Source: Pseudoclavibacter chungangensis (GTDB lineage Bacteria; Actinomycetota; Actinomycetes; Actinomycetales; Microbacteriaceae). From it: a DNA stretch of 64,000 nt. Numbering within the stretch: position 1 is the first letter of the stretch; each line of letters starts with the position of its first letter. The position numbers were made by a program, and so were the translations under genes. Below, one piece after another: positions 1-64,000 of this stretch. The notes beneath the pieces were generated by a model. The model was not told the origin of the DNA. It did not search any database and saw only the letters and a program-made list of their open reading frames with translations. The stretch covers positions 1,364,001 to 1,428,000 of the forward strand of contig NZ_JACCFV010000001.1 in NCBI RefSeq assembly GCF_013410545.1. The letters are read 5' to 3'.

Positions 1-196
1 GCAGCCCCATCTCGCGCATCTGGAACAGGATGCGTCGCTGCACGGGCTTGAGGCCGTCCCGGGCGTCGGGCAGGGCCCTGGAGTAGATCACCGAGTACGC
101 GTACTCGAGGAACGACGTCGACATCTCCTGCGAGACGTCGACCTCCTCGATGCGTCCGACGGGGGTGTGATCTGGTTCAGCGGGGGTGCGGCTCAT
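1..196 (-). CDS. parC: DNA topoisomerase IV subunit A, N-terminal fragment (runs off window)
   Basis: Only the first 65 codons are present; the gene continues beyond base 1. The visible protein contains [17 protein letters not shown] followed by QRRIL, the hallmark start of the GyrA/ParC breakage-reunion domain. In this family the subunit cuts and rejoins DNA, together with an ATPase subunit (ParE/GyrB). The form [15 protein letters not shown] is what actinobacterial ParC-type proteins usually show, whereas GyrA normally has AMSVI-GRALPDVRDG; hence parC. The ATG at 196 is followed by a short polar leader. The neighbouring phosphodiesterase gene is divergent, its start lying about 50 bp away. 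The catalytic tyrosine lies outside the window. Confidence 0.85.
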
Positions 197-247
197 GGGA
201 CCTGTCGTGCGAGTCGGATCGAAGTTCCCTGTGGAAGACTGGGAACG

Positions 248-1417
248 ATGCCGACCATGTTATTGAGTGGCGCGAGCGGTCGCCCGACGCTCGCCGACGT
301 GTTGCCGAATTGTCTCGATGCGCTCCAGGGCGTGGAGGGGCCGCTCGCGCTCCCCGCCGCGAGGTCAGCGGTGGTGCTGCTCGTGGACGGGCTCGGTGCC
401 TCGATGCTCCGTCGACGTGCGGGTCATGCCCGCCACATCATGTCGGGCTGGGCGAAGCGCGACACCGCGTTCTCGTTCCCCTCGACGACGGTCGCGGGCA
501 CGACGAGCCTCACGACGGCGGCGCCCGCCGGCGTGCACGGGCTCGTCGGCTACACGGTGTACGACCGCGCAGCGGGCATCGTGCGCAACCAGCTGCACGG
601 CTGGGACGTCGACGGCATGGAGCCCGCACACTGGCAGCCGGCGCCCACGGTTTTCGAACGCCTGGCCGCGGCCGGCGGCCCCGAGCCCTACGTCGTCGCA
701 CAGTCCGACTACACCGACTCGGGCCTCACGCGGGCATCGCTCCGTGGCGCGACGTACGTCGTCGGTGAGTCCATGGCCGATCGGGTGGAGGCGACCCTCG
801 ACCTCGTCGCGGCGGGGCAGCCGCGCCTCGTGTACTGCTACGTCGCCGAGCTCGACCAGGCGGGGCACCGGTACGGATGGGAGTCCGACGAGTGGCTCAT
901 CCGACTCGAGGAACTCGACGCGGCCGTTGGGGACCTCGTCGCGGGACTCCCGCGTGACGTCGGGCTGCTCGTGACCGCCGACCACGGAATGCTCGACATC
1001 CCGCCCGAACGTCAGATCCTCGTCGACGAGGACTCGCCGCTGCTCGACGGCGTCGTCGCGGTCGCGGGCGAGCCGCGCCTGCGTCACCTCGCGCTCGACG
1101 ACGATGCGTCGGCGGACCCGGCGTCGCGCGCGGCGCACGCGCTCGCCGAGCGGTGGCGGGAGTCGGAGGGCAAGCGCGCGACCGTCCTCCTGCGCGAGGA
1201 GGCGATCGCCTCGGGCTGGTACGGTGACCCCGCACTCGTGACGCCCGCCGCGGCATCGCGAGTCGGTGACGTCGTCGTCGCGGCGACGAAGCTCGTGACG
1301 TACTACCCGCCGGGTGTCCCCGATCGTGCACGACTCATGATCGGGCAACACGGGTCCATCACGCCCGAGGAGACGATCGTCCCCCTCATCAGGAAGGGCG
1401 CGTTCGCACGCGTCTGA
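248..1417 (+). CDS. Alkaline phosphatase superfamily phosphodiesterase/nucleotide pyrophosphatase
   Basis: 389 aa. The protein shows the metal-binding pattern of the nucleotide pyrophosphatase/phosphodiesterase branch: an early Asp in VVLLVDGLG, the Thr nucleophile in [14 protein letters not shown], a mid-protein Asp/His pair in [13 protein letters not shown], and ADHGM near residue 250. Enzymes of this family hydrolyse phosphodiester or nucleotide bonds with two metal ions; the substrate here cannot be told. No signal peptide is evident, so it is probably cytoplasmic. I place the start at ATG 248 (alternative ATG 257); the frame is open back to 167, but that extension would overlap the divergent parC start. 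It is followed convergently by sepH, 9 bp beyond its stop. Confidence 0.8.
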
Positions 1418-1426
1418 CGCCGTGCG

Positions 1427-2644
1427 TCAGCGATCGTCGTCGCTGCGTGTCCCGAAGACGATCTCGTCCCAGCTCGGCATCGCTGCCCGTCCGCCGCGCT
1501 TCCGACCCAGGGGGCCGGTCGCGTCCTGGCGCGACGAGCGCCCGGGTTCGGGTGTCGTATCGGACTCGAGGCCGGCGAGCGGCACGTCAACGACACGCTC
1601 GGTGGTCCGTTCGCTGCGCGGCGCCGGTTCCGGCGCCGACGGGGCGTCGTCCTCGGCGGAGTCGGGAGCGGCCGTCGTCGGGGTGAGCGTGTCGACGGTG
1701 TCGTCCTCGGCGTCGCGGGGATCGGCGGGTGTCGTCACGGCGATCGGCCGAAGCGGGGCGACGGGGGAGGTGCGGTGCGTCGGATCGGGCGTCGGCTCGT
1801 CGTCCTCGTCGAACTCGTCGTCGTAGGGCGCGAAGCGCTGCGGGTCCCGCTCGCCACGACGACGCCGGAGCGCCTCGAGCAGATCCGCCGTCTCGTCGCG
1901 CTGCGCGCGCGACTCGTCGCGAGGAGCGTGACCGATGCTGCTGACGGCAGGACCGAGCCAACCCGCACCACGGGACTCGTCGGCGCGGGAGAGCGGTGCC
2001 GACGGCGATGCCTCGTCGTCGACGTCGTCCGCGTCGTCGCGCCGGGCGTCGACCGCGCGGAGGCGCGGAGCCTGCAGCGACGAGAGCTCGCCCTGCTGTG
2101 AGAGCGTCACGGCGGAGGCGTTGAGGGGACCGAGCGCATGCGCCTTCGGGTCGAACGACCAGAGCGCGTCGCGCTCGATCTCGTCCACGACGAACTCGAG
2201 CGACACTCGCCAGCCGGCCTCCGGGTCCTTCCACGCGTCCCAGCGAACGCCCTGCGCCTCGAGTGATTCGAGTCGTTCGTCGAGTGCCGAGCCGAACGTC
2301 GCGTCGTCCTGGTCGAGCGGGTCGATGTCGGGGTGCACGCGAACCGCGACGGCCCTCGCCTGGGTCACGATGTAGTCACGTTCTGCGCGAACAGGGCCCT
2401 CGAACCGCTCGACGTCCGCCGGGTCGGCTCCCGTGATCGCGACGACCTCCTCGGCGGTCTTGCCGGCGCGGATGAGCTGCTGGATCTCGCGCGGCGGCAC
2501 TTTCGGTGCTTCGGCCCGCGGGCGCGCCTTCGGGCGGAGGGCGTCGCGGAGCGCGTCATCGACGCGAAGTCTGAACTGTTCGCCGGAATCGGCGGTGACG
2601 ATCAGGGCGTCGTCGTCGATGCCGATGAACCTCAGTTCGTGCAT
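1427..2644 (-). CDS. sepH: Septation protein SepH (DUF3071)
   Basis: 405 aa. The N-terminal ~170 residues match the SepH/DUF3071 domain: MHELRFIGIDDDALIV, then a helix-turn-helix-like stretch around IQQLIRAGKTAEEV and VERFEGPV. The remainder is long, acidic, proline- and serine-rich and probably disordered, ending in a short tail with WDEIVFGTR. In Streptomyces and Mycobacterium SepH binds FtsZ and promotes ordered Z-ring assembly; that role is transferred by family. The gene is divergent from the DUF4193 gene across a 211-bp intergenic region, an arrangement conserved in actinobacteria next to dut. Confidence 0.88.
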   Translation of the reverse strand: MHELRFIGIDDDALIVTADSGEQFRLRVDDALRDALRPKARPRAEAPKVPPREIQQLIRAGKTAEEVVAITGADPADVERFEGPVRAERDYIVTQARAVAVRVHPDIDPLDQDDATFGSALDERLESLEAQGVRWDAWKDPEAGWRVSLEFVVDEIERDALWSFDPKAHALGPLNASAVTLSQQGELSSLQAPRLRAVDARRDDADDVDDEASPSAPLSRADESRGAGWLGPAVSSIGHAPRDESRAQRDETADLLEALRRRRGERDPQRFAPYDDEFDEDDEPTPDPTHRTSPVAPLRPIAVTTPADPRDAEDDTVDTLTPTTAAPDSAEDDAPSAPEPAPRSERTTERVVDVPLAGLESDTTPEPGRSSRQDATGPLGRKRGGRAAMPSWDEIVFGTRSDDDR

Positions 2645-2819
2645 GTTCGTTCACCTGGTCCTGCTCGTGACGTGTCCGTGACGCGCACAGCTTCGCACGT
2701 TCGACACCGCGTTCCCGGAAGCGATTCCCGCGCGCCGTGGAACCGCTTCACGTGCGTTCGCTCCGGGCGCACGGGAATCGTTTTGCGAATCGTTCGAGGG
2801 TCGTGCAAAATGTCCGCGC

Positions 2820-2837
2820 CGAAGGGAACCCCCTTCG
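2820..2837 (+). promoter_or_regulatory. Small hairpin in the DUF4193 leader
   Basis: CGAAGGG and CCCTTCG form a 7-bp stem with a 4-nt loop, ending about 18 bp before the ATG at 2856 and next to its ribosome-binding site. It could modulate translation of the downstream gene. No known riboswitch is recognised. Confidence 0.3.
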
Positions 2838-2855
2838 TGGAGAGAGTTGGATGGC

Positions 2856-3152
2856 ATGGCAACTGATTACGACGCCCCGCGGAAGACCGACGACGACGCT
2901 GAGTCGATCGAGGCGCTGAAGGAGCGTGTCCCCGACCGGATGTCCGGTGCCGTCGACGCGGAGGACGCGGACAACCCCGGCAGCTTCGATCTGTCGGCCG
3001 CGGACCTCGCCGACGTCGAGCTCGAGACAGTCGTCATTCCGCCGCAGGCGGACGAGTTCACGTGTGTCGAGTGCTTCCTCGTGATGCACCGCTCGCAGAT
3101 GGCCGAGCAGACCAAGCTCGGACCGATCTGCCTCGACTGCGCCTCGCACTGA
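2856..3152 (+). CDS. DUF4193 family small zinc-ribbon-like protein
   Basis: 98 aa, acidic N-terminus and a C-terminal four-cysteine pattern: CVECFLVMHRSQ followed by ICLDCASH, i.e. two CxxC pairs, consistent with a bound metal. This is the DUF4193 family, widespread in actinobacteria and of unknown function. The ATG at 2856 is preferred over the in-frame TTG at 2847 because a purine-rich ribosome-binding site (GGAGAGAG) precedes it. It is transcribed away from sepH and ends 28 bp before a strong terminator hairpin. Confidence 0.85.
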   Translation: MATDYDAPRKTDDDAESIEALKERVPDRMSGAVDAEDADNPGSFDLSAADLADVELETVVIPPQADEFTCVECFLVMHRSQMAEQTKLGPICLDCASH

Positions 3153-3180
3153 CCCACGCTGCGCCGACGCCGACCGACGA

Positions 3181-3206
3181 ACGGACCCGCCCCGGGGCGG
3201 GTCCGT
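3181..3206. terminator. Perfect palindromic terminator between DUF4193 and DUF3093 genes
   Basis: ACGGACCCGC and GCGGGTCCGT form a perfect 10-bp stem around CCCGGG (13 bp if fully paired). It lies between two convergent genes, so it can act in both directions. Confidence 0.75.
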
Positions 3207-3209
3207 TGT

Positions 3210-3668
3210 TCACTCCGCGCGGGGTTCGGCGCGTCCGGCGACGATCGCGTCGCGGAGCCGCTCGGGGTGACGCGTCGAGAACAGCCAGTAGGGGACCGGG
3301 TCGTGCGGATCGGCGACGTCGACGCGCGCGGACGTGCCGGCCCATCCGCGTAGACAGAGCCACGCTCGCGCGTCGAGGCCGGGGCCCGCTGCCCGTCGCG
3401 CGTCGGCGCGAGTCGTGTAGGCCGTCACATCGCCCGTGACCGCGAGCGGCATGCGTGCGCTCCCGACCCGCAGGATCCGATCGGAGACCTCGACGACCGG
3501 CGAGGACGCGACGAGCGCGGCCACGACCAGCACGTACAGTGCGATCGCGATCATGGCCCCGACCGTGCGATTGATCGGGGTGAACACGAGGATGACGGCG
3601 GGGATGACGAGGGCTCCGGCGACGAAGAACCATACGGAGGGCCAGACCCGTTCCCGGTAACGAACCAT
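3210..3668 (-). CDS. DUF3093 family membrane protein
   Basis: 152 aa. Two hydrophobic helices near the N-terminus (about residues 10-27 and 36-53) precede a soluble domain ending in PVPYWLFSTRHPERL, the typical DUF3093 signature. The function is unknown, but the family is conserved in actinobacteria immediately beside dut, as here. It is convergent with the DUF4193 gene and divergent from dut (92 bp between starts). Confidence 0.82.
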   Translation of the reverse strand: MVRYRERVWPSVWFFVAGALVIPAVILVFTPINRTVGAMIAIALYVLVVAALVASSPVVEVSDRILRVGSARMPLAVTGDVTAYTTRADARRAAGPGLDARAWLCLRGWAGTSARVDVADPHDPVPYWLFSTRHPERLRDAIVAGRAEPRAE

Positions 3669-3760
3669 GACACCATCACAGCAGATGGGGCGAGCGCTCG
3701 CCTGAGTCCCCGGCGAGCGCGGCGTGCACCGGTGACGCCGGGGTGCCGTACGCTCGAAGC

Positions 3761-4219
3761 GTGAGTACTGCGATCACGGTCCCCGTCGTGGGGCCCACAC
3801 CCGTCTTCGCGCACCCGGACGACGCGGGTGCCGATCTCGCCGCCGCCGAGGCGGTCGTCCTCGGTCCCGGTGAGCGGTGCACGATCGGGACGGGCGTCCG
3901 GGTGGCGCTCCCGAGCGGCACGGTCGGCTTCGTCGTTCCACGCTCCGGCCTCGCCCACCGTCACGGGCTCACCATCGTCAACGCCCCCGGCACGATCGAC
4001 GCGGGGTACCGCGGCGAGATCCGGGTCGTGTTGCTCAACACCGACCGGGAGTCGAGCTATCGCATCGAGGTCGGCGACCGCATCGCCCAGCTCGTCGTCC
4101 TGCAGCTCCCGAGCGTCGAATTCGTGCCCGTCGACGAACTGGACGCCGCCGAGCGCGGCGAGGCCGGGTTCGGTTCGACCGGTATCACCACGAAGGGAGC
4201 CCGGGATGGGGCTGTTTGA
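3761..4219 (+). CDS. dut: dUTP diphosphatase (dUTPase)
   Basis: 152 aa from the GTG at 3761 (the frame is open from 3743). All five trimeric-dUTPase motifs are visible: HPDDAGADL, PRSGLAHRHG, NAPGTIDAGYRGEI with the uridine-binding Tyr and catalytic Asp, RIAQLVV, and a C-terminal GFGSTG arm. It hydrolyses dUTP to dUMP and pyrophosphate, keeping uracil out of DNA and feeding thymidylate synthesis. It overlaps the next gene by 14 bp, implying co-transcription with the DUF3710 and DUF3159 genes. Confidence 0.95.
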   Translation: MSTAITVPVVGPTPVFAHPDDAGADLAAAEAVVLGPGERCTIGTGVRVALPSGTVGFVVPRSGLAHRHGLTIVNAPGTIDAGYRGEIRVVLLNTDRESSYRIEVGDRIAQLVVLQLPSVEFVPVDELDAAERGEAGFGSTGITTKGARDGAV

Positions 4220-4988
4220 TTTCCGCAAGCGCGGTGCCGACGAGCCCGTCGAGAAGGCCGTCCGCCTGACCGTCGACGACGAACAGCTCGACGAGGACGA
4301 GGACGACGACGAGCTCGAGGAGAAGTCGGCCCCGGCCGATCGGGCCGAGAAGGGGCCGTTCGACTCGTCCGAGGCGAACCCCGCGCGTCGATACGTCGAT
4401 CTCGGCGGCATCAGGATCCCTGCTCGTGAGGGACTCGGCCTGCGCCTCGAGGTCGAGGAGTCGACGAAGCGGCTCGTCGCCGTCGCGCTCGAGTTCGAGG
4501 GCTCGCTTCTGCAGGTCCAGGCGTTCGCGGCGCCCCGCTCCGAGGGCCTTTGGCACCCCATCCGCCGGCAGCTCGCCGAGCAGATCACCAAGCAGGGGGG
4601 CACGGCGACGGAGGTGAAGGCGAAGATCGGTCCCGTGCTCGAGACGAAGCTGCCCGTCGTCGCACGCGGCGGCCAGGGCGGCCAGACGAGGTCGGCACGC
4701 TTCATCGGCGTCGACGGGCCGCGCTGGTTCCTCCGCGGGGTGCTCACGGGGCCGGCGCTCAGCGATCCCGCCGCCACCGCACGGCTCGAGCGACTGTTCC
4801 GAAGCATCGTGGTCGTCCGCGGTGACGGTCCGATCCCACCCCGCGAGCTGCTCAAGCTCGTCGTCCCGAAGGCGATGTCGTCGCAGGTGAACGCCGCCGA
4901 CGCCACACCTGCGGCCAAGGCCGCAGCCGAACCGAGTGAACGCACCACCGGCCGACGACGCCGGTCACGCCGCGATGCCGACGCCTGA
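4206..4988 (+). CDS. DUF3710 domain-containing protein
   Basis: 260 aa, starting MGLFDFRKRG. An acidic stretch (about residues 25-45, many Asp and Glu) precedes the DUF3710 core: ARRYVDLGGIRIPAREGL, then a beta-rich domain with GPRWFLRGVLTGPA. The family is actinobacterial, linked to dut and of unknown biochemical role. The C-terminus is Ala- and Arg-rich. It overlaps dut upstream and the DUF3159 gene downstream, so the three are probably translationally coupled. Confidence 0.85.
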   Translation: MGLFDFRKRGADEPVEKAVRLTVDDEQLDEDEDDDELEEKSAPADRAEKGPFDSSEANPARRYVDLGGIRIPAREGLGLRLEVEESTKRLVAVALEFEGSLLQVQAFAAPRSEGLWHPIRRQLAEQITKQGGTATEVKAKIGPVLETKLPVVARGGQGGQTRSARFIGVDGPRWFLRGVLTGPALSDPAATARLERLFRSIVVVRGDGPIPPRELLKLVVPKAMSSQVNAADATPAAKAAAEPSERTTGRRRRSRRDADA

Positions 4989-5811
4989 GCCGGAACGACG
5001 GGAGCCGGGCGATCCCGTCGACGGCACCCTCGACCCCGCCGCGAGCGAGCGCCCCGGTGCGCCTGACGGGGCGTCGGAGGCGGCCCCGGACGGTTCCTCG
5101 GACGACCGGGCGACGCCGGACGCGGATGCGCCGGGCGCCTCGGCCCTGACGGACCGGTTCCAGCAGATGGCGCAGGGCGGCCTCGACGGTCGCGCACTCC
5201 TCGACGCGATGGGCGGCGTGCGCGGGATCGTGGAGGCGCTGCTCCCGGGCATCGCGTTCCTCGTACTGTTCACGATCACGGGCGACCTCTGGCTCTCGGT
5301 CGTCGTGCCGGCGATCATCGGTCTCGGATTCGTCGTCGCGCGGGCCGTGGTCCGACAGAACGTCGGGCCGGCGATCGGCGGTCTCGTGGCGATCGCCGTG
5401 AGCGGGGTGCTCGCGCTCCGCACCGGCAACGGGGCGGACTACTACGTGCTCGGCTTCTACACGAACGCGGCCTACGGGGTCGGGTTCCTGCTGTCGATCC
5501 TCGTCGGTTGGCCGATCATCGGCTACGTCGCGGGCCTCGCGTACGGCACGGGTGGCCGGTGGCGTACGATCGCCCGCGTCCGCCGCCTCATGCGACTCGC
5601 GACATTCGCCTGGGTCGCCTTCTTCGCGCTGCGCCTCGCGGTGCAGTTGCCCCTGTACTTCGCGGGCAACGTCGAGGCGCTCGGCGTCACCCGTCTCGTC
5701 ATGGGGACACCCATGTACGCCGTGCTCGCCGTGGGCACGGTGCTCTTCGCGCGCGCGGTGTTCCGCGCGTCGGGGCTGACGAATCGGGAGGAACAGGCTA
5801 AACTATCTTGA
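4936..5811 (+). CDS. DUF3159 family integral membrane protein
   Basis: 291 aa from GTG 4936; the ATG at 4975 (14-bp overlap with the previous gene) is an equally plausible start. A disordered Pro/Asp-rich N-terminus of ~65 residues is followed by about five to six hydrophobic helices (for example GIAFLVLFTI, VVVPAIIGLGFVVA, FLLSILVGWPIIGYVAGLAYG). The order and motifs fit DUF3159, found after dut and DUF3710 in actinobacteria. The function is unknown. Confidence 0.8.
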   Translation: MNAPPADDAGHAAMPTPEPERREPGDPVDGTLDPAASERPGAPDGASEAAPDGSSDDRATPDADAPGASALTDRFQQMAQGGLDGRALLDAMGGVRGIVEALLPGIAFLVLFTITGDLWLSVVVPAIIGLGFVVARAVVRQNVGPAIGGLVAIAVSGVLALRTGNGADYYVLGFYTNAAYGVGFLLSILVGWPIIGYVAGLAYGTGGRWRTIARVRRLMRLATFAWVAFFALRLAVQLPLYFAGNVEALGVTRLVMGTPMYAVLAVGTVLFARAVFRASGLTNREEQAKLS

Positions 5812-5820
5812 TGTCGAGAT
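5805..5820 (+). promoter_or_regulatory. Palindrome upstream of aconitase, putative operator
   Basis: ATCTTGATGTCGAGAT is a near-perfect inverted repeat (ATCT-GA / TC-AGAT) overlapping the stop codon of the DUF3159 gene and ~108 bp upstream of the aconitase GTG. Its position suggests a regulator site or promoter element for acn. The regulator is unknown, so this is an inference from symmetry and position only. Confidence 0.4.
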
Positions 5821-5927
5821 AACACTCGTTCGTCCTGACCGACCGAACGGGTCGGCTCCGTCGTACCGGAGCCACAGTTCCGAGGTCGACGCGCGGCCGC
5901 GCGTCGACGTGCTACGAAGGAGACGAC

Positions 5928-8768
<2,841 letters not shown>

Positions 8769-8772
8769 CCGA

Positions 8773-8824
8773 CCCACGACGACGGCCCGGTCTCCCTTCG
8801 TGGGGGCCGGGCCGTCGTCGTGGG
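8773..8824 (+). terminator. Terminator after acnA
   Basis: An 18-bp perfect stem (CCCACGACGACGGCCCGG and its complement) with a 16-nt loop begins 5 bp after the acnA stop. Confidence 0.8.
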
Positions 8825-8892
8825 GCCGCGTGAATCGGTTGAAAGCCGGACGTGTTGGCCGATCACTGGGACGGCGGTCGGAAAGAACGCAG

Positions 8893-8920
8893 TGGGGCCC
8901 GACCGTCCGGTCGGGCCCCA
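8893..8920 (-). terminator. Terminator after fadB
   Basis: TGGGGCCCGACC and GGTCGGGCCCCA form a 12-bp stem with a 4-nt loop just beyond the fadB stop. With the acn hairpin it insulates two convergent units. Confidence 0.75.
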
Positions 8921-8936
8921 CGTCTGCTGCTGCGGG

Positions 8937-11078
8937 TCAGCGGTTCACGGCACCGCGGATCGGTGGCGTGTGGAACGTGCCGCCGAACGCCTTCTCCGAC
9001 GCGCCCACCCGGTCGAGGTACGGCGTGATGCCGCCCGCCTGGAACGGGTAGCCGGCGCCCAGGAGGAGGCACAGGTCGATGTCCTCGGCCGCGGCGACGA
9101 CCTCGTCGTCGAGCATGCGCTTGATCTCGTCGGCGAGGCCGAGCTCGACGCGCTCCCGGAACTCCTCGGCCGTCATCGGGGTCGTCCCGCCGGACACGAT
9201 CTTGAGGGCCTTCTTGTCGTAGCCTTTCACACGACCCTTGCTGTCGCGCTCGAGGATCTTGCCGTACTGGGCGAGCTCGTGCAGGTTCGTCGACTCGAAG
9301 AAGCGATCTGGGAACGCCGCGTGGTGCGTGTCGAGCACGTGCGCGCCGACCTTGAGCCCGACGAGCTCGAGCAGCTCGAACGGGGTCATCGGCAGCCCGA
9401 TGCGGTCGAGCGCGTGGTCGACGACCTCGAAGCTCGTCCCCGTGTCGACCGCGTGCATCGCCTCACCGAGGACCTTCGCCAGGATGCGGTTGACGACGAA
9501 GCCGGGCGTGGCCTTCGTGATGACGGCCGTCTTCTTGAGTGCCCTCGCGGTCGCCATGGCGGTCGCGAGCGTCGCGTCGTCGGTCTCGGCCGTGCGTACG
9601 ACCTCGATGAGCGGCATGACCGCGACCGGGTTGAAGAAGTGGAAGCCCACGAGCCGCTCCGGGTGCTCGAGCACCGAGGCCATCGCCTCGATCGAGAGAC
9701 CGGAGGTGTTCGTCGCGAGCACCGCCTCGGGCGAGACGATCTTCTCGATCGACGCGAAGACCTCCTGCTTGACGCCGAGCTCCTCGAACACCGCCTCGAT
9801 CACCCAATCGCAATCGGCGAACTCGGTGCGGTCAGTCGTGCCGTGCACGAGCGCCTTGAGCCGGTTGCGCTCGTCGTCCCCGATGCGGCCCTTGCCGTGC
9901 AGCTTGTCGATCTCGTCGTACACGTACGCGAGGCCCTTGTCGACGCGCGCCTGGTCGAGGTCGGTGATCACGACGGGCACCTGCAGGCGGCGCACGAAGA
10001 GCGTCGCGAACTGGCTCGCCATGAGACCCGCGCCGACGATGCCCACCTTCGTGACGGGTTTCGCGAGCTTCTTGTCGGGCGCACCGGCGGGCCGCTTCGC
10101 GCGCTTTTGCACGAGGTTGAACGCGTAGATCGACGCGACGAACTGGTCGCCCGAGATGAGGTCGGCGAGCGCCTCGTTCTCGGCCTCGAACCCCTTCGCG
10201 CGGTCGTTCGACTTCGCGAGCTTGAGGATGTCGAGCGCACGGTACGGCGCGAGCGCGACCGTCCCGAGCTTCTCCTCGAGCGACTTCCGCGCGATGCCGA
10301 TCGCGATGTCCCACTTCGTGAGGCGCTCGATCTTGCCGGGCACGTTGGGGCGCTCGACCTTCCGGGCCCCCGTCAGGACCTCGTCGGCCCACGTCAACGA
10401 GTCCTCGAGGAAGTTGACGGACGGGAAGATCGCGTCGGCGAGCCCGAGCTCCGCGACCTGCGGGCCCTTGAGCATCCGGTTCTGCTTGAGCGGGTTCTCG
10501 ATGATGACCTTGAGCGCGTTCTCGATGCCGATGAGGTTCGGGACGAGCGTCGCACCGCCCCAGCCGGGCACGAGGCCGAGGAACACCTCGGGCAGCGCGA
10601 AGGCGGGCACCGACGCGTCGATCGTGCGGTACGTCGAGTTGAGCCCGATCTCGACGCCGCCGCCGAGCGCGAGCCCGTTCGTGAACGTGAAGGTCGGCAC
10701 CCCGAACTCGCTGAGCGAACCGAGGACCGTGTGTCCGAGCTCGCCGAGCATGCGCGCGACCTCACGGGACGGGATCTGGTCGACCTGCGAGAGGTCGGCA
10801 CCCGCCGCGAAGTTGAACCGCTTGCCGGTGATGCCGACGGCCTGGATCTCGCCGCGCGCGGCGCGGTCCTTCAGCTCGTCGAACGTCTCGCCGAGGCCGA
10901 CGAGCGTGAGCGGACCGAGCGTGTTCGGCCGCGTGTAGTCGTGTCCGTTGTCGAGCGTCACGAGCGCGAGCACGTTGCCCGACGGGAGGGTGACGTCACG
11001 CACGAGTCCGCGGGTGACCACCTCGTCGCCGGACGCGGCGAGCAGGGGAGCGAATCGGGTTCGCAGATCGGTCGTCAC
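8937..11078 (-). CDS. fadB: Fatty-acid oxidation multifunctional enzyme: enoyl-CoA hydratase / 3-hydroxyacyl-CoA dehydrogenase
   Basis: 713 aa. The N-terminal ~300 residues are a crotonase domain (oxyanion-hole stretches AVGITGKRFNFAAGAD and GLALGGGVEIGL). Next comes an NAD-binding 3-hydroxyacyl-CoA dehydrogenase domain with VGIVGAGLMASQFA and a conserved HFFNPVAVMPLIEVV. The C-terminal 3HCDH domain includes PGFVVNRIL. It performs the hydration and oxidation steps of beta-oxidation. The GTG at 11078 sits 1 bp after the stop of the thiolase gene, so the two form an operon in order thiolase then this gene, matching the usual FadA/FadB partnership. Confidence 0.92.
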   Translation of the reverse strand: MTTDLRTRFAPLLAASGDEVVTRGLVRDVTLPSGNVLALVTLDNGHDYTRPNTLGPLTLVGLGETFDELKDRAARGEIQAVGITGKRFNFAAGADLSQVDQIPSREVARMLGELGHTVLGSLSEFGVPTFTFTNGLALGGGVEIGLNSTYRTIDASVPAFALPEVFLGLVPGWGGATLVPNLIGIENALKVIIENPLKQNRMLKGPQVAELGLADAIFPSVNFLEDSLTWADEVLTGARKVERPNVPGKIERLTKWDIAIGIARKSLEEKLGTVALAPYRALDILKLAKSNDRAKGFEAENEALADLISGDQFVASIYAFNLVQKRAKRPAGAPDKKLAKPVTKVGIVGAGLMASQFATLFVRRLQVPVVITDLDQARVDKGLAYVYDEIDKLHGKGRIGDDERNRLKALVHGTTDRTEFADCDWVIEAVFEELGVKQEVFASIEKIVSPEAVLATNTSGLSIEAMASVLEHPERLVGFHFFNPVAVMPLIEVVRTAETDDATLATAMATARALKKTAVITKATPGFVVNRILAKVLGEAMHAVDTGTSFEVVDHALDRIGLPMTPFELLELVGLKVGAHVLDTHHAAFPDRFFESTNLHELAQYGKILERDSKGRVKGYDKKALKIVSGGTTPMTAEEFRERVELGLADEIKRMLDDEVVAAAEDIDLCLLLGAGYPFQAGGITPYLDRVGASEKAFGGTFHTPPIRGAVNR

Positions 11079-11079
11079 G

Positions 11080-12306
11080 TCAGTTCCGTCCCTTCGACGC
11101 CGCGGCGCGTGCGTGCTTCTTGCCGTTCCAGTTCGTGTTCTCCCAGATGATCGTGCCGCCCTGGCCGAGGCCCACGCACATCGCCGTCACGCCGTAGCGC
11201 ACCTCGGGGTGCTCGGCGAACTGACGGCTCAGCTGGTTCATGAGGCGCACGCCCGACGAGGCGAGCGGGTGACCGAACGCGATCGCCCCGCCGTACGGGT
11301 TGACCGACGGGTCGTCGTCCGGGATGCCGAAGTGGTCGAGGAACGAGAGCACCTGGACGGCGAACGCCTCGTTGAGCTCGAACAGGCCGATGTCGTCGAT
11401 CTTGAGGCCCGCACGCTGCAGCGCCTTCTCGGTCGACGGGATCGGGCCGAGGCCCATGACCTCGGGCTCGACACCTGCGAATCCGAAGTTGACCATGCGC
11501 ATGCGCGGCTTCAGGCCGAACTCCTTCACGGCGGCCGTGGAGGCCAGGATCGACGCGGTCGCGCCGTCGTTGAGGCCCGACGCGTTGCCCGCCGTGACCC
11601 GACCGTGCGGCCGGAATGGGGTCTTGAGCGTCGCGAGCGTCTCGCGGTTCGTCTCGGGCCGCAGGCCCTCGTCACGCTCCGCGAGACCCCAGCCCGTGTC
11701 GCTCTCGATGGCGACGGGGACGAGGTCCGGTTGGATGAGCCCGGCCTCGTAGGCGGCGGCGGCCTTCTGCTGACTGCGCATCGCGTACTCGTCCGAGCGC
11801 TCGCGCGTGAGGCCCGGGAAGCGGTCGTGCAGGCGCTCGGCCGTCTTGCCCATGTTGAGCGCGTCCGCGCTCACGAGCTGCTCCGCGACGAAGCGCGGGT
11901 TCGGCTCGGCACCCGAACCGAGGGGGTGGTGTCCCATGTGCTCGACACCGCCCGCGATGGCGACGTCGTAGGCGCCGAAGCCCACGCCGGAGCCCATCGT
12001 CGTCGCCGCCGTGAGCGCGCCGGCGCACATGCGGTCGATCGCGAATCCGGGGACGCCGAGGGGGAGCCCCGCGAGGATCGCGGCCGTCCGACCGAGCGTC
12101 AGGCCCTGGTCGCCCTCCTGGGTCGTCGCCGCGATCGCGACGTCGTCATAGCGGTCGAGCGGAATCTGCGGGTTGCGGTCGAGCAGTGCCCGGATGGTCT
12201 TGACGGAAAGGTCGTCGGCGCGAGTGCGCCAGTACATCCCCTTTTCGCCGGCTCGGCCGAACGGGGTGCGGACCCCGTCGATGAACAAGACGTCGCGATC
12301 AGCCAC
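11080..12306 (-). CDS. fadA: Acetyl-CoA C-acyltransferase (thiolase)
   Basis: 408 aa from GTG 12306, preceded by GGAGGCAGC. Thiolase motifs are present: the acylation Cys in DRMCAGALTA, NGGxFGHP-type GGAIAFGHPLASSG with the catalytic His, and the second Cys in VTAMCVGLGQGG near the C-terminus. It cleaves 3-ketoacyl-CoA in the last beta-oxidation step. It is the first gene of the fad operon. The frame is open ~200 codons upstream, but those residues are Arg/Pro-rich noise antisense to rnd. Confidence 0.92.
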   Translation of the reverse strand: MADRDVLFIDGVRTPFGRAGEKGMYWRTRADDLSVKTIRALLDRNPQIPLDRYDDVAIAATTQEGDQGLTLGRTAAILAGLPLGVPGFAIDRMCAGALTAATTMGSGVGFGAYDVAIAGGVEHMGHHPLGSGAEPNPRFVAEQLVSADALNMGKTAERLHDRFPGLTRERSDEYAMRSQQKAAAAYEAGLIQPDLVPVAIESDTGWGLAERDEGLRPETNRETLATLKTPFRPHGRVTAGNASGLNDGATASILASTAAVKEFGLKPRMRMVNFGFAGVEPEVMGLGPIPSTEKALQRAGLKIDDIGLFELNEAFAVQVLSFLDHFGIPDDDPSVNPYGGAIAFGHPLASSGVRLMNQLSRQFAEHPEVRYGVTAMCVGLGQGGTIIWENTNWNGKKHARAAASKGRN

Positions 12307-12380
12307 GCTGCCTCCATTGATCGATGCGTGGGCCAATCCTACGAACGTCCGCTGCACGGGCCGATCGAGCGAGGGTGAAG

Positions 12381-13607
12381 CTACGAAGCCGTCTCGTCCG
12401 CGTGCGCAGGTGGTTGGCCGACCTCGACAAACGCGCGGGCCACGAGCTCCGAGACCGCGTCGACCTGCCACGGCCGCGCGCCCGACGCCGCGAGTGCGGC
12501 AGCGATCGTCGCCGTGTCGATCGTCGTGGGTGGCTCCCACGCGACGCGACGCAGGTAGTCGGGGGTCAGGACGTTCTCGACGGGCATGCCGAGCGTCTCG
12601 GCGACGCGTTCGACGGCGGCGCGTCCTGCCCGCAACCGTGCGTCGGCGTCGGGAGCGCGGTGCGCCCACGAGCGGTGGGGTGGGATCGCGGGGCGCTCGC
12701 CTCGTCGTGAGGGCAGATCGGTCGTGCTGCGGCCCGCCTCGATGGCCGCCCACCAGCGGTCCAGTTGCGAGCGCGACTCCCGACCCGTGAACTCCTTGAG
12801 CCCCTGGAGGGCGCCGCGGCTCGACGGCATCGCGGCCGCCGCGGCGGTGAGGGCACGATCCGGCACGATCCGGCCGGGTGCGTTGTCCGTCTCCCGTGCG
12901 TACGCGTCGCGCGCGAGCCACAGCTCACGGGCGATCGCCTGTGCGCGGGGCGTGCGCAACTTCGAGTAGCCGTTCATGCGGCGCCACGGCTCGGAGCGCT
13001 TCGCGCCCAGCTCGCGCACGAGGATGTCGTCGAACTCCTGCCGCGCGAGACCGTCCTTGCCCTGGTCGACGAGGCGCTGGGCCATGAGGTCGCGGACGTC
13101 GACGAGCAGTTCGACGTCGAGCGCGGCGTAGGCGAGCCAGCTCGTCGGTAACGGACGCACGGACCAGTCGTCGGCCGAGTGTGCCTTCGCGAGCGTGATG
13201 CCGAGCAACTCCTCGACGACCGCGCCGAGGCCGACGCGCTCCATGCCGAGCAGGCGCGCACCGAGTTCGGTGTCGAAGATGGTCGCCGGATCGAGGTCGA
13301 TCTCGCGGAGGCACGGGAGGTCCTGCGTCGCGGCGTGGAAGACCCACTCCTCGTCGTGGATCGCCTCGCCGAGCGCGGCGAGCGAGCCGATCGGGAGCGG
13401 ATCGATGAGCAGCGTCCCCGCACCGCGACGGTAGAGCTGGACGAGGTAGGCGCGATCCGAGTAGCGGTAGCCGCTCGCGCGCTCCGCGTCGACCGCGACG
13501 GGCCCCTCGCCCTCGGCGATGCGCGCGACGCCGCGCGCGAACGCCTCGGGCGTGTCGATGACCTCGAGGCCGCCGTTCGCGATCCGTGCTTCGTCAGCCT
13601 GCGTCAC
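12381..13607 (-). CDS. rnd: Ribonuclease D-like 3'-5' exonuclease with HRDC domain
   Basis: 408 aa, GTG start overlapping the DUF3000 stop by 14 bp. DEDD exonuclease motifs: VAVDAERASGYRYS (the D-x-E pair), FHAATQDLPCL, and AALDVELLVDVRDLM (final Asp). An HRDC-like helical domain follows from about residue 215. Family members trim structured RNA 3' ends with two metal ions. The DUF3000-rnd-fad order is common in Microbacteriaceae. Confidence 0.9.
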   Translation of the reverse strand: MTQADEARIANGGLEVIDTPEAFARGVARIAEGEGPVAVDAERASGYRYSDRAYLVQLYRRGAGTLLIDPLPIGSLAALGEAIHDEEWVFHAATQDLPCLREIDLDPATIFDTELGARLLGMERVGLGAVVEELLGITLAKAHSADDWSVRPLPTSWLAYAALDVELLVDVRDLMAQRLVDQGKDGLARQEFDDILVRELGAKRSEPWRRMNGYSKLRTPRAQAIARELWLARDAYARETDNAPGRIVPDRALTAAAAAMPSSRGALQGLKEFTGRESRSQLDRWWAAIEAGRSTTDLPSRRGERPAIPPHRSWAHRAPDADARLRAGRAAVERVAETLGMPVENVLTPDYLRRVAWEPPTTIDTATIAAALAASGARPWQVDAVSELVARAFVEVGQPPAHADETAS

Positions 13608-14193
13608 GGGGCCCCCGGCGGTGCCGGATGCTCACGACCCGGTCGGATTCGACGGGCGGGAGGCCGGCGAGCATGCAGACGAGCTCACCCCATGCGGCGG
13701 CGTGCGAGCCGAAGTCGTAGTTCCTGGGGGTCCAGGACGCACGCAATTCGATCTGGGAGCCCTCACCCTGCGAGTCGAGTTCGCCGAATCCCTTCGCGTT
13801 GACGATCGTCGCCGTGCCGGAGGGATGCTCGAACAGGGCGCCACGGGACTCGAGGGCCTCGACGAGCCACGACCACGCGACGTCCGAGAGGAAGGGATCG
13901 ACGCCGATCTCGGGTTCGAGGGGCGCCTGAGCGAAGCACACGACGCGATAGCTCCCTCGCCACGCCTCGGGTTCGTCGGGGTCGTGCAGCAGGACGAATC
14001 GGCCGGTGCCGAATTCGGAGTCCTCCTCGTGATTCGCGGGGTGCACGTCGCCCGAGAGGGCGATCGCGTCCGGCGCGAGGTTGGAGGGCGGACGGATCTC
14101 CGCGACCTCGAGTTCTGAGCGGAAGGTCGCTTCACGGACGGACGCCGCAGCGACCTCGAACCCGTCCGGCGGAACATTCAGTGAGACAACCAC
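13594..14193 (-). CDS. DUF3000 domain-containing protein
   Basis: 199 aa, GTG start. It matches DUF3000: PPDGFEVAAASVREA near the start, LSGDVHPANHEED in the middle, and IELRASWTPRNYDFGSHAAA towards the end. The function is unknown and it is predicted cytoplasmic. It is translationally coupled to rnd, with which it forms an operon. It is divergent from the alpha/beta hydrolase gene; the two shared start regions are about 100 bp apart. Confidence 0.83.
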   Translation of the reverse strand: MVVSLNVPPDGFEVAAASVREATFRSELEVAEIRPPSNLAPDAIALSGDVHPANHEEDSEFGTGRFVLLHDPDEPEAWRGSYRVVCFAQAPLEPEIGVDPFLSDVAWSWLVEALESRGALFEHPSGTATIVNAKGFGELDSQGEGSQIELRASWTPRNYDFGSHAAAWGELVCMLAGLPPVESDRVVSIRHRRGPRDAG

Positions 14194-14295
14194 GCGATGA
14201 GACTATGCTCGTCCTTCATTCGGGACCACGAGGCGCGCCGTCCGTTATCGCGCCGTGTCGGTCCTTTCGTCGTCCGCACCGCGAACGGAGTCCAG

Positions 14296-15555
14296 ATGGT
14301 CGTGCGCAGCCGTTCGCCGATCGGGGTCGCCGTCACGTCGATCGGGCTCGGCCTCGGCGCGGGCCTGCTCGCGACGGCGTCAGCGGCGGTCACGGCGAGC
14401 GTGCTCATGGCCCGCTCGGTCGTGACGCCCCCGAGGCGGCCGCACGAGCCGCTCCGCGTGCACGCGGTCGATCGGCGAGCGGGCACCGTCACGCTGCGAC
14501 GCACGCCGGAATCGAGTGCGCCCGGAACGTACTCGATGGTGTTCTCCGGTGGAGCCGGGCGCGCCGTCCTCGGTCCCGTGACGGCGACGAGCGAGCACAC
14601 GGTGACGCGCCGCTTCGACGGCGAGGAGGGTGCACGCCTCGAGCGCGGCACGTCCGTGCGGGTCGCGTCGGCCCCACAGCGCGGGCCCGCGGACCTCGGC
14701 CTGCCCTGGGAATCCGTCGAGGTCCCCACCGTACTCGGCCCGGCACCGGCATGGCTGTTCCCGGCGGAGGGTCCGTCGACCGATTGGGCAGTGCACGTGC
14801 ACGGCCGGGGCGCCCTCATGACCGAACCGCTCCGATCGATCGGTGCGTTCCACGAGGCCGGTTGGAACTCGCTCGTCATCTCGTACCGCAACGACCCCGG
14901 CTCGACGACGTCACCCGATCGCCGCTACGGGCTCGGTGGGACCGAGCGGCGGGACATCGACGCCGCCCTTGCGTGGGCGCGTTCCCGCGGGGCCCGGCGC
15001 ATCGTGCTCGTCGGATGGTCGATGGGCGGCGCGGCCGTCATGCAGGCGCTCTTCGATTCACCGCACCGGGACCACGTCGTGGGAGTCGTACTCGAATCGC
15101 CCGTCGTCTCGTGGTTCTCGACCCTGCGCCATCAGGGAGCGCTCCTGCACATGCCACGCTGGGTGACCCGTCTCGCGATCGGGCTCCTCTCGTCGACGGC
15201 GGCCGCGCCGATCGTCGGCGTCGATGCGCCGATCCCGCTCGAGCGCTTCGAGGTGCTTCGACGCACCGACGAGATCCGTGTCCCCGTCCTCCTCATGCAC
15301 TCGACCGCGGACACCGTCGTGCCGGTCGGTCCGAGCAGGGAGCTCGGGCGCCGGCTGCCCGACCTCGTGCGCTACGTGGAGTTCCCCGCGGGACTCCACA
15401 CGCGTCTCCACAACGTCGACCCGGAGCGCTGGGATCGTGCCCTGCAGCGGTGGCTCGCGGATCTCGCGAGGGGGACGTGGGCGGGGATCGGGGCGCCTGC
15501 GGCCGGTCAGTCCGCCGACGTGGCCGCCCCGCGGCGGGCGACGAGCCGCGAGTAG
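14296..15555 (+). CDS. Alpha/beta-fold hydrolase, membrane-anchored
   Basis: 419 aa from ATG 14296 (ribosome-binding site GGAG upstream; the frame is open to 14197). One N-terminal hydrophobic helix (about residues 9-37, VAVTSIGLGLGAGLLATA) probably anchors it in the membrane. The hydrolase domain has the nucleophile elbow GWSMGGAA (Ser), an Asp in STADTVVPVG and a His in GLHTRLHN, forming the catalytic triad. The substrate is unknown. Its last ~50 bp overlap the convergent RibD-C gene. Confidence 0.8.
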   Translation: MVVRSRSPIGVAVTSIGLGLGAGLLATASAAVTASVLMARSVVTPPRRPHEPLRVHAVDRRAGTVTLRRTPESSAPGTYSMVFSGGAGRAVLGPVTATSEHTVTRRFDGEEGARLERGTSVRVASAPQRGPADLGLPWESVEVPTVLGPAPAWLFPAEGPSTDWAVHVHGRGALMTEPLRSIGAFHEAGWNSLVISYRNDPGSTTSPDRRYGLGGTERRDIDAALAWARSRGARRIVLVGWSMGGAAVMQALFDSPHRDHVVGVVLESPVVSWFSTLRHQGALLHMPRWVTRLAIGLLSSTAAAPIVGVDAPIPLERFEVLRRTDEIRVPVLLMHSTADTVVPVGPSRELGRRLPDLVRYVEFPAGLHTRLHNVDPERWDRALQRWLADLARGTWAGIGAPAAGQSADVAAPRRATSRE

Positions 15556-16286
15556 GCGTATCCGGCGTCGTCGAGTGCGACGAGGACGCGCTCGAACCGG
15601 GTCGCGGCCGTCGACGCCGGAAGCTGCGGCGCATCCGAGGGCCCGAACAGCGGTGCCTGTGTGAGGCACGCCTCGTCGAGCAGTTCGGCATCGAGGAACT
15701 GGGCGATGAGTGATCCGCCCCCCTCGACGACCAGGCGCTCGAACCCGAGTGCGCGGCACCGTTCGACGACCGTCCCGACGGGGACGCCGCCGCCGGGTGC
15801 ATCGACGATCTCGACGCGCGCGCCGGGGAGCGTGCGTTCGACGTTCGTCGTCGCGATCGGCGGGCACAGGACGACGACGCCGTGCCGGGCCTCGTCCGGG
15901 GTGATGCGGTGCCCCGCGAGTTCGCCCGAACGGGTCACGACGACGAGCGGCGTATCACCCGTCGCCGTGTGCCGCTCCTGACGGAGGGTCGAGGCGCCGA
16001 CGACGATGGCATCGCTCATCCGCCGGATACGAGTGAGGATGCGGCGGTCGATGCGGTTCGTGACCGAGTCGCTCGTGCCGTCCGGGCCCGTGACGCGCGC
16101 ATTCAGCGTGCCGAGCATGTTCATGCGGATCCACGGGCCGGCCGGCGTCGCGTACAGCGCATCGATCGCCGCGTCGGACGCGGGGGAGGCGAGGGCGAGC
16201 GGAGACGCGTCCGTCCCGCCCCCGAGCTCGTCCGAGCGCCAGAGAATCCGGAGCAGCGTCGCCGCGGGGGACTCGACGTCGGTCAC
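15507..16286 (-). CDS. RibD C-terminal-domain reductase (pyrimidine reductase/dihydrofolate reductase-like)
   Basis: 259 aa from GTG 16286, whose GTGA overlaps the sufE stop. It has the RibD-C fold markers: WIRMNMLGTLNARVTG, DRRILTRIRRMSDAIVVGASTLRQE, and VVEGGGSLIAQFLDAELLDE. Relatives reduce the ribose side chain in riboflavin synthesis or act as uncharacterised NADPH reductases; the deaminase half of RibD is absent, so the exact role is open. It is the third gene of an operon after the sulfurtransferase and sufE. Confidence 0.82.
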   Translation of the reverse strand: MTDVESPAATLLRILWRSDELGGGTDASPLALASPASDAAIDALYATPAGPWIRMNMLGTLNARVTGPDGTSDSVTNRIDRRILTRIRRMSDAIVVGASTLRQERHTATGDTPLVVVTRSGELAGHRITPDEARHGVVVLCPPIATTNVERTLPGARVEIVDAPGGGVPVGTVVERCRALGFERLVVEGGGSLIAQFLDAELLDEACLTQAPLFGPSDAPQLPASTAATRFERVLVALDDAGYAYSRLVARRGAATSAD

Positions 16287-16726
16287 GACGACGTGGCGAC
16301 GCGCTCCCGCGCCTGCCGCTTCGTTCGTCCGAGCATGCCCACCATGCCGCGCAACCGCAGTGGCGAGACGACCTTCGTCAGCCCGAGGTCGAAGGGCACG
16401 TCCTCGGGGATCGCGAGGAGCTCCTCGACGCTCGCACCCTCCACACCCTGCGCCAGGATCGACGCGAAGCCGCGCGTCGTCGGAGCCTCCCGCGGCGCCG
16501 TCGCGTGCAGGTGCACGAGACCGGCCTCGTCGACCTCGGTGAAGAGGTAGACGGGGGACTGGCACTCGACGACGCGCTCCAGGAGGTCCGGGTGGTCGGC
16601 GTAGCGTGCGGGCAAGTCGGGCAACTCGTTCGCGAATTCCAGCAGGAGCGTCAGGCGCTCGCGCTCCGGGAGCGCGAGGAAGTCGTCACGGATCTCCGCG
16701 AACGCGGCGGGCAGCGTGGCCGTCAT
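16283..16726 (-). CDS. sufE: SufE-family sulfur acceptor protein
   Basis: 147 aa. SufE features are visible: [21 protein letters not shown] near the N-terminus, the persulfide-carrying Cys in [11 protein letters not shown], and [13 protein letters not shown] [12 protein letters not shown]. SufE accepts sulfur from a cysteine desulfurase for iron-sulfur cluster assembly; here it follows a sulfurtransferase gene with an ATGA overlap, so it may receive sulfur from that route. Coupled on both sides. Confidence 0.88.
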
Positions 16727-17628
16727 GCGCGCGGCGCGGGGGCGTCGCCGGGCTCCTCGCCGAGCGCGACGGGTGCGCCCACGAGGCTGCCCCACTCGGT
16801 CCACGAGCCGTCGTAGTTGCGCACGTGCTCGAGGCCGAGCAGGTGGGTGAGCGTGAACCACGTGTGGCTCGAACGCTCGCCGATGCGGCAGTACGCGATG
16901 ACGTCGCTGTCGGGGGCGAGCCCGGCGCCGTCGAAGTAGAGCGCTTCGAGCTCGGCGCGCGGGCGGAACGTTCCGTCCTCGGCGACCGCCTTGCCCCATG
17001 GCACCGAGCGCGCCGACGGGATGTGGCCCGCGCGCAGCGCGCCTTCCTCGGGGTAGTCGGGCGCCGTCGTGCGCTCACCCGAGTATTCCTGCGGCGAGCG
17101 GACGTCGACGAGCGGCGACCCGAAGTGCGCCGCGACGTCGTCGCGGAACGCGCGGTACGTGCGGTCGTCGCGCTCGACGACCGGGTACTCGGTGGGGGGC
17201 GGGACGGGCACCTCGGTCGTGATCCGCCGGCCCTCCGCGATCCAGCGGTCGCGGCCCCCGTCGAGCAGACGCACGTCCTCGTGTCCGAAGAGCGTCGCGA
17301 GCCACAGCGCGTACGCCGCCCACCAGTTGTTGCGGTCGCCGTAGATCACGAGCGTGTCGTCGCGAGCGATGCCGCGCTCCGACATGAGCTTCGCGAACTG
17401 CTCGCCGTCGACGAAGTCGCGACGGACCGGATCGTTCAGGTCGACGTGCCAGTCGAGCTTCACCGCGCCGGGGATGTGCCCCGTCTCGTAGAGGAGGACG
17501 TCCTCGTCGGACTCGATCACGACGAGCCCCTCGTCACCGAGGTGCTCCGCGAGCCACTCGGTCGTGACGAGACGCTCGGGGTGAGCGAACGCCGCGAGTC
17601 GCGGATCGGGATCGTGGGCCACGGGCAT
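16723..17628 (-). CDS. sseA: Thiosulfate/3-mercaptopyruvate sulfurtransferase (two rhodanese domains)
   Basis: 301 aa from ATG 17628 with a GAGGAGG ribosome-binding site. The first rhodanese domain is inactive-looking ([41 protein letters not shown]). The second carries the active-site loop [13 protein letters not shown] with the catalytic Cys. It transfers sulfur to thiophilic acceptors such as cyanide or a protein thiol. It leads an operon with sufE and the RibD-C gene. Confidence 0.9.
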
Positions 17629-17809
17629 GGGTGCCTCCTCGGGGTCGGTCACGTGCTCCTCCAGGGTATACACGGGCCGTGACGCGACGGCCGGGTGTGA
17701 CGTCGCGCGCGACCCGTGGTGTCGGGCGCGCGAAGGGATGCCTAAGATGGATCGGCCGACGGCTGCAGCCGGGGCCACCGGTGCGCCGACGACAACAGGA
17801 GAGCTGCCC

Positions 17810-18868
17810 GTGAGCCCTAACGGCATCGTCCATCTGACCGAGCGATCGCCCGAGGTGTCGGCGCAGGAGATGGTCGCCGCACTCGTGCCGCCGCGGCAGT
17901 TCGACACGGCGCGGTTCAGCACCTACCGGCCGGATGCCGAGTATCCCTCGCAGGCCGAGGCTGTTCGTGCGGGTGAGCGGTTCTGCGGCAAGAAGCCGGA
18001 CAAGTCGACCTCGCCCGGACGCGGATTCTTCTCGCGGCTCAAGCCGGCGCCGCCCGTCAAGCCGGGGCTGTACCTCGACGGCGGATTCGGTGTCGGCAAG
18101 ACGCACCTCCTCGCGTCGATCTGGCACGACTACCCCGGGCGCAAGTACTTCGGGACGTTCATCGAGTACACGGCGCTCATCGGTGCCCTCGGGTTCCAGA
18201 AGGCCGTCACGCAGCTCACGGGTACGAAGCTCATCGCGATCGACGAGTTCGAGCTCGACGATCCGGGCGACACGATGATGATGTCGAAGCTCCTCGGCGA
18301 ACTCGTCGCGACGGGCACGTCGGTGGCCGCCACGAGCAACACCCCGCCGAACGCACTCGGTGAGGGACGCTTCGCCGCACAGGACTTCCTGCGCGAGATC
18401 ACGAAGCTCGCCGACGTGTTCGAGACGCTCCGCATCGACGGCACGGACTACCGTCGCCGCGCCATCGACGGCAGCGCGATCGTCACGACGCCCGACGGGA
18501 TCGAGCGCGAGGTCGCCCAGCGCCTCGAGCTCGGCGAGACGGTCGCGCGCGACGACTTCGGCGCGCTCGTCGACCACCTCGCGAGCGTGCACCCGTCGAA
18601 GTACGTCCGGCTCGTCGACGGCCTCGACGCGATCGTCCTCGACGACGTGTTCGAGCTGACCGACCAGAGCCAGGCGCTGCGCTTCGTCGCGTTCGTCGAC
18701 CGCGTCTACGACGCGCAGGTGCCCGTCATCGCCTCCGGCATCCCGCTCGACCAGATCTTCGGCGGCGGGATGGTCGACGGCGGCTACCGCAAGAAGTACC
18801 TCCGCGCGGTCTCGCGACTCATCGCGTCGACGGCGGCCGCCGGCGAACGCGCCGTCCGCGCGAGCTGA
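17810..18868 (+). CDS. zapE: Cell division protein ZapE (AFG1-like ATPase)
   Basis: 352 aa from GTG 17810, ribosome-binding site GGAGAG. Walker [12 protein letters not shown], Walker [10 protein letters not shown], and an AFG1-type arginine-containing segment [12 protein letters not shown]. In Escherichia coli ZapE is a Z-ring-associated ATPase; its role in actinobacteria is inferred by family. It is divergent from the sulfurtransferase operon and followed by an unusually long hairpin. Confidence 0.88.
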
Positions 18869-18885
18869 CGCAGCCACCAACCACG

Positions 18886-18942
18886 AAACCGGGTGGTTCT
18901 CGGGGTTCCGGGCCGCCCGGAACCCCGAGAACCACCCGGTTT
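18886..18942 (+). terminator. 26-bp perfect hairpin after zapE
   Basis: A 26-bp perfect stem, beginning AAACCGGGTGGTTCTC and ending GAGAACCACCCGGTTT, with a 5-nt loop lies 17 bp after the zapE stop and runs into TTTT-type sequence. It is far longer than a typical intrinsic terminator. Confidence 0.8.
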
Positions 18943-19112
18943 TCCGTTCGGGAACGAAACACACCCGTAACGAAGCGGCGCCGACCGAAACGTCGGGGAA
19001 ACACTCCCGCCGCTCAGCCGATACGAACCGCGCCCAGACTCTTCCCAGGTATCCCGCGTCACGACGCCGACCCGTTCCCTGGGTCACCGCGGGGTGCGGA
19101 AGTGAGATTCCT

Positions 19113-20348
19113 ATGGACACCGGTGGAATGGCCTGGCTCCTCATCAGTGCGGCTCTCGTGCTGCTGATGACCCCCGGGCTCGCCTTCTTCTACGGCGGCA
19201 TGGTGAAGGAGAAGAGCGTCATCTCGATGATGATGCTCAGCTTCGGGGCGCTCGGCCTCATCGCCGTGCTCTGGATCCTCTACGGCTACAGCATGTCGTC
19301 CGTCTCCGGCGACAGCTTCTTCCAGTTCGCGGGCAACCCGTTCGCCGACTTCGCGATGACCGACCTCACGAGCGACAACGAGAGTCTCGCGGGCGCCGCA
19401 TACGGAGCCACCTTCGCGATCATCACGACGGCGCTCATCTCGGGTGCCATCGCCGACCGTGCCAAGTTCGGTTCCTGGCTCCTCTTCGCGGGCATCTTCG
19501 CGACCTTCGTGTACTTCCCCGTCGCCGCATGGGTCTGGGGTGGCGGCTGGATCATGCAGCTCGGCACCGCACTCGGCTTCGACGGCGTCGAGGTCATCGA
19601 CTACGCGGGTGGAACCGCGGTCCACATCAACGCCGGTGCTGCCGCACTCGCGCTCGCCATCGTCCTCGGCCGCCGCGTCGGCTTCGCGGACAAGGGCAAG
19701 GAGATGCTGAAGCCGCACAACGTGCCGCTCGTCATGCTCGGCACCGCGCTCCTGTGGTTCGGCTGGTTCGGCTTCAACGCCGGCGCCGAGGGGAACGGCA
19801 ACCTCATCGAGGGCATCCCCGGCCTCATCTTCGTGAACACGATCGCCGCGCCCGCCGCCGCCATCCTCGGATGGATCGCGGTCGAGAAGATCCGCAACGG
19901 CAAGCCGACCGCGATCGGTGCCGCCTCCGGTGCCGTCGCGGGTCTCGTCGCGATCACGCCGGCGTGTGCCGTGCTCACGCCCGGCTGGTCGCTCCTGCTC
20001 GGCCTGCTCGCCGGTATCCTCTGCTGCCTCGCGGTGGACCTCAAGTACAAGCTCGGCTACGACGACTCGCTCGACGTCGTGGGACTCCACCTCGTCGGTG
20101 GTCTCCTCGGCTCGATCTTCCCGGGCTTCTTCGCCTTCGACACGGGCCTGTTCACGGGCGGCGACGCTCGCCAGCTCGTCGTGCAGGTGATCGCATCGCT
20201 CTCGGTGCTCGTGTACTCGTTCGTCGTCAGTTTCCTCGTGGCGTGGGCGATCCAGAAGACGATCGGCTTCCGGATCACGCACGAGGACGAAGCGGCCGGT
20301 ATCGACGTGGTCGTGCACGGAGAGACCGGCTACGCGCTGGCCCGCTAG
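19113..20348 (+). CDS. amt: Ammonium transporter
   Basis: 411 aa, about 11 membrane helices. Amt/Mep/Rh hallmarks are present: FFYGGMVKEKSVISMMM, RAKFGSWLLF, GGTAVHINAGAAALA with the pore His, LLWFGWFGFNAG, and a second pore His in DVVGLHLVGGLLGS. It conducts ammonium/ammonia across the membrane. No PII (glnB/glnK) gene follows, unlike many actinobacteria; two hairpins and a DUF456 gene come next. Confidence 0.94.
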   Translation: MDTGGMAWLLISAALVLLMTPGLAFFYGGMVKEKSVISMMMLSFGALGLIAVLWILYGYSMSSVSGDSFFQFAGNPFADFAMTDLTSDNESLAGAAYGATFAIITTALISGAIADRAKFGSWLLFAGIFATFVYFPVAAWVWGGGWIMQLGTALGFDGVEVIDYAGGTAVHINAGAAALALAIVLGRRVGFADKGKEMLKPHNVPLVMLGTALLWFGWFGFNAGAEGNGNLIEGIPGLIFVNTIAAPAAAILGWIAVEKIRNGKPTAIGAASGAVAGLVAITPACAVLTPGWSLLLGLLAGILCCLAVDLKYKLGYDDSLDVVGLHLVGGLLGSIFPGFFAFDTGLFTGGDARQLVVQVIASLSVLVYSFVVSFLVAWAIQKTIGFRITHEDEAAGIDVVVHGETGYALAR

Positions 20349-20369
20349 CCGGGGCCGGCGTGACCCGGA

Positions 20370-20455
20370 GCGGGCCGCGTGGAACGGAGTACCGTTCCCG
20401 CGGTCCGCTTCGGCGTTCGGGCCGCGCGGAACGGGTAACCGTTCCCGCGGCCCGT
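20370..20455 (+). terminator. Tandem pair of similar hairpins after amt
   Basis: Two related inverted repeats lie side by side: GGGCCGCGTGGAACGG / CCGTTCCCGCGGTCC and GGGCCGCGCGGAACGG / CCGTTCCCGCGGCCC. They look like a duplicated terminator unit of about 46 bp. Confidence 0.65.
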
Positions 20456-20529
20456 CTCGGCGTCCACGGGCCACGCGCCCGGGGTCGCCGCGTCGGGATC
20501 GGTGGCGGTCGATCGATACGATCGTGGGC

Positions 20530-21030
20530 ATGACCCCCGATGCCATCGCCGCGATCGTCGCCGTCGTTCTCGCCCTCGTCGGGATCGTGGGGATCATCGT
20601 CCCGGTGCTCCCCGGCTCGATCACGATCATGGCCGGGCTCATCGTCTGGGGAATCTGGGGGAGCGGCTGGGCGTGGCTCGCGGTCGGGATCGGCCTCCTG
20701 CTCACCGGTACCGGAATGTTCTCGGGATGGATCCTCGCGAAGCGCGGCCTCGACGCCCGCGAGATCCCGAACTGGCCCATCGTCGTCGGCGCCGTGACGG
20801 GCATCGTCGGCATGTTCGTCCTGCCGGCGCTCGGGCTTCCGATCGGATTCCTCGCGGGCCTCGTCGTGTGCGAGTACATCCGGCTCCGGGACTGGCGCGA
20901 AGCGCTGTCGACGTCGTGGACCACGACGAAGGCGCTCGGCATCGGCATGCTCATCGAGTTCGCGTGTGCATGCCTCGCGCTCTTCGTGCTGGGCGTCTCG
21001 ATCCTCGGGCACTTCGCTTTCGGCTGGTAG
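20530..21030 (+). CDS. DUF456 family membrane protein
   Basis: 166 aa, four to five hydrophobic helices with glycine-rich GIVGIIVPVLPGSI at the first helix, which is the DUF456 signature, plus LGLPIGFLAGLVVCEYIR. The function is unknown. The ATG at 20530 is preferred over the in-frame GTG at 20524. It is convergent with the CPBP protease gene, 24 bp away. Confidence 0.83.
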   Translation: MTPDAIAAIVAVVLALVGIVGIIVPVLPGSITIMAGLIVWGIWGSGWAWLAVGIGLLLTGTGMFSGWILAKRGLDAREIPNWPIVVGAVTGIVGMFVLPALGLPIGFLAGLVVCEYIRLRDWREALSTSWTTTKALGIGMLIEFACACLALFVLGVSILGHFAFGW

Positions 21031-21054
21031 CGGCAGCTCGGCGGCCGCGATCGC

Positions 21055-21714
21055 TCACCGCCCGACGAGGACGGGGAAGATGCCGATCATCGCCACGGTC
21101 CACACGGCGTGCACGATGATCGGCGCCGGCCACCAGCGCGTCCGATCCAGCGTCCACATCGCGACGACACCGAGGACGGCCGCCATGAGCGCGAGTGCGG
21201 GAGTGCCCGAGCACAGCGTCACGATCGCGTAGAGCACGGTCGGCACGATCCAGCGCCACCAGCCGCGCAACAGCGTCGGGAACGCGAGGCGGAAGAAGAC
21301 CTCCTCCGCCGCACCCGTCACGAACGCCACGGCGAGCAGCAGGGCGACGGGTTGCGAGGCCGCCGCGGCGAGCGGAGCAGCCACGAGCGGTGCCGTCGCG
21401 GGCCACGAGGACAGGACGAGGCCGCCGACGAGCGATGCGGTCGCGAGTGCGGCCCCCGCGAGCAGCGACGTCAGGACGCGGTGTCGAGCGGGTCGTGGCG
21501 GGCTGTCGTCCCGGTCGACCTGCCGACGGATCGCGAGGACGATGCCGCCACCCGTGAACCAGACGGCGCCGAGCAGGAGCGCCCACGCGGAGACCGCGAC
21601 GCCACCGTCGTCGGCCGCACCGAACGACAGCACGAGAATCGGACCGGCCGCGAGGAGCGCGAGCAGGACGGTCGTCCAAGCACCCACATCGCGGGTGGTC
21701 GCGGGCGCGGTCAT
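21055..21714 (-). CDS. CPBP-family intramembrane metalloprotease
   Basis: 219 aa, about seven membrane helices. The CPBP/CAAX-protease (ABI) motif 1 is clear: GAAEEVFFRLAFP with EExxxR. A later His in PIIVHAVWTV fits motif 3. Family members are intramembrane glutamic endopeptidases; the target is unknown. The ATG at 21714 is chosen because the upstream residues are polar and atypical. Confidence 0.8.
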   Translation of the reverse strand: MTAPATTRDVGAWTTVLLALLAAGPILVLSFGAADDGGVAVSAWALLLGAVWFTGGGIVLAIRRQVDRDDSPPRPARHRVLTSLLAGAALATASLVGGLVLSSWPATAPLVAAPLAAAASQPVALLLAVAFVTGAAEEVFFRLAFPTLLRGWWRWIVPTVLYAIVTLCSGTPALALMAAVLGVVAMWTLDRTRWWPAPIIVHAVWTVAMIGIFPVLVGR

Positions 21715-21874
21715 GATGGCAAGTATCGCGCACGCGCACGATCGATCCTCGAGCCGCGCTGTCGCCGTCACCTAGCACTCCCTGAGACCGGCACCCGGCA
21801 GGGGGTGCGAGGATCGGTGCGTCCGACGCCGGTGGTCTTCGACTTCCAGCGCACCGGCGACGACGGGAGTCGAC

Positions 21875-22921
21875 ATGCGCGTGCTCGTGATCGGGGCGAC
21901 CGGCTACATCGGCAGCCGGACCGTCCCCGCGCTCGTCGCGGCGGGCCACGAGGTGACCGCCGGCGCGAGGGAGCCCACAACCCTCGATCGATTCGCGTGG
22001 GGTGATCGTGTCGATCGGGTCGAGCTCGACGTGCTCGACGCGGCATCCGTCGATGCGGCCCTCGCCCGCGGCGTCGATGCGCTCGTCTACCTCGTACACG
22101 GGATGGGCGGCACCGATTTCCGCCGGACCGACCGGACGGCGGCGACGACGGTCCGGGAGGCCGTGGACGCGCACCGGGTGCCGCGGATCGTCTACGTCTC
22201 GGGGATCATCCCGCCGATCGATGAGGGCGAGCTGTCGGAGCACCTCACGTCGCGCCTCGAGGTCGAGCGCCTGCTGTCGTCGGCGTCGGCGACGGTGATC
22301 ACGCTCCGCGCGGCAATGGTGCTCGGCGCCGGGTCGACGAGTTTCGAGCTCATGGCGCAGCTCGCACAGCGACTGCCGGTGACGATCGTGCCCGATTGGA
22401 TGGATCACGAGGTCGAGCCGATCGCCGTCGTCGATCTCGTGGCCGTGGTGGCCGGCGCGCTCGAGGCCCGCAGCGGTACCGATCACTTCGACATCGGCGG
22501 CGGTGAGCGAATGCCGTACCCGGAGCTCATCGAGCGGTACACGAGGGCCGCCGGGACCCCGAGGTCGCAGATCGACGTGCCCCTGCTTCCCCAGGGCCTC
22601 GTCGCGACCGTCGCGTCGTGGCTGGCCGACGTGCCCTCGCCCACCGTCACGGGGCTCATGGAAAGCCTTCGCGAGGACATGGTCGCGAGCGAGCGACGCT
22701 GGATCGGTGAACTGGTCGCCGATACGTATCGGACGGTCTCCGTCGAGGACGCGTTCGCCCGGAGCCTCGGTCCGTCGGTGGGGCCGGCGGCCGCGGCATC
22801 GGCGGATCCCATGCGGTTGCAACCGGGGGATCACGAGTGGGCGACCGCGGTGGGTGAAGTGCCCGAGCTCGGCGGCGTCCGTGACGCATCGGGGGCGAGG
22901 AATCCGTGGGGATCCGACTGA
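21875..22921 (+). CDS. NAD(P)-binding NmrA/epimerase-like oxidoreductase
   Basis: 348 aa. A Rossmann fold opens the protein: VLVIGATGYIGSRTVPALVAAG (GxxGxxG), followed by acidic LDVLDAASVDAAL. No SDR catalytic YxxxK is evident, so it fits the atypical SDR/NmrA branch, often acting as redox sensors or on quinones and lipids. The C-terminal ~60 residues are low complexity. The ATG at 21875 lies 103 bp from the divergent lead of the previous gene; tspO follows. Confidence 0.75.
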   Translation: MRVLVIGATGYIGSRTVPALVAAGHEVTAGAREPTTLDRFAWGDRVDRVELDVLDAASVDAALARGVDALVYLVHGMGGTDFRRTDRTAATTVREAVDAHRVPRIVYVSGIIPPIDEGELSEHLTSRLEVERLLSSASATVITLRAAMVLGAGSTSFELMAQLAQRLPVTIVPDWMDHEVEPIAVVDLVAVVAGALEARSGTDHFDIGGGERMPYPELIERYTRAAGTPRSQIDVPLLPQGLVATVASWLADVPSPTVTGLMESLREDMVASERRWIGELVADTYRTVSVEDAFARSLGPSVGPAAAASADPMRLQPGDHEWATAVGEVPELGGVRDASGARNPWGSD

Positions 22922-23036
22922 TGGCGCGGGGCCGATACCGGGGCCGGTGCGAGGGCCACTCCCGGCGCCGGGGCACGCCGGACGTCGCGACGACGACCGG
23001 TGCGTGCGGCGTGGTCACCGAAGTCGGAGCACGACG

Positions 23037-23606
23037 GTGAGCGCCGACCGGAGGGCACGCAGCGTTTCGACGCCGGGCCCGGCCAGTGGGGCGACGCCGT
23101 CGGCCGGACGCCGGGTCGCGGTCGCGCTCCTGCTGGTCGTCACGGTCACCGCCGTCGCGGCTGTCGGCGCACTGAGCAATGCCCCGAACACGGACGGGTG
23201 GTACGCGTCGGTCGAGAAGGTGCCGTGGAGTCCACCGAACTGGCTGTTCGCGCCCGTCTGGACGGTGCTCTATCTGTCGATCGCGCTGACGGGGTACCTG
23301 TTGTGGCGACGCGGATTCGCGGGGCCGGGACGTCCATCGGCGATGCGACGGCAGCTCACGCTGTTCGTGAGCGCGCTCGTCCTGAACGCGCTGTGGTCGC
23401 CCGTCTTCTTCGCGGACTATCCGCTCGTCGGTGTCGCGGCGTGGTGGGGCGGGATGGCGATCATGGTGCTGCTCATCGTGAACGTCGTCGTGCTCGCGTT
23501 CGCTGCCCGCAGTGTGTCCGTCGTCGCGGCGGTGCTGCAGGTCCCGTACCTGGCGTGGCTGTGCCTGGCGGCCTCGCTCAACGCGGGCATCATCCTGCGC
23601 AACTGA
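23037..23606 (+). CDS. tspO: TspO/MBR family tryptophan-rich sensory protein
   Basis: 189 aa from GTG 23037 (the upstream open frame is antisense noise). After a ~35-residue polar N-terminus come five helices with the TspO signature WYASVEKVPWSPPNWLFAPV followed by WTVLY, and ALNALWSPVFF in helix 3. TspO proteins bind porphyrins and act in stress or tetrapyrrole responses. The long polar leader is unusual. It probably shares a transcript with the upstream NmrA-like gene (115 bp gap). Confidence 0.85.
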   Translation: MSADRRARSVSTPGPASGATPSAGRRVAVALLLVVTVTAVAAVGALSNAPNTDGWYASVEKVPWSPPNWLFAPVWTVLYLSIALTGYLLWRRGFAGPGRPSAMRRQLTLFVSALVLNALWSPVFFADYPLVGVAAWWGGMAIMVLLIVNVVVLAFAARSVSVVAAVLQVPYLAWLCLAASLNAGIILRN

Positions 23607-23914
23607 CGTCGTGGGCGCTCGCCTCCCGTACCTCATGGCGTCCGGAGCGACGTCACGCCCCGCTTGCGGTCCGCGCTCGGCTCATCGGGCCCGGCGCGGG
23701 GCCGGGCGCCCGGGAGCGGCACCCCGTCGGGTCCTCGAGATCGAGACCGGCCGGCTCGTCGTCCCGCTACGCGGCGGCTCGCCGCGCCCGACACGTGCTC
23801 AGCGCACCGCGACCGACACGTGTCCGGTACACCGGGACCGACACGCCGGGCGTGCGGCCCCGTTCCGCCATCGACGAGACGCGGCGGGAGTTCGATTTCA
23901 GCGTCCTCCGGCCG

Positions 23915-24441
23915 ATGCCGAGCGACCTCGACGACAGCACCACCCACTCACGGTCGTCGAGACCGAGTCCGCCCGCGAGGGGGAGCTCGAACGGCAGCGC
24001 GCGGCCGACGCCGAGCTCGAGGAGCTCGCGCTCGACCCCGTGCCGCACGCCGAGGTCATCACGCGGCAGGAGTTCGATCGTCGCGTGGCCGCCTCCGGTG
24101 CCGCGGATTGGTTCGAGTGGCGAACCCGCAACTGGGCAACCATGTGGGAGGGGGTGCGCACGGAGGTGCTCCTCGACCGTGGGACCGACATCGTCGTGCG
24201 TTTCGAGACGGCGGGGGACGCGTCGCGCGGCGTACTCGAGGAGCTCGTGGGTCGTGGCGTGTCCGTCGTCGGTGGCTTCGTGCACGAGGACGGGTCGAGG
24301 TTCGAGCAGTTCGGTGACGCCGACGAGTTCGAGCGGACGTTCGTGCTCGTCGAGACCGAGGAGGACATCGACGGTGAGCCTCGAACGATGCGCCGGATCG
24401 AGCTGCGCGATGCGGATGCCCCGGGCTCGGTGTCGGCCTGA
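23915..24441 (+). pseudogene. Hypothetical acidic protein, probable frameshift near 23940
   Basis: Family not recognised. Frame +1 from about 23940 to 24441 gives a protein-like acidic sequence (ESAREGELERQRAADAEL, EVITRQEFDRRVA, DWFEWRTRNWATMWEG), but no ATG/GTG/TTG opens it before GTG 24040. A good start, ATG 23915 (MPSDLDDSTTH), lies in the next frame and runs into noise at 23940; a one-base change would join the two into a ~175-aa protein. The C-terminal domain has a beta-alpha pattern around VVGGFVHEDGSRFEQFG. It is convergent with the NUDIX gene. Confidence 0.4.
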
Positions 24442-24461
24442 GACGAGCCGGACGAGTGCGG

Positions 24462-24911
24462 TCAGTCGCGCCCCGCCGCGGAGCCGCCCGGCGTGGGAGG
24501 GATGAGTCCCGCGCGTTCGAGGTGCTCGGCGAGCGCACTCGTGAGCGGCAGCGAACGGACGTCATCGACGGGGACCCAGCGCACGTCGTCCGCGTCGTCA
24601 CCCGCGAGGAGCGTGCCGCCGATCGAGGTGGCGAGGAAGTCGTGGATCTCGAACACCCGCCCGTCACCGACGGGGACCGTCGCGACCGAGAGCTCGCGGC
24701 CGATGTCGACGAGCAGCCCGGTCTCCTCGAGCGTCTCCCGCGCCGCCGCCTGCGCGAACGTCTCACCGGGTTCGACCTTGCCACCCGGTACGGACCAGCG
24801 CCCCCGTTCGGGCTCGCGGCCGCGTCGGACGAGCAGCAGCCGTCCCGTCTCGTCGAACACGACGGCACCGGCCGCCGGCACCGGTTCGCCCACGGCGGGA
24901 CGTCCGCTCAC
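24462..24911 (-). CDS. NUDIX hydrolase
   Basis: 149 aa from GTG 24911 with GGAGG upstream. The complete NUDIX box is present: [20 protein letters not shown] (G5xE7 then REUxEE), within an 8-oxo-dGTP/ADP-sugar type fold. It hydrolyses a nucleoside diphosphate linked to X; MutT-like sanitation is possible but not proven. It sits 16 bp downstream of the SDR gene and may share its transcript. Confidence 0.9.
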
Positions 24912-24927
24912 GAGTACTCCTCCACCC

Positions 24928-25755
24928 TCAGGTGCGTGCGAGCGTGGACGTCGACGCGGACACCTGATCGTCCACGGCATTGAAGCTGCCGTCGACCGTG
25001 ATGCCCCCATCGGCATCGAGGACGGCGCCGTTCACGAAACTCGCGTCCGTCGAGAGCAGGAAGGCGATCACCGAGGCGATCTCCTCCGGCTCGCCGAGTC
25101 GACGCAGGGGGGTCCGCCCGACGAGCACGGACTCGTCGAGCGCTCCGGTGCGCAGGCCCGCTCGCACCATCTCCGTCGCGATGTAGCCCGGGGCCACCGC
25201 GTTGACCCGGACGCCGCGCGGGCCCCACTCGGTCGCGAGCGTTCGGGTCAGGCCGAGGACACCGGCCTTCGCGGTCGCATACGCGAGCCGTCCCGGCAGG
25301 CCGAACGTCGAGCCCACGGAGGCGATGTTCACGATCGCCCCGCTGCCGGCGACGAGCGCGGGATATGCCGCCCTGCTGCAGAGCATGGCACCCGTCAGGT
25401 GCACATCGAGCTGTCGACGCCACTCGCCGAGGTCGACTCGTTCCGCGGGCGACTTGACGAGGATTCCGGCACCGTTGACGAGACCGGCGAGCACGCCGTG
25501 CCGGTCGGCGAGGGAGGCGAATGCCGACTCGACGGCGTCCTCGTCGCAGACGTCGACGTCGGCGAACTCGTGACCACCACTCACGGGTGACGTCGCGTCG
25601 AGCTGCGCCGCCGCGTCGCGGGCTCGAGCCCGGGGCAGATCGAGGACGCCCACGCGCACGCCCCGCTCCGCCAGCAGCCGAGCGGTTGCGAGACCGATGC
25701 CCTGGGCGGCCCCGGTGACGACCACGACCGGCGGGGTTTCCGTCATGACGCGCAT
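24928..25755 (-). CDS. Short-chain dehydrogenase/reductase
   Basis: 275 aa from ATG 25755 (GGAG upstream). Classical SDR motifs: [13 protein letters not shown] (cofactor loop), [29 protein letters not shown] with Ser-Tyr-Lys (YATAK), and [12 protein letters not shown]. It oxidises a hydroxyl group with NAD(P). The neighbouring regulators, dehydrogenases and permease suggest a sugar-acid or polyol substrate. It follows two IclR genes in the same direction. Confidence 0.88.
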
Positions 25756-25814
25756 GGTGATGCTCCTTCGCTCTGTGCCCGTCCGCGAGGTCGCGGACGG
25801 TTTCGGTTTCGGTT

Positions 25815-26558
25815 TCACGGTCGATATGCGGCGGAGATCCGTTCGCTCGCCGTTCGCAGGGCCTCGAGCGAGCGGTCGAACGCGCCCATGATCTCGTCGC
25901 GCACGCCGGCGACGGAGATCGCGCCGAGGAGGGCCCCCGTGTCGTCGCGCACGTGGACGCCGAGCGCCGCGACCCCCGGGGTGACATCGCCGTCGGAGAG
26001 GGCGTATCCCCGTTCCCTGACGAGATGCACATCGGCCCGGAGCTCGTCGTGCGTGCCCATCGTGGCGGCGGTGAGTCGTCGTGAGGGCACGGCCGCGGGT
26101 GAGGCGAGCAGCTCGGGGTCGTTGGCGACGATCACCCGTGCGGTGGCACCGGCGTACGGAGGGAGGGTGCCGCCGGGCAACAGCTCCATGAGGCCGATGC
26201 TGAGGCCCTGGAACAGCAGCAGGCACACGATCTCGTCGCCGCGTCGGACGCAGAGGTAGACGCTCTGGCCGAGCAAATCGCGCAACTCCCGGAGGATCGG
26301 TGCGGCCGCGACCACGAGTGGGTTCTGTCGGGCGGCCGTCGCAGCGAGACTCAGCATCTCGATGGCGAGTCCGACCCGTCCGTCGTCGCCAGTTCGCACG
26401 AGTCCGACGTGCTCGGCGGCGTCGACGAGACGGTAGACGCTCGAGCGGGGAACGCTCACGGATCGTGCGATGTCCGGAACGGTTCGAGGACCGTGCGCGC
26501 CGAGGAATCCGAGCAGTTCGTCCACGTTGTCGAGGACCTTGATGGATGAGGATGCCAC
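25815..26558 (-). CDS. IclR-family transcriptional regulator (first copy)
   Basis: 247 aa. An N-terminal winged helix (LGAHGPRTVPDIARSV, SVPRSSVYRLVDAAEHVGLV) and a C-terminal IclR effector domain (SVYLCVRRGDEIVCLLLFQG, GGTLPPYAGATARVIVA). The GTG at 26558 is favoured over 26564 by the spacing of GGGAG. It starts 3 bp after the second IclR stop. Such tandem IclR pairs control adjacent catabolic genes in response to a substrate. Confidence 0.87.
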   Translation of the reverse strand: MASSSIKVLDNVDELLGFLGAHGPRTVPDIARSVSVPRSSVYRLVDAAEHVGLVRTGDDGRVGLAIEMLSLAATAARQNPLVVAAAPILRELRDLLGQSVYLCVRRGDEIVCLLLFQGLSIGLMELLPGGTLPPYAGATARVIVANDPELLASPAAVPSRRLTAATMGTHDELRADVHLVRERGYALSDGDVTPGVAALGVHVRDDTGALLGAISVAGVRDEIMGAFDRSLEALRTASERISAAYRP

Positions 26559-26560
26559 GA

Positions 26561-27349
26561 TCACACTCCCGAGGTCGTGAGGTCCCGCGAGCCGCGGGTG
26601 TGTCCGAGGAGCGCACTCACACGGTCCGCCTCCTGCACGACGAGGGCGACCGTGCGGTCGTCGTCGACGATGCCGCGCGCGCGGAGTCCGCTGACGGAGA
26701 TCGCGGCGACGATCGCCCCGCGGTGATCGAATACGGGCGCCCCGACCGAACGGATGCCGGTTCCCATGCCGTCGTCGGCGACGACGTGGCCGCGCTCGCG
26801 GATCTCGGCGAGCTGCGCCAGGAGGTGCGCGCGATCCGCGCCGCCGCGCCCGCTCGCCTCGACGAACGCGGCGACGACGTCGGGATCGGCGAAGGCGAGC
26901 AGCACGCGCGGGGTCGCACCGTCGTCGAGCGGCAGCGAGCCGCCGAGGCGCAGCCGTTGGATCTGGACGTCCTGCCCGTCGACGCGCTCGATGCACGTCG
27001 CCCGGTTCTCGGTTCGGATGCAGAGGAAGGCCGTCTGTGCGGTGACGTCGTTGAGCGTGCGGAGACTCGGCAGCGCGACGGAGCGCAGTTCGAGCTGCGC
27101 TTCGAAACGGTCGCCGAGCCAGATGAACCGCGTACCGAGGCGGTACTCGCCCCGGAGCTCGCCCCGCTCCACCCAGCGGAGTGCGGTGAGGCTCGAGAGC
27201 AGTCGGTACACCGAGCTGATCGGTTCGTTGATCTCCGAGGCGAGCATCGCGGCGGTCTTTCCTTCTTCTCCTGTGGCGAGGGCTCGGACGAGCGCCTGCG
27301 CCTTGTCGAGGACATGCAGCCCGGACGTCACCTCGGATCGACGCGACAT
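26561..27349 (-). CDS. IclR-family transcriptional regulator (second copy)
   Basis: 262 aa. Winged helix LASEINEPISSVYRLLSSL and IclR effector domain TAQTAFLCIRTENRATCIE and GGSLPLDDGATPRVLLAF. It is only distantly similar to the adjacent first IclR, so the two probably sense different ligands. Upstream at 27365 lies the motif TGTGGACATCA, which is repeated in the divergent promoter at 29841 and may be its operator. Confidence 0.88.
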   Translation of the reverse strand: MSRRSEVTSGLHVLDKAQALVRALATGEEGKTAAMLASEINEPISSVYRLLSSLTALRWVERGELRGEYRLGTRFIWLGDRFEAQLELRSVALPSLRTLNDVTAQTAFLCIRTENRATCIERVDGQDVQIQRLRLGGSLPLDDGATPRVLLAFADPDVVAAFVEASGRGGADRAHLLAQLAEIRERGHVVADDGMGTGIRSVGAPVFDHRGAIVAAISVSGLRARGIVDDDRTVALVVQEADRVSALLGHTRGSRDLTTSGV

Positions 27350-27364
27350 AGGTTCCTCTCACTC

Positions 27365-27375
27365 TGTGGACATCA
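27365..27375 (+). promoter_or_regulatory. Candidate IclR operator half-site upstream of iclR gene
   Basis: TGTGGACATCA is found 16 bp upstream of the IclR start. The same 11-mer occurs in the MFS/SDR divergent promoter (29841-29851). A sharing of an 11-mer between two promoters of one cluster suggests the same regulator acts at both. Confidence 0.4.
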
Positions 27376-27401
27376 GTCGTTGCACAGTATGCGAGGACAT
27401 A

Positions 27402-27441
27402 CGCCGCTGCAATCAGCCGCTGCAGCCAGCCGCTGTAATCA
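27402..27441. repeat. Short tandem repeat downstream of the zinc dehydrogenase
   Basis: Three imperfect copies of a ~15-bp unit (GCCGCTGCAATCA, GCCGCTGCAGCCA, GCCGCTGTAATCA) lie between the IclR promoter and the end of the dehydrogenase gene. No function is apparent; the copy number may vary between strains. Confidence 0.55.
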
Positions 27442-28485
27442 GGGGGACGGTTCGAGTGCGGCCTTCACCGTGGTGCCCGAGCCGATCGCGTCGAACTCAT
27501 CCGCGAACTCGGAGAATCCGAAGCCGCGGACGAGCTCGGCGCCGAGATCCGGGTGCCGGACGAGGCTCTCGATGGCGCGTTCGTAGTCGGCGCGGAACGA
27601 GCTGTAACTGGTGACGACCTCGATCTCCTTCCGGACGAGATCGTTCATCCGGATCGAGGGTGGGGCACCGTAGAGCGCGACGACGACGAGACGTCCCTGG
27701 ACCGGGAGCGCGTTCGCGGCGTCGCCGAGCGCGGCGGCGGCGCCGGCCGCCTCGATCCACACGGACGGCACGAACCCCGGGGGGACGGCATCGCGCAGGG
27801 GGAGTCCGAGCGCCCCGGTGGGGGCGGACCGGTCGCGGACGTCGGCGGGCGTGCCGACGAGCACGACGTCGGCACCCGCGTCGCGTGCCGCGAGAGCGGC
27901 GAGGATGCCGACGGTTCCCGGGCCCGTCACGACGACCGTGTCACCCGGCCCGACGCGACCTCGGGTGACGGCCCGCGCTGCGATCGAGGCCGGTTCGGTG
28001 AGGACGGCGGTCACATCGGGGAGCCGGTCGGGCACACGAACGAGGGCGTCGGCCGCGACGACGACGGATGCGGCGGCGCCACCGTCCCTCGACAGGCCGA
28101 GGGTGCGCTTGTGCGCGCAACCGTTCGCGTAGTCCCGTGCGCAGGCGTCGCAGGCGCCGCAGCCGGTTTGCGCGATCGGGACGACGCGGTCCCCGACGGC
28201 CCACTCGGCGGGGACGTCGGGTCCTGTCCGGGCGATGACCCCGACGATCTCGTGGCCGAGGACGCGGCCGGTCGTCACCCAGTCGTATCCGTCGTCACCG
28301 CGCCAAATGTGCGCGTCCGAGCCGCAGAGTCCGCACAATCGGACGTCCAGCAGGACGTCGGTCCCGGTGACCGCGGGGACGGGCCGCTCGACCACCTCGA
28401 TCCGTCGTGCCCCCGTGGCCACGCGAGCGACGGCTCGCTGTGTGAGAACAGCCGTACCGAGCGCGTTCCCGCCGAGCGCCGCCAC
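27439..28485 (-). CDS. Zinc-dependent alcohol/sugar-alcohol dehydrogenase
   Basis: 348 aa, GTG start directly abutting the MFS stop (TGA then GTG), so coupled. Medium-chain dehydrogenase motifs: catalytic zinc ligands in CGLCGSDAH and GHEIVG, four structural-zinc cysteines in CGACDACARDYANGC, and a Rossmann loop VVVTGPGTVGILAAL. It oxidises an alcohol group with NAD(P). Co-transcription with the permease suggests it acts on the imported compound. Confidence 0.88.
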   Translation of the reverse strand: MAALGGNALGTAVLTQRAVARVATGARRIEVVERPVPAVTGTDVLLDVRLCGLCGSDAHIWRGDDGYDWVTTGRVLGHEIVGVIARTGPDVPAEWAVGDRVVPIAQTGCGACDACARDYANGCAHKRTLGLSRDGGAAASVVVAADALVRVPDRLPDVTAVLTEPASIAARAVTRGRVGPGDTVVVTGPGTVGILAALAARDAGADVVLVGTPADVRDRSAPTGALGLPLRDAVPPGFVPSVWIEAAGAAAALGDAANALPVQGRLVVVALYGAPPSIRMNDLVRKEIEVVTSYSSFRADYERAIESLVRHPDLGAELVRGFGFSEFADEFDAIGSGTTVKAALEPSP

Positions 28486-29796
28486 TCAGACCACCTCCGA
28501 GAGCGGCACCCCGGTGTTCCGCCGCCAGGTCAGCACGATCGCCGACGCGACGAGTGCGAGGACGATGACGTAGACGTTGAACACCCACCCGAGGCCGATG
28601 CCGTAGAGCCACGTGCTCAGGTACGAGGCCGTCCCACCGAACAGTGCCACGCCGAGCGAGATCGAGACCCCGAACACGCGAGTTCGGTAGCGATTGGGGA
28701 TCTGCTCGGAGATCGCGGCCGGTTTCGATCCCGTGATACATCCGACGAGCAGGAGTCCGATGCCCTGGGCGACGAGCAGCGTCCATGGCTCGGTCGTGAT
28801 GAGGCCCCACAGGGGGAAGACCGTCACGGCGATACCGACGAGCGACACGAGGACGAGCGCGCGGCGACCGAAGATGTCGGAGAGGTGGCCGAGTAGCGGC
28901 AGCGCCAGGACGTAGACCACCTGCGCGATCGCGCTCATCATGAAGGCATCGGCCGGGTGCATGCCCACGATGCCGATCGCGTAGACGGCCGCCGACGTGA
29001 CCCACGTGTAGTACGTGACGGTGGCGCCCGCCTCGACGAAGAAGAGTCGGATCCCCTCGACGACGATCTTGCGGGAACTCCATGTCGCCTGCGTGACCGT
29101 CGAGGCCTCGGGGTCGTCCGTCGTGGCGTGGTCGGCCGACTCGACCATGCCGCGCCGGAGGAAGAGGGCGACGACCGCGAGGGCGCCACCGATGAGGAAC
29201 GGGACGCGCCAGCCCCACTCGTTCATCGCGTCCGTATCGAGCGCCGCCGTGAGCGCGGCCAGGAATCCCGTGGCGATGAGCGAGCCCGTCCCGACGGCGA
29301 CGAACACGGCGCTCGACCACAGGCCCCGCCGGCGCGGCGGCGCGATCTCGGCGATGTATGCGTATGACGTCGTCGATTCGCCACCGTGCGCGAACCCCTG
29401 GATGAGGCGGGCGACGAGCAGCAGCAGCGAAGCGAGCGGACCGATCGCCTCGAACGACGGCGTCAGGCCGATCACGACGCTCCCTGCGGCCATGAGCAGC
29501 ATAGTCGTGATCAGCACCGCGCGCCGTCCGCGCCGGTCGGCTATGCGTCCGAAGACGATGCCTCCGAGCGGGCGGGCGAGGAACCCGATCGCGAAGACCG
29601 CGAGGGTCTGCAAGAGCGCGGACAGCGGATCACCGGACTCGAACAGGGCGGCGGCTATGTACACCGATGCGACGGTGTAGACGGTCCAGTCGTACCACTC
29701 GAGGGTGTTCCCGACGCTCATCGCGAGCAGCGACTTGCGCTGGAGTCGCTTGTCGACGTCGGCCACGTGTGGGGCCTCGGTGCGTGCAGTCGTCAT
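28486..29796 (-). CDS. MFS permease, metabolite:H+ symporter (MHS) type
   Basis: 436 aa, about 12 helices. MHS-family signature SVGNTLEWYDWTVYT near helix 1, then RPLGGIVFGRIADRRGRR in the helix 2-3 loop, and LIQGFAHGGESTTSY. MHS transporters take up carboxylates, sugar acids and related compounds with protons. The ATG at 29796 follows GAAGGAAG. It is the first gene of the leftward operon controlled from the 29.8-kb divergent promoter. Confidence 0.88.
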   Translation of the reverse strand: MTTARTEAPHVADVDKRLQRKSLLAMSVGNTLEWYDWTVYTVASVYIAAALFESGDPLSALLQTLAVFAIGFLARPLGGIVFGRIADRRGRRAVLITTMLLMAAGSVVIGLTPSFEAIGPLASLLLLVARLIQGFAHGGESTTSYAYIAEIAPPRRRGLWSSAVFVAVGTGSLIATGFLAALTAALDTDAMNEWGWRVPFLIGGALAVVALFLRRGMVESADHATTDDPEASTVTQATWSSRKIVVEGIRLFFVEAGATVTYYTWVTSAAVYAIGIVGMHPADAFMMSAIAQVVYVLALPLLGHLSDIFGRRALVLVSLVGIAVTVFPLWGLITTEPWTLLVAQGIGLLLVGCITGSKPAAISEQIPNRYRTRVFGVSISLGVALFGGTASYLSTWLYGIGLGWVFNVYVIVLALVASAIVLTWRRNTGVPLSEVV

Positions 29797-29819
29797 TGAC
29801 TTCCTTCTCTCGTCGTGCC

Positions 29820-29850
29820 GATGTCCAGTTATTATCACTATGTGGACATC
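29820..29850. promoter_or_regulatory. Palindromic operator overlapping divergent promoter
   Basis: GATGTCCA (29820) and TGGACATC (29843) form a perfect 8-bp inverted repeat with a 15-bp spacer. The spacer contains GATAAT on the minus strand, a good -10 element for the MFS gene. A bound repressor would block that promoter. IclR proteins encoded nearby are the likely binders; this is inferred from position and symmetry. Confidence 0.55.
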
Positions 29851-29946
29851 ATGTCTGCATGTTGGTAATGTACATGTGTCGACGTGAAACACCTAGCGCC
29901 GATTTCGTGGGTCCGCCCGAAGCAGAACAACAACGGAGTGTTGGGT

Positions 29947-30741
29947 ATGGCATTGCAAGACATCGCCGATCGCGTCGCGCTGGTAACGGGCGCGAGCACC
30001 GGCATCGGCGCCGGAATCGTGCACCGTCTCCTCGAGTCGGGAGTCCGCGTGCACGGCATCTCGCGGCGGGCGGACGCGCTCGAACGACTCGACCCGGCGG
30101 CCGTGCGTGAGGGCAGGTTCGTTCCGCACGCCCTCGACGTGGCCGACACCGCCCGCGTGCGCGCCCTCGCGGCCGAGCTCGCCGTCACTGACCCGATCGA
30201 CACCCTCGTGTGCGCCGCCGGAACCAACGTCCCCGCGCGCCGGTTCGCCGAACTCACCGACGAGAGCTTCGGCGAGATCATGGCGACCAACGTGACCGGG
30301 GTGTTCGCGGTCCTCAGCGCCACGCTGCCGCAGTTGCGTGCGGCAGCGGGCGACGTCGTGATCATCTCGAGCGTGGCAGCGGCGTGGCCCGATCACAGTG
30401 GCGCCGCCTATGGGGCCTCGAAGTCCGCTCTGCTCGGGCTCGCGCGTGGGGCCTCGCGCGACGAGCACGGGAACGGGGTCCGGTTCTGTACGATCCTCCC
30501 CGGCATCGTCGACACCCCGATCCTCGACAAGCGTCCCTCACCGCCGCCCCGGGAGGTGCGCGACTGGGCGATCCATCCCGACGACATCGCGGAGGCGGTG
30601 CACACGGCGATCGCGTTGCCGCCGCGCACGAACATCGCCGAACTGACGGTCGTCGCCACTCGACTGCAGTCGCTCGGCAACACGCAGCAGGCCACGCCGA
30701 GTCTCCCTGCCGCACTGACGATCGAGGAGGTCGCGTCGTGA
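29947..30741 (+). CDS. Short-chain dehydrogenase/reductase (sugar-acid type)
   Basis: 264 aa from ATG 29947 (GGAG upstream; the frame is open from 29884). TGASTGIGAGI cofactor loop, CAAGTN, VIISSVAAAWPDHSGAAYG with Ser-Tyr, ASKSALLG (Lys). It reduces or oxidises a carbonyl with NAD(P). It precedes an IdnD-like dehydrogenase, giving the pair idnO/idnD-like, as in gluconate/idonate metabolism. Substrate not proven. Confidence 0.85.
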   Translation: MALQDIADRVALVTGASTGIGAGIVHRLLESGVRVHGISRRADALERLDPAAVREGRFVPHALDVADTARVRALAAELAVTDPIDTLVCAAGTNVPARRFAELTDESFGEIMATNVTGVFAVLSATLPQLRAAAGDVVIISSVAAAWPDHSGAAYGASKSALLGLARGASRDEHGNGVRFCTILPGIVDTPILDKRPSPPPREVRDWAIHPDDIAEAVHTAIALPPRTNIAELTVVATRLQSLGNTQQATPSLPAALTIEEVAS

Positions 30742-31763
30742 CGATGCGAGCGGTCGTCGCTCACGGGGCGGGTGATCTTCGGGTCGAGGACGTTCCCGTT
30801 CCCGACGTCGAGGCCGGCGCGGTCCTCGTTCGTGTCGCGTTCGGCGGCATCTGCGGCAGCGACCTGCACTACTACCAGCACGGGCGCAACGGCATCTACG
30901 ACCTGCGGCGGCCCCTCGTTCTGGGCCACGAGATCGTCGGGACGATCACGGCGGTGGGCGCGGGCGTCGGGGCACCGTACGACGTCGGGGCCGCGGTCGC
31001 CCTCCATCCCGCGCGGCCCACACCGAAGCCCGGTGCGACGAAGGCGCTGGGGCTGCACCTCGCGCCGGGCGGGAGCTATCTGGGGAGCGCCTCGACGGAC
31101 CCGCACACGGATGGCGGGTTCGCCGAGTACGTGGCGGTCGATGCCGACCAGATCCGTCTCCTGCCCGCGGGACTCCCGTTGCGGCGGGCCGTCCTCGCGG
31201 AGCCGCTCGCCGTCGCGATCCACGGTGTCGCGCAGGCCGGTGATGTGCTCGGCAGAACGGTGCTCGTGTCGGGTGCTGGTCCGATCGGCTGCCTGAGCGT
31301 CGCGGCGTTGCGGGCCGGCGGCGCGGGCACGATCGTGGTGACCGATCTCGCGGAGGAACCGTTGCGGATCGCCCGCGGTGTCGGCGCGACACGGACCGTG
31401 CGTCTCGGGGGCGACGCGGTGCTCGAGGAGGAGTCGTTCGATGTGGTCGTCGAGGCATCGGGGGCGCCCGTGGCCCTTGCATCGGCCCTCGGCCTCGTCC
31501 GACGCGGTGGAACGATCGTGCAGTTGGGGATGCTTCCCGCGGGTGACCTGTCGTTGCCCATGGCGGCGCTCGTGAGTCGGGAGATCACGCTTCGCGGTTC
31601 GCAGCGGTTCGAGCTGGAACTCGATGACGCGATCGCGCTCCTGGCCGCGACGCCCGAGCTGGAGCTCGTCGTGACGCACGAGTTCCCGATCGACCAGGGG
31701 GTCGACGCGTTCGACGCCGCCGCGAGCCGTTCGGTCGCGGGGAAGGTCGTGATCGCGGTCTGA
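30738..31763 (+). CDS. L-idonate 5-dehydrogenase-like zinc dehydrogenase lacking the structural-zinc cysteines
   Basis: 341 aa. The N-terminus has the IdnD hallmark GGICGSDLHYYQHG, then GHEIVG. GSASTDPHTDGGFAEY also fits IdnD. The lobe where IdnD normally binds a structural zinc (four cysteines between HPxRP and GSAS) reads HPARPTPKPGATKALG and has no cysteine. Rossmann loop VSGAGPIGCLSV. The GTG at 30738 has GAGGAGG 7 bp upstream and overlaps the SDR stop. The zinc-free lobe may be a subgroup trait. Confidence 0.83.
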   Translation: MTMRAVVAHGAGDLRVEDVPVPDVEAGAVLVRVAFGGICGSDLHYYQHGRNGIYDLRRPLVLGHEIVGTITAVGAGVGAPYDVGAAVALHPARPTPKPGATKALGLHLAPGGSYLGSASTDPHTDGGFAEYVAVDADQIRLLPAGLPLRRAVLAEPLAVAIHGVAQAGDVLGRTVLVSGAGPIGCLSVAALRAGGAGTIVVTDLAEEPLRIARGVGATRTVRLGGDAVLEEESFDVVVEASGAPVALASALGLVRRGGTIVQLGMLPAGDLSLPMAALVSREITLRGSQRFELELDDAIALLAATPELELVVTHEFPIDQGVDAFDAAASRSVAGKVVIAV

Positions 31764-32142
31764 TGCCGCGCCCGGGTCCCGCGGTCGCCGGCCTTCGGCC
31801 GGGACCTGCCGTGACACGGTTCCGCCGGGGCCGTGAGCAAGTGTGTCGATGTCGTGATGACGACACCGTCATGGCCGTTCGACGTATCGGGCCGGCGCGC
31901 GTGACGAGCGTCGTCCGGCTGATCGGAGATGACGCGGATGTGCGCGCGATCGCACGAGAGGCCCTCGCGGTACTGCGGAACGGGCCGGAGGCCGGTGCAC
32001 CGCTGTTTCGGCACCGTCGGTCCTGCATACACGTCGCCGGCGACTCGGAGCGTGCGGTGCCGTCGATGCGCGGCGTGCGGGTGGGCGCACGGGGCGGGCG
32101 TGGCGTGGCGCGATATGGGGCGCGTTCCCGGGCGTCGGGCTG
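31764..32142. other. Gene-poor spacer after the idnD-like gene
   Basis: 379 bp. One open frame (start ATG 31763, stop overlapping 32143) could encode 126 aa, but it is Arg-rich and has no domain I recognise; TGATG junctions at both ends are compatible with coupling yet can arise by chance. No hairpin or repeat seen. Confidence 0.4.
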
Positions 32143-32730
32143 ATGACGCTCCTGGTCTCGGCCGCGATGCACGGTCCGGCGGGTCGGAAGTATGCGCTCC
32201 TGGAGCCCGGTCTCGTGCCGACGGTCGCCCTAGTCGCAGGTGCGATCGCGCTCCTCGCGCTCCTGCTCGCGCTCGTGCTGCGACCGCCGGACCGGGAGAG
32301 CGCGCGGATCGGTGAGACCGTGTCCGTGCTCGTCGGCGTGTTCTGCGCAGCGATTCTCGTCCACCGTCTGCTCGTCGGCGCGAACGATGACCGCGGTTAC
32401 ACGCCCGGTGCCCTCGGACCGTCGCTCACGACGACCGGCGTGGCGGTGCCGCTCGTGTCGGGGATCGCGATTCGCGCGGACATCGTGCGTCGGCGTCCGG
32501 TGGCATCGGCGGCCGGCAGGGACTCGACCGGGTCGCGCGTCACGATGCGGCGATTGCGTGAGGACGCGGCCTGGGCCGCGACCGCCGCGGGAACGGACGA
32601 GGTCTCCGCTCGCGATCGGGCCGGCCGCCTCGATGCGCTCGCCGCGCGGGGGAGTGACCCATCGGCCGTCGCGCAGGCGGGGGCGATGAACCCGCGTGGC
32701 GTGGTTGGCGTGGCTCGCCCACGACGGTGA
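32143..32730 (+). CDS. Hypothetical membrane protein
   Basis: 195 aa. Two clear hydrophobic helices (VPTVALVAGAIALLALLLAL and ETVSVLVGVFCAAILV) near residues 25-80 and a weaker third around TTTGVAVPLVSGIAI; the C-terminal ~85 residues are charged and alanine/arginine-rich. No family recognised. The ATG at 32143 overlaps the preceding stop in TGATG. Expression is uncertain. Confidence 0.4.
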   Translation: MTLLVSAAMHGPAGRKYALLEPGLVPTVALVAGAIALLALLLALVLRPPDRESARIGETVSVLVGVFCAAILVHRLLVGANDDRGYTPGALGPSLTTTGVAVPLVSGIAIRADIVRRRPVASAAGRDSTGSRVTMRRLREDAAWAATAAGTDEVSARDRAGRLDALAARGSDPSAVAQAGAMNPRGVVGVARPRR

Positions 32731-32935
32731 GGTCGACATCACGAACATCGTTCCGCGCACCTGATAGCCGTGTGCGATCCGTGGTCGACGTGGTTCCCGC
32801 GCGGACGTGCCGTCGAGCGTTCGTGTGCGAGTTCGTGTTCGTGCCATCGGGCGGGTCGCCGAGTCGGGCATCCGTGTGCGTCGCGCGGCGAAGCTGCGGC
32901 CTCCGACACGGCGGCGACCGCTTGGCGTGGGTGAC

Positions 32936-33463
32936 TCACGCGAACGCGTAATAGAACGCGAGGTGCAGGGCCAGGATCAGGTGCAGGGTCGAGAGTCGGT
33001 CGCGGAGCGTCGCCTGTACCAGACCGAGCGCGAGGATCGCGAGGCTGGGAAGAAGGTTCGCGGGGGCGAAGCGATCCGGGATGAACAGGGCGTGTCCGAG
33101 CCAGAACACGATCGCGGTGGTGACGACGACGGGCCATCGACCGAGCCGTTCCGCGAGGTAACTCTGCAGGAGTCCGAACGTCAGGTAGTCCTGCCAGAAC
33201 ACAGAGACCGCCATCCACCCGATGTAGAGAGGGAGGGGCAGGACGAGTCCGTAGTGGAACGGGAGCGCGACCGCGAGGAGGGCGGGAAGCACGTACGCCC
33301 ACATCCATCTCGATCTCGCGAACAGCGTCCGGTTGTAGCGGCGGTGGAGCGCGACGAGCACGATCGCAAGGAGCGCCGCGACAACCGTTTCGACGCGGAC
33401 GGCGGCGCCGAGGTCTGAGCTGATGAGGTGACCGATGCCGTCGGTCAGGAGCCCGGGGGGCAA
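32936..33463 (-). CDS. Degenerate CPBP-like membrane protein, start uncertain (frameshift)
   Basis: 175 aa from TTG 33463, but coding-like helical sequence (VPVWGLPVAVVAWFGLW) continues upstream in the same frame to about 33540 with no start codon; a GTG start (VTSPQSPSNDP, 33584) lies in the next frame, so a single-base shift near 33530-33545 is likely. About six helices. Segments line up with the CPBP protease pattern, but the EExxxR catalytic motif is WQDYLTFG, and IVFWLGHALF and LALHLAFYYAF hold the His positions. Probably not proteolytic. Confidence 0.5.
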   Translation of the reverse strand: MPPGLLTDGIGHLISSDLGAAVRVETVVAALLAIVLVALHRRYNRTLFARSRWMWAYVLPALLAVALPFHYGLVLPLPLYIGWMAVSVFWQDYLTFGLLQSYLAERLGRWPVVVTTAIVFWLGHALFIPDRFAPANLLPSLAILALGLVQATLRDRLSTLHLILALHLAFYYAFA

Positions 33464-33949
33464 GGCCCAGAGTCCGAACCAGGCGACGACGGCGACGGGC
33501 AGCCCCCAGACGGGGACGCGGCGACCGTCGAGATGGGGGAGGGGGCTGCGCGGGGTCGTTCGAGGGGCTCTGGGGCGAGGTCACGTGAACATCGTGGCAG
33601 GCCGGTCGGGGACGTGGTGGACGACGCGGGGACGTGGTGGACGACGCGGCCGGGGATGATCCGCGGGGTCGACGACGTCGGCTGCGGGCGCATCGAGCGC
33701 ATCGGGCGCATCGGGCGCATCGAGCGCAGGGTCAGGTCTCGCCCGCGTGTGGCGCGGGCGTGCCGTCATCGACGCGCGGGAGGACAGCATCGGGTGTGAG
33801 CCAACCGACCTCGCGCGACCTCGCGCGACCTCGCGCGCGCCGCTGTGTTTGGTGATCGTGCCGCTGGGTTCGGTGTGTGCGGGTCTACTTGGTGATCGTG
33901 CCGCTCGTGCCGGCCAGCGTCGCTGTTCCCGGTGGTCGTCGTGCCGCGA
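33464..33949. other. Intergenic region rich in short tandem repeats
   Basis: Besides the putative 5' end of the CPBP-like gene (to 33584), this stretch holds a 20-bp unit (GACGTGGTGGACGACGCGGG) repeated exactly at 33611-33630 and 33631-33650 apart from one terminal base, a run of GCGCATCG(A/G) units at about 33688-33727, and four ACCTCGCGCG units at 33808-33840. No gene is convincing. Confidence 0.6.
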
Positions 33950-35683
33950 TCAGCAGGGTGGTGGATCGTTCCCGCCGTCGGCTTCGGCATCAGTTCTCGC
34001 CCGACTCCGCCGTGGCCTGTGGGCGCCGCGTCGGCGCTGCGCGCTCGGAAGCGCGTCCACGGATTCCGGGCAGGGAGAAGTCTCGAGCTCGGGGTCGAAC
34101 TCGAACTCCGCTTCCATGCTCGTGCGTGGCCGTTCGGTGACCGGTCGAATGGTCGGTGCGATCGAGTGTTCGGAGGTGTCGAGTGCGCGAACGAGCCCCG
34201 TCGGTGATACCGGGCGGTCGTCTCCGTCTGGTGGATGGTCGCCTCGGCCTGGTGGGTGGTCGTGTCCGTCGTCGTGGTAGGCCCATGAGGGTCTGAACCT
34301 GGGCCCGACGGGGTTGGGCCGGTCGGAGTAGCGATCGCCGCCCGGTGAGAACCAGACCAACCGTCCCGGTTCGCGTTGTTCGACTCGCCACCGGGTGGCG
34401 TGCTTGAAGGTGTGGTGTCGGCGGCACAGGTGCGCCATGTTCCCGAGCGAGGACGTGCCGCCGTCGGTGACCGCGATGGTGTGGTCGATATCGCACCGCC
34501 GTGCCGGGCGGGTGCAGCCCGGGAAGCGGCAGTGCCCGTCCCGCACGCGCAGGAACTCGCGCTGCGCCGCCGTCGGGAAGCGCGTGTCGCTCTCGCGAGC
34601 GACGCCCGTGATCGGATCGGTCAGCACCCGCAGGAACGACGGCGCACGCGCCGCGAGTTCCCGCGCCTGCTCCACCGGAACCGGCACCACCCCGTCGAGC
34701 AGCGCGGGGTCGTCGCCGCCATCGAGGAGTGAGAGCACGGGCACGGTGATCGCGACCCTGGCGTTGATGCCGCCGGCCGCGCCGTGCGGTGACCCGCACC
34801 CCTCTGCGGGGTCGCTGGTGAGGACGAGTTCGCACAGCAGGTCGGCGCGGATCTGATCATGCGTCCGGGGCTCATCCGGACCCGCGAGCGCTTTGGCCTG
34901 TTCGGTGAGCCGGTCGAGCATTGCCGCGCCGAGGAGGGTGGGGACGAGTGCTTCGAGTCGGCTCATGCCGTCGTCCTCGTGCACGACCCGCACCCCGCGC
35001 TGCTCGCGCGCGATCTTGTGGCGCTCGTCGAGACTCTCCCGCATGAGCGTCTGCGCTGCCCGCCGCGCGCGAGCCCGCAACCTGGCGGGCGTCTCCCGCG
35101 AGGCCCCGTCGACCACGGCCCGCTCGTACGCTTTGCGGGCGTCGTCGTCGGGGAGGCGTCGTCCTTCAGCGAGGATCACGCGCACGTGCGCGAGGGAGAG
35201 GTGCCCATCGCGGAGCATTCCTTCCGTGGCGGGGAACGCGTCGCGCAGCATGAGGCTCTCGCCGAGTTCCCGGGACACGACCGGCTCGGGCCGGCTGGTC
35301 GCGAGCGCGAGCTGGGCGGTGCGTTCACGCATCGCCGTCACCACCGCATCATCACTCCCAGGAAACTCCTCCCGAGCCGAAGCGAGGGTCGCTTCGTGGA
35401 TGAACGCGAGCAGTTCCGCGCGGCGGGCCTCGGCTTTCGCGATGAGTTTGTCTTCGGCGCGGATCGCGTCGAGCGCCAGGTCGAAGGCTTCGTCGTGGGC
35501 GCCGATGCCGTCGAGGTGTTGCAGGTGCATCATGAACGCAACGTGCGGCGCGACCGTCGCCTGACCACGCGGCCGAGGACACGCGTCACCACCGGCCGAC
35601 GGGCGCGCGTCACCGCCGACCGTCGGACGCGCGGTGGCGTCCGGGGCCGGTACGGCAGTGCCGTCGGGCTCGTGATCGTTCAT
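33950..35683 (-). CDS. DUF222 / HNH endonuclease (REP13E12-type) protein
   Basis: 577 aa from ATG 35683 (GTG 35689 also possible). An N-terminal disordered region of ~45 residues is followed by the DUF222 helical domain (LRDGHLSLAHVRVI, RARARRAAQTL) and a C-terminal HNH nuclease motif: HCRFPGCTRPARRCDIDH, then LCRRHHTFKH, containing the Cys pair and catalytic histidines. These families are often multicopy mobile-like genes in actinobacteria, known as REP13E12 in Mycobacterium tuberculosis. Function unknown, presumably DNA cleavage. The start is fed by a tandem array of its own 5' end. Confidence 0.85.
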   Translation of the reverse strand: MNDHEPDGTAVPAPDATARPTVGGDARPSAGGDACPRPRGQATVAPHVAFMMHLQHLDGIGAHDEAFDLALDAIRAEDKLIAKAEARRAELLAFIHEATLASAREEFPGSDDAVVTAMRERTAQLALATSRPEPVVSRELGESLMLRDAFPATEGMLRDGHLSLAHVRVILAEGRRLPDDDARKAYERAVVDGASRETPARLRARARRAAQTLMRESLDERHKIAREQRGVRVVHEDDGMSRLEALVPTLLGAAMLDRLTEQAKALAGPDEPRTHDQIRADLLCELVLTSDPAEGCGSPHGAAGGINARVAITVPVLSLLDGGDDPALLDGVVPVPVEQARELAARAPSFLRVLTDPITGVARESDTRFPTAAQREFLRVRDGHCRFPGCTRPARRCDIDHTIAVTDGGTSSLGNMAHLCRRHHTFKHATRWRVEQREPGRLVWFSPGGDRYSDRPNPVGPRFRPSWAYHDDGHDHPPGRGDHPPDGDDRPVSPTGLVRALDTSEHSIAPTIRPVTERPRTSMEAEFEFDPELETSPCPESVDALPSAQRRRGAHRPRRSRARTDAEADGGNDPPPC

Positions 35684-36554
35684 ACCCACACCCCATCACC
35701 GCCCTCGGACATTGCGATCCGTCGAGGGACACGGGCGGATGATGCCTCGGAACCCGGTAGGCGCGACCCCGAGATCACGATGCGGGGCACGAGACCACCG
35801 GCAGCGGGACACGCGCTGGCGTCCGGGGCCGGTACGGCGGCGGTGCCGTCGGGCTCGTGATCGTTCATACCCACACCCCATCACCACCCACGGATATTGC
35901 GATCCGTCGAGCGGCACGGACGGATGATGCCTCCGAATCCGGTAGGCGCGACCCCGAGATCGCGATGCGGGGCACGAGACCACCGGCAGCGGGACACGCG
36001 CTGGCGTCCGGGTCCAGTGCGGCAGCGGTGCCGTCGGGCTCGTGATCGTTCATACCCACACCCCATCACCACCCAGGGGCAATCCGACCCGGCCCCGGAG
36101 CGAAATCGGGAACGGGGTTCGGGCAAACCCGCGAATGGTGGCGCGTTCGACCACCTACCGCGCGAAGGCTCACGCCACCGCCACCGCCACCGCCACCGCC
36201 ACCGCCACCGCCACCGCTACCGACCGTCGGACGCGGGGTCGCGTCCGGAACCGGTGCGGCGGCGGTGCCGTCGTGTTCGTGTTCGTTCATACCCACACCC
36301 CGTCACCACCCACGGACAATCCGACTCGGCCCAGGAGCGGGCGCTTGAACGAGCACGCGACCAGTGACGGCGGAAACCCTCGAACGCTGACAGCTTGACC
36401 CACGACCTCCAGCGCGACGGCGCCCGTCACCGGCGCCCGTCACCCGCGCCCGTCGGACGCGGGGAGGCGTCGGGGCCGGGGCTGTGGTGCCGTTGCGCGT
36501 GTGGTCGTTCATACCGACACCCCATCACCACCCACGGACATTCCGACCGGTCGC
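35684..36554 (-). repeat. Tandem array of the DUF222-HNH gene 5' region (five start-region copies)
   Basis: The block GGTGATGGGGTGTGGGTATG, with flanking bases, recurs with an ATG at 35683, 35868, 36053, 36290 and 36512. The first two units upstream of the gene are exactly 185 bp (35684-35868 and 35869-36053) and almost identical; the next two, 237 and 222 bp, have divergent interiors. Each copy begins MNDH or MNEH then E..DGTA, like the gene itself. The 185-bp reading frames end in a TGA overlapping the next ATG (ATGA), so ribosomes could be handed from copy to copy. Confidence 0.8.
36175..36216. repeat. Hexanucleotide microsatellite (CCACCG)7 within the array
   Basis: Seven perfect CCACCG units inside the third upstream unit encode 14 consecutive glycines when read with the leader frame on the minus strand. 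Length changes would be in-frame. Confidence 0.7.
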
Positions 36555-36925
36555 CGGAGCCGCGAGGCCGACCCCTCGGATGCAGGCACACTCGACCACC
36601 CCCACGCCACGACCACCCCACGCCGCGACCCCCGCGGCCCCCGTGACGAGTATCGGTCCCGAGTCGCCGTGAAGGACGGAGGACACGATCACCGATGTCC
36701 GCCTGCTCGCCGCCACCGCGTGAGGCCATCGGACGCCCCGATGTGACGGCACAGGTCACTCGTCGCCGACGTCCGGCCGTCCCGGGCGGCCCGTCCGACG
36801 CAGTGGGAATGACGCGGTGGGAATAGGGTGAATCCTGCACGACGAAGACGAAGCGAGTGTCAGGCGGTGGTGCGACGGATGCGCCTGGCGCCGCCGCGAC
36901 CACCAGGGAAGGCAGCTGATCGAAG
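36555..36925. other. Intergenic region upstream of dld
   Basis: About 370 bp between the repeat array and dld. It contains ACGCAGTGGGAATG / ACGCGGTGGGAATA as a short direct repeat (36798-36826). No gene or clear promoter recognised. Confidence 0.5.
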
Positions 36926-38635
36926 ATGCATGATGAGGGATTCCGAGGCTCGAAGGACGCCCTGAACGCGTTCGTCGACATCCTGGGGAAGGCACACGTC
37001 CTGACCTCGTCTCGGAGAACGGCCCCGTACGCGAGCGGAAGCCGATTCGGTTCGGGGAAGGTCCTCGCCGTGCTCCGCCCGGGCAGCCTCGTCGACATGT
37101 GGCGTGTCCTGCAGGTCTGCGTCGACAAGAACCTCATCGTCATCCCGCAGTCCGCGAACACGGGCCTGACCGGCGGGTCCGGTCCGGGTGACCAGGACTA
37201 CGACCGCGATGTCGTGATCATCTCGACGATGCGCATCGACGACATCCACCTCATCAACGATGCGCGCGAGGCGGTGTGCCTGGCCGGGTCCAAGCTCTTC
37301 GAGCTCGAGGACGCACTCGCTCCGCACGGGCGCGAACCGCACTCGGTGATCGGCTCGACCTCGATCGGTGCCTCGGTGATCGGCGGGATCGCGAACAACT
37401 CCGGTGGCAGCCAGGTGCGCAAGGGCCCGGCGTTCACCGAGCACGCGATCTACGCCCGCGTGAACGAGCAGAACAAGGTCGAGCTCGTCAACCACCTGGG
37501 CATCGAGCTCGGCGACGATCCCGCGACGGTGCTCGACCGGCTGCAGCGCGGCGACTGGACGGCCGCCGACGTCACGCCGCCGCCGGCCGACTCCGCCGAG
37601 ACCGACTACGCCGAGCACGTGCGTGAGATCGTCGGCACGCCGGCGCGTTTCAACGCCGACCCGAAGTTCCTCTTCGAGGCATCCGGATGCGCGGGCAAGC
37701 TCATGGTGTTCGCCGTGCGGACGCGGACGTTCCCGAAGGATCGCCACACCACGACGTTCTACATCGGCACGAACGATCCCTCGGAGCTCGAGGACCTGCG
37801 GCGCGCGGTGCTCGGCGCGGACCGGCAGCTGCCCATCTCGGGCGAGTACTTCGACCGGTCCACGTTCGACCTCGCCGAGAAGTACGGTAAGGACACCTTC
37901 GTCGGGCTGAAGTACGCGGGAAGCCGCCAGCTCCGACGCATGTTCGCGCTCAAGACCTGGGCGAACGGCGTGTTCGCGAAGCTGCCGTTCTTCGGCCAGA
38001 CGTTCGCCGACACGATCGCACAGAAGGCGTTCGGGCTGCTTCCCCAGCAGCTCCCGAAGCGGCTGCTCGACTACCGCGATCGCTTCGAGCACCACCTGAT
38101 CGTCGAGGTCGGGGAGGACCAGAAGGCGGAGACCGAGGCGTTTCTCACCGCGTTCTTCGCCGAGCCGGGACGCGGCGGCGCCTTCCTCGTGTGCAACGAC
38201 AACGAGGCGCAGAGCGCGATGCTGCAGCGCTTCGGCGCGGCCAGCGCGATCGCGCGATACTTCAACCTCTACCGCGAGCGTGTCGGCGGGATGATCACCT
38301 TCGACGTCGCCATCCGGCGGGACGACGACGACTGGCTCGAGGTCCTGCCGCCCGAGATCGCCGACCAGCTCGAGGTGAGCGCCTACTACGGACACTTCTT
38401 CTGCCACGTGCTCCACCAGAACCACGTCGCGAAGAAGGGCGTCGACACGCTCGAACTGAAGAAGCAGATGACGAAACTGCTCGAGGACCGTGGCGCCGCG
38501 ATCCCCGCCGAGCACAACTACGGCCGCCTCTACGACGCGCCGCCCTCGCTCGTGGAGCACTACAAGGAGCTCGACCCGCTCAACGTCTTCAACGCCGGTG
38601 TCGGCAAGACGTCGCCGCACAAGAACTGGAGCTGA
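36926..38635 (+). CDS. dld: Quinone-dependent D-lactate dehydrogenase
   Basis: 569 aa, the size of the peripheral membrane enzyme. FAD-binding type-4 domain: VIPQSANTGLTGGSGP, then VIGSTSIGASVIGGIANNSGGSQ; C-terminal membrane-binding and cap domains follow, with HHLIVEVGEDQKAE and EHNYGRLYDAP. It oxidises D-lactate to pyruvate and passes electrons to the quinone pool. ATG 36926. It appears monocistronic. Confidence 0.93.
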   Translation: MHDEGFRGSKDALNAFVDILGKAHVLTSSRRTAPYASGSRFGSGKVLAVLRPGSLVDMWRVLQVCVDKNLIVIPQSANTGLTGGSGPGDQDYDRDVVIISTMRIDDIHLINDAREAVCLAGSKLFELEDALAPHGREPHSVIGSTSIGASVIGGIANNSGGSQVRKGPAFTEHAIYARVNEQNKVELVNHLGIELGDDPATVLDRLQRGDWTAADVTPPPADSAETDYAEHVREIVGTPARFNADPKFLFEASGCAGKLMVFAVRTRTFPKDRHTTTFYIGTNDPSELEDLRRAVLGADRQLPISGEYFDRSTFDLAEKYGKDTFVGLKYAGSRQLRRMFALKTWANGVFAKLPFFGQTFADTIAQKAFGLLPQQLPKRLLDYRDRFEHHLIVEVGEDQKAETEAFLTAFFAEPGRGGAFLVCNDNEAQSAMLQRFGAASAIARYFNLYRERVGGMITFDVAIRRDDDDWLEVLPPEIADQLEVSAYYGHFFCHVLHQNHVAKKGVDTLELKKQMTKLLEDRGAAIPAEHNYGRLYDAPPSLVEHYKELDPLNVFNAGVGKTSPHKNWS

Positions 38636-38783
38636 TCGGGCGCGGCTCGTTGATCGAGCCGTCGCCGTGCACCGCTGTCCGGCAGGGCACCGCGATCGGC
38701 TCCGACCCGGACGGCCCCGGGCACGGAATTCGGGGCGGGGATGCGTGCGTTGTCGAGGGCGTCGGCGATCCGGATGGTCGGGG

Positions 38784-39089
38784 TCAGTCGGACGCCGACC
38801 ATCCGGAATCCTGTTCCGCGTGTGTGTTCTCGGGGACTTGACGTGCTCGTGACGGTCGGAACCCGTCCCAGAGCGAGGGTTCGCGAACGGCGAGGGCTCT
38901 GAGTTCGTCGCGTGTGGAGACGCCGAGTTTTCCGTAGAGATGACGTCTGTGCGTCTTCAGTGTGTTCTCAGTCCGTCCCAGTTCGGCAGCGATCTGTCGG
39001 AGGCTGAGGTCTCCGAGCAGCATGCGACAGAGCTCGCGCTCCCGCACGGTGAGATCGAAGCGGGATCGAGGTGAGCCGACACCGATCAC
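38784..39089 (-). CDS. LuxR-type helix-turn-helix protein (short or truncated)
   Basis: 101 aa from GTG 39089. Nearly the whole protein is a GerE/LuxR DNA-binding domain: LTVRERELCRMLLGDLS, LRQIAAELGRTENTLKTH, RRHLYGKLGVSTRDELRALAV. Full LuxR regulators carry a sensory domain N-terminally; here it is absent, and an IS256 element lies ~150 bp upstream, so the gene may be a remnant, or a genuine single-domain regulator. It points towards the end of dld. Confidence 0.6.
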   Translation of the reverse strand: MIGVGSPRSRFDLTVRERELCRMLLGDLSLRQIAAELGRTENTLKTHRRHLYGKLGVSTRDELRALAVREPSLWDGFRPSRARQVPENTHAEQDSGWSASD

Positions 39090-39237
39090 GCGTCCGGCGC
39101 GTGGAGACAGACGGGGGTCAAGATCGATCGTCGTTGCAACATTCCGTGGAACGAAAAGTGGAACGATCGGCCCGCACGGGTTGCGTCCAATAGCGTGGTG
39201 TATGGATCGGGTGGCCGTGTCGCTGCGGACATAGCGA

Positions 39238-40569
39238 CGGTCACCGCGTGATCCTTCGAGAGAACTCTTCACATCCGTCTCGAAAGGACCCCGACGATGA
39301 CCGTCGCACCCCACGATATCGACCCTGCCCGTTTCCTCGAAGACCACCTGGCGCAAGCGTCTCCGGACCTGCTGCGAGAGATGATGGGCACCTTCATCAA
39401 TTTGTTGTTGTCCGCGGACGCCGACCAGGTCTGCGGCGCCGCCTACGGCACGATCAGCGTCGACAGGGTGAACCGTCGTAACGGTTACCGCTCGCGCGCG
39501 TTCGACACTCGCACTGGCACGATCGACCTCAAGATCCCCAAGCTCCGCTCCGGGACGTACTTCCCGGAGTGGCTGCTGGAGCGGCGCCGCCGCGCGGAGG
39601 CCGCGCTGACGACCGTGGTCGCGACGAGCTACCTCCTCGGCGTCTCGACGCGGCGGATGGACGACCTGGTCAAGACCCACGGGATCACCGGGCTCAGCAA
39701 GTCGCAGGTGTCGGAGATGGCGAAAGATCTCGACGAGCAGGTCGCCGCGTTCCGCACCCGACCCCTCGACGCCGGCCCGTACTCGTTCGTCGCCGCGGAC
39801 GCGCTCACCATGAAGGTCCGTGAAGACGGACGAGTCGTGAAGGTCGCGGTGCTGGTCGCGACCGGCGTGAACGCGGACGGTTACCGCGAGATCCTGGGCC
39901 TACAGGTCAACTCCACAGAGGACAGCGCCGGGTGGCTCACGTTCTGGCGCGACCTCGTCGCACGCGGCCTTTCCGGCGTGAAGCTCGTCACATCCGACAC
40001 GCACGCGGGACTGGTCACCGCGATCGGCGCGACCGTCGGCGGCTCCTGGCAGCGCTGCCGCACCCACTACGCCCAGAACCTCATGGCCGTCACACCGCGC
40101 AGTTCCTGGCCATGGGTGAAGACCCTCCTCGGAACAGTGTTCGACCAACCCGACGCCGACGCGGTGCACGCCCAGTTCGACCGCGTCCTGGACGCCCTCG
40201 GGCACAAGCTCCCGCGCTCGTTCGAGCACCTCGAGGCCGCACGCGAGGAGATCCTCGCGTTCACCGCGTTCCCGAAGAGCGTCTGGCGACAGATCTGGTC
40301 CAACAACCCGAACGAACGACTCAACCGCGAGATCCGCCGCCGCACCGACGTCGTGGGGATCTTCCCCAACCGAGACAGCATCATCCGACTCGTCGGCGCC
40401 GTCCTCGCAGAGCAACACGACGAATGGGCCGAGCAACGCCGCTACCTCGGCCTCGACGCTCTCGCCGCAGCCCGACGCGTCGGCAAACCCGACATCGAGA
40501 AGGTGACCGAACCCGACCTGACAGCCCTCACCGCATAACCCCGAAACACGAAGGATCACACGAACACCG
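39238..40569 (+). mobile_element. IS256-family insertion sequence
   Basis: The transposase gene is bounded by imperfect terminal inverted repeats of about 21 bp sharing GTGATCCTTCG (left, 39238-39258; right, 40549-40569). No target duplication is recognisable, and the right end abuts a truncated ISL3 transposase, so the element inserted into or deleted part of an older ISL3 copy. Confidence 0.75.
39297..40538 (+). CDS. IS256-family transposase (mutator type)
   Basis: 413 aa, intact. Mutator-family features: NGYRSRAFDTRTGTIDLKIPKLRSG N-terminally (here cited in part, RTGTIDLKIPKLR), DALTMKVREDGR (first Asp), LVTSDTHAGLVTAIGA (second Asp), and WSNNPNERLNREIRRR with the catalytic Glu. It cuts and pastes the IS. 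ATG 39297 follows AAAGGACC-type sequence. Confidence 0.93.
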   Translation: MTVAPHDIDPARFLEDHLAQASPDLLREMMGTFINLLLSADADQVCGAAYGTISVDRVNRRNGYRSRAFDTRTGTIDLKIPKLRSGTYFPEWLLERRRRAEAALTTVVATSYLLGVSTRRMDDLVKTHGITGLSKSQVSEMAKDLDEQVAAFRTRPLDAGPYSFVAADALTMKVREDGRVVKVAVLVATGVNADGYREILGLQVNSTEDSAGWLTFWRDLVARGLSGVKLVTSDTHAGLVTAIGATVGGSWQRCRTHYAQNLMAVTPRSSWPWVKTLLGTVFDQPDADAVHAQFDRVLDALGHKLPRSFEHLEAAREEILAFTAFPKSVWRQIWSNNPNERLNREIRRRTDVVGIFPNRDSIIRLVGAVLAEQHDEWAEQRRYLGLDALAAARRVGKPDIEKVTEPDLTALTA

Positions 40570-40859
40570 ATACACCACCTCCGGGGACTTGACCGCCCCG
40601 CAGCGGGAGCACCAACCGTCTGGCTCGATCACCCGGCACTCGATGACCGCCCGATCCGGCTCGACTACCTGCCGCATCGCGACAAGCCCGAGTTCATCGA
40701 GACCGCAGAACGCGGACAGGTCAGCAGGGACGAAGGTAGCGTGGAGCACGTCGAGGTCTTTCGGCTGGAAGGCGTAGGAACCTCCATCGTCGGAAGACCT
40801 CGACCCCTACCCGGGTAGCGACGCGCTACCCGCCGCTACACCCTCGTTTGCGATGAGCC
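40570..40859 (-). mobile_element. Truncated ISL3-family element, left end only
   Basis: The 5' part of an ISL3 transposase plus its terminal inverted repeat (40836-40859) remain; the rest was lost at the IS256 junction. The terminal repeat matches the right end of the complete ISL3 copy at 50090-50113. Confidence 0.75.
40571..40749 (-). pseudogene. ISL3 transposase, N-terminal fragment
   Basis: About 60 codons: MLHATFVPADLSAFCG, then CRVIEPDGWCSRCGA, homologous to the start of the 48.8-kb ISL3 transposase (MLHATFATPDLTVFCR). It includes the N-terminal zinc-finger cysteines only; the DDE domain is missing. Confidence 0.8.
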
Positions 40860-41068
40860 ACTTTGTTCAGGGGAAATATTACCCCTCAACCCCCTTTATC
40901 TCTCTCTTGGAAGAAATCAGTCAGTTCCAATGAGTAACTGAGTAGTAGGAGAAAAATCCCTGGTCAGAGCACAAAAAGCACTGCTCAGGGTGCCTGAGTA
41001 GGGCGTGAGCAGCCGAGCAGTGCCCCGAACGGGCCTCCGACGCCCCGCCGGGCCCCGTTCGGAAAACC
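40860..41068. other. AT-rich patch of foreign DNA between IS elements
   Basis: The first ~125 bp are strikingly less GC-rich than the rest of the window (roughly half A+T) and include AGGGGAAATATTACCCCT as an inverted repeat (40869), two CTGAGTAG repeats, and an IR CACTGCTC/GAGCAGTG. A hairpin CCGAACGGGCC/GGCCCCGTTCGG follows (about 41025-41061). No gene seen. It may be a regulatory or replication remnant of a lost mobile element. Confidence 0.5.
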
Positions 41069-41091
41069 GGCTCTTCGGACATTCGGTGGGG

Positions 41092-42265
41092 TCATGGGGT
41101 GAGGCCTCCGGCGGCGAGGAGCATGCGGAGTCGGTAGTTGTGGCGGTTGCGGTAGCCGGGTATGGAACGAGTCGACGACCTTCTGGGCGATCCGCCGCCC
41201 GGCGGCGAGGTCCTTCTGGTGGTAGGTGGAGCGGAGTTGTTGCGCGCACTGCCACGCGATGAACACCTCGTCGTGCGCGGGGTCGGCTTCGATCGCCGCA
41301 GTCAGCCGCGTGCGCTGGCGGTCGGTGAGGTTCTCCGCTCCCGCGCGGAGGATGGTCTGGATCCCGTAGAGCGGGTCGCTCTTACGGCCCCGGTGGCCGA
41401 GGGTGTCTTGCTGGACGCGCCTGCGGACCTCGTCGACGGCGGCGGTGCCGAGCTTCACAACGTGGAACGCGTCGAGCACCGCGACGGCGTTCTGCAGCTT
41501 GTCGTCGATCGCGGTCTTGTAGCCGGCGAACGGATCCAACGCCGCGACCTTCACGCCTCGGCGGAACGCGTCGCCGCGCTCGGCGAGCCAGGACGCGTAG
41601 GCCTTCCCCGACCGGCCGGGCACGAGGTCCAGCAGCCTCGCCCGCGTGTTCCCGTGGTTGTCGCGGGTGAGGTCGACCATCCCGGTCAGCTCCTTCGGTC
41701 CACGCTTGCGAGGGTCTGTGTGATGCCAGACATGCTCGTCGACTCCGAGCGTGGTCACGCCATCGAACCTGGTCTCGTCCGCGGCGAGCTTCTCCAGTTC
41801 CGGTTCGACGGCCCGCCACACCGTCTTCCACGATGTCCCGAGCTGCCGGGCCAGTCCCGCGATGGTCGCGTGCTCGCGACGCAGCTGCCCGATCGCCCAC
41901 GCGACAGCGCGGGTAGTGATCGAGCCGCGCGGCGCGACCAGTCCAGGGACCTGCTCGACGAACGTCTTCCGCGGGCAGTCGGCATCGCCGCAGCGCCCGA
42001 CCCGCTGCCGCCACACGATCCGCACCCGCGTCGCTGCGGGCACGTCATGCAACACCCGTCGGCGGCGCCCCCGACCGGCCGCGACGACCCCGCACGACGG
42101 GCAACCGGTCGGAGACGGCGGGCTCGAGACCGTGACGACGAGCAGCCCCGAGCGGCGGTCGACATGCTCGACATGGACACCGTCCAGGCCCAGAAGCAAG
42201 TCGCAGCGGGAACACGGGCAGGCGGCAGAGCGCGCGTCAGCGCACCCCGAACTATGGTGAGACAC
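41092..42265 (-). pseudogene. ISL3 transposase with internal frame-shifting deletion
   Basis: From GTG 42265 the protein runs as a standard ISL3 transposase: paired CxxC zinc finger, then TLGVDEHVWHH (Asp), AALDPFAGYKTAI and VLDAFHVVKLG. At about 41160, after RRIAQKVVDSFHT, the sequence jumps to what is normally the last ~20 residues (YRNRHNYRLRMLL, AAGGLTP, stop 41092) in another frame; roughly 50 residues containing the catalytic Glu are missing. The main frame instead runs into noise to 40985. Inactive. Confidence 0.8.
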
Positions 42266-42500
42266 GTCGAGGTCCTCGTCATGGAACAGCAGTTGGCGCT
42301 ACTGATCCTCGGGGACCTCGACCCCTACCCACCGACCATCACCCGGCGAGCCTCACCCCCACCGGATGTCCGAAGTGAGTATTTGGAGTCTTGAGGGCCA
42401 CTGATTATTGCGGTTCGGGGCCAGCCGATATTTGCTCTCGGGGCCAGGGGTATTGCCGGTGAGCGCCACCCCCGCGGGCGCGACGCTCACCGGCGCCGAC

Positions 42501-43247
42501 TCAGCTGGACGCGGCGGTCTGTTCGCGCATGTTGACGTCGCCGGTCTCGATCCAGAGGGTGTTGTGGACGATGCGGTCCATGATCGCGTCGGCGTGGACC
42601 CCGGAGCCGAGGCGCTGGTGCCAGTCCTTCTTCGCATACTGGGTGCAGAACACCGTCGAGGTCGCGTCGTATCGGCGTTCGAGGAGCTCGAGCAGCATGG
42701 ATCGAACGTCGTCGGTGGGTGGGTCGAGCAGCCATTCATCGATCACGAGGAGCGTGAACGTGCTGTATTTCCGCAGCCACTTCTCCCTGCCGGCGGGCTT
42801 GTCTTTCGCCGCGGCCCAGGTCTCTTCGAGGTCGGGCATGCGGATGTAGTGCGCTCGGTAGCGGTGCTGACAGGCCTGTTTCGCCAGCGCCGATCCGAGG
42901 TAGCTCTTCCCGGACCCGGTGAACCCTTGGAACACCACGTTTTGCTGCCTGCTGATGAACTGGCAGGTCCCGAGCTGCGCGATCACACCCCGGTCGAGGC
43001 CGCGTTGTTCGAGCAGGTCGACCCTGCGCAGGTCCGCGTTCGGGTATCGGAGCCCCGCCCGCCGGATGAGGCCCTCGACTTTCGCGTGGGTGAACGCGGC
43101 GTGGGCGTCGTCGACGGCGAGCTTGATGCGCTCTTCGAACACCATCCCCATCGTGAGGGCATCGTCTTGGATGTCGATCGCGTCGACCAGGGCGGAGATG
43201 CCCATCTCCCGCAGCTTCCGTTTCGTCTCGGAGTCGAGCCGGCTCAT
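42501..43247 (-). CDS. istB: IS21 helper ATPase IstB
   Basis: 248 aa, AAA+ DnaC-like ATPase: Walker A GFTGSGKSYLGSAL, Walker B TLLVIDEWLL, sensor-like TSTVFCTQY. It activates IstA at the target site. The ATG overlaps the istA stop (ATGA), indicating translational coupling. Confidence 0.93.
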   Translation of the reverse strand: MSRLDSETKRKLREMGISALVDAIDIQDDALTMGMVFEERIKLAVDDAHAAFTHAKVEGLIRRAGLRYPNADLRRVDLLEQRGLDRGVIAQLGTCQFISRQQNVVFQGFTGSGKSYLGSALAKQACQHRYRAHYIRMPDLEETWAAAKDKPAGREKWLRKYSTFTLLVIDEWLLDPPTDDVRSMLLELLERRYDATSTVFCTQYAKKDWHQRLGSGVHADAIMDRIVHNTLWIETGDVNMREQTAASS

Positions 43248-44809
43248 CGGGTGCCTCCGGCGTAGTAGTCGGCGCCGCGGACGTAGCCTGCCGGCTCCTC
43301 CCAGACGGATGGTTCGAACCTCGGTTGCCGTCTGCCGTTCTGGTCCTGATTGGAGTCCAGGATCGGCCGCAGATGCGCATACCTGGGCGACCTCACCCGC
43401 GACTGCAGCGCGATCCCAGCAGCAGCTTCGACCCGCGCAGCCGAGTAGCGGCGAGTCATCCGCAACACGGCCAGCGCAGCGTCCAAACCCTGCTCGTCGA
43501 CCGGGACGGACTCGAAGATGCGGTTCACGATCGTCGTGGTGTCCTCCCCGATCCGAGCTGCCCACTCCCGAACCCGCTCCGCGTCCCATTGCCGATACTG
43601 GGGTCCGTCGGGCAGATCCGAGTCGTGCGTGCGGTACTCGTTGATCACCCCGGCTGGGGCGAGGAGATGGCTGGTGAGCCGCTGATCGGCGGCGAACACC
43701 TCGAGGGTGGTCTCGGTGACGCGCAGGTCGACGTTGCCTCCGATGTTGGCGTAGGGGACGGAGTAGAAGTTCCGCTCGAACACCACGTGCCCGTTGCGCT
43801 GAACCTTGCGTCCGTAGTGCCATCGGGAGATCTCGAACCCGACGGCCGGCAGCGGCCGTAGCAGCGGCTTCTCCTCTGCCTCGAACACGGAGAGTCTGGA
43901 CCCGGCGCGCTTCTGGAACGGCTCGGCGTTGTAAGCGGTGACCCGCTCACGGATCACCGCGCGAAGCTCCGGCAGCGTCGCGAAGGTGCGGTCACGGAGC
44001 GTGGCGATCACCGCTGTCGCGACGTTGCCGACAGTGTTCTCGACGCTCGCCTTGTCTTTCGGTTTCGCGGGCCGGCCCGGCAGCACCGCCGCGGAGTAGT
44101 GCGCGGCGAGTTCCCGATACGCGTCGTTGAGTACGACCTCACCCTCGGCAGGGTGCTTGATCACCCCGGTCTTCAGGTTGTCCGGCACGATCCTGGGGAC
44201 GCTGCCGCCGAACCAGTCGAACATCGCCGCGTTCGCCCGCAACCAAGTGTCCTGCCGCATATCCAGGGCCGGTTCAACGAACGCATAGCGGGAGAACGGC
44301 AGCGTCGCGACGAACAAGTAGACCCTCATCGCCTGGCCGGTGACCGGATCAGTGAGCCGCATCGTCTTTCCGGACCAGTCGACCTCGACCGTCTGCCCGG
44401 CCTTGTGACCGACCCGCGACGCCGCCCCGATCACCAGCACGTGACGCTGATACGACTTGCAGAACCTGTCGTATCCCATCGCCGTCTCACCCCTACTGTG
44501 GCAGGCGTCGACATACTCGCCGTGCAGCAGCTTCAACGTGACCCCGACCTTCGCGAGCTCCTTATGGACCTTCTCCCAGTCCGGCTGCGCGTGAACACTG
44601 TCATGCTCACCCCGCCCGGGGAACAGCCGCGCATACACGTCCGCCTCATCGAGCGCGGCGACGTCGTCCCAGCCGATGCCCTCCCGGTCAGCGGCATCGA
44701 GCACCATCGCCACGCTGGTGCGGGACATACCCTGCGCGGCGATCTGCCGACCCGTGAGCCCCTCCGAGCGCAACCGAAGCACGAGCTTCGCCTTGATCTT
44801 GCGTACCAT
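43244..44809 (-). CDS. istA: IS21 transposase IstA
   Basis: 521 aa from ATG 44809 with AAGGAG upstream. N-terminal helix-turn-helix (LTGRQIAAQGMSRTSVAMVL), an integrase-type DDE core with EVDWSGKTMRL, RIVPDNLKTGVIK and KASVENTVGNV, and a C-terminal beta domain. Intact; moves IS21 together with IstB. Confidence 0.93.
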   Translation of the reverse strand: MVRKIKAKLVLRLRSEGLTGRQIAAQGMSRTSVAMVLDAADREGIGWDDVAALDEADVYARLFPGRGEHDSVHAQPDWEKVHKELAKVGVTLKLLHGEYVDACHSRGETAMGYDRFCKSYQRHVLVIGAASRVGHKAGQTVEVDWSGKTMRLTDPVTGQAMRVYLFVATLPFSRYAFVEPALDMRQDTWLRANAAMFDWFGGSVPRIVPDNLKTGVIKHPAEGEVVLNDAYRELAAHYSAAVLPGRPAKPKDKASVENTVGNVATAVIATLRDRTFATLPELRAVIRERVTAYNAEPFQKRAGSRLSVFEAEEKPLLRPLPAVGFEISRWHYGRKVQRNGHVVFERNFYSVPYANIGGNVDLRVTETTLEVFAADQRLTSHLLAPAGVINEYRTHDSDLPDGPQYRQWDAERVREWAARIGEDTTTIVNRIFESVPVDEQGLDAALAVLRMTRRYSAARVEAAAGIALQSRVRSPRYAHLRPILDSNQDQNGRRQPRFEPSVWEEPAGYVRGADYYAGGTR

Positions 44810-44981
44810 CCGAATCACTCCTTCTGCCGCGTGATCAGCCACACGGCAGAAGGAGCCTAAGAAAGCGGCCCCGAACCCCAATACTCGGTGGCCCTCAACG
44901 ACGCGATCGCCTCGACGGCAGGGTGGCCCCGAACCCCAATATCAGCGGCCCTCAGAAGCGCGAATACTCATCCGAAGAGCC

Positions 44982-45155
44982 GGAAAACCCGATCGACCAC
45001 CACGTCGCACCGTCGAGCGACCGTTCCCGACGGAACCTGCCGCCAGCAGCGAGCTTTGCCACCGCCAGCGGCCGAACACCCCCATCCCGGCACCCGTGGA
45101 GGGTCCGTGCCTCCCGGCCCGCCAGAACGGCACAGAAAAGCGCTGGTGAATTGTC
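44982..45155. other. Spacer between ISL3/IS21 and the island operon
   Basis: Holds the right copy of the ISL3 target duplication (GGAAAACC, 44982-44989); otherwise no gene, repeat or hairpin was found. Confidence 0.5.
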
Positions 45156-46442
45156 CTATTCCGAGACAATTCGAGTGCCGTTGAATTCGGCTCTCGCGGC
45201 CTCGATGGACATGTTCAGTGCCCGCGAAGGAGCGGGCTGCCCCTCGCTCGTGCGGTGTTCGAATTCATTCACGGAATTGTCGCGCACGACGCGGTCGGGA
45301 AAAGCGACAGGAACCCCGGGAGGCTCAACCACGCCGGCCTCGGGGCCGGCGTCACCCTCCCCGAACGGCGCCGTCCGCACGCAGAGTCCGCTCCCCAGCC
45401 GCGCGAAGCTCTGCCGCCCGCCGGAGTCTGCTGGGCTCTCGAAGCTGCGCGACAGGTAGTCGGGCATCGAGATAACCTCGAGCAACTGCCCGGTGAACCG
45501 AACGAGGTCGTCGGCGCTCTCGAACGGGCCCGGTTGGGCGATCAGGTGCTCGAACATCGGCGTTGGAATCCCGACCTCGGTGTCGGTCCGGGGGAGCACC
45601 ACTGACGTCAGCCCGTCCAGAGGACCACGTTCCGGCGCACCGACGTCCGCGCGCAGCTCGGCGATCCCGAGCGCAATCGATTGCAGACTGCCAGCCACCG
45701 TGAGGGCACGGAACTCGTCGTCGGCGAGATCGGAGTCCACCGCGTGATCGCGGTCCGGATCGAGGACATGCGCCGACCAGACGGAGTGCGCCCGCCCCCG
45801 CTTCCGGTCGAAGAACGCCTCCACCGCCACGTCCAGCGAACCTGGTCCGACGAGCTGCGCGATCACGGCTGGTGCGTCTGCCAACTGCTTCTTCGCTTCT
45901 GCGAGCGCGCTCGCGCTGAACCCCTGCGAGCGTCCCTTCGCTTCAATGAGTGCTCGCCCGAAGCCGTTCGTGGGGGTGACGGGGCCGTTCGGCGAGGGAT
46001 GGAAGCCGATGAGGTCCGGCCGCTCCTTGGCGGGGATCGGACGCCCGAGCATCCGCAGCACCACATCGGCATGCGCGGTCGCCTCGAGCCCGAGAACTTC
46101 CTCGGCGACCAGGGAGGCCATCGCGAGCCCGAGGAAGTAGCTCAGCGACGTCTTCTCGCTCGGGTCGAGATGGTCGTAGGAGGCGCTTCGCGACCATCGG
46201 TGCCCGACCGCCGTGAGGCTCGACTGCACCATCGCGGTGCGCCATTGCAACTCGAGACCTGGACGATTCGCGCCGCCCGTAAGCGGCGACACCGACCCCG
46301 CCTTGATCGCGTGCGCGACGAGCGTTGCTTCGATGCAGCTCACGCTCTCGCTGCGGGCCTTCGGGTGTGCGTTCGGAGCCCCCGAGAACGGCGGCCAGTG
46401 CGCAAAGTCGCTTGCCACAAACGGAACCCTGATCGGCGACAT
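45156..46442 (-). CDS. Candidate PD-(D/E)XK nuclease of unknown family
   Basis: 428 aa from ATG 46442, overlapping the upstream stop (TGATG). I do not recognise the family. Residues 100-170 have a restriction-nuclease-like layout: helix with LVAEEVLG (Glu ~114), RPDLIGF (Asp143) and, 24 residues later, ALIEAKGRS (Glu167, Lys169), i.e. a plausible E-D-ExK active site. No membrane segments. It is the second gene of a two-gene island operon, suggesting an effector role such as DNA cleavage in defence. Function is inferred from pattern only. Confidence 0.6.
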   Translation of the reverse strand: MSPIRVPFVASDFAHWPPFSGAPNAHPKARSESVSCIEATLVAHAIKAGSVSPLTGGANRPGLELQWRTAMVQSSLTAVGHRWSRSASYDHLDPSEKTSLSYFLGLAMASLVAEEVLGLEATAHADVVLRMLGRPIPAKERPDLIGFHPSPNGPVTPTNGFGRALIEAKGRSQGFSASALAEAKKQLADAPAVIAQLVGPGSLDVAVEAFFDRKRGRAHSVWSAHVLDPDRDHAVDSDLADDEFRALTVAGSLQSIALGIAELRADVGAPERGPLDGLTSVVLPRTDTEVGIPTPMFEHLIAQPGPFESADDLVRFTGQLLEVISMPDYLSRSFESPADSGGRQSFARLGSGLCVRTAPFGEGDAGPEAGVVEPPGVPVAFPDRVVRDNSVNEFEHRTSEGQPAPSRALNMSIEAARAEFNGTRIVSE

Positions 46443-47284
46443 CACGCACCTGTCGACTCGTCGTGATCTTCCCGGTCGGGAGGCGTGAGCAGCGACTCCG
46501 GCAGGCGGTAGAGCGGCGTGCGCGCCTTCGCGTTCCCGGAGAGCAGGTTCCACCTGCCGATCGCGTGGTCAAGCGCTGTCGCAGCGACGAGACAACCACC
46601 GATCAGCAGCTCGCCATTCGGGGCCAGGGCGAGCACCTCACCTCCGCGCGGGGACGGCCCGCGGGAGATGCCGACCGTGCCAACGCGGAGCGCCCACCGC
46701 CGGCCATGCGCGAACCCCGAGTGGAGCTTCCAGATCAGGAAGTGAATGTCGCCGGCGTCGACGACGACCTCATCGAGATGCTGGACGAGCTCGGACGAAC
46801 TCGGCTTGCTCGTCACCGACTTCGCCGTCACCCCAATGTGCGCGGCAAGCTCGACGATTCGGGCGGAGGTCGAGGCGTGATGCTCGCGGTCCCCGCCGAA
46901 CATCCATTCGTTGCGGGAATCTTCGTGCTGCAGCCGAAGCAACCGCTGCGCTCGCCCGGTGGTGCTGTCCGGTTCGAGGAGCCACACCGCCACTGCAGCG
47001 ATCTCGAGCGCCGCCCTGATCAAGGTGGAGATCGGGTACGGCGAAACGCCATCGTCCGAGCCAAGCAACTGCGCCGCGGCGTCGAGGTTCGCGAACGATG
47101 CGCCGATCACGAGCTGGACGGTCTCGCTCATGAGCCCGCCCTGCACAAGAACGTCGTCCTCATCGAGCTCCGACCCGGGATGCGTGCGGAAGCCGTGACC
47201 GCTGCGGAGATCCTCACGCAGGACGTCGAGCCACGAATGGAACAGCTCGGCGGAGTCGTCCGGCCCGACGGGTGAGAACGCCAT
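46442..47284 (-). CDS. Hypothetical helical protein, partner of the candidate nuclease
   Basis: 280 aa, largely helical and soluble. ISTLIRAALEIAAVAVWLLE at residues 85-104 and IWKLHSGFAHGRRWAL at 184-199 resemble uncharacterised actinobacterial proteins with an R-x3-E helix and a conserved SG-AHG motif, reminiscent of (but not proven to be) HEPN-type folds. Translationally coupled (TGATG) to the candidate nuclease downstream. Divergent from the RecB-like gene across 151 bp. Confidence 0.6.
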   Translation of the reverse strand: MAFSPVGPDDSAELFHSWLDVLREDLRSGHGFRTHPGSELDEDDVLVQGGLMSETVQLVIGASFANLDAAAQLLGSDDGVSPYPISTLIRAALEIAAVAVWLLEPDSTTGRAQRLLRLQHEDSRNEWMFGGDREHHASTSARIVELAAHIGVTAKSVTSKPSSSELVQHLDEVVVDAGDIHFLIWKLHSGFAHGRRWALRVGTVGISRGPSPRGGEVLALAPNGELLIGGCLVAATALDHAIGRWNLLSGNAKARTPLYRLPESLLTPPDREDHDESTGA

Positions 47285-47435
47285 GCCAGCTCAGCCGCGC
47301 ACTCGTCCGGCCCGATAGAGCCGCCTGCCCGCCGCGCTACTGATACAGATGAGGGATTCGCTACCGAGCATGTCACGATCCTATGCGGAGACCGCGCCGC
47401 GACTGGTAGCGGTCCGCGCCGCGCATAGGTGAGGC

Positions 47436-48515
47436 ATGACCTCGATCGTGCCGCCTCTTACCTCCGCGCCATCCCCACGCAAGGGGCCGACCCTGCCAGT
47501 CGAGGGTCTCGCGTTCCGCCGTGACGGCACGCTCGTCGTGACGACGGAGCAGCGGCACAAGTCGACCTATCGCAAGGGGCTGTCGGTGTCAGCAGCGCAG
47601 GACCTCGCGAAATGCCCGGCGAGCTGGGCAGGAAAATACGCCGTTCCGGAGGTCCGCAACCTCTTCATGCCGAACGAGCTCGGTACCGGCGCACACTCAG
47701 TCCTCGAGGAGCTGTACCAGCTGCCGGGAGCAGAGCGCACCCGTGCACAGGTCGAGCCCCTGCTTGCCGGGGTCACCGAAACAACCTGGTCGACCTACTG
47801 TGAGGAGCAGGGGATCGATCGTGACCCGCAGCAGGAGGCGCGCTGGTTCGCTGAGGTTCGCCCGCTCGCCCTCGGCGACTTCGACCTGGAGGACCCCACC
47901 AGAGTGAACGTCTTCCGCACCGAGATGAGCGAGCGCGGCCTCGTGCTCCCGAACGGTGTCCCATTCAACGGGGCCATTGACCGAGTCGACATCTCCGAAA
48001 CCACTGGGCCTGCGGGGGAGGAACGCTACGAGGTCAATGACTACAAGAGCGGTGCCTACCGGAAGCACAACCCTCAGTTCGGTCGAGACAGCAAAGCCGA
48101 CCAGATCCGCATCTACGCGCAAGCGGTCGCCACAAAACTCGACGTCGAGCGCCCGAAGCGGGGGCGCCTGCTGTACACGGGAGCCGGCGTCGCCCAAGAG
48201 GTCGACTGCTCCGACGCCGAGGTCGACATCGCCCTCGGCTGGTTCGCGGCGCAGTGGGAGGACCTCCATCGGTTCCGCGACGCCGCAATGTTCCCTGCGA
48301 AGCCATCAGCGCTCTGCTCCTGGTGCCCACTGGTGAACGCCTGCCCGGTCGCTCGCAAAATCAACAAGCCGAACGCTCGCGACCAGGTCGCGAAGGCGCA
48401 CACCGCGGTCGAGCTCGGCATCCCGGTGCTGCCCCGCATCGCCCCGTATGTCCCCAGCCACCGCCCCGCCGCACCGCGCATAGGTGAGGCGACCCCATCC
48501 AAGAAGGAGGACACC
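47436..48515 (+). CDS. RecB/Cas4-like PD-(D/E)XK exonuclease with iron-sulfur cysteines
   Basis: At least 360 aa. Active-site pattern: GAHSVLEEL (His87), GAIDRVD (Asp182), VNDYKSGAY (Asp202, Lys204) and QIRIYAQ (motif QxxxY). Cys60 (LAKCPASW) with C294, C297 and C303 (CSWCPLVNACP) matches the four-Cys Fe-S cluster of AddB/Cas4-type nucleases. Such exonucleases process DNA ends, typically beside a phage recombinase. The ATG at 47436 has AGGTGAGG. The frame has no stop before the GTG 48516 of the next gene and stays open to 48686, so its true end is unclear. Confidence 0.75.
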
Positions 48516-48690
48516 GTGACCAGTACCGCAGCGGTCCAGCCGGCCCAGGCGCAGGCCCAGGCGCCCGCGCCGAAGCGGCGCCGTCGAACGAGCTTGTCCC
48601 CTACCAGGGCGAGATGGTGCTCAACCTCAACTCTTGGGCCTCGACCCGAGTGTTCGGGCTCGCGTCGCTCGCCTACTCGCATGTGAAAGC
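48516..48690 (+). pseudogene. Phage-like gene fragment, frameshifted and cut by ISL3
   Basis: GTG 48516 has a strong ribosome-binding site (AAGGAGG) and encodes VTSTAAVQPAQAQAQAPAP. A one-base shift near 48575 is needed to continue into the protein-like EAAPSNELVPYQGEMVLN and WASTRVFGLASLAYSHVKAA, after which ISL3 copy 1 begins at 48691. The position after a RecB-like exonuclease suggests a single-strand annealing or recombination partner, which cannot be confirmed from 50 residues. Confidence 0.5.
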
Positions 48691-50113
48691 GGCTCTTCGC
48701 ACATGAGCGGGTAGTTGGTTGAGCGCGTCGGTGGGTGGTTGAGGGTCGAGGTCTCCCGATGATGGAAGTTCCTACACTGCCCATCCGGAAGACCTCGACG
48801 TGCTCCACGCTACCTTCGCGACTCCTGACCTCACGGTGTTCTGCCGTCTCGACGACCTCGGCCTCGTGGCTGTTGGCCAGTGCCTTGAACCGAATCGGGC
48901 GGTGATCGAGTGCCGTGTCGCTGAGCCGGATCCGTGGTGCCGGGGTTGCGGCAGTCAAGCGCTGTCGCGTGGGACGGATACGCGTCTGCTCGCGCATGAG
49001 CCGTTCGGCCACCGACCCACGATGTTGCTGGTCCGGGTCCGCCGATACAGGTGCGCGGGGTGCGGGCGTTCCTGGCGCGAAGACCTCGCTGCCGCGGCGC
49101 CTGCGCGAGCGAAGCTGTCCCGTCGCGGGATGCGGTGGGCGTTGGAGGGCATCGTGCTCGATCACCTCACCGTGTCGCGCGTCGCCGCGGGACTGGGCGT
49201 GTCCTGGCGCACGGCGAACGACGCGGTCCTCGCGGAAGGCAAGCGCGTGCTGATCGACGATCCGACCCGGTTCGACGGCGTCGCCGTGATCGGCGTCGAC
49301 GAGCACGTCTGGCGACACACCCGCCACGGCGACCGCTACGTCACCGTGATCATCGACCTCACCCCGGTGCGCGAGAAGACGGGGCCGTCCAGGTTGCTGG
49401 ACATGGTCGAGGGGCGCTCGAAGGCGGTGTTCAAGACCTGGCTCGCCGAGCGCCCGCAACACTGGCGGGACGGGGTGGAGGTCGTCGCGATGGACGGGTT
49501 CACCGGGTTCAAGACCGCCGCCACGGAGGAGCTACCCGATGCGGTGACGGTGATGGACCCGTTCCACGTCGTCCGCCTCGCCGGCGACGCCCTCGACGTC
49601 TGCCGTCGCCGCGTCCAACGCGACGCGTTCGGCAGACGCGGCCGGAAGGACGACCCGCTCTACAAGGCTCGCCGCACCCTCCACACCGGCGCCGGGCTCC
49701 TCACCGAGAAGCAGCAGGCACGTCTGGAAGCACTGTTCGCCGACGAGCAGCATGCCGAGGTCGAAGCAACCTGGGGCATCTACCAGCGGATGGTCACCGC
49801 CTACAGGGAACCCGACAAGAAGCTCGGCAAGTTCGCCATGCAGTCCGTGATCGATTCCCTCGCCCGCAGCGTCCCGACCGTGCTCGTCGAGTTGCGCCGG
49901 CTCGGCCGAACCCTGAAGCAACGCGCCGCCGACATCCTCGCGTTCTTCGACCGCCCCGGCACCTCGAACGGCCCTACGGAAGCCACCAACGGCCGCCTCG
50001 AGCACCTCCGCGGCTCGGCCCTCGGGTTCCGGAACCTGACGAACTACATCGCCCGCTCGCTACTGGAAACCGGCGGATTCAGACCCCAGCTACACCCTCG
50101 TTTGCGATGAGCC
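48691..50113 (+). mobile_element. ISL3-family element, complete (about 1.42 kb)
   Basis: Left terminal repeat GGCTCTTCGCACATGAG at 48691; right repeat, in complement, ends GCGATGAGCC at 50113. Transposase intact. No flanking duplication is recognisable, and a second copy of the right-end repeat in opposite orientation sits at 50119-50142, making a 23-bp stem with a 5-nt loop. Confidence 0.75.
48800..50110 (+). CDS. ISL3-family transposase
   Basis: 436 aa, GTG start. N-terminal zinc finger (CRVAEPDPWCRGCGS), helix-turn-helix, then DDE residues: VIGVDEHVWRHT (Asp), VVAMDGFTGFKT (Asp), and NGPTEATNGRLEHLRG (Glu); typical ISL3 C-terminus GFRNLTNYIARSLLETG. Complete and probably functional. Confidence 0.93.
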   Translation: MLHATFATPDLTVFCRLDDLGLVAVGQCLEPNRAVIECRVAEPDPWCRGCGSQALSRGTDTRLLAHEPFGHRPTMLLVRVRRYRCAGCGRSWREDLAAAAPARAKLSRRGMRWALEGIVLDHLTVSRVAAGLGVSWRTANDAVLAEGKRVLIDDPTRFDGVAVIGVDEHVWRHTRHGDRYVTVIIDLTPVREKTGPSRLLDMVEGRSKAVFKTWLAERPQHWRDGVEVVAMDGFTGFKTAATEELPDAVTVMDPFHVVRLAGDALDVCRRRVQRDAFGRRGRKDDPLYKARRTLHTGAGLLTEKQQARLEALFADEQHAEVEATWGIYQRMVTAYREPDKKLGKFAMQSVIDSLARSVPTVLVELRRLGRTLKQRAADILAFFDRPGTSNGPTEATNGRLEHLRGSALGFRNLTNYIARSLLETGGFRPQLHPRLR

Positions 50114-50209
50114 TTAGGGGCTCATCGCAAACGAGGGTGTGGGACTGCTGCATGGGTAGGTGACATCTGATCTGGCTTGCCCGAGGGGATGGCCTGGAAG
50201 GATGGCATC

Positions 50210-50518
50210 GTGCCAAAGCCCTATCCCACCGAGTTCCGTGACGACGTCGTGCGCGTCGCGCGCAACCGCGAGCCCGGAGTGACGATCGAGCAGATCGCGA
50301 AAGACTTCGGGGTCCACCCGATGACGCTGCAGAAGTGGTTGCGTCGCGCCGACATCGACGAGGGCGCGAAGCCCGGCCAGTCGCGGTCCGAGGCGGTCGA
50401 GATCCGGGAGCTGAAGAAGCGGAACCGGTTGCTCGAGCAGGAGAATGAGGTTCTTCGGCGGGCGGCGGCGTATCTGTCGCAGGCGAACCTGCCGGGAAAA
50501 GGTTCTACCCGCTCGTGA
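50210..50518 (+). CDS. IS3-b OrfA (helix-turn-helix)
   Basis: 102 aa from GTG 50210. An IS3-type helix-turn-helix (YPTEFRDDVVRVARNREPG, IEQIAKDFGVHPMTLQKWL) and a leucine zipper (IRELKKRNRLLEQENEVLRR). GGGAAAAGG near 50490 is a possible -1 frameshift site for the OrfAB fusion. The stop overlaps the orfB GTG. Confidence 0.88.
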   Translation: MPKPYPTEFRDDVVRVARNREPGVTIEQIAKDFGVHPMTLQKWLRRADIDEGAKPGQSRSEAVEIRELKKRNRLLEQENEVLRRAAAYLSQANLPGKGSTRS

Positions 50519-51402
50519 CGGAGCTCGACGCTGACGGGATCCCCGTCGTGGTGACGTGTCGGGTTCTCAAGCTCTCCCGCCAGCCCTACTACCGGTGGCT
50601 GGCCGACCCCATCACTGAAAGCGAGGTGGTGGAGGCGTATCGCGCGAACGCGCTGTTCGACGCGCATCGCGACGCCCCAGAGTTCGGGCATCGGCTCCTC
50701 GCGGACGAGGCACGCGACGCCGGCGAGGCGATGTCGGATCGGACCGCATGGCGGATCGCCTCCATGAACGGGTGGTTCAGCGCGTTCGGCAAACCCAAGC
50801 GGGGTAGGAGCCGCCGGCCCGGCCCGCCGGTTCACGACGACCTCTGCGCCGTGGTCGATGAGGACGGTCGGACCCGGCATGTGTTCGCCGCGGACGCGCC
50901 GAACCAGCTCTGGCTGACGGACATCACCGAGCACAAGACCGTGGAGGGCAAGCTCTACCTCTGCGCGATCAATGACGTCTACTCCGGCCGGATCGTCGGA
51001 TACTCGATCGACTCGCGGATGAAGTCGCGGCTGGCCGTTCAGGCGCTCGAGAACGCCGTCCAGGTGCGCGGCGACGTCGCCGGCTGCGTGGTCCATTCGG
51101 ACAGGGGAGCTCAATTCCGAAGCAGGAAGATGCTCCGCGCTCTGGCCCGCCACCGCATGGTCGGGTCCATGGGCACAGTCGGCTCCAGCGGAGACAACGC
51201 CGCGATGGAAAGCTTCTTCGCGTTGCTGCAGAAGAACGTCCTCGACCGCCGCTCCTGGACCACACGCGAACAGCTGCGGATCGCGATAGTGACCTGGATC
51301 GAGCGGACCTACCACCGCCGACGCCGTCAAGCCCGCCTGGACCGTTTGACGCCCATCGAGTTCGAGACCATCATAAACACGACCGTCGCACTGGCGGCGT
51401 GA
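50515..51402 (+). CDS. IS3-b OrfB transposase
   Basis: 295 aa with the rve integrase core: QLWLTDITEHKTVEGK (Asp), VHSDRGAQFRS (Asp), and SSGDNAAMESFFALLQ (Glu). HTH_21-like N-terminal region. Complete; acts with OrfA. Confidence 0.92.
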   Translation: MTELDADGIPVVVTCRVLKLSRQPYYRWLADPITESEVVEAYRANALFDAHRDAPEFGHRLLADEARDAGEAMSDRTAWRIASMNGWFSAFGKPKRGRSRRPGPPVHDDLCAVVDEDGRTRHVFAADAPNQLWLTDITEHKTVEGKLYLCAINDVYSGRIVGYSIDSRMKSRLAVQALENAVQVRGDVAGCVVHSDRGAQFRSRKMLRALARHRMVGSMGTVGSSGDNAAMESFFALLQKNVLDRRSWTTREQLRIAIVTWIERTYHRRRRQARLDRLTPIEFETIINTTVALAA

Positions 51403-51433
51403 CTACAACCTGTCACCTATCCGTGCAGCAGAC

Positions 51434-51505
51434 CCTTCACAACCGGGTTGCTGTTCACCAGCTCGTTGGCAACCGCCCAGGTAAACACCGACTTCACGCC
51501 GGTAC
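51434..51505 (-). pseudogene. Integrase fragment 2 (beyond the IS21 insertion)
   Basis: Read on the minus strand directly after removal of IS21 copy 2, these bases continue the integrase frame with GVKSVFTWAVANELVNSNPV, the typical end of a tyrosine-recombinase N-terminal core-binding domain, then VKG at the IS3-b junction. The catalytic domain is absent. Confidence 0.8.
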
Positions 51506-51666
51506 TGAGTATTCGCGCTTCTGAGGGCCGCTGATATTGGGGTTCGGGGCCACCCTGCCGTCGAGGCGATCGCGTCGTTGAGGGCCACCGAGTATTGGGG
51601 TTCGGGGCCGCTTTCTTAGGCTCCTTCTGCCGTGTGGCTGATCACGCGGCAGAAGGAGTGATTCGG

Positions 51667-52154
51667 ATGGTACGCAAGATCAAGGCGAAGCTCGTGCTTC
51701 GGTTGCGCTCGGAGGGGCTCACGGGTCGGCAGATCGCCGCGCAGGGTATGTCCCGCACCAGCGTGGCGATGGTGCTCGATGCCGCTGACCGGGAGGGCAT
51801 CGGCTGGGACGACGTCGCCGCGCTCGATGAGGCGGACGTGTATGCGCGGCTGTTCCCCGGGCGGGGTGAGCATGACAGTGTTCACGCGCAGCCGGACTGG
51901 GAGAAGGTCCATAAGGAGCTCGCGAAGGTCGGGGTCACGTTGAAGCTGCTGCACGGCGAGTATGTCGACGCCTGCCACAGTAGGGGTGAGACGGCGATGG
52001 GATACGACAGGTTCTGCAAGTCGTATCAGCGTCACGTGCTGGTGATCGGGGCGGCGTCGCGGGTCGGTCACAAGGCCGGGCAGACGGTCGAGGTCGACTG
52101 GTCCGGAAAGACGATGCGGCTCACTGATCCGGTCACCGGCCAGGCGATGAGGGT
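51667..52154 (+). pseudogene. istA: istA, N-terminal part, interrupted by IS3-a copy A
   Basis: The first ~163 codons of istA (identical to copy 1) end at GAGGGT where IS3-a entered; the helix-turn-helix and first DDE segment (EVDWSGKTMRL) are retained. Confidence 0.88.
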
Positions 52155-52205
52155 TGACTCGCCCCGGTGTGTCCGGAGACAGGATTCCTTGGAAGGATCT
52201 GTCTT

Positions 52206-52529
52206 ATGGGACGTCCCAGTAAGTATCCGCGCGAGCTTCGTGAGCGCGCTGTCCGTATGGTCGTCGAGGTGCGGGCCGATTATCCGAGCGAGTATCAGGC
52301 GATGACCGCGGTCGCGCAGATGCTCGGCATCGGGTCGCCGGAAACGATTCGCACCTGGATCCGTCGGGAGCAGGTCGACGCGGGAGACCGGCCCGGTGTG
52401 ACGACTGACGCGGCGGTGGAGATCAAGCGCCTGAAGCGGGAGAACGCCGAGCTGCGGCGGGCGAACGAGATCTTGAAGGCGGCTTCAGCTTTCTTCGCGG
52501 CCGAACTCGACCGGCCACACAAGCGATAG
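52206..52529 (+). CDS. IS3-a OrfA (copy A)
   Basis: 107 aa: IS3-type HTH (KYPRELRERAVRMVVEVR, ETIRTWIRREQVDAG) and leucine zipper (IKRLKRENAELRRANEILK). OrfB lies in the -1 frame and is probably made as an OrfAB fusion by frameshifting near 52500-52520, because no standard start opens the true beginning of OrfB. Confidence 0.88.
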   Translation: MGRPSKYPRELRERAVRMVVEVRADYPSEYQAMTAVAQMLGIGSPETIRTWIRREQVDAGDRPGVTTDAAVEIKRLKRENAELRRANEILKAASAFFAAELDRPHKR

Positions 52530-52600
52530 TCGCCTTCATCGACGAACACAAGGACCGCACCGAGGGCGGGCTCCGATGGGGTGTCGAGTCGATCTGCGCT

Positions 52601-53458
52601 GTGCTCACCCAGCACGGCGTGAAGATCGCCCCATCGACCTACTACGACGCCCGCGGGCGCGGACCGTCATCCCAGGCCGTGTCGGATGAGCGGTGGAAGC
52701 CGATCATCCTGGCGGCGTGGCAGGCGCACCGCAAGGTGCTCGGGGCCCGAAAGCTCTGGTTGCGGCTCCGCCGTGACGGTCACGACATCGCGCGCTGCAC
52801 GCTCGAGCGCCTCATGCGTGAGCTTGGGATCGCCGGCGTGCTCCGCGGGAAGCGGAAGCGTCCCGTCGACACGGATCCGCGCGAGACCCGCCCCGCGGAC
52901 CTCGTCGACCGACACTTCGCCCGGTTCCGCACGAACCAGCTCTGGGTCGCGGACTTCACATACGTGTGGACGTGGTCTGGATGGGTCTACGTCGCGTTCG
53001 TCTTCGACGCGCACTCCCGCCGCATCATCGGCTGGCGCGCCGCGACGAGCATGACCACACCGCTCGTGCTCGACTGCCTCGACATGGCTCTCTTCACCCG
53101 CCGCCGCGAAGGCATCACCGGGTTCGAGGGGCTCACGCATCACACCGACGCGGGCAGCGTCTACACGTCAATCGCCTTCACCGATCGGCTCGTCGACGAA
53201 GGCATCGACCCGTCCGTCGGATCCGTCGGCGACGCCTACGACAACTCTCTCGCGGAATCGCAGATCGGGCTCTACAAGTCCGAACTCATCCACCACGAAG
53301 GTCCCTGGCGTGACGTCGATCAGGTCGAGGCGGCGACCGCATCCTGGGTGCTCTGGTTCAACACCGAACGCACCCACGGCTCCATCGACGACCTCACACC
53401 CCTCGAGGTCGAGCAACTCGACTACGCTCGCAACGAACCGGTTGAAAGAGCCGGCTGA
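52601..53458 (+). CDS. IS3-a OrfB transposase (copy A)
   Basis: 285 aa from GTG 52601; in-frame sequence IVAFIDEHKDRTEGG upstream indicates the natural product begins by frameshift from OrfA. DDE core: QLWVADFTYVWTWSG (Asp), HHTDAGSVYTSI (Asp), DAYDNSLAESQIGLYK (Glu). Intact. Confidence 0.92.
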   Translation: MLTQHGVKIAPSTYYDARGRGPSSQAVSDERWKPIILAAWQAHRKVLGARKLWLRLRRDGHDIARCTLERLMRELGIAGVLRGKRKRPVDTDPRETRPADLVDRHFARFRTNQLWVADFTYVWTWSGWVYVAFVFDAHSRRIIGWRAATSMTTPLVLDCLDMALFTRRREGITGFEGLTHHTDAGSVYTSIAFTDRLVDEGIDPSVGSVGDAYDNSLAESQIGLYKSELIHHEGPWRDVDQVEAATASWVLWFNTERTHGSIDDLTPLEVEQLDYARNEPVERAG

Positions 53459-53500
53459 CACCAGCAAACAGCTCTCCGGACATGCCGGGGCGAGTCAGGT

Positions 53501-54578
53501 CTACTTGTTCGTCGCGACGCTGCCGTTCTCCCGCTATGCGTTCGTTGAACCGGCCCTGGATATGCGGCAGGACACTTGGTTGCGGGCGAACGCGGCGATG
53601 TTCGACTGGTTCGGCGGCAGCGTCCCCAGGATCGTGCCGGACAACCTGAAGACCGGGGTGATCAAGCACCCTGCCGAGGGGGAGGTCGTACTCAACGACG
53701 CGTATCGGGAACTCGCCGCGCACTACTCCGCGGCGGTGCTGCCGGGCCGGCCCGCGAAACCGAAAGACAAGGCGAGCGTCGAGAACACTGTCGGCAACGT
53801 CGCGACAGCGGTGATCGCCACGCTCCGTGACCGCACCTTCGCGACGCTGCCGGAGCTTCGCGCGGTGATCCGTGAGCGGGTCACCGCTTACAACGCCGAG
53901 CCGTTCCAGAAGCGCGCCGGGTCCAGACTCTCCGTGTTCGAGGCAGAGGAGAAGCCGCTGCTACGGCCGCTGCCGGCCGTCGGGTTCGAGATCTCCCGAT
54001 GGCACTACGGACGCAAGGTTCAGCGCAACGGGCACGTGGTGTTCGAGCGGAACTTCTACTCCGTCCCCTACGCCAACATCGGAGGCAACGTCGACCTGCG
54101 CGTCACCGAGACCACCCTCGAGGTGTTCGCCGCCGATCAGCGGCTCACCAGCCATCTCCTCGCCCCAGCCGGGGTGATCAACGAGTACCGCACGCACGAC
54201 TCGGATCTGCCCGACGGACCCCAGTATCGGCAATGGGACGCGGAGCGGGTTCGGGAGTGGGCAGCTCGGATCGGGGAGGACACCACGACGATCGTGAACC
54301 GCATCTTCGAGTCCGTCCCGGTCGACGAGCAGGGTTTGGACGCTGCGCTGGCCGTGTTGCGGATGACTCGCCGCTACTCGGCTGCGCGGGTCGAAGCTGC
54401 TGCTGGGATCGCGCTGCAGTCGCGGGTGAGGTCGCCCAGGTATGCGCATCTGCGGCCGATCCTGGACTCCAATCAGGACCAGAACGGCAGACGGCAACCG
54501 AGGTTCGAACCATCCGTCTGGGAGGAGCCGGCAGGCTACGTCCGCGGCGCCGACTACTACGCCGGAGGCACCCGATGA
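53501..54578 (+). pseudogene. istA: istA, C-terminal part (after IS3-a copy A)
   Basis: Continues istA after the duplicated GGT: YLFVATLPFSRYAFVEP, RIVPDNLKTGVIK, KASVENTVGN, through the natural stop 54578. Identical to copy 1 residues beyond ~164. Not functional unless IS3-a excises precisely. Confidence 0.88.
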
Positions 54579-54922
54579 GCCGGCTCGACTCCGAGACGAA
54601 ACGGAAGCTGCGGGAGATGGGCATCTCCGCCCTGGTCGACGCGATCGACATCCAAGACGATGCCCTCACGATGGGGATGGTGTTCGAAGAGCGCATCAAG
54701 CTCGCCGTCGACGACGCCCACGCCGCGTTCACCCACGCGAAAGTCGAGGGCCTCATCCGGCGGGCGGGGCTCCGATACCCGAACGCGGACCTGCGCAGGG
54801 TCGACCTGCTCGAACAACGCGGCCTCGACCGGGGTGTGATCGCGCAGCTCGGGACCTGCCAGTTCATCAGCAGGCAGCAAAACGTGGTGTTCCAAGGGTT
54901 CACCGGGTCCGGGAAGAGCTAC
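54575..54922 (+). pseudogene. istB: istB, N-terminal part, interrupted by IS3-a copy B
   Basis: The first 116 codons, ending inside the Walker A motif (GSGKSY) at the duplicated CTAC; the ATPase is therefore broken. ATGA overlap with istA is retained. Confidence 0.88.
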
Positions 54923-54985
54923 TGACTCGCCCCGGCATGTCCGGAGTGACTCGCCCCGGCATGTCCGGAGAGCTGTTTGCTGGTG

Positions 54986-55843
54986 TCAGCCGGCTCTTTC
55001 AACCGGTTCGTTGCGAGCGTAGTCGAGTTGCTCGACCTCGAGGGGTGTGAGGTCGTCGATGGAGCCGTGGGTGCGTTCGGTGTTGAACCAGAGCACCCAG
55101 GATGCGGTCGCCGCCTCGACCTGATCGACGTCACGCCAGGGACCTTCGTGGTGGATGAGTTCGGACTTGTAGAGCCCGATCTGCGATTCCGCGAGAGAGT
55201 TGTCGTAGGCGTCGCCGACGGATCCGACGGACGGGTCGATGCCTTCGTCGACGAGCCGATCGGTGAAGGCGATTGACGTGTAGACGCTGCCCGCGTCGGT
55301 GTGATGCGTGAGCCCCTCGAACCCGGTGATGCCTTCGCGGCGGCGGGTGAAGAGAGCCATGTCGAGGCAGTCGAGCACGAGCGGTGTGGTCATGCTCGTC
55401 GCGGCGCGCCAGCCGATGATGCGGCGGGAGTGCGCGTCGAAGACGAACGCGACGTAGACCCATCCAGACCACGTCCACACGTATGTGAAGTCCGCGACCC
55501 AGAGCTGGTTCGTGCGGAACCGGGCGAAGTGTCGGTCGACGAGGTCCGCGGGGCGGGTCTCGCGCGGATCCGTGTCGACGGGACGCTTCCGCTTCCCGCG
55601 GAGCACGCCGGCGATCCCAAGCTCACGCATGAGGCGCTCGAGCGTGCAGCGCGCGATGTCGTGACCGTCACGGCGGAGCCGCAACCAGAGCTTTCGGGCC
55701 CCGAGCACCTTGCGGTGCGCCTGCCACGCCGCCAGGATGATCGGCTTCCACCGCTCATCCGACACGGCCTGGGATGACGGTCCGCGCCCGCGGGCGTCGT
55801 AGTAGGTCGATGGGGCGATCTTCACGCCGTGCTGGGTGAGCAC
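54986..55843 (-). CDS. IS3-a OrfB transposase (copy B)
   Basis: Identical to copy A OrfB: 285 aa with DDE residues in QLWVADFTYVW, HHTDAGSVYTS and YDNSLAESQIG. Complete. Confidence 0.92.
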   Translation of the reverse strand: MLTQHGVKIAPSTYYDARGRGPSSQAVSDERWKPIILAAWQAHRKVLGARKLWLRLRRDGHDIARCTLERLMRELGIAGVLRGKRKRPVDTDPRETRPADLVDRHFARFRTNQLWVADFTYVWTWSGWVYVAFVFDAHSRRIIGWRAATSMTTPLVLDCLDMALFTRRREGITGFEGLTHHTDAGSVYTSIAFTDRLVDEGIDPSVGSVGDAYDNSLAESQIGLYKSELIHHEGPWRDVDQVEAATASWVLWFNTERTHGSIDDLTPLEVEQLDYARNEPVERAG

Positions 55844-55914
55844 AGCGCAGATCGACTCGACACCCCATCGGAGCCCGCCCTCGGTGCGGTCCTTGTGTTC
55901 GTCGATGAAGGCGA

Positions 55915-56238
55915 CTATCGCTTGTGTGGCCGGTCGAGTTCGGCCGCGAAGAAAGCTGAAGCCGCCTTCAAGATCTCGTTCGCCCGCCGCAGCTCGGCGT
56001 TCTCCCGCTTCAGGCGCTTGATCTCCACCGCCGCGTCAGTCGTCACACCGGGCCGGTCTCCCGCGTCGACCTGCTCCCGACGGATCCAGGTGCGAATCGT
56101 TTCCGGCGACCCGATGCCGAGCATCTGCGCGACCGCGGTCATCGCCTGATACTCGCTCGGATAATCGGCCCGCACCTCGACGACCATACGGACAGCGCGC
56201 TCACGAAGCTCGCGCGGATACTTACTGGGACGTCCCAT
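55915..56238 (-). CDS. IS3-a OrfA (copy B)
   Basis: Identical to copy A OrfA: 107 aa with HTH and leucine zipper. Complete. Confidence 0.88.
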   Translation of the reverse strand: MGRPSKYPRELRERAVRMVVEVRADYPSEYQAMTAVAQMLGIGSPETIRTWIRREQVDAGDRPGVTTDAAVEIKRLKRENAELRRANEILKAASAFFAAELDRPHKR

Positions 56239-56293
56239 AAGACAGATCCTTCCAAGGAATCCTGTCTCCGGACACACCGGGGCGAGTCACTAC

Positions 56294-56692
56294 CTCGGAT
56301 CGGCGCTGGCGAAACAGGCCTGTCAGCACCGCTACCGAGCGCACTACATCCGCATGCCCGACCTCGAAGAGACCTGGGCCGCGGCGAAAGACAAGCCCGC
56401 CGGCAGGGAGAAGTGGCTGCGGAAATACAGCACGTTCACGCTCCTCGTGATCGATGAATGGCTGCTCGACCCACCCACCGACGACGTTCGATCCATGCTG
56501 CTCGAGCTCCTCGAACGCCGATACGACGCGACCTCGACGGTGTTCTGCACCCAGTATGCGAAGAAGGACTGGCACCAGCGCCTCGGCTCCGGGGTCCACG
56601 CCGACGCGATCATGGACCGCATCGTCCACAACACCCTCTGGATCGAGACCGGCGACGTCAACATGCGCGAACAGACCGCCGCGTCCAGCTGA
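56294..56692 (+). pseudogene. istB: istB, C-terminal part (after IS3-a copy B)
   Basis: Resumes with LGSALAKQACQHRYRAHYI, Walker B TLLVIDEWLL and the natural C-terminus MREQTAASS. Same sequence as copy 1. Confidence 0.88.
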
Positions 56693-56822
56693 GTCGGCGC
56701 CGGTGAGCGTCGCGCCCGCGGGGGTGGCGCTCACCGGCAATACCCCTGGCCCCGAGAGCAAATATCGGCTGGCCCCGAACCGCAATAATCAGTGGCCCTC
56801 AAGACTCCAAATACTCAGGTAC

Positions 56823-57201
56823 GGATCCGCACCACCGTCGACCGCTCGTAGCCAGCTGACAGCATCTCGTCGTACCAGCGTTCAAGCATCTGCGGCGTGA
56901 TCTTCCCCGCGGGGAGCTTCGAGATTCGCTCGGGAAGGTAGGTGGTGACCGCGTACCTGATGGTGTCGAGCGACTGCCCGTTCATCACCCCGTTCTTCGT
57001 GTCGAGAAACTTGCTCGCGATCTCCCTGAACGGCAGCGTCTTGCCGACGCGCTTCGAGAACTCACCGTCGCGCAGGGCAAGGTGCTGGTCCTGCTCCCAC
57101 CGGGTGGCGTCCTGCTTGCGTGAGAACATTTTCGAGGTCACCTCGACGCCGCCGGCGTAGATGCGCACCCGGTACTTCCCGCTCGCCTGCTTCGTAATCA
57201 T
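56823..57201 (-). pseudogene. Tyrosine integrase, N-terminal fragment 1, interrupted by IS21 copy 2
   Basis: From ATG 57201 (GGAGG upstream): MITKQASGKYRVRIYAGGVE is an AP2-like Arm DNA-binding domain; FREIASKFLDTKNG and ITPQMLERWYDEMLSAGYERS are the SAM-like core-binding domain. The frame continues exactly in 51505-51434 once IS21 is removed. The Arg-His-Arg-Tyr catalytic domain is absent from the window. Confidence 0.85.
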
Positions 57202-57239
57202 CGGCCATCCTCCACAAACGTCGCGAGCCAGTCGCGCAC

Positions 57240-57458
57240 TCACGGCTCGAAATACCTGACCGACCGCCCCATGCGAAGCGGGTGCTTGGGCCCGCGACCT
57301 TCGTGGTTGAAGGCGTAGATGGTGCTCTTCGGCAGCCCGGTCAACGCCACCAGGTCGTCGATCGTGTAGAGACGCCCCAGCGGGCGGTCGGCCTGTTCGA
57401 GCTCATCCGGCAGCGAGCGCGGAGAGGCGGATGGTTTCGGGGAGTTCTGGCTGTCCAT
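57240..57458 (-). CDS. xis: Excisionase/AlpA-type DNA-binding protein
   Basis: 72 aa. MerR/AlpA-like helix-turn-helix: LYTIDDLVALTGLPKSTIYA, then GPKHPLRMGRSVRYFEP. Small proteins of this kind lie beside tyrosine integrases and direct excision. The stop lies close to the integrase start (its frame is open to 57243). ATG 57458; an upstream in-frame extension is possible. Confidence 0.75.
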   Translation of the reverse strand: MDSQNSPKPSASPRSLPDELEQADRPLGRLYTIDDLVALTGLPKSTIYAFNHEGRGPKHPLRMGRSVRYFEP

Positions 57459-57766
57459 GCCCGCCCCTATGCACGAGTCCGACCGACGCTCGCGCAGCGG
57501 CGACGTCGATGTCTCAACCCCGACGGACGCTTCCGAGCTGCACCGGACGGTGCCGACAGCGAGGGGGGACTGCCTGCCGGTGGAATGCCGGTGAACGTTG
57601 CGGGCGGTTGCGGACATGTCGTGGCGGCTTGCCAACAGACCTCGGCGGCAGCGCGCAAGACGGCACCGGCATTGCACCGGCATTCTTGGCGATGCACGGC
57701 TGTCGCACAAACGAACAACGCGCGGCCTGGACTGGAAAACCAGTCCTGACCGCGCGTTTCGTGTGG
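57459..57766. other. Island border region between xis and tRNA-Val
   Basis: About 300 bp with no convincing gene. It contains an imperfect hairpin at 57717-57757 (CTGGACTGG/CCAGTCCTG flanked by CGCGCGG/CCGCGCG) that may terminate tRNA-Val. An att site next to tRNA-Val is possible, but no second copy of its 3' end was found in the window. Confidence 0.5.
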
Positions 57767-57839
57767 TGGGCGATGCCGGGCTCGAACCGACGACCTCTTC
57801 CGTGTGAAGGAAGCGCGCTACCAGCTGCGCCAATCGCCC
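57767..57839 (-). tRNA. tRNA-Val (CAC)
   Basis: Acceptor GGGCGAT pairs with ATCGCCC; T-loop GGTTCGAGCCC; anticodon loop TTCACAC gives CAC, decoding GTG. CCA appears to be encoded (57764-57766). Confidence 0.93.
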
Positions 57840-58029
57840 GCAACGAGCACCTATCCTGCCACAGTTCTCGGGCCCGCCGTGCCGTTCGCACGCGACCCGC
57901 CCGGGTTACACGCGTGTAGTTCCTGTGTGACCTGGGGTTTCTTTTTTCGCGGCGGCGTCGTTTTGCATTCGTGCGGGATCGCGTCTAAAGTCAATGACGC
58001 GCTGAACGAGGGAAGCCTTGCTCAGACGT

Positions 58030-58102
58030 GCGGATGTAGCGCAGTTGGTAGCGCATCACCTTGCCAAGGTGAGGGTCGCGAGTTCGAGTCTCGTCATCCG
58101 CT
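58030..58102 (+). tRNA. tRNA-Gly (GCC), copy 1
   Basis: Acceptor GCGGATG/CATCCGC, anticodon loop TTGCCAA gives GCC. An identical 73-nt copy lies at 59944-60016. Confidence 0.95.
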
Positions 58103-58149
58103 CGAGTGTGAGGGCCTTCGGGCCCGAGCGCGGGGTGCAACCCACACGC

Positions 58150-58220
58150 GGTGACGTGGCCGAGAGGCGAGGCAGCGGCCTGCAAAGCCGTCTACACGGG
58201 TTCGAATCCCGTCGTCACCT
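58150..58220 (+). tRNA. tRNA-Cys (GCA)
   Basis: Acceptor GGTGACG/CGTCACC, anticodon loop CTGCAAA gives GCA; T-loop GGTTCGAATCC. Cluster Gly-Cys-Val with about 48-bp and 35-bp spacers suggests one transcript. Confidence 0.94.
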
Positions 58221-58255
58221 CTCTCAACTGAAGAAGCTGTCTCGTACGAGATGAG

Positions 58256-58327
58256 CGCGATTGGCGCAGCGGTAGCGCGCTTCCCTGACACGGAAGAGGT
58301 CACTGGTTCGATCCCAGTATCGCGCAC
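58256..58327 (+). tRNA. tRNA-Val (GAC)
   Basis: Acceptor GCGCGAT/ATCGCGC, anticodon loop CTGACAC gives GAC, decoding GTC/GTT. Followed 5 bp later by a terminator. Confidence 0.94.
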
Positions 58328-58332
58328 TCCCG

Positions 58333-58360
58333 AGGACCCGCGGATTTCCGCGGGTCCTCT
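58333..58360 (+). terminator. Terminator of the tRNA cluster
   Basis: GAGGACCCGCGG and CCGCGGGTCCTC form a 12-bp stem with an ATTT loop, followed by TTTGGTTTTT, a canonical intrinsic terminator. Confidence 0.88.
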
Positions 58361-58603
58361 TTGGTTTTTCTCGACACAGGCTTCCCCGCGGCTCGGCGTC
58401 ACGGTGGCCGGTGCCCGCTCGGCACCGCTCGCCCGGTGCGTGCCTTGCGCATCTCGTTGCATCCCGTTCCGGGTCCGGGTGACATCCACGTCAACGGCGT
58501 CGACATCCGGTCCGAGGTGTCGCCCGGACGTGAGTGGCGTCGGGACGTGCTCTCGGCGGAGCTAGACTGCCCCCGCCCACCACCTCGCGTCGAAAGAAGC
58601 GCC

Positions 58604-59657
58604 ATGGCCCGCGAACGGACGGCCCTGCCCGACGATTTCGAGGAGATGCTCGAGACGGCCGATATCGAAGAGTTGAAGGTGCTGTTCGAGACGCGCGAGA
58701 TCGATGCTCGGGGCGGCTACACGAAGGCGACCGCTTCGGATTCACGAACTGCCCCGACGAACTCGTCGTGTGGTTGGTCGAGCGAGGGCTTTCGCCCGAC
58801 GAACCCGATTCACGTGGCGTCACACCGCTCATGGCGAGGGCGACGCGCCGGTGGCGTTCGCGCGCCGACCAGATTCCGCCCTTCGCTCGCTCGGTGCGCG
58901 GGCCGACGATCTCGACGTTGTCATGCGTGAAGCCACCCGTTCCTTCAACGTCGAGGCGGTCAGGATCCTGCTCGCCGAGGGTGCGTCCGTGGACGCCATC
59001 GAGGCGACCTCGTCGCCCCTCTTCCTGGCCCTGCGTATCACGGAAAACAAGGACATCACGGAGACGGCACGAATCGCCGAGCTGCTGCTCGCGAACGGGG
59101 CGCGGGTCACCCCGGAGACGCGGGAGCAGGTGCAACGAATCGGCAAACGGTTCGAGCACTACCGTGACATCTTCACCAAGGACTCGCTGGACGAGTCCGA
59201 TGCCGCGCTCAACGAGCTCTACCGGCTCTTCGACGTGGAGCCCGTGCCGCAGCGGGTGCGACACGACGGGGTCTCACCGATCCTCGTCCCCGACGGTGAG
59301 TGGTTCGAACAGCACGAGGCCCTGTGGGAGTTTCTGGTACCCGGCATGGAAGCCGCAGGTACGACCCAGGGCGAAGTCATCCGCCTGACGGGCAAACTCG
59401 CGCGCGAGATCCTCGACTACGGCAGCATCAACTGGAACCGGAACTTCCGAAAGATGCTGAAGGCGGTTCCCACGTACTTCGACCTCGGCGACTCGTTGCC
59501 GGCGAGCGAACTCCGCGAAGCCGCGTCGATCGCACGACGCGGGTGGCGAGGGAGGCTGTCCCGCGAGCAGGTCTATCGGCTCGAGCAGCTCGCGGTCGAG
59601 TGGGTCGAACGCAACCCTGACCCGATCGCACTCCCGCGACCGGCGTACATGTACTGA
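58604..59657 (+). pseudogene. Ankyrin-repeat protein gene with two frameshifts
   Basis: ATG 58604 opens MARERTALPDDFEEMLETAD, an ankyrin-type start (helix pair), but two one-base losses (about 58735 and 58847) are needed to connect it to FTNCPDELVVWLVERGLSPD (next frame) and then to LDVVMREATRSFNVEAVRIL, ARIAELLLANGARVTPET and the C-terminal half, which ends at 59657. Reconstructed, it is ~350 aa: about three ankyrin repeats plus a domain with WNRNFRKMLKAVPTYFDL. Real pseudogene or base-calling error. Confidence 0.65.
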
Positions 59658-59792
59658 TCTCGCCGGCTCGCCGCCCATCGGACCGGGAACACCCGGGTGA
59701 CGTCGGGTCGTTCGGGCCGAGGCCGAAGCCCGCCCGGGTGAAGCCCACTCGGGTGAAGGCGCGGACCAACGCGCCGGGCCGAGCCTGCCGGC

Positions 59793-59849
59793 AAAAAGCC
59801 GGGTTGTTGCTACCGGGCCCGGGGCCCGGTAGCAACAACCCGGCTTTTT
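59793..59849. terminator. 28-bp perfect hairpin
   Basis: AAAAAGCCGGGTTGTTGC and onward forms a 28-bp perfect inverted repeat (single-base centre) ending GCAACAACCCGGCTTTTT. Positioned after the ankyrin gene and before tRNA-Gly copy 2. Similar in design to the 18.9-kb hairpin. Confidence 0.75.
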
Positions 59850-59943
59850 CGGTCCGGTCGGGTCGGGGCGGGTCGGGGTGGGTGGACGGCGGCGGTGCAA
59901 CGTGCGCTATGCTGTTCCACACCGTTCGGGTTCAGGACGGTAC

Positions 59944-60016
59944 GCGGATGTAGCGCAGTTGGTAGCGCATCACCTTGCCAAGGTGAGGGTCGCGAGTTCG
60001 AGTCTCGTCATCCGCT
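59944..60016 (+). tRNA. tRNA-Gly (GCC), copy 2
   Basis: Identical to copy 1 (58030-58102). Nothing else of the tRNA cluster is duplicated. Confidence 0.95.
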
Positions 60017-60253
60017 CTCAGTTCCTCGTCACGCGCGGGCGCTCCGCGCTGCGGTCGCACGTTCCGTGCTGCGAGCCGGCGCCGCGCGTCGTTCGGGACC
60101 CGCACTCGGCCGGGCCCGCGCTGCCCGCCCGCCCGCTGGCGTGGTGTCGCCCGATCCGGTCGACGTTCGCGCACGTTCCCGCGCCACGTCGGCGGCCCTC
60201 GCTAGGCTCGAGCCGCGACCGACGTCGGTCGCCTCGACCCACGGAGGGCCCAC

Positions 60254-61246
60254 ATGAGCTCGTTGGATCCGTTCCGCGACCGCGTCGCCGGCGTGCTGCT
60301 CGGCCAGGCGTGCGGTGACGCACTCGGCGTTCCCGACGAGTTCGGGCCCGCGCTCCCGGACTCCTACACGCCACGCATGACCGGCGGTGGCCCGTTCGGC
60401 TTCGACCCGGGGGAGTACAGCGACGACACCGCGATGGCCGTCTGCATCGCCGAGGTGTCCTCGCGCGGGGCCGACCTGACGGCGGCCGCCTCGCTCGACG
60501 AGATCGCCGAGCGCTTCCGCGCCTGGGCCGCCGGATCGAAGGACGTCGGCGCGCAGATCTCGCGCGTCCTCGCCCGCTCCGCGAATCGCCCCGGACCCGC
60601 CGGGGCCGCGATGCTCGACGCCTCCCGAGCCGTCGCCGCCGCGAACCCCGGCCACGTCGGCAACGGCGCACTCATGCGCACCGCCGTCGTCGGCCTCACG
60701 CGCGTCGCCGATCGCGATGCGACCGCGGCCGCCGCACGAGCCGTCGCCGAACTCACCCACGCCGATCCGCTCGGTCTCGAGGCCGCCGTGCTGTGGAGCG
60801 AGGCCGTTCGACTCGCCGTCACCGAGGGGCGCCTCGACCTCGAGTCCGGGCTCGACCTCGTGCCGGTATCGAACCGCGACGCCTGGGCCGACCGCATCGA
60901 GGAGGCGACCGACGTCGACCCGCGTCGCTACGAACGCAACGGCTACGTCGTCTGGGCCCTCCAGGCCGCCTGGGCCGCGTGCAGCTGGCGACCCGAACCC
61001 GAGAGCGACCCGACGCCGCGGCAGCGGCTCGTGCACGGCATCGAACGCGCCGTCCGCGCCGGCGACGACACCGACACGGTCGCGGCGATCGCGGGCGGGC
61101 TCCTCGGCGCGGTCGAGGGCCGCTCGAGCGTCCCCGACCAGTGGGTCGACGACATCCACGGCTACGGCGGACACCGCGCCGACGGCCTCGTCCGGCTCGC
61201 CCTCGACACGGCCGAGCACGGCCTCGACCGTTCGGGGGAGCGCTGA
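60254..61246 (+). CDS. ADP-ribosylglycohydrolase family protein
   Basis: 330 aa. ARH motifs coordinating two Mg ions: GQACGDALGVPDEFG near the start, YSDDTAMAVCIAE (DDT), and GDDTDTVAAIAGGLLGA near residue 270. Members remove ADP-ribose from proteins or other acceptors; the target here is unknown. ATG 60254. It overlaps the metallophosphoesterase start. Confidence 0.9.
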   Translation: MSSLDPFRDRVAGVLLGQACGDALGVPDEFGPALPDSYTPRMTGGGPFGFDPGEYSDDTAMAVCIAEVSSRGADLTAAASLDEIAERFRAWAAGSKDVGAQISRVLARSANRPGPAGAAMLDASRAVAAANPGHVGNGALMRTAVVGLTRVADRDATAAAARAVAELTHADPLGLEAAVLWSEAVRLAVTEGRLDLESGLDLVPVSNRDAWADRIEEATDVDPRRYERNGYVVWALQAAWAACSWRPEPESDPTPRQRLVHGIERAVRAGDDTDTVAAIAGGLLGAVEGRSSVPDQWVDDIHGYGGHRADGLVRLALDTAEHGLDRSGER

Positions 61247-62121
61247 GCACGCACCAGGCCGACCACGGTCCGGGGCTCTACGCCATCAGCGATCTCCACG
61301 CCGGGTTCGACGGCAACCTCGACGCGATCGATCGCCTCCGTCCGCGAACGGACGGCGACTGGCTCGTCGTCGCCGGCGACGTCGCCGACCGCTTCGGCAC
61401 GATCGTCGACACGCTCGACCGCCTCCGGGATCGATTCGCCCGCGTCGTCTGGACACCGGGCAACCACGACCTGTGGACCCCGCCGGGTGATCCCGTGCAG
61501 GCGCGCGGCGCGGAACGCTACGGTGCGCTCGTCGACGCGCTCCGGCGTCACGACGTCACGACACCCGACGACGACTGGCCCGTGTGGACCTCCGGCGCCG
61601 GGCCCGTGACGATCGTCCCGCTCCACCTCCTGTTCGACTACTCGTTCCGCGACACGACCGGGCTCAGCCGACGCGAGGCGGTCGCCGAGGCACGCCGCTC
61701 CGGCGTCATGTCCTCGGACGAGGTCTACCTGCACCCCGACCCGTTCGAGTCGCGCGATGCGTGGTCGCGCGCCCTCGTCGACGCCGCCCGCCGTCGACTC
61801 GACGCACTCCCGGACGGCGTCCGGACCGTCCTCGTGAACCACTACCCGCTCGAACGAGGCCCGCTCGCGCGCATCCGCCGCGCACAGATCGGCATGTGGG
61901 CGGGAACCACCGCCACGGCCGGGTGGGCCGTGCGCTATCGCGCGGAGGCCGTCGTGTACGGCCACCTCCACATCCCCGTCACCGACGTGATCGAGGGGGT
62001 CCCGCACCACGAGGTCTCGCTCGGCTACCCGCGCGAGCGCGGTCACGAGTGGTCGCGCCCGCGCCGTGCCCTGCGGCTGCTCGAACCGGGCGGCGCCGAC
62101 ATCGTCGTCACGCCGTCCTGA
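61243..62121 (+). CDS. Calcineurin-like metallophosphoesterase, apparent CTG start
   Basis: 292 aa. All metal-ligand motifs: ISDLHAGFDG (D-x-H), VAGDVADRF (GD), TPGNHDLW, VNHYPLERG and YGHLHIPVT. It hydrolyses a phosphomonoester or diester; substrate unknown. No ATG/GTG/TTG precedes YAISDLH in frame; the only suitable codon is CTG 61243, with GGGGGAG just before and overlapping the ARH stop (CTGA). Coupling with the ADP-ribosylglycohydrolase suggests a common nucleotide- or ADP-ribose-related task. Confidence 0.8.
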   Translation: MSTHQADHGPGLYAISDLHAGFDGNLDAIDRLRPRTDGDWLVVAGDVADRFGTIVDTLDRLRDRFARVVWTPGNHDLWTPPGDPVQARGAERYGALVDALRRHDVTTPDDDWPVWTSGAGPVTIVPLHLLFDYSFRDTTGLSRREAVAEARRSGVMSSDEVYLHPDPFESRDAWSRALVDAARRRLDALPDGVRTVLVNHYPLERGPLARIRRAQIGMWAGTTATAGWAVRYRAEAVVYGHLHIPVTDVIEGVPHHEVSLGYPRERGHEWSRPRRALRLLEPGGADIVVTPS

Positions 62122-62211
62122 CCCGACGCGCTCAGCGGGTTCACACGCGATATATCGTGAGATCGGGTACATTGCAGATCCCCAGCATCCATCGACCGTG
62201 CGGAGGAAGAC

Positions 62212-62631
62212 ATGGCCGATTCGACCCGTACCGACGACAAGACGCGCGACGAGAAGGCTCGTTCGAGCTCGACCGGCGAGCAGCAGACCGGCGATGCGCG
62301 CCAGCACGCCACCAACGCGCGCGTCGCGCAATTGCGTGGCGGTCTCGAGAAGGCCGTCACCGGCCGCGAGGAGCTCATCAAGACGAAGGCCGTGGAGTTC
62401 GCGGAGAAGATCGACGAGCGCACGGGCGGACGTCACCACCAGAAGCTCCGCGTCGCGCTCATGGTCGTCGAATTCGTCGTGGACCGCGTCGGGGGCTCGT
62501 CCGCGGCGGGCACCACGAGTGGCGACACCGACTCGAAGCGCGCGCACGGGACGACATCGACGGGACCGACGCGCGGCGCCGCTGAGGAGCCCGAGCAGCT
62601 CGGCGAATTCCGCAACATGTCGGACCGCTGA
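62212..62631 (+). CDS. Hypothetical charged small protein
   Basis: 139 aa, family not recognised. Low-complexity polar ends (Ser/Thr/Asp/Glu/Gln-rich) flank a helical centre (LRGGLEKAVTGREELIKTKAVEFAEKI in part) and a short hydrophobic stretch VALMVVEFVV. ATG 62212 with GGAGGAAG just upstream. Possibly a stress or antitoxin-like protein; not established. Precedes thrS. Confidence 0.6.
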   Translation: MADSTRTDDKTRDEKARSSSTGEQQTGDARQHATNARVAQLRGGLEKAVTGREELIKTKAVEFAEKIDERTGGRHHQKLRVALMVVEFVVDRVGGSSAAGTTSGDTDSKRAHGTTSTGPTRGAAEEPEQLGEFRNMSDR

Positions 62632-62759
62632 GCGATCCGCGGCACTCGCGCGTCACGCCGAGCGCGGACACGCCTCCCGCCCGGCCGACGTGGCCAGGAT
62701 TCGGGGAGTTGCGGGACTAGACTGAACGATCGTCCGATCCCGTCCCCGAGGAGTACTTC

Positions 62760-64000
62760 GTGTCGCACGTCGCCGATCCGTCCACCCAGCCCGACGAGCG
62801 TGGCGGCGACGGGACGACGACGGGGTTCGACCACTTCACCGACCGCAACATCGTCGCGATGCGCGTCGACGGTGAACTGCAGGACCTCGCGCGCGAGATC
62901 CCCGAGGGGGCCGAGGTCGAGCCCGTCACGATCGACTCCGAGGACGGACTGCGCATCCTCCGTCACTCCACGGCACACGTCATCGCACAGGCCGTGCAGC
63001 GCATCAACCCCGAGGCGAAGCTCGGCATCGGGCCGCCCATCACCGACGGGTTCTACTACGACTTCGACGTCGCCGACCCCTTCACGCCCGAGGACCTCAA
63101 GGCGATCGAGAAGGAGGCGCAGCGCATCGTCCGCGAGGGACAGCGCTTCGTGCGCCGCGTCGTGAGCGACGACGAGGCGCGCGCCGAGCTCGCGGCCGAG
63201 CCGTACAAGCTCGAACTCGTCGGGCTCAAGGGCTCCGGCACCGACGCCGACAACGAGTCGGTCGAGGTCGGCTCCGGCGTGCTCACGATCTACGACAACG
63301 TCGACCCCAAGACGGGCGAGCTGAAGTGGAAGGACCTCTGCCAGGGTCCGCACCTGCCGTCCACGCGCCTCATCGGCAACGGCTTCGCCGTCAGCCGCTC
63401 GAGCGGCGCCTACTGGCGAGGCTCCGAGAAGAACCCGATGCTGCAGCGCATCTACGGCACCGCCTGGCCGACGAAGGACGAGCTGCGCGCCTACCAGGCA
63501 CGCATCGAGGAGGCGCAGAAGCGCGACCACCGACGCCTCGGCAAGGAGCTCGACCTCTTCAGCTTCCCCGACGAACTCGGCTCGGGCCTGCCCGTGTTCC
63601 ACCCGAAGGGCGGCATCATCCGCCTCGAGATGGAAGAGCACTCGCGACGTCGTCACATCGAGGAGGACTACTCCTTCGTCAACACGCCGCACGTCACGAA
63701 GGGGCAGCTCTACGAGCTGTCGGGACACCTCGACTGGTACGCCGACGGCATGTTCCCGCCCATGCACGTCGACGAGGAGCGCAACGCCGAGGGCAACATC
63801 ACGCGCGCCGGGCAGGACTACTACCTGAAGCCCATGAACTGCCCGATGCACAACCTCATCTACGGGCAGAACGCGCACTCCTACCGGGACCTGCCGCTGC
63901 GCCTGTTCGAGTTCGGCACCGTCTACCGCTACGAGAAGTCGGGCGTCGTGCACGGCCTCACCCGGGCACGCGGCTTCACGCAGGACGACGCGCACATCTA
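62760..64000 (+). CDS. thrS: Threonine--tRNA ligase, N-terminal two thirds (runs off window)
   Basis: GTG 62760 after GAGGAG. TGS-like N-terminal domain, editing domain with [14 protein letters not shown] (His-x3-His) and GFYYDFDV, then the class II catalytic core: [17 protein letters not shown] (motif 1 region), [12 protein letters not shown], and [14 protein letters not shown] (motif 2). It attaches threonine to tRNA-Thr. The anticodon-binding domain lies beyond the window. Confidence 0.96.

Follow-up and report, generated by a model that had tools for sequence, protein, structure and literature searches.

Tandem arrays of putative leaderless PafBC-type promoters ahead of DUF222-HNH genes in Pseudoclavibacter chungangensis

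Introduction

Why should the start region of a gene be present five times in a row ahead of that gene? The question is raised by a 64,000-nucleotide stretch of the Pseudoclavibacter chungangensis genome (contig NZ_JACCFV010000001.1, positions 1,364,001 to 1,428,000), hereafter the window, whose coordinates are used below unless another locus is named. A first-pass annotation regarded the copies as leader peptides, translationally coupled in a series that ends in a DUF222-HNH gene. DUF222/13E12 HNH genes are multiplied in many actinobacterial genomes, with up to 22 matches per genome, and to our knowledge their proteins have no assigned job. PafBC promoters, leaderless mRNAs and DUF222/13E12 genes are already known. 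According to the available text of the cited papers, the PafBC motif of Mycobacterium tuberculosis is TGTCGG-N10-TA-N3-T with the variants TGTCAG and TGTCAC (PMC8151990), and promoters carrying the -26 motif are used by the housekeeping polymerase, PafBC being activated by single-stranded DNA (PMC11804915). Here, we propose that the repeats are likely to be a tandem array of leaderless PafBC-type (RecA-NDp) promoters, each fused to a start codon.

Results

The array in the window

The DUF222-HNH protein gene was located on the minus strand at 33950..35689 using the ORF listing, Pfam and the block alignment, and encodes 579 amino acids counted from the GTG at 35689; the ATG at 35683 is probably its leaderless start. 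Membership of DUF222 was confirmed with PF02720 (E 7.6e-24, 85 bits against a cut-off of 24.4), and the C-terminal HNH domain scored 20.9 bits with PF01844, slightly below the cut-off of 21.4. The five tandem copies ahead of the gene are real: their minus-strand ATGs lie at 36512, 36290, 36053, 35868 and 35683, and successive copies are spaced 222, 237, 185 and 185 bp apart. Block 5, the gene-proximal candidate promoter (35677..35711, minus strand, ATG at 35683), reads TGTCCG-N10-TGGGGT and is intact, as is block 1, the most distal copy (36506..36540, minus strand, ATG at 36512). The three blocks between them, all on the minus strand, are altered in one of the two elements. Block 4 (35862..35896, ATG at 35868) and block 3 (36047..36081, ATG at 36053) combine a consensus -10 region with an altered -26 element (TATCCG and TGCCCC, respectively), and block 2 (36284..36318, ATG at 36290) combines an intact -26 element with an altered -10 region (CGGGGT).

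The two minus-strand units nearest the gene (35684..36053), each 185 bp from ATG to ATG, had been called exact; alignment gave 172 of 185 identical bases. The conserved stretch is also longer than the 40 bp first assigned to it and, in the block alignment, covers roughly positions -33 to +25 relative to the ATG. That a conserved control site precedes each ATG was supported by the sequence. A scan of 33000-37500 against Rfam gave nothing at the gathering score, the best match having an E value of 0.07. Unit 2, the longest here (237 bp), contains 8.3 copies of the hexanucleotide CGCCAC (36173..36222, no strand), a microsatellite of possibly variable length that, read in the leader frame of the unit, encodes a stretch of glycines. 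A plus-strand ORF a few kb from the array (39297-40538) is, by its look, presumably an IS256-type transposase.

Arrays at twelve paralogs

The genome is a single contig of 3,985,007 bases, and this one assembly of the species was examined. It contains 17 DUF222 matches. A 27-base block occurred 44 times in the 3.985-Mb genome at up to three mismatches and its reversed control did not occur, so the block is repeated beyond chance. Twelve DUF222 paralogs, including that of the window, carry three (five loci), four (three loci), five (two loci) or six (two loci) copies. The total is 49 blocks: 47 entered the first block alignment, and the other two, each with a one-base insertion, were included afterwards. 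A single related block copy is present at each of three more divergent paralogs, and nothing close to the block was seen at the remaining two. Since the twelve array loci lie on one contig and differ in their interiors and copy numbers, an assembly artefact at the window alone, a concern of the first-pass annotation, is unlikely.

Adjacent copies were 185-239 bp apart (mean 205) in 36 pairs, a set that leaves out a 1,364-base gap in locus L051. For 16 of the 36 units, the closest sequence was another unit of the same locus, against a mean of 2.3 and a maximum of 11 after shuffling. Some adjacent units were 93-98% alike, and hence some of the duplication is recent; other units most resembled one from a different locus (up to 92%). 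From these sequence relationships we infer that the units probably arose by repeated tandem duplication together with inter-locus exchange or shared descent.

The block as a PafBC-type promoter

In the consensus block, TGTCCG-N10-TGGGGT is followed by six bases and then the ATG, a distance from the -10 element that implies a leaderless transcript. The -26 element TGTCCG is one base off the published forms, with C in place of G or A, and the same variant occurs at recA of this genome. Both the N10 spacing and the final T are kept in the arrays: T stands at -7 in all 49 blocks, and C or T at -1 in 44 of them. The array -10 reads TG and not the published TA, which is found at recA, uvrB, a PcrA/UvrD-type gene and an ORF at locus L248.

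The pattern TGTCCGWGGN7TRNNNT matched the genome 44 times, and its reverse did not match. Thirty-six matches fell in the arrays, two at single-copy DUF222 paralogs and six elsewhere. At recA, TGTCCGAGGGGGCTCGTAGCGT lies about 117 bases ahead of the ATG and joins the same -26 element to a canonical TA -10; the ATG of uvrB follows the motif by 7 bases, and both gene assignments exceed the NCBIfam cut-off. The ATG of the PcrA/UvrD-type helicase gene lies 9 bases past the motif (best model pcrA, at 851.9 bits below its cut-off of 911.2). A 374-aa ORF at genome position 3,346,282 (L248:2155-3276, minus strand) has its ATG six bases past a canonical PafBC-type motif; it matched no firm family, the PDB search giving DNA-3-methyladenine glycosidase at E 0.064 only, and it is a candidate DNA-damage gene on the strength of its upstream motif. 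The match at genome position 1,979,538 (L214) lies about 220 bases ahead of a gene for a YneA-like LysM protein (43.6 bits, cut-off 60) and opposite an ORF that we take to be LexA-like. Rv2719c of M. tuberculosis is presumably a LysM protein. In that species, the PafBC box near lexA serves the neighbouring rv2719c operon (PMC8151990, available text). The sixth match, within a coding frame, is probably due to chance. A stricter form of the PafBC motif, TTGTCNGTG-N8-TANNNT, had no match in this genome; the matches described above depart from it by their first base, by TG where it has TA, or by an A instead of a T following TGTCCG.

The genome also encodes adjacent pafB and pafC genes: their products gave WYL matches, PafC matched HTH_PafC, and the PafBC structures 6SJ9, 7P5X and 9FND were matched. 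Loose SOS-box matches numbered 17 in 12,933 array bases (1.3 per kb) and 48 in 56,256 bases of the flank upstream (0.9 per kb); a single offset served to cut the flank at every locus, and several of the array matches are formed by the repeated sequence itself. A reading of GGTGGTGATG as a Shine-Dalgarno sequence was set aside, because relatives without GGTGGTGATG keep the same spacing to the ATG.

The block might also be a candidate site for recognition or cleavage by the HNH protein, in which case the array would grow by self-cutting and repair. It is indeed tied to DUF222-HNH genes and varies in number among the arrays. However, recA and uvrB, at which one would not expect a cut site, carry this -26 element too, and the promoter positions account for the conservation. 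We therefore judge a cleavage site to be extremely improbable.

The motif at DUF222 loci of other genomes

Three sets of loci were searched. The order set held 30 loci, one per genome, taken as the best 30 of 111 genomes with a match and thus not drawn at random; one of these loci (L181) came without upstream DNA and another (L185) was incomplete. The genus set held 54 regions, one weak match in genome G008 being left out. The family set held 29 of the 249 genomes with a match among 398 searched, with some loci cut by contig ends; among the matches listed in that search, the proteins of other genomes were 34-47% identical and two paralogs of this genome 91%. One gene from each of four genomes (G002, G004, G006 and G007) is present in the genus set as well as in the family set.

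The relaxed motif TGTC[ACG]G-N10-T[AG]-N3-T occurred upstream of the gene at 13 of the 30 order loci and at none downstream or antisense. A start codon followed 6-7 bases on at 12 of the 13, and 5 bases on at the remaining one. At the 54 genus loci, there were 17 upstream matches in 16 loci, two downstream and one antisense. At the 29 family loci, only three upstream matches were found, one with a well-spaced start, besides two downstream; this result is poor because the -10 element is degenerate there. The search was also made without the -10 requirement, as TGTC[ACG]GNG with ATG or GTG 27-29 bases on. Matches were then found at 15 of 30 order, 21 of 54 genus and 18 of 29 family loci, that is, at 54 of 113 with four genes counted twice. 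Their density was 0.49-0.78 per kb upstream versus 0.025-0.108 downstream and antisense, the background amounting to 3-10 matches per set and strand.

The distance from motif to start was 28 bases in 37 of these 54 sequences (32 unique), 29 in 13 and 27 in four. The 32 unique sequences were aligned, leaving out the 17 at a distance of 27 or 29 and five duplicates. T was present at -7 and C or T at -1 in all 32, and neither had been searched for; this is the trace expected of a -10 element that ends at -7 and of transcription from the A of the ATG. The -26 element was TGTCGG or TGTCAG in 31 of the 32. The motif is missing from many DUF222 genes of the genus: it was present at 16 of 54 loci in its relaxed form and at 21 of 54 without the -10 requirement. 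The genes without it seem to use other starts. A second DUF222 subfamily of the genus (L123, L124, L155, L163 and others) starts after GGGGAGGTNATCGTGGC without a PafBC-type motif, so that start regions of at least two kinds occur in the family.

Tandem pairs of TGTCSGWGG 183-213 bp apart, a pattern that misses TGTCAG types and other spacings, numbered 21 in this genome, compared with at most three in any other of 398 family genomes and at most four in any other of 396 order genomes; control matches reached three in one genome. The two genome sets overlap by 24 and comprise 770 distinct genomes, as counted by eye. At least one pair was present in 75 of the 398 family and 142 of the 396 order genomes, this one included, when counted regardless of DUF222 context. 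None of the 29 family loci had two relaxed motifs. The block DNA itself (TGTCCGNGGGTGGTGATG, up to one mismatch) was absent from the nine same-genus genomes searched and had one match each in two other genomes of 60 searched. Within the limits of these patterns, such arrays seem peculiar to this lineage. At one genus-level DUF222 locus (L138 of G008), two PafBC-type motifs stand 79 bp apart, possibly a small array.

Coding potential of the units

In the first-pass annotation, the TGA of each 185-bp unit overlapped the next ATG. This holds for both 185-bp units, that is, for two of the four upstream units of the window; in the other two, the TGA lies 15 bases ahead of the next ATG, within the block. 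Among the 36 unit frames of the genome, 19 end with a TGA-ATG overlap, eight inside the next block and three earlier, and six run past the next ATG. ATG or GTG is retained in 46 of the 49 blocks. Unit lengths modulo 3 were 0, 1 and 2 in 13, 3 and 20 of the 36 units (p 0.002). Such figures would suit control of the nuclease gene by a series of leader peptides coupled in translation. Nevertheless, the overlap arises because of the fixed ATGA together with the unit length, and the unevenness was reduced to 8, 2 and 9 of 19 (p 0.10) when equal lengths were collapsed. There may be a weak frame preference among the unit lengths.

The composition of the units argues against such a chain. From codon 26 on, the GC content by codon position was 0.688/0.690/0.697 in the unit interiors, compared with 0.762/0.529/0.833 in the genes that follow the arrays. 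In codons 3-25, it was 0.860/0.697/0.772 in the upstream units and 0.859/0.732/0.779 at the gene starts, as expected of copies. Deviation in codons 2-9 of the upstream units showed no third-position excess (third 11.5%, first 10.8%, second 12.8%). Fewer stop codons were present in the interiors than after base shuffling, but this held for every frame (4, 7 and 5 versus 14.4). Moreover, the block is retained in relatives that have a single copy and no leader. In an array of leader peptides, every unit would be expected to carry a coding signature and to couple its stop to the next start; the signature was missing from the interiors and the overlap occurred in 19 of 36. Because the interiors lack a coding signature, the leader-peptide chain is poorly supported and, in our judgement, very unlikely.

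State of the upstream copies

The promoter motif was intact in all 12 gene-proximal blocks compared with 24 of the 37 upstream copies (Fisher p 0.02), a difference in keeping with relaxed selection on extra copies. Deviation in the upstream copies rose from 4.5% in the core promoter to 6.4% in the spacer, 11-13% in codons 2-9 and 23% in the flank from -40 to -29, figures that include a one-base shift in two of the 37 rows. We read the upstream promoters, from these sequences, as partly kept and partly decaying.

The same data bear on whether the gene-proximal block alone works as a PafBC-type promoter, with the upstream copies being neutral or decaying duplications gained and lost by recombination. 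The excess of intact proximal motifs, the alteration of three of the five window blocks and the recent duplication evident from adjacent units 93-98% alike all agree with this explanation. On the other hand, the core promoter positions are those that deviate least in the upstream copies, and no locus carries exactly two blocks. A promoter at the proximal block alone is thus tenable but somewhat doubtful.

Discussion

In the array of PafBC-type promoters that we favour, each block would comprise a -26 element TGTCCGWGG, an extended -10 TGA and a -10 element TGGGGT with its T at -7, and the A of the block ATG would be the first transcribed base. Once activated by single-stranded DNA, PafBC would lead the housekeeping RNA polymerase to start at the block, yielding a leaderless DUF222-HNH mRNA upon DNA damage. 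The gene-proximal copy would drive the nuclease-like gene, and the upstream copies, some of them decaying, would probably contribute read-through transcripts into it, so that output could be additive. Since the same arrangement stands at twelve related genes, one stress signal may switch the whole family on.

The blocks have in common with the mycobacterial PafBC/RecA-NDp promoters, as far as the available text of PMC8151990, PMC11804915 and PMC6789036 describes them, the TGTC-type -26 element, N10 and the final T of the -10 element. Also common to both are recA as a target, the pafB-pafC pair, and a motif flanked by a LysM gene and a LexA-like ORF. They differ from those promoters in TGTCCG for TGTCGG/AG/AC, in TG for TA in the array -10, in the extended -10 TGA, and in the fusion to a start codon and the presence of 3-6 tandem copies. 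The REP13E12/DUF222 HNH genes of M. tuberculosis are likewise multicopy, and a link with DNA damage has been published for them: 13E12-family HNH genes are placed under LexA (PMC4181829), and five putative HNH endonucleases are RecA-dependent in mitomycin (PMC8151990), both in the accessible parts of these papers. Thus, LexA is the regulator named there, whereas the conserved motif here is of the PafBC type.

The literature searched on DUF222/13E12 HNH, TGTCGGTGG and PafBC, in the text available, contained no such arrays and no PafBC control of DUF222 genes. The feeding of single genes by tandem promoters is a general phenomenon. The present arrays resemble it in having several promoters per gene, but the repeated unit here includes the start and first codons, and it recurs at twelve paralogs. 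With 3-6 copies, the arrays would be a natural copy-number series for the additivity of promoter repeats under PafBC, and would also test whether damage-induced recombination shifts the dose of damage genes.

The duplicated unit would consist of the promoter, the start, about 25 codons and about 100 bp of flank, multiplied in tandem to 3-6 copies at 12 paralogs, possibly through unequal recombination. REP13E12 loci are reported as gene-conversion hotspots in the available text of PMC13061034. The arrays might even form a self-tuning circuit of 12 related, lineage-specific HNH genes under 49 PafBC-type promoters. In such a circuit, damage would increase both RecA and the HNH proteins. Blocks recombining with one another, perhaps with the aid of the HNH proteins, would alter the promoter number, which would thereby set the strength of the damage response in a heritable way; we consider this speculative and rather unlikely. 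At locus L052 of this genome (about 3,884,600), the promoter core of the most distal unit is itself doubled, the two cores lying 24 bases apart at 3,884,599 and 3,884,623.
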